Position numbers and translations under genes: made by a program. Under the pieces are notes generated by a model. The model did not search any database and was not told where the DNA came from. It saw nothing but the letters and a program-made list of their open reading frames with translations. From NCBI GenBank assembly GCA_002395925.1, contig DGVM01000191.1:1-18748 (forward strand): 18,748 nucleotides of DNA. The letters run 5' to 3'. This document shows positions 1 through 18,748 of the stretch, in pieces (positions within the stretch are counted from its first letter, which is position 1; the number at the start of each line of letters is the position of its first letter). The DNA is from Bacteroidales bacterium UBA4284. GTDB lineage: Bacteria; Bacteroidota; Bacteroidia; Bacteroidales; UBA932.

Positions 1-1920
1 GACGGCCACTACATCGAGGACGTCGGCATGCTGAAGATGGACTTCCTGGGTCTCATCACCCTGTCCATCATCCACGAAACCCTGCGCAACATAAAGCAGC
101 GCCACGGCATAGATATAGACATCGAGGCAATCCCGATCAACGACCGCCCGACCCTGGAGCTCTACGGACGCGGCGACACCACCGTCGTCTTCCAGTTTGA
201 ATCGGAAGGCATGAAGAACTGGCTGCAGCGCCTCCGCCCCGAACGCTTCGAGGACCTCATCGCAATGAACGCCCTCTACCGTCCGGGCCCCATGGACTAC
301 ATTCCCGACTTCGTCGCCCGCAAGCAGGGCGCCCAGAAGATAGAATACGACCTCCCCGAAATGGAGGAGTATCTCGCTGAAACATACGGCATTACCGTCT
401 ATCAGGAGCAGGTCATGCTCCTCTCCCGCAAACTCGCAGGCTTCACCAAGGGCGAGGCCGACCGTCTGCGCAAGGCAATGGGAAAGAAGAAGATAGACGA
501 GATGATGGTCCTCAAGGACAAGTTCATGACCCAGGGCCAGGCAAACGGCCACCCGGAAAAGATTCTCGACAAGATATGGAAGGACTGGGAGAAATTCGCC
601 CAATACGCCTTCAACAAGTCGCACGCCACCTGCTATGCCTGGGTAAGCTACCAGACCGGCTGGCTCAAGTGCCACTACACCGCCGAATTCCTCGCCGCCA
701 ACCTCTCTTGCAACCTCTCCAACATGGAGGAAATCAAGAAGATAATGGCGGACTGCAAGATGCACGGCATAAAGGTCCTCAGCCCCGACGTCAACGAATC
801 CGAGGCGCGCTTCACAGTCAACAAGGAAGGCAACATACGCTTCGGCCTGGGCGGACTAAAGAACTTCGGCACCAACGTCGTGGATGCGATAATCGCGGAA
901 AGGGCCGAAAACGGCCAGTTTGCCGACGTTTACGACTTTGTGGAAAGGATGGCCGTCCGCAGCGCCAAAGACTCCAAAACGGTAGTTATAACGCCAAAAT
1001 CGGTAGAAATCCTCGCCCTTGCCGGAGCATTCGATTCGTTCGGCCTGCGCCGCTCGCAATTCTTTGCCCTATGCGAGACCGGCGACCGCTTCATCGACGC
1101 CCTGGTACGTTACATGGATCTGTACAAGAACGACAAGATGGACAACAGCCTGTCGCTCTTCGGCGAGGTAGAAGAACTCAAGCCCCAGCGTCCCGCCGTT
1201 CCTGCGGTTCCCGAAGAAGAAAACACCCTTGCCTTGCTGCAGGAAGAGAAAAACTTCGTGGGAATGTACCTGAGCGCCCATCCGCTCGATAAATATTCCT
1301 TTGAGATAGAAAACTTTACCAATCTGTCCATAGGCCGTATCGCAGACAAGATACAGGAATGTGAGCGCAACCATCAGAAGTTCCCCGCCAGCATCGCCGG
1401 CATAGTAACCGACGTCAAGGGAATAACCACCAAGTCGGGCCAGCCAGGCGCGCGCGTCACGATAGAAGATTACAACGGCCACTACGAATTCGCCCTGTTC
1501 GGCAAGGACTACGAAGCGTACCTGGCCTATATGAAGCCGCACGAATACCTGTATCTGCAAGGAGAAATCGACGAACGTTATTTCATAAAGCCCGATGAGC
1601 GCGCTCAGGGTAAGACAGCTCCTTATGCCTTCAAAATCAAGAAGGTACTACTGCTTGGCAACGTGGCCGAAACCTTCATTTCGGGACTTTCCGTCGATAT
1701 AGATACAGATCTGCTAAATCCGCAGCTGCGAGCCTCGCTGCTCAAATTGCTCAAGGAAAACAAGGGAAAGATTCCCCTTACCGTCATGCTCCACGACTCC
1801 CCTACCGGCTACAATCTGGAATTCTTTTCCAAAAAATACCCGGTAAACGTAACCAGCGAACTTGCAGCAAAACTGCAGATGCTGGGGCTTCGCTATTCGC
1901 TTCAGAAGAAGGCGGCCTGA
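1..1920 (+). CDS. dnaE: DNA polymerase III subunit alpha, C-terminal part (5' end outside window)
   Basis: This is the replicative polymerase catalytic subunit. The frame is open from base 1, so about 639 residues of a protein usually over 1,100 long are present; the PHP domain and the first part of the polymerase core are missing. Visible landmarks are KMDFLGLITLSII at the start (the region of the third catalytic aspartate in this family), VVFQFESEGMKNWLQRL followed by LYRPGPMDYIPDF, and the finger-type segment GITVYQEQVMLLSRKLAGF. A helix-hairpin-helix-like region follows. An OB-fold at roughly residues 460-530 begins near PASIAGIVTDVKG. The stop is TGA at 1918-1920. The gene converges on the response regulator gene, with 26 bases between the stop codons. 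I see no plus-strand terminator after it. Identification is firm; only the N-terminus is unseen. Confidence 0.97.
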   Translation, partial: DGHYIEDVGMLKMDFLGLITLSIIHETLRNIKQRHGIDIDIEAIPINDRPTLELYGRGDTTVVFQFESEGMKNWLQRLRPERFEDLIAMNALYRPGPMDYIPDFVARKQGAQKIEYDLPEMEEYLAETYGITVYQEQVMLLSRKLAGFTKGEADRLRKAMGKKKIDEMMVLKDKFMTQGQANGHPEKILDKIWKDWEKFAQYAFNKSHATCYAWVSYQTGWLKCHYTAEFLAANLSCNLSNMEEIKKIMADCKMHGIKVLSPDVNESEARFTVNKEGNIRFGLGGLKNFGTNVVDAIIAERAENGQFADVYDFVERMAVRSAKDSKTVVITPKSVEILALAGAFDSFGLRRSQFFALCETGDRFIDALVRYMDLYKNDKMDNSLSLFGEVEELKPQRPAVPAVPEEENTLALLQEEKNFVGMYLSAHPLDKYSFEIENFTNLSIGRIADKIQECERNHQKFPASIAGIVTDVKGITTKSGQPGARVTIEDYNGHYEFALFGKDYEAYLAYMKPHEYLYLQGEIDERYFIKPDERAQGKTAPYAFKIKKVLLLGNVAETFISGLSVDIDTDLLNPQLRASLLKLLKENKGKIPLTVMLHDSPTGYNLEFFSKKYPVNVTSELAAKLQMLGLRYSLQKKAA

Positions 1921-1934
1921 GCCTTCACCATTAC

Positions 1935-1960
1935 AAAAAAGGCCGCTCAATAGAGCAGCC
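1935..1960 (-). terminator. Rho-independent terminator of the two-component operon
   Basis: Read on the minus strand, a hairpin with arms GGCTGCTC and GAGCGGCC (loop TATT, one internal mismatch) is followed directly by six T. The hairpin contains the TGA stop of the response regulator (1947-1949), so termination would occur right at the end of that gene. On the plus strand the run is A rather than T and lies before the hairpin, so it would not serve dnaE. Confidence 0.7.
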
Positions 1961-2705
1961 CGGTAAGTTCTTTGCGCTTTGGGATGGAAATGTGTATCTG
2001 CGTAGCGCCGTGCGGGTCTTTGAGCACCAGGGCGCATTCCCGCTTGCCCGGGAGTTCGTCAAAAGCCTTTATCGCATCAAGAGCCACTATGAACTGGCGG
2101 TTCACGCGGGCAAAGACTTCCGGGGAGAGTTCCGTCTCGAGCCGGGACAGAGGGCTGTCTATGTAACCACACGTTCCATCCCTCAGGAAAACCTTCGTAC
2201 CACCGACATCGGAGGTAATGTAGCTCACTTCTTCCACGGACGCCACCAGAGTCCTGCTTCCCTGCTCCAGCAGCAGGCGTCTGCGGTAATCCACTTTACG
2301 CTCCATTATGTCGCGAGACATGCTTTTCAGCATAGACGGCGTCAGACGCGGGAACCGCTCCTCGCAGCGCCGCAGGGCCTTGTCCAGGTCGGCTTTCTGC
2401 ACCGGCTTCATCAGATAGTCTGCGCAGTTATAATCGAATGCACGAAGGGCATATTCGTCGTAGCCCGTCACAAATACTACTGCGGCCTTGGTCTCAATCC
2501 TGTCGAAAATGGCAAAGGACAAGCCGTCGTCGAGCCGGATATCGGAAAGGATGATGTCAATATCCTTGTGTTCGGCAAGGAATCGCAACGACGCGTCGAT
2601 GCTTGTCGTACATCCGGCGAGCTCCCAGTCGGGGCGCAATGCCTTAAGAGTGCGTTCAAGAGCCCTTGCGCTCAGGGCTTCATCTTCAATTATCAGAACT
2701 TTCAT
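1947..2705 (-). CDS. LytTR-family response regulator
   Basis: This is a 252-residue two-domain regulator. Residues 1-120 form a receiver domain: the acidic pocket is in IIEDEA, the phospho-acceptor is D55 in ILSDIRLDDG, the conserved Thr/Ser position is in FVTGYDEYA, and the conserved Lys is K100 in YLMKPV. Residues ~145-250 are a LytTR DNA-binding domain (RRLLLEQGSRTLVASVEEVSYI, then a C-terminal part with VNRQFIVALDAIKAF). Such proteins bind promoter repeats when phosphorylated by a LytS/YehU-type kinase. The partner kinase is immediately upstream and its 3' end overlaps this start by 20 bases, which implies translational coupling. ATG at 2703-2705 is the natural start because the receiver's first beta strand begins there. 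The target genes cannot be read from the sequence. Confidence 0.95.
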   Translation of the reverse strand: MKVLIIEDEALSARALERTLKALRPDWELAGCTTSIDASLRFLAEHKDIDIILSDIRLDDGLSFAIFDRIETKAAVVFVTGYDEYALRAFDYNCADYLMKPVQKADLDKALRRCEERFPRLTPSMLKSMSRDIMERKVDYRRRLLLEQGSRTLVASVEEVSYITSDVGGTKVFLRDGTCGYIDSPLSRLETELSPEVFARVNRQFIVALDAIKAFDELPGKRECALVLKDPHGATQIHISIPKRKELTGLLY

Positions 2706-3795
2706 AGCGGATTTCGTTTATGTCAAGCAGCGGAAGGCTTACGCGGAAGGCACTGCCGTCGTTTTCTGTTTTCAGGTTCTTTCCACAGAGGAGTTCGTAT
2801 CGCTCTCCAAGGTTCTTGATGCCGTGCCCGCTCTTTGCCGGAGAATCGAAGCGCGGCAGGATGTTGTTTTCTACGACAATCCGGTCCGCATCCCTGAAGA
2901 TACGTATGTGCAGGCCGGCGCCTTCGCCGTGGCGGTTGTGCTTTAGCGCGTTCTCCACCAGCATCTGAACAGAAACCGGAACGACATAGGCCCCGGTGGT
3001 CTGAAGGTCTTCGGCGATCTCGATGCTGACACCGCTGTAGCGGTATCTTATCAGGTTCAGGTACTCCTTAGTGAAGGCGAGTTCCTTCTGCAGCGGCACC
3101 ACGTGCGTGCTGGAGTTCATCATCAGGTAACGATAGATGTTGGAAAGGTTCAAGGTGAAGGCCCTTGCGTCTTCCGCCTCCTCCGGAATCAGGTTATACA
3201 GCGTACTGAAACTATTGAAAACAAAGTGGTTGTCGGCCTGGAGCGCAAGGGTGTCGAGCTTGGAGCGCAGGGCCTTGAGTTCGTCTTCGCGGATACGGGC
3301 CTCGGCGTCCGACTTGGCTTCTTCCTCATCGCGGTGACGGCTGATAAGGAAGGAAATCAGGCAGGCGGTGCTCAGCACGGACGTCATTGCGGAGTCCGTA
3401 TAGAAAACGCGCCAGAATACCGTAGTGTTCTCAGGATACACCCATCGGTAGAAAGCGGCCACGCCGAACGCACACAGGATATTGAACACGGCTACTATGA
3501 GCACCATCTCCAGCATCCGTCCGAAGCTTTTCTGATGCTTCCAGAACAATCGCGCTACAAGTGAACAGAAGCGCAGCGAAAGCTCAATCAGGACAAGCGT
3601 CTCGACAAGGTGCTCGGCGAGGTCGATACCCATCTCTTTCAGCAGCGCCCAGCCGCTGAAGTTCCTGTAGTACGAGATGCTCACTATGCACCACAGCAGC
3701 CAACTGACCGCTACCGCCAGTACAAGAATCATAAGATGCCTGCGGCGGCGCTCCTCCGGACCGGTTTTATATGTGTCGAACAGGCTGAAATACAT
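2686..3795 (-). CDS. LytS/YehU-type sensor histidine kinase
   Basis: This 369-residue membrane kinase has four hydrophobic segments (about 21-43, 59-84, 95-118 and 134-152) followed by a charged, probably coiled linker (153-185) rich in Glu, Arg and Lys. The catalytic part matches the His_kinase family that pairs with LytTR regulators. The phospho-accepting histidine is H190 in ADNHFVFNSFSTL, where the usual text is nearer to xNPHFLFNSLN. The N box is VENALKHN (280-287) and the G box is KSGHGIKNLGERY (321-333). No large extracytoplasmic sensor domain is present, so sensing is probably within the membrane or through a partner. It overlaps the response regulator by 20 bases and starts 57 bases after the upstream outer-membrane protein gene, with no convincing promoter in that gap. 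Transcription from the promoter at 4435-4465 is therefore likely. Confidence 0.93.
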   Translation of the reverse strand: MYFSLFDTYKTGPEERRRRHLMILVLAVAVSWLLWCIVSISYYRNFSGWALLKEMGIDLAEHLVETLVLIELSLRFCSLVARLFWKHQKSFGRMLEMVLIVAVFNILCAFGVAAFYRWVYPENTTVFWRVFYTDSAMTSVLSTACLISFLISRHRDEEEAKSDAEARIREDELKALRSKLDTLALQADNHFVFNSFSTLYNLIPEEAEDARAFTLNLSNIYRYLMMNSSTHVVPLQKELAFTKEYLNLIRYRYSGVSIEIAEDLQTTGAYVVPVSVQMLVENALKHNRHGEGAGLHIRIFRDADRIVVENNILPRFDSPAKSGHGIKNLGERYELLCGKNLKTENDGSAFRVSLPLLDINEIRYESSDN

Positions 3796-3852
3796 ATCGT
3801 GGGATTTGCGGGTGCAAGTTACTTCATTATTTTGTCAATGGGAAACAAGTTC

Positions 3853-4410
3853 TCAAAACGCCCATCCAAAGCCGACATAAGGGGTCAGCCAACTCTTCTG
3901 GACAGCGTGCCGGGAATTAAAAGAAAATGAAGGACTGAGCCCTATCCTGAACGTAAATCCATTCTCGGGCTGGAACCGGTAACCGATATCTCCGAAGAAG
4001 AAGTACCCCCAGGTATAGTTTGCTTCATCCACGGCCGGAATCTCGTAGGTGCTTCCATCTTCTGCTGTAGAAGTAATTGCAGCTGTTTTAACATGAACCC
4101 TGTAAAGCCCGTTGCTCATTCCGACTCCCAGTTCCAGGTGGCTGCGCTTTTTCCCAAGAAGGTAATTGACTTCTACGGGGACCGTCACGCCATGAATGTC
4201 CTGCTTGCCGAAAGACAACAGGGCATGAATGCCAAGGCCATACCCAAGCCCGACACGATATCCGAAGCCGCTGTTTCCGACAAAACGCCCATCATAACTT
4301 ATGCCGGCCAACTGGGAGGCTCCAAGAACCTCTGCCGAAATATTACGGGTTTGAGCTGCTGCAACCACACATGACAGCAGCACAATCATTGTGTATGCTA
4401 TTTTTCGCAT
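3853..4410 (-). CDS. Small outer-membrane beta-barrel protein
   Basis: This 185-residue secreted protein begins with a typical Sec signal peptide (MRKIAYTMIVLLSCVVAAAQ, cleavage expected after AAA or AAQ). The rest alternates short amphipathic strands with Gly and aromatic residues, for example GFGYRVGLGYGLGIHALLSFG, and ends with phenylalanine after WLTPYVGFGWAF, as is usual for outer-membrane barrels. With about 165 mature residues an eight-stranded barrel of the OmpX/OmpW size is plausible. I do not recognise a named family or ligand. It is the first gene of a minus-strand unit, with a good promoter 25 bases upstream and the kinase/regulator pair downstream. A role linked to envelope sensing is possible but inferred only from position. 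Confidence 0.8.
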   Translation of the reverse strand: MRKIAYTMIVLLSCVVAAAQTRNISAEVLGASQLAGISYDGRFVGNSGFGYRVGLGYGLGIHALLSFGKQDIHGVTVPVEVNYLLGKKRSHLELGVGMSNGLYRVHVKTAAITSTAEDGSTYEIPAVDEANYTWGYFFFGDIGYRFQPENGFTFRIGLSPSFSFNSRHAVQKSWLTPYVGFGWAF

Positions 4411-4434
4411 TTCAATAAAAGTTTAATGGCGCAG

Positions 4435-4465
4435 CAAAAGTACTGCGCCTAACTACAATCAGCAA
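4435..4465 (-). promoter_or_regulatory. Bacteroidetes-type promoter for the barrel protein/kinase/regulator unit
   Basis: On the minus strand TTG (4465-4463) is followed after 20 bases by TACTTTTG (4442-4435), an exact match to the TAnnTTTG -7 element of Bacteroidetes with near-ideal spacing. The start codon is at 4410, giving a leader of roughly 20 bases. Confidence 0.75.
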
Positions 4466-4558
4466 TTAAAATACCGTGAACCCTTCATTTTTACTATGAA
4501 GGCGTCATTTCTGGGGGTGAAGGCAAAATAGTGTAAAGTGCTTGGAGCAGAAAATAAA

Positions 4559-4587
4559 TTGATATTTCGGTTTTTTTTCTAATTTTG
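4559..4587 (+). promoter_or_regulatory. Bacteroidetes-type promoter for the thiL-like gene, almost touching the start codon
   Basis: TTG at 4559-4561 and TAATTTTG at 4580-4587 are separated by 18 bases. The -7 element is an exact TAnnTTTG match and a T8 run lies between the boxes. The ATG of the next gene is at 4595, only seven bases after the -7 element, so the transcript would start with a leader of very few bases. Confidence 0.65.
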
Positions 4588-4594
4588 CATTGAT

Positions 4595-5590
4595 ATGCAG
4601 GATTTTGAACAGTTGGGTAGAATAGAGGCCATCAAGGCCCTTTACGAAGGCACTGGGTATGAGCCTTTTGGCTCCGACATTGTCGATGCCGACGCCGGCA
4701 GCGTTTTCGCTTCCAGACTTCTTCTCGAAGGAATTGACTTCAATCTCGTATACTTCCCGCTCAAACATCTGGGATACAAGAGCGTAGCCCTTGCAACCGG
4801 TGAACTGTACGCATCGCTGGCCAATCCCGAGGCGCTCCGCATCACCCTCGGTATTTCGGCCAAACTGGGCTTCTCACAGATTTCCCAGCTTTGGAGCGGA
4901 GTTGTCGCAGCAGCCCGCGAATTCGGCTACGGTAAACTATCCCTGGAACTGCAGCCGTCTCGTAACGGGCTGGCAATCAGCGTATCCGTCCTTGGGCTGA
5001 GGCCTTCAGGCTACGCCTCCCCCGCCCCAGCATCCAAAGATTTGCTGTGCGTAAGCGGCGCTTTGGGGGCGGCGTTCCTCGGCCTCCGCGTACTGGAAAA
5101 GGGCCTGGGCAGCTTCGAAGAAGGCAAGGAGAACCGCGAGGAATTGGAAAAATACCGCATGCTCGTAGCAGCTTACCTCAAGCCCGAGCTTCCCGCAGGT
5201 CTTCCCCAGGCGCTTCATGAGTCGGACATAAACCCGTCCGCTGCAGTGTTTGTCGATCGCGGCCTTGCAGACGCCCTGCTGCGCATCCGCCGTTCTACGG
5301 GCCTGGGAGCCAAGGTTTATGCCGACCATATACCTTTTGAGGGCGGCAGTTTCGAACTTGGAAAAGCCCTGGACATCGACCCCGTTTCCGCTGCGATGAA
5401 CGGCGGCGACGACTGCAGGGTCCTTCTCGCCGTTCCCCTTGCGCAATTCGAGAAGTTCCGCAAGGACTTTCAGACTTTCGACATAATAGGACACCTCGCA
5501 CAGAGCGACGTAGGCGCGGTGCTGGTCTCCCCCGACGGGCTCGAACATACAGTAAGTGCCCCTGGCTGGCCCAAACAAGACAACTCTTAA
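4595..5590 (+). CDS. ThiL-like (AIR synthase superfamily) protein lacking the expected catalytic residues
   Basis: The 331 residues follow the plan of Bacteroidetes thiamine-monophosphate kinase from end to end: LLLEGIDFNLVYFPLKHLGYKS, NGLAISVSVLGL, LLCVSGALGAAFLGLRVLE, YLKPELP, AMNGGDDCRVLLAVPL and DIIGHLAQ. ThiL phosphorylates thiamine phosphate to thiamine diphosphate with Mg and ATP. Here the acidic positions expected for metal and ATP are changed. The GDDAA motif reads GSDIV (26-30), the TTD before LLLEG reads ASR (39-41), NFSD reads ATGE (67-70), the GGDTT region reads LSLELQPS (115-122), and the ISDGL motif reads VDRGLAD (220-226). The frame is intact, so this is not ordinary decay. 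A regulatory or binding role, or a paralogue of a working thiL elsewhere, is inferred. The comparison is from memory of the family. It is followed after 14 bases by the DUF4923 gene. Confidence 0.8.
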   Translation: MQDFEQLGRIEAIKALYEGTGYEPFGSDIVDADAGSVFASRLLLEGIDFNLVYFPLKHLGYKSVALATGELYASLANPEALRITLGISAKLGFSQISQLWSGVVAAAREFGYGKLSLELQPSRNGLAISVSVLGLRPSGYASPAPASKDLLCVSGALGAAFLGLRVLEKGLGSFEEGKENREELEKYRMLVAAYLKPELPAGLPQALHESDINPSAAVFVDRGLADALLRIRRSTGLGAKVYADHIPFEGGSFELGKALDIDPVSAAMNGGDDCRVLLAVPLAQFEKFRKDFQTFDIIGHLAQSDVGAVLVSPDGLEHTVSAPGWPKQDNS

Positions 5591-5604
5591 TTATTCAATA
5601 CATT

Positions 5605-6216
5605 ATGAAAAAGATTTTTGCAATTATCTGCTCTCTGGTGCTTTTCGCATCAGTCGCCGGAGCCCAGAGCTGGCTCGACTCCTTCCTCAAAATGGCAACC
5701 GAAAAGGTTGGTGACGTCATCACCGGCAAAGGTTCCGCAACCACTTTCGACATCAAGGGTAACTGGAAGTATCAGGGCGTAGCTATCGGCGCAAGCTCCG
5801 ACAACGCTCTCGCAAGTCTCGCCGCATCTGCAGGCACCGGCACCATCGAATCCAAGGCAGACGCCCTCCTCGCAAAGGCAGGCATCAAGCCGGGTGCTGC
5901 AACCCTCAACTTCAAGGAAGACGGTTCCTTCACCCTCCTCGCAGGCAAGCTGAACCTCCCCGGCACCTGGACAAAAGAAGGTGACAAGCTCACCATCAAT
6001 ATTGCCAAGGTATTCAACTTCAAGCTTGTAGGTACAATCAAGACCACCTCCGACGGCTGCCAGATCCTCTTCGAGTCCGGCAAATTCCTCGACTTCGTAA
6101 AGAAGGTCCTCGACGCTGTCGGCAAGCTCGCAAGCAACAACACCACAATCGCAACCGTACAGCAGGCTCTCTCGAACGTAAGCGAACTCAAGCTCGGCTT
6201 CAAGCTCGCAAAATAA
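5605..6216 (+). CDS. Secreted DUF4923-type (lipocalin-like) protein
   Basis: The protein has 203 residues with a clear Sec signal peptide (MKKIFAIICSLVLFASVAGA, then QSW). The mature part resembles the Bacteroidales DUF4923 family: FDIKGNWKYQG, a helical Ala-rich segment, a stretch beginning AGIKPGAATLNF, then EDGSFTLLAGKLNLPGTWT and DKLTINI. These are strand pairs of a small lipocalin-like fold. The function of the family is unknown to me. There is no lipobox cysteine, so it is probably soluble in the periplasm. Codon choice is strongly uniform (CTC for Leu, GCA for Ala, AAG common for Lys), more so than in its neighbours, which suggests high expression. It lies 14 bases after the thiL-like gene with no -7 element between, and is followed by a strong terminator. 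Confidence 0.85.
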   Translation: MKKIFAIICSLVLFASVAGAQSWLDSFLKMATEKVGDVITGKGSATTFDIKGNWKYQGVAIGASSDNALASLAASAGTGTIESKADALLAKAGIKPGAATLNFKEDGSFTLLAGKLNLPGTWTKEGDKLTINIAKVFNFKLVGTIKTTSDGCQILFESGKFLDFVKKVLDAVGKLASNNTTIATVQQALSNVSELKLGFKLAK

Positions 6217-6237
6217 ATAATCGAACAACTCTGATAT

Positions 6238-6270
6238 GGAGGTGGTTTATATAAGCCATCTCCTTTTTTT
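6238..6270 (+). terminator. Strong Rho-independent terminator after the DUF4923 gene
   Basis: An 11-base-pair stem (GGAGGTGGTTT with AAGCCATCTCC, two G-U pairs) closes a four-base ATAT loop and runs into seven T at 6264-6270. It ends the thiL-like/DUF4923 transcription unit. Confidence 0.88.
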
Positions 6271-6316
6271 ATGCCCTCAGAAGGCTATTTAGCAGTAAAA
6301 TAGTGATTTTTAACCA

Positions 6317-6346
6317 TTGGCGATGACGGTTTTCCTGCTATTTTTG
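6317..6346 (+). promoter_or_regulatory. Bacteroidetes-type promoter for the large lipoprotein gene
   Basis: TTG at 6317-6319, a 19-base spacer and TATTTTTG at 6339-6346 (exact TAnnTTTG) give a full consensus promoter. The start codon at 6370 follows after a leader of roughly 20 bases. Confidence 0.78.
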
Positions 6347-6369
6347 CAGCAAACAAAAACTATTCTGCA

Positions 6370-7956
6370 ATGAAAACCGCACCAAAACTTCTGCTCGCAT
6401 TGAGCCTTGCACTCGCGACTCTCGTCTCCTGCACCTACGACGACAGTGCCCTGCGCACCGACATCTCCGACCTTCAGGAACGGGTCTCTACCCTGGAAGA
6501 GACAGTTAAAACTGCCAACGGCGAAATCTCCTCGCTCTGGGGAATAGTCAACGCCCTCAACCGCAAAGAGACCGTCAGTTCCGTTTCCGAGACCGACGAA
6601 GGCTGGACCGTCACCTTCTCAAGCGGCAAGACCATCACTGTCAGCAAGAAGCCGGCGCTGAACATCGGCGTCAAGAAAGGCTCCGACGGCAAGTATTATT
6701 GGACTATCGACGGTGACAAATGGCTCACCGACTCCGACGACAAGATGGTGCCGGCATCGGGCATTGCGCCGCAGCTCAAGATAGAAGGAGGGAACTGGTA
6801 CATCTCGTACGACAGCGGCGAGAGCTGGACGCTTCTCGGACCCGCAACGGGCGGCCCCGGCGAGAAGGGCGACAGCATGTTCCAGTGGGTCGATTGGGAT
6901 GACTCCTTCGTGTATTTCGCCCTCGCGAACGGCGAGATCCTGCGCATCGGGCGCGGTGCCGGCGGAGTGCAGACGATTACCGCCGTCCCGGGATATTCCG
7001 ACGGTTCAGTGAAGGCCTACAAGAGCGTGTTCCAAATAGCCTTCGACGTCCTTCCCAAGGAGGCTGCACCCAAGCTGGCAGCGGAGAGCACCGACATCTT
7101 CGAGCTAAAAGTAGTCTATACCACCCTCACCAAAGCGGCTGCGGGAGAAGCACTTACACTGCCAGTGACCGGCAAGGAGGGGACGACTGACGGAGTTCTC
7201 ACCCTGACCGTTGACGGTTCCGCCATTGCGGACGAGTTCATCGCGGGGGCCCTCGGTGCCAGCGCCTGCCTCAACGTCGTCTTCAATGAGAACGCCGTCA
7301 CCAGCGGCTACTTCCCGCTCAAAAAAGACCCTTACAACAACCACGAATTCGTGGATCTTGGCCTTCCTTCCGGACTCAAATGGGCTACCTGCAACGTAGG
7401 CGCCACCAAGCCCGAGGAACCCGGCGACTACTTTGCATGGGGTGAGGTGGAGCCATACTACGAGCCCGGCTACGCCCCGTCTGACGACCCGGTCTGGAAA
7501 CCGGGAAAGGAAGGAGGTTACATTTGGGATAACTATAAATATCTCGACAAGGAGAAAGGGATTCTTACAAAATATACCGACGAAGACGGACTCACCAAAC
7601 TTCTTCCGGAAGACGACGCCGCAACCTATAACTGGGGAACACCCTGGCGTATGCCAACCTCGGACGAATGGCAGGAACTTCTAGACCAGTGTTCCTGTGT
7701 TATTGATGAAGCAAAGGCCGGTCTCACCGTTACAGGTCCTAACGGGAACAGCATATTCCTTCCTTTTACCGGGTACTTTAGCAACTTCTATATGGTATTT
7801 AATGATTGCGAAGGTGGCCTTTATTATGCCTCCGATCGGGATATTAGCACATTGTCCATGTCCGCAAATTATTTGTATTTTAGCGAAAGCTGGGGTATTG
7901 GTTTGAACGGTTACGACAAAATAGACGGCCAATCCATACGTGCAGTAGCCGAATAA
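6370..7956 (+). CDS. Surface lipoprotein with DUF4988-like N-terminus and Fibrobacter-type paralogous domain
   Basis: The 528 residues start with a lipoprotein signal ending LATLVSC, with the lipidated cysteine at C21. Residues ~27-63 form a heptad-like coiled coil (LRTDISDLQERVSTLEETV). Residues ~65-195 match the DUF4988 pattern: KTITVSKKPALNIGVKKGSDG, YYWTIDGDKWL, a collagen-like GGPGEKGD, then FVYFALANGEILRIGRG. Residues ~200-315 are a beta-rich linker. From residue 325 (EFVDLGLPSGLKWATCNVGA, GDYFAWGE, WRMPTSDEWQELL) it carries the Fibrobacter succinogenes major paralogous domain, ending DGQSIRAVAE. This is a C-type-lectin-like fold often found on exported Bacteroidales proteins. The ligand is unknown. 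GC falls from 41/60 at 7201-7260 to 23/60 at 7741-7800 and 23/60 at 7861-7920. The stop codon directly abuts that of convergent folK, with no base between. Confidence 0.88.
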   Translation: MKTAPKLLLALSLALATLVSCTYDDSALRTDISDLQERVSTLEETVKTANGEISSLWGIVNALNRKETVSSVSETDEGWTVTFSSGKTITVSKKPALNIGVKKGSDGKYYWTIDGDKWLTDSDDKMVPASGIAPQLKIEGGNWYISYDSGESWTLLGPATGGPGEKGDSMFQWVDWDDSFVYFALANGEILRIGRGAGGVQTITAVPGYSDGSVKAYKSVFQIAFDVLPKEAAPKLAAESTDIFELKVVYTTLTKAAAGEALTLPVTGKEGTTDGVLTLTVDGSAIADEFIAGALGASACLNVVFNENAVTSGYFPLKKDPYNNHEFVDLGLPSGLKWATCNVGATKPEEPGDYFAWGEVEPYYEPGYAPSDDPVWKPGKEGGYIWDNYKYLDKEKGILTKYTDEDGLTKLLPEDDAATYNWGTPWRMPTSDEWQELLDQCSCVIDEAKAGLTVTGPNGNSIFLPFTGYFSNFYMVFNDCEGGLYYASDRDISTLSMSANYLYFSESWGIGLNGYDKIDGQSIRAVAE

Positions 7957-8376
7957 TCAGTTCAGCAATTCAAGAAGCCTCGCAACGAATTCCCTGCTCT
8001 CCACCTGCGGATGCGGAATGGTGAGCAGGGAAGTTTGCATACGGAGATCTCCGTAAAAAAGGATATCGATGTCGATAATCCGGTCGTGATACACCCGGTG
8101 GCCGTAGGAATCATACTCCGGAGCGTCCTTGCGCCCCATCGCACGCTCGATACGCTTGCACAGACGAAGAACGGACTCCGGGCTGCGACGGGTTGAATAT
8201 ACCACTGCCTGATTGAGAAAAGCGGGCCCGGTAAAACCGCAGGCCTGCGTCTGAAGAACCGGAGAAATACGCAAACGACGCCCGCCGAAAGCGGCATCCA
8301 GCCGCCGGAGCGCCTCGCAGAGATTAGCCTCACGGTCACCAAGATTGGTTCCCAGCAGAAGGGTCAGTTCCCTCAT
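7957..8376 (-). CDS. folK: 2-amino-4-hydroxy-6-hydroxymethyldihydropteridine pyrophosphokinase (HPPK)
   Basis: HPPK transfers pyrophosphate from ATP to 6-hydroxymethyl-dihydropterin in folate synthesis. The 139-residue protein has the expected order: MRELTLLLGTNLGDREANL at the N-terminus, the pterin-binding region with QTQACGFTGPAFLNQAVVY, the Mg-binding signature DRIIDIDILFYGD, and the C-terminal IPHPQVESREFV. The start ATG at 8374-8376 is chosen because the first beta strand begins there and because it overlaps the sufT stop as ATGA; an upstream in-frame codon would add 20 residues that fit no HPPK. The gene is last in the epimerase-suf operon. It is on the short side for the family but complete. 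Its 3' end abuts the convergent lipoprotein gene and no terminator is visible. Confidence 0.93.
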   Translation of the reverse strand: MRELTLLLGTNLGDREANLCEALRRLDAAFGGRRLRISPVLQTQACGFTGPAFLNQAVVYSTRRSPESVLRLCKRIERAMGRKDAPEYDSYGHRVYHDRIIDIDILFYGDLRMQTSLLTIPHPQVESREFVARLLELLN

Positions 8377-8726
8377 AATTCGGGATCCATGCCAAGGGCA
8401 ATCCGAGCCTCGTCGCTCAGCATGCTCTGGTCCCACACAGGGTCGAATGTGAGCTCGATATGGCAGTCGGCAACGCCTGGGGTGTTCTCCACATTGTGCT
8501 GGACCTCAGCGATGACCTCATCTGCCATGGGACAGTTGGGAGCGGTGAAGGTCATTTTTATAAATACCTCGTGCGAGGGGTTGATATTCAGCTCGTAAAT
8601 AAGCCCGAGGTCGTAAATGTTGACAGGGATTTCGGGGTCGTAAACCTGCTTGAGCGCAAGGATGACGGCGTCGTACAGAGGAGCGAGGGCCTTTACGTCC
8701 TCGGGGGTAAGAACGTTTTCAGGCAT
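8373..8726 (-). CDS. sufT: SufT-like metal-sulfur cluster assembly factor (MIP18/DUF59 family)
   Basis: This 117-residue protein belongs to the DUF59/MIP18 family of Fe-S cluster maturation factors. Diagnostic text is VYDPEIPVNIYDLGLIYEL (residues 28-46), TFTAPNCPMADEV with the conserved C65, and VWDQSMLSDEARIALGM near the C-terminus. It lacks the N-terminal extension seen in some SufT proteins and so is the short form. Its start overlaps the end of sufE by eight bases and its stop overlaps folK as ATGA, so it is translationally coupled on both sides. The sulfur-mobilising genes upstream support a role in cluster transfer. Assignment to the family is firm; the exact partner proteins are inferred. 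Confidence 0.92.
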   Translation of the reverse strand: MPENVLTPEDVKALAPLYDAVILALKQVYDPEIPVNIYDLGLIYELNINPSHEVFIKMTFTAPNCPMADEVIAEVQHNVENTPGVADCHIELTFDPVWDQSMLSDEARIALGMDPEL

Positions 8727-9129
8727 TTTCGCGGGCTTTTTGACGTATCGTTTCTATCATGGAGAGAAGCCCGTTTGCACGGGTAGGGGAGAGGTTGGCA
8801 CGAAGGCCGATAGCATCGAGCCAGGAAAAATCGTCGTCGAGAATCTCCCCGGGTGTGCGGCCCGAATACACGCTGATAAGCAGGCTGATTATGCCCTTTG
8901 TGATTATGGCATCGCTGTCGGCAGTGAATGTGAGGGTTCCGCCGGATACCTGAGTATCAAGCCAAACTCTTGACTGACAACCTTTTATCAGACGGTCGTC
9001 GGTTTTCTTCTCTTCCGGGAAACCGGTAAGGGATTTACCCAGTTCGATGAGGTACTCGTACTTGTCGAGCCACTCGTCATACAGGGAAAAGTCTTCTATT
9101 ATCTGTTCTTTGCGTTCTTGTAGTGTCAT
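8719..9129 (-). CDS. sufE: SufE cysteine desulfurase activator
   Basis: SufE accepts the persulfide sulfur from SufS and passes it to the Fe-S scaffold. The 136-residue protein shows the full SufE pattern: EDFSLYDEWLDKYEYLIELG (13-32), KTDDRLIKGCQSRVW with the sulfur-accepting C51, FTADSDAIITKGIISLLISVYSG, and FSWLDAIGLRANLSPTRANGL near the C-terminus. The start is ATG at 9127-9129, overlapping the sufS stop as ATGA; the open frame continues upstream but that part is only sufS read out of frame. Coupling to sufS fits the need for the two proteins to act as a complex. Confidence 0.96.
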   Translation of the reverse strand: MTLQERKEQIIEDFSLYDEWLDKYEYLIELGKSLTGFPEEKKTDDRLIKGCQSRVWLDTQVSGGTLTFTADSDAIITKGIISLLISVYSGRTPGEILDDDFSWLDAIGLRANLSPTRANGLLSMIETIRQKARENA

Positions 9130-10334
9130 CGGAGCATCTTTAGCGCTTTGCGCAGCGAAGATACAAAATATTCCGCTTCCTGCATCGTATTGTACGGCGC
9201 AAATGACGCTCTCAGCAAGCCCGTGACTCCCAGACGGTCCATAAGGGGTTCGGCGCACATCTGCCCGGAGCGCAGCGCAATGCCCATCTTGTCCAGAATG
9301 AGTGCAAGGTCTTCGTGATGCGCACCCTGCGCTGCGAACGAAAACACCGGAGCCTTGAGGCTCAAGTCGCCGGTAGTTCCGAAAAGACGTATGCCGGGTT
9401 CCTGCAGGAGCGAACGATATACGAATTCTTTGACATCTTCCTGCGAAGAAGGCATCTGCCGCATGAGTTCGATTGCAGGAACGAAGGTCGGCGTGCCGGA
9501 AATATTCTGCGTACCGGCTTCGAACTTGCGTGGCAGAGGAGCCCAGGTGCTCGATTCCCAACTTACCGATTCTATCATCTCGCCGCCGCCGAACATAGGA
9601 GGCATCTGCTCCAGCAGTTCTCGGCCTCCCCATAGCACACCCGTACCCGGAGCAGCATACATCTTATGCCCGGAAAATGCGTAAAAGTCGCAGCCAAGCG
9701 CTTGAACATCAACCTTTTGATGAACAATCCCCTGCGCCCCGTCAACCACCAGCAGGACTCCGTTCCTGTGGCAGATTCGAGCTGCTTCCTCTACTGGATT
9801 GACAAGTCCGAGGACGTTGGATATATGCGCAATCGCGACGATTCTGGTGCGCGCGTTGATAAGGGTCTGCAGCTGTTCGACGCGCAGACGGCCGTTTTCA
9901 TCGACCTCAAGACGCCGCAGATGCGCTCCCTTTCGGCGGCAGAGCATTTGCCATGGAACGAGGTTGGAATGATGCTCTGCCTCGCTGACGATGATTTCGT
10001 CTCCCTCGTGCACAAAGGCCTCGCCAAGGCCGTAAGCAAGCAGATTGAGGGAGTGGGTGGCTCCGGAGGTAAAGATAATCTCGTCCGAGGATGGTGCGTT
10101 TACAAAGGAGGCGACGGCGCCGCGTGCGTTTTCGTAAAGCTCCGTAGCCTGAGCTGCGATGAGGTGAACCGCACGGTGAAGATTTGCGGTAGTATGTGCC
10201 GAAATATCTGACCAACAATCAATTACAGATTGCGGCCTAAGAGCGGTTGCGGCGTTGTCAAGATATACGAGCGGCTTACCGTACACGCTGCGCGAAAGCT
10301 GCGGGAAGAGGGAGCGGAGTTGTTCTGTCGTCAT
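9126..10334 (-). CDS. sufS: SufS cysteine desulfurase (group II)
   Basis: This PLP enzyme takes sulfur from L-cysteine, releasing alanine, for Fe-S cluster assembly. The protein has 402 residues, normal for the family. Landmarks are YLDNAATALRP (24-33), NLHRAVH (51-57), TSGATHSLNLLA (89-100), EAEHHSNLVPW with the PLP-stacking histidine (118-128), VDGAQG (197-202), SGHKMYAAPGTGVLWG with the PLP lysine K224, FEAGTQN (271-277), and RSGQMCAEPLM with the catalytic cysteine C360. The residues just before that cysteine are QM where enterobacterial SufS has HH. Start and stop both overlap neighbours as ATGA. No sufBCD scaffold genes are in the window, so they must lie elsewhere in the genome. Confidence 0.97.
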   Translation of the reverse strand: MTTEQLRSLFPQLSRSVYGKPLVYLDNAATALRPQSVIDCWSDISAHTTANLHRAVHLIAAQATELYENARGAVASFVNAPSSDEIIFTSGATHSLNLLAYGLGEAFVHEGDEIIVSEAEHHSNLVPWQMLCRRKGAHLRRLEVDENGRLRVEQLQTLINARTRIVAIAHISNVLGLVNPVEEAARICHRNGVLLVVDGAQGIVHQKVDVQALGCDFYAFSGHKMYAAPGTGVLWGGRELLEQMPPMFGGGEMIESVSWESSTWAPLPRKFEAGTQNISGTPTFVPAIELMRQMPSSQEDVKEFVYRSLLQEPGIRLFGTTGDLSLKAPVFSFAAQGAHHEDLALILDKMGIALRSGQMCAEPLMDRLGVTGLLRASFAPYNTMQEAEYFVSSLRKALKMLR

Positions 10335-11455
10335 ATTTTATTAAGTCCCAGACCCGGTCCGTCGGGCAGCGTCATAAGGCCGTCGCGCACCTTCATTCCG
10401 GAAAATAAATCATTGGTAATCAGTAAATTACCGTCTATATCACAAAAATCGGCAGCAGGGGAGAGGTGAGCTGCAGCCGTACAGGCGCAAGAGGTTTCGG
10501 TCATACAGCCAAGCATTACCGTCATGCCGTCGGCACGCGCCGCGGCTATCATCTTGCGAGCCTCCAGAAGCCCTGTGCATTTCATCAGCTTGATGTTTAT
10601 GCCGCTGAAAGCTCCGCGGATACGCGGGATGTCCCTGAGCCTCTGGATGGATTCGTCGGCTATCACAGGCAGCGGACTGCGCTCGGTAAGCCATGCCGTG
10701 TCGTCAAGCCTGTCCACGGGCAAAGGCTGCTCCACCAGCACAACGCCTTGCTCCTTGAGCCAATAAATCTCGTCCAGGGCCTTTTCGCGGTCTTTCCAGC
10801 CTTGATTTGCATCTACTGCTATGGGAAGATCGCTGACGCTGCGAATGGTCTTTATCATCATTTCGTCGCTGTCAAGACCCACTTTTACCTTAAGGATGCG
10901 ATACAGACCCGCGCACTCGAGCGTTTTTTGCTTTACTACTTCGGGAGTGTCTATTCCTATCGTAAAGCTCGTGGGACCGGCTTTAGCGGGGTTGTAGCCC
11001 CATATCCGGTAGAGCGGCTCGCCGAGCAGTTTACCAGTAAGGTCGTGGAGGGCGATGTCTATCGAAGCCTTGGCAGGGGAGTCTCCGGCAGAAAGGGAAT
11101 CCAGATATTCCATTATATCCTCCAGCAGAAAAGGACTGCTGAAGGAACTCAGATCTACATTTGACAGGAAAGAGCATACGCTCTGCACAGTATGTCCGAG
11201 ATACGGTGGCATGGAGGCCTCGCCATATCCGACTACACCGTCGTACTCTATTTCTACCTGCACGCCCGGCGTGGTTTTACGGGAATAGGAAGAGACGGTA
11301 AAAGTATGCGCAAGCTGGAGTTCGTAAGGATAGAAACGCAGCCTCATCGGACCGCTGTGCTCGTTTTTAACCGGCTCCGGGCGCAGTCCGCACGAAGACA
11401 GGCCCGCTGCCAGCGCTGCGCCTGCACCTATTGCTAAGAACTCTCTTCTGTCCAT
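10331..11455 (-). CDS. Dipeptide (L-Ala-D/L-Glu type) epimerase with Tat-like lipoprotein signal
   Basis: The 374-residue enolase-superfamily enzyme carries the muconate-lactonizing subgroup residues. These are the KxK pair K189/K191 in LKVKVG, metal ligands D215 (VDANQGW), E242 (VEQP) and D267 (ADES), and the second base region K289 (INIKLMKCTG). The C-terminal DIDGN (339-343) holds the Asp-x-Asp typical of dipeptide epimerases, which in peptidoglycan recycling interconvert L-Ala-D-Glu and L-Ala-L-Glu. The N-terminus MDRREFLAIGAGAALAAG followed by LSSC gives a twin-arginine motif, a hydrophobic stretch and a lipobox cysteine at C22. The enzyme is therefore probably exported folded and lipid-anchored, unlike the usual cytoplasmic form. 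It heads the operon and its stop overlaps sufS as ATGA. Substrate is inferred from family motifs only. Confidence 0.88.
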   Translation of the reverse strand: MDRREFLAIGAGAALAAGLSSCGLRPEPVKNEHSGPMRLRFYPYELQLAHTFTVSSYSRKTTPGVQVEIEYDGVVGYGEASMPPYLGHTVQSVCSFLSNVDLSSFSSPFLLEDIMEYLDSLSAGDSPAKASIDIALHDLTGKLLGEPLYRIWGYNPAKAGPTSFTIGIDTPEVVKQKTLECAGLYRILKVKVGLDSDEMMIKTIRSVSDLPIAVDANQGWKDREKALDEIYWLKEQGVVLVEQPLPVDRLDDTAWLTERSPLPVIADESIQRLRDIPRIRGAFSGINIKLMKCTGLLEARKMIAAARADGMTVMLGCMTETSCACTAAAHLSPAADFCDIDGNLLITNDLFSGMKVRDGLMTLPDGPGLGLNKI

Positions 11456-11459
11456 ACCG

Positions 11460-11467
11460 CAAAATTA
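11460..11467 (-). promoter_or_regulatory. -7 element for the epimerase-suf-folK operon
   Basis: On the minus strand TAATTTTG matches TAnnTTTG exactly and is followed after four bases by the epimerase ATG (11455-11453). No TTG is found at the expected upstream distance, so the -33 part is weak or absent. If used, the leader would be practically zero. Confidence 0.45.
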
Positions 11468-11479
11468 CTGAATTATTTG

Positions 11480-11487
11480 TAATTTTG
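11480..11487 (+). promoter_or_regulatory. -7 element for ruvA
   Basis: TAATTTTG on the plus strand is an exact TAnnTTTG match 35 bases before the ruvA ATG at 11523. No TTG lies at 19-20 bases upstream. It is close to the divergent epimerase element, so the two promoters may interfere. Confidence 0.4.
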
Positions 11488-11522
11488 TGGTTACGGAAAG
11501 ACTAAAATAATAATTGATTTTT

Positions 11523-12116
11523 ATGCTAGAATATGTATTCGGCCGCATTGCGGAACTGACTCCTACCAGGATGGTGGTTGACAATCAGGGCGTCGGCCAC
11601 TGCTTCGAGATTTCTCTCCAGACCTACGAAAAACTGGAGGGTAAGACAGAGGCCCTCATCTACATCCAGTCACAGTTCAACCAGCGCGACGGAACAAACG
11701 TCGATTACGGCTTTGCAACCAAAGATGAAAGGGAACTGTTCCGCCTGATTACCGGCGTTTCCGGGATGGGTGCCGCCAGCGCCAGGATGATTCTTTCGTC
11801 AATGACGGCAGGGGAGTTGGAAGACGCCATCTTGTCCGAAAACGTGAACGCGCTCAAATCGGTAAAGGGCATAGGACTTAAGAGTGCGCAGCGAATGATC
11901 CTGGAGCTCAAAGACAAAATCGTTAAGGGAGGCAGAGCTTCTGCAGACGTGCTCTTCGCATCAGAATCGAACGCTGCCGCAGAAGAAGCTACAAGCGCCC
12001 TTGTCATGCTCGGATTCAACAAGGCAAACATCCAGAAGGCCGTTCAGGCAATTCTCAAGGCAAATCCACGCGCCAGCGTAGAGCAGATCATAAAGTCCGC
12101 TTTACAGATGCTATAG
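11523..12116 (+). CDS. ruvA: Holliday junction branch migration protein RuvA
   Basis: RuvA binds Holliday junctions as a tetramer and loads the RuvB motor. The 197-residue protein has the three expected parts: an N-terminal OB fold (MLEYVFGRIAELTPTRMVVD to about residue 63), two helix-hairpin-helix motifs (ITGVSGMGAASARMIL, 76-91; LKSVKGIGLKSAQRMIL, 111-127), and after an Ala/Glu-rich linker the small C-terminal RuvB-contact domain (EEATSALVMLGFNKANIQKAV). The ATG at 11523 is preferred to an in-frame TTG three codons earlier because LEYVFG is where the family starts. It stands alone on the plus strand, converging on mnmG with a parS-like palindrome between them. ruvB is not in the window. Confidence 0.97.
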   Translation: MLEYVFGRIAELTPTRMVVDNQGVGHCFEISLQTYEKLEGKTEALIYIQSQFNQRDGTNVDYGFATKDERELFRLITGVSGMGAASARMILSSMTAGELEDAILSENVNALKSVKGIGLKSAQRMILELKDKIVKGGRASADVLFASESNAAAEEATSALVMLGFNKANIQKAVQAILKANPRASVEQIIKSALQML

Positions 12117-12123
12117 GTCATAA

Positions 12124-12139
12124 CGTTCCACGTGGAACA
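12124..12139. other. parS-like centromere site between ruvA and mnmG
   Basis: CGTTCCACGTGGAACA differs at only one end base from the palindrome TGTTCCACGTGGAACA, a known form of the chromosomal ParB-binding site parS. It lies eight bases after the ruvA stop and nine bases before the mnmG stop. A perfect copy is 319 bases away inside mnmG. ParB binding is inferred from the sequence. Confidence 0.8.
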
Positions 12140-12148
12140 GTAGAACTG

Positions 12149-14035
12149 TCAGCGCCCGAAATAGACAAGCAAGACAGAAATATCTGCCGGCGAAACTCCC
12201 GAGATACGGGAGGCCTGCGCAATGGTCCGGGGAGAGTATTTCTTGAATTTTTGCCGACACTCGATAGTCAAGCCAGATATTCTGTCAAAGTCAAAGCCTA
12301 CAGGTATCTCGAGATCTTCAAGACGACGCATCTTATCAACCAGAGCTCGTTCCCTGTCAATATATCCCCGGTATTTAAGGTTAATTTCGACGGCATCGGT
12401 TACATCTCGAGGTGGAATATCGTCGAAGCCAAAGCGCTGGAGTGTTCCACGTGGAACAAGAGACAGAATATCGGACAGAGCAAGCTCGGGCCGGGTTGCC
12501 ACGTCAGAAATCTTCTTAGACTCAGAAAGCGGTGCAGAACCACAGCTCTCGAGAAAAGCGTTCGCCGCTGCAGCGGTAAGATTATTTGAAACGCACAAAG
12601 AGTCTAGCCTCGCTACAGAATCGTATTTTTTCTTCATCAAATCGTAGCGCTCCTGGGAAGCGAGACCAAGCCGATACGAACGCTCGGTCAGACGAAGGTC
12701 GGCATTGTCTTGCCGCAGGAGAATACGAAACTCGGCACGCGACGTAAACATTCTATACGGTTCATCGACACCCTTTGTAATCAGATCGTCAATCAGGACT
12801 CCTATATAAGCCTCATCGCGCCTGAGAATAAACGGGGGCTGCGAATTAACGGAAAGATGGGCGTTGATTCCCGCCATGAGACCCTGCGCCGCCGCTTCTT
12901 CGTAACCGGTTGTTCCGTTGACCTGACCGGCAAGAAAGAGTCCCGGAACAACCCTCGACTCAAGAGACGAAGACAGCTGGGTCGGATCGAAGAAATCGTA
13001 TTCCACAGCATAGGCGGGACGGAACACCCTGACATGCTCCAGGCCATCAATGGCACGGAGAGCACGCATCTGAACTTCGAACGGAAGGGAACTCGAAAAG
13101 CCCTGCAGATAGAATTCGTTTGTCCCTCGTCCTTCCGGTTCAAGAAAGAGCTGATGCGAATCATTATCAGGAAAAACACGGAGTTTATCTTCGATGCTCG
13201 GACAGTAGCGGGGTCCGCGACCATGTATGATACCGGTAAACAGAGGCGAGTCCTGGAATCCTTCGCGAAGACGGGAATGAACCTCTTCGTTTGTGTGAAC
13301 GATGTAACAGTCCATCTGTTCTCGCCCGCCTTGGACTGCAGATGGTATATCCAGAAAGGAAAACCTTTCAGGACACCGGTCACCCTTTTGAACCGGCAAC
13401 CTGGACAAATCAACTGAGCTGATATCAATTCTCGGAGGAGTTCCTGTTTTCATCCTGTCGGCAGTTATCCCCATAGAGACCAATTCCTGGGTAATACCGT
13501 CCGAAGACTGTTCACCGATTCTTCCTCCGGTGAACTGCTTGCGCCCGACGAAAAGTTTACCGGCAAGGAAGGTTCCAGCAGTAAGAACAACGGCGCGAGA
13601 GTGAAAAATCAGACCGCCGGCAGTACGCACGCCGGCAATTTTTGAATTCTCAAAGAGAAAACCAGTTGCTAAATCTTCGTAAATAGTTAAGTTACAGGTA
13701 TTTAGAAGGATTTCGCGCCATTTCAGCGAAAATCGGATTTTATCGCACTGGGCGCGAGGGCTCCACATCGCCGGCCCTTTTGACTTGTTAAGCATGCGGA
13801 ACTGCAAGCTCGTGGCATCGGTAACAATTCCGGTACAACCTCCGAGTGCGTCGATCTCCCGCACGATTTGTCCTTTGGCAATTCCGCCGATAGCTGGATT
13901 GCAACTCATCTTGGCAAATGAGAGCACATCCATGCTGAGAAGCAGCACGGAGGAACCAAGCCTCGCTGCGGCAACCGCAGCCTCACAGCCGGCATGTCCA
14001 CCGCCGACAACTATGACATCGAAATTACTTTGCAA
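12149..14035 (-). CDS. mnmG: tRNA uridine-5-carboxymethylaminomethyl(34) synthesis enzyme MnmG (GidA)
   Basis: MnmG with MnmE modifies the wobble uridine of several tRNAs using FAD, NADH, glycine and methylene-tetrahydrofolate. The 628 residues are full length. They show the FAD-binding VVGGGHAGCEAA (9-20), CNPAIGGIAKGQIVREIDALG, MLNKSKGPAMWSPRAQCDK, KTGTPPRID, RGPRYCPSIEDK, the second FAD motif GQVNGTTGYEEAAAQGL, TSRAEFRILLRQDNADLRLT, and the C-terminal MnmE-contact helices ending VLLVYFGR. No ATG or GTG is available before FDVIVVGGG. The start is TTG at 14035-14033, preceded by GAGGA, and it overlaps the end of ybeY by 11 bases. Codons 526-531 carry a perfect parS palindrome, read as VPRGT. 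Confidence 0.97.
   Translation of the reverse strand: MQSNFDVIVVGGGHAGCEAAVAAARLGSSVLLLSMDVLSFAKMSCNPAIGGIAKGQIVREIDALGGCTGIVTDATSLQFRMLNKSKGPAMWSPRAQCDKIRFSLKWREILLNTCNLTIYEDLATGFLFENSKIAGVRTAGGLIFHSRAVVLTAGTFLAGKLFVGRKQFTGGRIGEQSSDGITQELVSMGITADRMKTGTPPRIDISSVDLSRLPVQKGDRCPERFSFLDIPSAVQGGREQMDCYIVHTNEEVHSRLREGFQDSPLFTGIIHGRGPRYCPSIEDKLRVFPDNDSHQLFLEPEGRGTNEFYLQGFSSSLPFEVQMRALRAIDGLEHVRVFRPAYAVEYDFFDPTQLSSSLESRVVPGLFLAGQVNGTTGYEEAAAQGLMAGINAHLSVNSQPPFILRRDEAYIGVLIDDLITKGVDEPYRMFTSRAEFRILLRQDNADLRLTERSYRLGLASQERYDLMKKKYDSVARLDSLCVSNNLTAAAANAFLESCGSAPLSESKKISDVATRPELALSDILSLVPRGTLQRFGFDDIPPRDVTDAVEINLKYRGYIDRERALVDKMRRLEDLEIPVGFDFDRISGLTIECRQKFKKYSPRTIAQASRISGVSPADISVLLVYFGR
12443..12458. other. 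Perfect parS-like palindrome inside mnmG
   Basis: TGTTCCACGTGGAACA is a perfect 16-base inverted repeat and an exact form of the bacterial parS site bound by ParB. It sits within codons 526-531 of mnmG, so the site is kept inside coding sequence. Together with the copy at 12124-12139 it forms a two-site cluster. Confidence 0.85.
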
Positions 14036-14450
14036 GGCTTTTCCTCAGTTCAAGGTAATAGTTCTCTTTGGAACGCATGGTCTTTATATCCTCTTCGCTG
14101 TGGTCGTCATAACCGATAAGATGAAGCAAGCCATGAACGATAACCCTGTGCAATTCTTCTTCAAACTCCGTCTTATAAAAAACCGAATTCTCCCTGACCG
14201 AATCAATGCTGATGAACAAATCTCCGGACACAACAGGTTTATCACTGTAATCGAATGTAATGATATCCGTAAAATAATCGTGGCCTAAATATTGAATATT
14301 GATATTCAAAAGGTAAGGATCGGAGCAGAAAATGACGTTGATGTCGCCGAGGCGGCAAATCTCGCTTTCCGCAACCATCTTAAGCCAGGAATTGTTGAAT
14401 CGCCTGTCTTTATACTGGAATTTGATGTCTTCAAAAAAATAACGCACCAT
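14025..14450 (-). CDS. ybeY: Endoribonuclease YbeY (rRNA maturation factor)
   Basis: YbeY is a zinc-dependent RNase needed for 16S rRNA 3'-end maturation and ribosome quality control. The 141-residue protein has INVIFCSDPYLLNINIQYLG (38-57), the TDIITFDY strand, SGDLFISID, and the metal motif VIVHGLLHLIGYDDHSEED with H106 and H110. The third ligand position is D116 rather than the usual His; as I recall, Asp is common there in Bacteroidetes. The start is ATG at 14448-14450; an in-frame TTG three codons earlier is less likely. An exact -7 element lies 26 bases upstream. The 3' end overlaps mnmG by 11 bases, implying coupled translation of two RNA-modifying or RNA-maturing enzymes. Base composition is noticeably AT-rich. 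Confidence 0.93.
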   Translation of the reverse strand: MVRYFFEDIKFQYKDRRFNNSWLKMVAESEICRLGDINVIFCSDPYLLNINIQYLGHDYFTDIITFDYSDKPVVSGDLFISIDSVRENSVFYKTEFEEELHRVIVHGLLHLIGYDDHSEEDIKTMRSKENYYLELRKSLAK

Positions 14451-14475
14451 AGGCTTCAAGAGGATAAAAACAGCG

Positions 14476-14483
14476 CAAATCTA
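14476..14483 (-). promoter_or_regulatory. -7 element for ybeY-mnmG
   Basis: On the minus strand TAGATTTG matches TAnnTTTG exactly and gives a leader of about 20 bases before the ybeY ATG at 14450. A TTG at consensus distance is not found. Confidence 0.45.
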
Positions 14484-14492
14484 CAACAAAAA

Positions 14493-14523
14493 TTGGAATT
14501 GAAATTAAATATTCATATCTTTA
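14493..14523 (+). promoter_or_regulatory. Candidate promoter for tonB
   Basis: TTG at 14493-14495, a 20-base spacer and TATCTTTA at 14516-14523 (seven of eight bases of the TAnnTTTG pattern counting the free positions) precede the tonB ATG at 14556. The region is shared back-to-back with the ybeY promoter. Confidence 0.45.
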
Positions 14524-14555
14524 CGACTTGAACGGACTAAAATTAGATACCAGAT

Positions 14556-15245
14556 ATGGAAGTTAAAAAATCACAGAAAGCCAGCTTGGAAAACAAACGA
14601 CTCCTGTTCGTAGAAATAGGATTCGTCATCGCCCTGCTGATCGTCCTTGCCGCTTTCGAATACAGCAGCAAGGAAAAGAAAGAGAGCACTCTTCTGGCCG
14701 AGAACACCGAAATTATTGAGGAAGAGATGATTCCAATCACTCAGGAAACCCCGCCGCCGCCACCCGAGATGGCCAAGATACCTGTACTCTCCGACCAGAT
14801 TGACATCATCGACGACGACATCAAAGTCAACGACAATATCCTCAACCTCGAAGACGATTCTTCCCTTGGTGTAGAAATCCAAGACTATGTAGAAGAGGTC
14901 AAGGAAGAGGTTGTGGAAGAGGAAACCATTCCTTTCCAGCTCGTTGAAGAGAAGCCCAAATTCCAGGGCGGCGATGCCAACGACTTCTCAAAATGGGTCA
15001 ACCAGCGTCTTGTTTATCCCGAGGTAGCAAAGGAGAACGGCGTTCAGGGTCGTGTCATGCTCCAGTTCACCGTTAAGACCGACGGCAGCGTATCCGACGT
15101 AAAAGTCCTCCGCGGCGTCGATCCTTCCCTGGACAAAGAAGCAGTCCGCGTTGTTTCCATGTCCCCCAAGTGGACCCCCGGCAAGCAGCGCGACCGCAAG
15201 GTTAAGGTTACATACACCTTCCCCGTTATCTTCCAGCTGAGATAA
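14556..15245 (+). CDS. tonB: TonB-family energy transducer
   Basis: TonB couples the inner-membrane proton motive force to outer-membrane transporters. The 229-residue protein has a short basic cytoplasmic tail, one transmembrane helix (~17-36, LFVEIGFVIALLIVLAAFEY), a proline run ETPPPPPEM, a strongly acidic periplasmic linker (~75-125, rich in Asp, Glu and Val), and a C-terminal TonB domain (~150-229) with QRLVYPEVAKENGVQGRVML, FTVKTDGSVSDVKVLRGVDP and the end VKVTYTFPVIFQLR. The length is normal for a Bacteroidetes TonB. No exbB or exbD is adjacent, so it is one of what are usually several TonB copies. It has a candidate promoter and a good terminator, and so is probably monocistronic. Confidence 0.92.
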   Translation: MEVKKSQKASLENKRLLFVEIGFVIALLIVLAAFEYSSKEKKESTLLAENTEIIEEEMIPITQETPPPPPEMAKIPVLSDQIDIIDDDIKVNDNILNLEDDSSLGVEIQDYVEEVKEEVVEEETIPFQLVEEKPKFQGGDANDFSKWVNQRLVYPEVAKENGVQGRVMLQFTVKTDGSVSDVKVLRGVDPSLDKEAVRVVSMSPKWTPGKQRDRKVKVTYTFPVIFQLR

Positions 15246-15263
15246 AATTATCCAACAAATATA

Positions 15264-15293
15264 AAAGGCTGTCCGCACGGATGGCCTTTTTTT
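15264..15293 (+). terminator. Rho-independent terminator after tonB, directly before hflX
   Basis: AAAGGCTGTCC pairs with GGATGGCCTTT (11 pairs, two of them G-U) around a GCAC loop, with seven T at 15287-15293. Only seven bases separate the T run from the hflX ATG at 15301. Confidence 0.82.
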
Positions 15294-15300
15294 GATTGAA

Positions 15301-16476
15301 ATGACAGAAGAAAAAGCAGTATTCGTAGGAATAATACGGCAGACTGACGACGAAAGGAGGGTAAAAGAGTATCTCGACGAACTCGAATTCCTTGCCGACA
15401 CGGCAGGATTCGTAGCAGACAAGCAGTTTATCCAGAAACTCGACCACCCTGAGCACTCCACCTACATCCGCAGCGGGAAACTGCAGGAGCTTGCCGACTA
15501 CTGCGAAGAAAACGAAATCAAATACGTTATTTTCGACGATGAGCTTTCTCCGATGCAGCAACGTAACATCGAGAAAATCATCAAGGTGGCTTCCGTCATA
15601 GACCGTACGAGCCTGATTCTGGAAATATTCTCCCAAAGGGCCAAGACCGCATATGCAAAGATGCAGGTCGATCTGGCACGCTACAATTACATGCTTCCCA
15701 GGCTCGCAGGAATGTGGACCCACCTCGAGAGACAAAGGGGAGGTATAGGCACGCGCGGAGGTATGGGTGAAAGCCAGATCGAAGTTGACCGTCGAATAGT
15801 AAGGGAAAGGATAGCCCGCCTGAAAGAACAGCTGAAGAAGGTGGACAAGCAGATGGCTACCCAAAGAAGCAACCGCGGCCAGATGGTACGTCTGTCCCTT
15901 GTTGGCTATACCAACGTAGGAAAAAGCACTCTGATGAATCTGCTGTCGAAATCCGATGTCTTTGCAGAAAACAAGTTGTTCGCAACTCTGGATACCACAG
16001 TAAGAAAAGTCGTTATAGAGAACGTACCATTCCTGCTCAGCGACACTGTAGGATTCATCAGAAAACTCCCCACACAGCTCATAGAAGCCTTCAAAAGCAC
16101 ACTCGACGAGGTAAGGGAGGCCGACATACTTATCCACGTCGTAGATATATCCGCACCGGATTTTGAGGAACAAATGGAGGTGGTACAGAAAACCCTTGCA
16201 GACATTGGAGCAGGAGACAAGCCGCAGTATGTCATATTCAATAAAATCGACAACTACGAATGTGTTCCCTACGACGAGTTTTCCATTAAGCCGAAAGGCA
16301 AGGAAAACCGCACACTCGACGAGCTTAAAGAGCAATGGATAGGAGAAAAGAAGATACCTTGCATCTTTATGTCCGCACTTAGCCGCGAGGGGCTTCCGAA
16401 ACTAAGGAACGACATCTACAAGATGGTCGCCGAGATACATGCAGGACGCTGGCCATTCAATAATTTCCTGTGGTAA
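15301..16476 (+). CDS. hflX: Ribosome-associated GTPase HflX
   Basis: HflX binds the 50S subunit and splits stalled or stressed ribosomes. The 391-residue protein has the N-terminal HflX domain (MTEEKAVFVGIIRQ to about 150), the family signature RGGIGTRGGMGESQIEVDRR, a helical linker (IARLKEQLKKVDKQM), and a G domain with G1 GYTNVGKST (202-210), a G2 region LDTTVRKV, G3 DTVGF (248-252), G4 NKID (314-317) and G5 in FMSALSREG. The ATG at 15301 is chosen over an in-frame TTG at 15292 that falls inside the terminator T run. No promoter can fit between that terminator and the ATG, so read-through or an upstream promoter with the hairpin in the leader is implied. The downstream membrane gene overlaps by seven bases. 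Confidence 0.96.
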   Translation: MTEEKAVFVGIIRQTDDERRVKEYLDELEFLADTAGFVADKQFIQKLDHPEHSTYIRSGKLQELADYCEENEIKYVIFDDELSPMQQRNIEKIIKVASVIDRTSLILEIFSQRAKTAYAKMQVDLARYNYMLPRLAGMWTHLERQRGGIGTRGGMGESQIEVDRRIVRERIARLKEQLKKVDKQMATQRSNRGQMVRLSLVGYTNVGKSTLMNLLSKSDVFAENKLFATLDTTVRKVVIENVPFLLSDTVGFIRKLPTQLIEAFKSTLDEVREADILIHVVDISAPDFEEQMEVVQKTLADIGAGDKPQYVIFNKIDNYECVPYDEFSIKPKGKENRTLDELKEQWIGEKKIPCIFMSALSREGLPKLRNDIYKMVAEIHAGRWPFNNFLW

Positions 16477-17078
16477 GAGAAGGTAAAATAAAGATTCTGA
16501 AAGTTATGCTGGCAGTGGCTCTTCTCGCTGTCAGCATAGGTATATATCTTATATTCAGGTCAGACCATATTATAGGCTTCAGACTTATAGACAAACTCGG
16601 CCTCTCAGGATTCCTGCATAATATAAGGAATCTTTTTGACGGCGTTCATCCCTCTAATTTCATAGTATATGCCCTTCCGGACGGTCTGTGGCTCATATCT
16701 TACATGATTCTTACAGAGACGCTGCTGCCGGAACATCCCACAAAAACCATCTGGGTCCTGGCTCTGCCGGCAAATGCAATAGTTTCGGAAATAGCACAAT
16801 ATTTTCATCTGCTGCCGGGAAACTTCGATATATGGGATATGGTATGCTACATCATTCCCACTATTTTCTATCTAATATTCAGTAAAGGACACGAATCAGC
16901 GGCAAAATATACTTTCGAAGAAGTAATGTCGGCGCCGCTTCTGCTGGTTACGTACCTGTTCATCGCAGGTTGTTCGGTAGAACAACTCAACATACCTTTC
17001 ATAATAACCTGCGCTATTTACGCCTCGTGTATGATGCTTATCAACTACACAATAAGTAAAAAGCTTTCCGTTAAGTAA
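16470..17078 (+). CDS. Integral membrane protein, VanZ-like
   Basis: The 202-residue protein has about six hydrophobic segments (~13-30, 65-87, 95-115, 122-138, 154-170, 174-195) and a basic first dozen residues. The stretch SEIAQYFHLLPGNFDIWDMVCYI (106-128, quoted here only for its E107, Q110, G117, D120 and D123 spacing) resembles the Glu-x-x-Gln, Gly-x-x-Asp-x-x-Asp pattern of VanZ-like proteins. The match is weak and no function follows from it. The start is uncertain: GTG at 16470, overlapping hflX by seven bases, keeps the positive N-terminus; ATG at 16506 would begin directly in the first helix. Overlap implies co-transcription with hflX. It is more AT-rich than hflX. A strong bidirectional terminator follows. 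Confidence 0.7.
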   Translation: MVREGKIKILKVMLAVALLAVSIGIYLIFRSDHIIGFRLIDKLGLSGFLHNIRNLFDGVHPSNFIVYALPDGLWLISYMILTETLLPEHPTKTIWVLALPANAIVSEIAQYFHLLPGNFDIWDMVCYIIPTIFYLIFSKGHESAAKYTFEEVMSAPLLLVTYLFIAGCSVEQLNIPFIITCAIYASCMMLINYTISKKLSVK

Positions 17079-17115
17079 GTTTATTCAGGGGCCCGCCGAA
17101 AACAGCGGGATAAAA

Positions 17116-17149
17116 AAAATACCGGCAAAATCTCTTCTGCCGGTATTTT
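17116..17149. terminator. Bidirectional terminator between the VanZ-like gene and the succinate dehydrogenase genes
   Basis: A perfect 12-base inverted repeat (AAAATACCGGCA with TGCCGGTATTTT) encloses a 10-base loop. It ends in T on the plus strand and, through the A8 run at 17112-17119, in T on the minus strand as well. It sits between two convergent transcription units and suits both. A smaller hairpin (CCCGC/GCGGG, 17092-17109) precedes it. Confidence 0.88.
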
Positions 17150-17169
17150 AATTATACAGTTGCTAAAAA

Positions 17170-17949
17170 CTAGTCAGAGAATTTAGCCTTGAGGAACTCC
17201 CTGTTGAGGCGGGCTATATGCGCCACGGTGATACCCTTGGGACATTCGAGCTCGCAGGCGCGAGTGTTGGTGCAGTTGCCGAAGCCAAGTTCGTCCATCT
17301 TTGCAACCATTGCCTTCGCGCGGCGCTTGGCCTCGGGACGGCCCTGGGGAAGGAGTGCAAGGGAACTTACGCGCGCAGCGACGAAGAGCATTGCAGAACC
17401 GTTCTTACAGGTAGCTACACAGGCGCCGCAACCTACGCATGCAGCCGCATCCATGCTTTCCTCGGCTTTGTCGTGAGGAATGAGAATATTGTTGGCATCC
17501 TGGGCGGATCCTGTACGGACGGAAATGAATCCTCCGGCCTGAAGAATCTTGTCGAAGGCCCTGCGATCGACCACAAGGTCCTTTATAACAGGGAAGGCAG
17601 CGCTTCTCCAAGGCTCTACGGTAATAGTAGCGCCATCTTTAAAGTGACGCATGAAAAGCTGGCAGGTAGTCACGTGGTCGTCCGGACCATGGGCACGCCC
17701 GTCGATATATAGGGAACAGGCACCGCATATACCTTCGCGGCAATCGTGGTCGAAAGAAACGGGACCGCTGCTCTGGCAGCCCCTTTCGACTGCCACGGGG
17801 TCGTTACCTTCGCGGATAAGCTGCTCATTGAGAATGTCAAGCATCTCAAGGAAAGAAGCATCTTCCTCGATACCAGAAATATGATAGGTCTCGAAGTGTC
17901 CTTTAGCCTTGGCGTTCTTCTGACGCCATATTTTTAAGTTGAATTCCAT
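17170..17949 (-). CDS. Succinate dehydrogenase/fumarate reductase iron-sulfur subunit
   Basis: This subunit passes electrons between the flavoprotein and the membrane quinone pool. The 259 residues contain the plant-ferredoxin [2Fe-2S] set C70, C75, C78 (CREGICGAC) and C96, and the C-terminal Cys clusters C171, C174, C177, C181 ([11 protein letters not shown]) and C226, C232, C236 (ending CELECPKGI) for the [4Fe-4S] and [3Fe-4S] centres. The domain order and length fit the type found in Bacteroidetes, where the complex is a menaquinol fumarate reductase or succinate dehydrogenase. Direction cannot be told from sequence, so I give no symbol. The start ATG is one base after the TAA of the flavoprotein gene, so the two are tightly co-transcribed. 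The bidirectional terminator follows its stop codon. Confidence 0.95.
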
Positions 17950-17950
17950 A

Positions 17951-18748
17951 TTAGTCCTTATAATTTCTGGTAATAACCTTGATGTTTTCGTAAACGAGAG
18001 GTTCCTTATGAAGTTCGGGTTCTACGCCCTCTCCCTTGTATTCCCATGCAGCGACGTACATGTAATTGGCGTCGTCACGCTTGGCTTCGCCTTCTTCGGT
18101 CTGGCTTTCGACGCGGAAATGTCCGCCGCAGGACTCGTTGCGGTTGAGGGCATCGCGAGCCATGAGTTCTCCTATTTCAAAGAAATCTTCGAGCCTCAGA
18201 GCCTTCTCGAGTTCCTGGTTGAATTCGAACTGGCTTCCTGGAACGCATACGTTCTTGTAGAAGTCTTCGCGGAGTTCCTTTATGAGTTTCATAGCCTTCT
18301 GAAGGCCTTCCTTGTCGCGGGCCATACCCACATACTCCCACATGATGTGGCCGAGTTTCTTGTGTATGGAATCGACAGTTTCTTTACCTTTGATAGAAAG
18401 AAGCCTGTCGATACGGGCCTGTACTGCCTTTTCTGCCTCTATGAACTCGGGACGGTTGACGTCGGTCTTGGGTTCTGCGAACTTCTTGGAAAGATAATCG
18501 CCGATAGTGACGGGGACGATGAAATATCCGTCGGCAAGACCCTGCATAAGTGCGGAAGCACCGAGGCGGTTTCCGCCGTGATCGGAGAAGTTGGCCTCAC
18601 CTATTGCATACAGTCCGGGAATGGTGGTCTGCAGATCGTAATCGACCCATATACCTCCCATGGTATAATGAATTGCAGGATATATCATCATAGGCTCCTC
18701 CCAGGGAGATGATGCAGTAATCTTCTCATACATCTCGAAGAGGTTGCC
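17951..18748 (-). CDS. Succinate dehydrogenase/fumarate reductase flavoprotein subunit, C-terminal part (5' end outside window)
   Basis: About 265 C-terminal residues of a subunit usually near 640 long are present; the frame stays open to the window edge, with GNLFE preceding the first Met. [20 protein letters not shown] followed by [18 protein letters not shown] is the conserved FAD-domain segment that holds the substrate-binding Arg. The helical C-terminal domain ([20 protein letters not shown], then [20 protein letters not shown]) and the end ([22 protein letters not shown]) fit this family. It oxidises succinate or reduces fumarate with covalently bound FAD; the FAD-linking His lies in the missing part. 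It is the gene before the iron-sulfur subunit in the same operon. The cytochrome b subunit would be expected further upstream, outside the window. Confidence 0.95.

What the first reader, a model, noticed from the sequence alone, without database searches (positions are those of the whole stretch)
12124..12458. Two parS-like centromere palindromes, one in the ruvA-mnmG gap and one inside mnmG
The sequence shows TGTTCCACGTGGAACA exactly at 12443-12458 and with one end-base change at 12124-12139, 319 bases apart, and no other copy that I found in the window. Two near-identical 16-base palindromes so close cannot reasonably be chance. This palindrome is an established form of the ParB site parS, and parS sites cluster near oriC and often near gidA (mnmG). 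I infer that this locus is ParB-loaded and origin-proximal. The inner copy also fixes the mnmG codons for VPRGT, so a protein and a centromere share the same bases.
Basis: partly seen in the sequence, partly recalled or inferred. Interest (0 to 1): 0.7.

Follow-up and report, generated by a model that had tools for sequence, protein, structure and literature searches.

The report
Chromosome centromere inside a tRNA-modification gene
The two palindromes are almost certainly the parS centromere sites of a Bacteroidales chromosome; in most relatives examined they sit in or beside one housekeeping gene, mnmG, and in this lineage the centromere dictates five amino acids of that gene's protein.

Summary
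Both palindromes are real (12124-12139, one end base off; 12443-12458, exact). The exact 16-mer equals Pseudomonas parS2/parS3. Across 72 Bacteroidales-type mnmG genes the in-gene site is kept at DNA level: codons V527, P528, R529, G530 show 0, 3, 2, 0 synonymous changes on the tree, the four lowest of 191 comparable codons (median 31). In 33 relatives' whole genomes, 31 have the strict motif, 48 sites in all, 47 in or within 2 kb of mnmG. In the listed parts of order and class surveys, 70 of 75 sites lie within 2 kb and 59 of 67 within 3 kb of mnmG. In four single-contig genomes the site is 2-64 kb from the local GC-skew minimum, with dnaA 0.66-2.5 Mb and parB 0.15-1.6 Mb away. ParB occurs in 32 of 32 relatives. 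parS inside genes is known; what I did not find in the papers searched is a class-wide tie of the centromere to mnmG, apart from parAB and dnaA, and its entry into the reading frame at two protein positions. ParB binding is untested, and the window's own genome was not available.

The parts
12443..12458 (.). in-gene parS site, perfect 16-bp palindrome TGTTCCACGTGGAACA; on the minus strand its core is mnmG codons 527-531 (VPRGT)
   Evidence: identical to P. aeruginosa parS2/parS3
12124..12139 (.). second parS site, CGTTCCACGTGGAACA, in the 32-bp ruvA-mnmG convergent gap, 9 bp beyond the mnmG stop
   Evidence: a strict core at or within 60 bp after the mnmG stop in 23 of 70 relatives
12149..14035 (-). 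mnmG (gidA), tRNA U34 modification enzyme, 628 aa; host gene of the in-gene site
   Evidence: TIGR00136 773 bits, cut-off 525; PDB 3cp8
11523..12116 (+). ruvA, convergent neighbour on the other side of the second site
   Evidence: TIGR00084 168 bits, cut-off 85

Best explanation
The two palindromes are chromosomal parS centromere sites. ParB (encoded elsewhere, next to ParA in the closest relative) binds each palindrome as a dimer, loads and spreads over the mnmG region, and ParA moves this origin-proximal complex apart after replication. Shown by comparison: motif identity, rarity, position at mnmG, DNA-level conservation, nearness to the skew-inferred origin, presence of ParB with parS-type residues. 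Inferred: binding, spreading and segregation in this organism. The in-gene copy forces the mnmG codons and so the peptide VPRGT; the protein tolerates other residues there, whereas ParB recognition would not tolerate other bases.
For: Exact match to P. aeruginosa parS2/parS3. 58 of 61 VPRGT peptides in 72 genes use the same 14 bases GTTCCACGTGGAAC, expected 0.29% each from mnmG codon usage. Synonymous changes 0/3/2/0 at V527/P528/R529/G530 against a median of 31 over 191 columns. One amino-acid variant, VPRET in L054, is GTTCCACGTGAAAC, still a parS form. Whole genomes: 35 of 39 carry the motif, once or twice each; the reversed control pattern hits twice in all. Of G001-G033, 31 have it, 47 of 48 sites in or within 2 kb of mnmG, 31 inside it. 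Order: 254 of 296 genomes; 70 of the 75 listed sites (48 genomes) within 2 kb of mnmG, 69 of them within 250 bp. Class: 221 of 247; 59 of 67 sites in 31 genomes within 3 kb. Skew minimum near parS in 4 of 4 genomes. ParB in 32 of 32; Q162, G170, K171, R173, N178, G201 kept in the closest relative.
Against: No ParB binding data. The window's own genome is not held, so its ParB, site count and origin were not seen. GC skew inside the window is weak with its cumulative minimum at 15,726, and no TTWTNCACA DnaA box was found in it. 13 of 72 mnmG genes lack the strict core, and 42 of 296 genomes of the order lack it anywhere. Of 16 of those 42 that I examined, 14 had mnmG; 8 of the 14 had a palindrome with up to 2 mismatches within about 150 bp of it and 6 did not, while genome-wide such relaxed matches (63) barely exceed the reversed control (47). 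The skew is noisy in G271, whose raw cumulative minimum is at the contig start beside dnaA and moves to 2.485 Mb only after removal of the net trend, and shallow in G164; in G228 the site lies at the edge of the bracket. In three of four genomes the local minimum is 33-64 kb off the site. ParB positions 172 and 204 are K instead of S and R.
Confidence: 0.94

Rival explanations
1. VPRGT is a functional protein motif of MnmG and the DNA palindrome is a by-product of its codons.
For: VPRGT is in 111 of the 120 listed closest MnmG proteins (of 8000 found), and the AlphaFold2 model puts it at an ordered turn and the start of a helix (residue blocks 521-530 and 531-540 at pLDDT 91).
Against: Codon choice is frozen, which a protein motif does not explain. 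Close relatives have VPKDF, VPKAV, VPDRV, VPQRS, VPEKV and others at the spot, the Spirosoma and Fibrella loci lack it, and C. tepidum and E. coli MnmG differ there. The same palindrome occurs outside the gene beside mnmG.
Confidence: 0.02
2. The palindromes are transcription terminators or RNA hairpins of convergent ruvA/mnmG.
For: One palindrome lies in the convergent gap.
Against: Three terminator-like sites were called in 11900-12700 (0.9 expected), none at either palindrome, and Rfam has no match in the window at gathering scores. Relatives carry sites upstream of mnmG (19 of 75 listed sites) and inside it.
Confidence: 0.02
3. The palindromes bind another factor, such as a local regulator of mnmG/ruvA, rather than ParB.
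For: Nearly all listed sites are at one locus, as a single-target operator would be.
Against: The motif is identical to verified parS, occurs in the Y/R arm variants known for parS, and lies near the skew origin.
Confidence: 0.02

Closest known systems
Chromosomal parS of the ParABS system (P. aeruginosa parS1-parS10; PMC4368675, passages seen)
   Same: Same 16-mer as parS2/parS3; four sites near oriC; that paper puts 9 of 10 sites most likely within coding sequences.
   Different: Here 1-2 strict sites per genome in the relatives, in or beside one gene, and far from parB and dnaA in the four genomes tested.
gidA-gidB-parA-parB origin genes (list in PMC2099444, passages seen)
   Same: mnmG (gidA) is a classical origin-neighbour gene.
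   Different: In the four genomes tested mnmG and parS are near the skew origin while parB (0.15-1.6 Mb) and dnaA (0.66-2.5 Mb) are elsewhere.
parS and origins of gut bacteria incl. B. caecimuris and M. intestinale by Hi-C (PMC10197239, passages and section 20 seen)
   Same: That study placed ori from parS clusters and GC skew, supported by read coverage, and noted that ori does not always coincide with dnaA.
   Different: Its main text does not contain mnmG or gidA.

Membership tests
chromosomal parS site | 16-bp palindrome TGTTYCACGTGRAACA or near form | tested here: met
chromosomal parS site | few copies per genome, clustered | tested here: met
   in relatives only: (47 of 48 sites at mnmG in 31 genomes); own genome not held
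chromosomal parS site | origin-proximal | tested here: met
   four single-contig genomes of the order, by GC skew only, two of them noisy; not testable in the window's own genome
chromosomal parS site | cognate ParB with parS-type recognition residues | tested here: met
   in relatives; R173 and G201 kept, 172 and 204 are K
chromosomal parS site | ParB binds and spreads from it | not testable with these tools
   needs ChIP-seq or in vitro binding
chromosomal parS site | needed for segregation | not testable with these tools
   needs genetics
intrinsic terminator | GC stem followed by T run at the palindrome | tested here: not met
   3 terminator-like sites in 11900-12700, none at the palindromes
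MnmG protein motif | amino acids kept while synonymous codons drift | tested here: not met

The most novel reading that the evidence does not exclude
In the class Bacteroidia mnmG is the chromosome's centromere anchor: parS has stayed with mnmG near the replication origin while parAB and dnaA moved away, and the centromere has entered the mnmG reading frame at least twice at different protein positions (residue 527 here as VPRGT; about residue 490 in three other genomes as VSRGT/VSRET), so a DNA-partition site dictates part of an enzyme's sequence over an order-wide time span.
Probability: 0.65. Interest if true: 0.7.

Novelty: new variant of a known kind. Interest (0 to 1): 0.6.

Why it matters
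Chromosome segregation in Bacteroidota, major gut bacteria, is little studied, and no known condensin was found in the two members that one Hi-C study examined (PMC10197239, section 20). This gives a precise, testable centromere and perhaps a better origin marker than dnaA, which matters for replication-rate estimates from metagenomes. It is also a clean natural case of a DNA site imposing codons and amino acids on an enzyme.

Tried and rejected
Terminator and RNA-element readings were tested and dropped. A protein-motif reading was tested by synonymous conservation and rejected. I looked for DnaA boxes in the window and found none, so oriC itself is not placed. Coding-strand bias in the sampled genomes was uninformative. 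Disorder of the VPRGT linker, which I expected, was not seen in the AlphaFold2 model. Ten paper searches gave nothing I could see that ties parS to mnmG in Bacteroidota; 'pars sites' with 'mnmg' gave 0 papers and with 'bacteroidota' 0 papers. This is judged from listings; of the listed papers I opened passages or sections of only six. The main survey of parS (Livny 2007) is not held, so I cannot say that it does not mention this.

Full report
Observation. The gap between ruvA (ends 12116) and mnmG (stop at 12149, minus strand) is 32 bp and holds the first; the second is in frame in mnmG.

Conservation. One scan of species genomes with MnmG, using peptide patterns that do not include VPRGT, gave 80 loci: L001-L071 and L073 are by title Bacteroidales, Bacteroidia, Bacteroidota or named genera such as Cryptobacteroides, Merdivivens and Muribaculum; L072 and L074-L080 are Spirosoma, Fibrella or Spirosomataceae. 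Of L001-L070, 58 carry the strict core GTTYCACGTGRAAC inside mnmG and 69 the core or a form with up to 2 mismatches; 23 carry a core at or within 60 bp after the stop; 19 have both; 8 have no core in mnmG or within 2 kb after it. In 72 genes (window and L001-L071) 61 peptides are VPRGT and 58 of them have the identical 14 bases. Of 191 codons that are at least 85% conserved in amino acid and at least 4-fold degenerate, V527, G530, R529 and P528 have the four lowest synonymous entropies and the four lowest numbers of synonymous changes on a tree built without that region: 0, 0, 2, 3; median 31. So the DNA, not only the peptide, is conserved. Against this, three VPRGT genes (L037, L040, L046) have one synonymous change that breaks the core, and 10 others have lost it with other peptides, for example VPRGI in L010 and VLCGT in L035, L048, L049 and L059. 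In all the strict core is missing in 13 of 72 genes, at least 5 changes on the tree.

Whole genomes. The window's own genome is not held. In 39 genomes of fetched loci, 35 have the motif, once or twice each; the reversed control pattern hits twice in all. For the 33 genomes G001-G033, 31 have it, 48 sites in all; 47 lie in or within 2 kb of mnmG, 31 inside; one (G023) is on another contig. I left G035 (L073) out of that count; its one site is just after mnmG. In the order of G028, 254 of 296 genomes have it. The listing there is cut; for the 48 genomes and 75 sites listed, 70 sites are within 2 kb of mnmG (50 downstream and 19 upstream within 250 bp, 1 further downstream), 3 are on other contigs and 2 further off. 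In the class of G036, 221 of 247 have it. For 31 genomes (28 listed there for the first time, and 3 Spirosoma) 59 of 67 sites are within 3 kb of mnmG. The exceptions are G533 (three sites, 21 kb), two of three sites in G553 (3.3 and 3.7 kb) and the three Spirosoma genomes (10-11 kb). Eight further genomes listed were already in the earlier set and were left out of this count; of these G063 and G123 were not examined. Of 16 of the 42 genomes of the order without the strict motif, 14 have mnmG and 8 of these have a palindrome with up to 2 mismatches within about 150 bp of it, two with mirror-image changes on both arms (G131, G161); 6 have none near. Genome-wide such relaxed matches (63) are hardly more than the control (47), so only their place is telling.

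Origin and partners. In four genomes with one large contig, GC skew was sampled as 20-kb stretches. After removal of the net trend the cumulative minimum falls between stretches 1.715 and 1.870 Mb (G248; site 1.804), 2.485 and 2.650 (G271; 2.629), 4.490 and 4.770 (G164; 4.666) and 2.194 and 2.362 (G228; 2.362 and 2.375, at the edge). G271 needs the detrending: its raw minimum is at the contig start, beside dnaA; G164 is shallow. The minimum within 200 kb lies 33 kb (G248), 64 kb (G228), 2 kb (G271) and 64 kb (G164) from the nearest site. In the same order (G248, G228, G271, G164) dnaA is 1.27, 1.07, 0.66 and 2.5 Mb away on the circle and parB 0.42, 0.15, 0.76 and 1.6 Mb (distances computed by hand, taking the contig as the whole chromosome; G164 has about 0.3 Mb on other contigs). 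ParB was found in 32 of 32 genomes, over the curated cut-off in 31, as one match in 29; G028 has three matches, G035 two, and G029 two weak pieces. In the genome of the closest relative (L001) parB follows parA; its ParB matches ParB structures and keeps R173 and G201, which separate ParB from Noc, and Q162, G170, K171 and N178, but has K at 172 and 204 (residue list from PMC7383237, passages seen; read off the alignment by eye, since the numbering in my script was off). The 21 ParB sequences that my script extracted from 30 loci all have K at both places.

Other in-frame copies. Three further genomes of the class (G482, G428, G355) have a core inside mnmG at another point, about residue 490, in the same reading phase, giving VSRGT, VSRET and VSRET. 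The different place in the alignment suggests a separate entry into the gene; I did not test this on a tree. In G533 the sites encode VPRET and VSRGT in two other genes. The AlphaFold2 model (21 sequences, chosen to include variants of the peptide; mean pLDDT 76) places VPRGT at an ordered turn and the start of a helix, not in a disordered loop.

Mechanism. ParB dimers bind each palindrome, load and spread, and ParA separates the two origins. This rests on the established function of parS and ParB and on the comparisons above; binding was not shown. parS within genes is not new: 9 of 10 sites in P. aeruginosa most likely lie in coding sequence, and parS2/parS3 are this very 16-mer (PMC4368675, passages seen). 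New, as far as the searched papers go, is the tie to mnmG across a class, away from parB and dnaA, and the imprint on the protein.

Noticed in passing
G248, G271, G164, G228: dnaA lies 0.66-2.5 Mb from the parS/mnmG locus near the GC-skew origin in four Bacteroidales genomes, so numbering chromosomes from dnaA probably misplaces the origin.
   Followed up: partly
G271:C1 2665745-2665970 (L245): Three TTWTCCACA DnaA-type boxes within about 220 bp, 36 kb from parS: a possible oriC. No such cluster was found in the 200-kb windows of the other three genomes.
   Followed up: partly
L081-L110 ParB genes: All 21 ParB proteins that the script extracted have lysine where Caulobacter ParB has S172 and R204, both parS-contact positions.
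   Followed up: no
L010 7714, L046 7709, L054 7709: A sub-lineage shares a near-parS palindrome TTTTCCACGTGGAACA about 2.3 kb upstream of mnmG while its in-gene site is altered: possibly a centromere on the move.
   Followed up: no
G366 and G427: Two genomes of the class have 12 and 9 core motifs, more than the usual 1-3; their places were not listed.
   Followed up: no
window 10331-11455 (-): Enolase-superfamily epimerase; best NCBIfam match DgcA (N-acetyl-D-Glu racemase) at half its cut-off, so the exact substrate is unclear.
   Followed up: no
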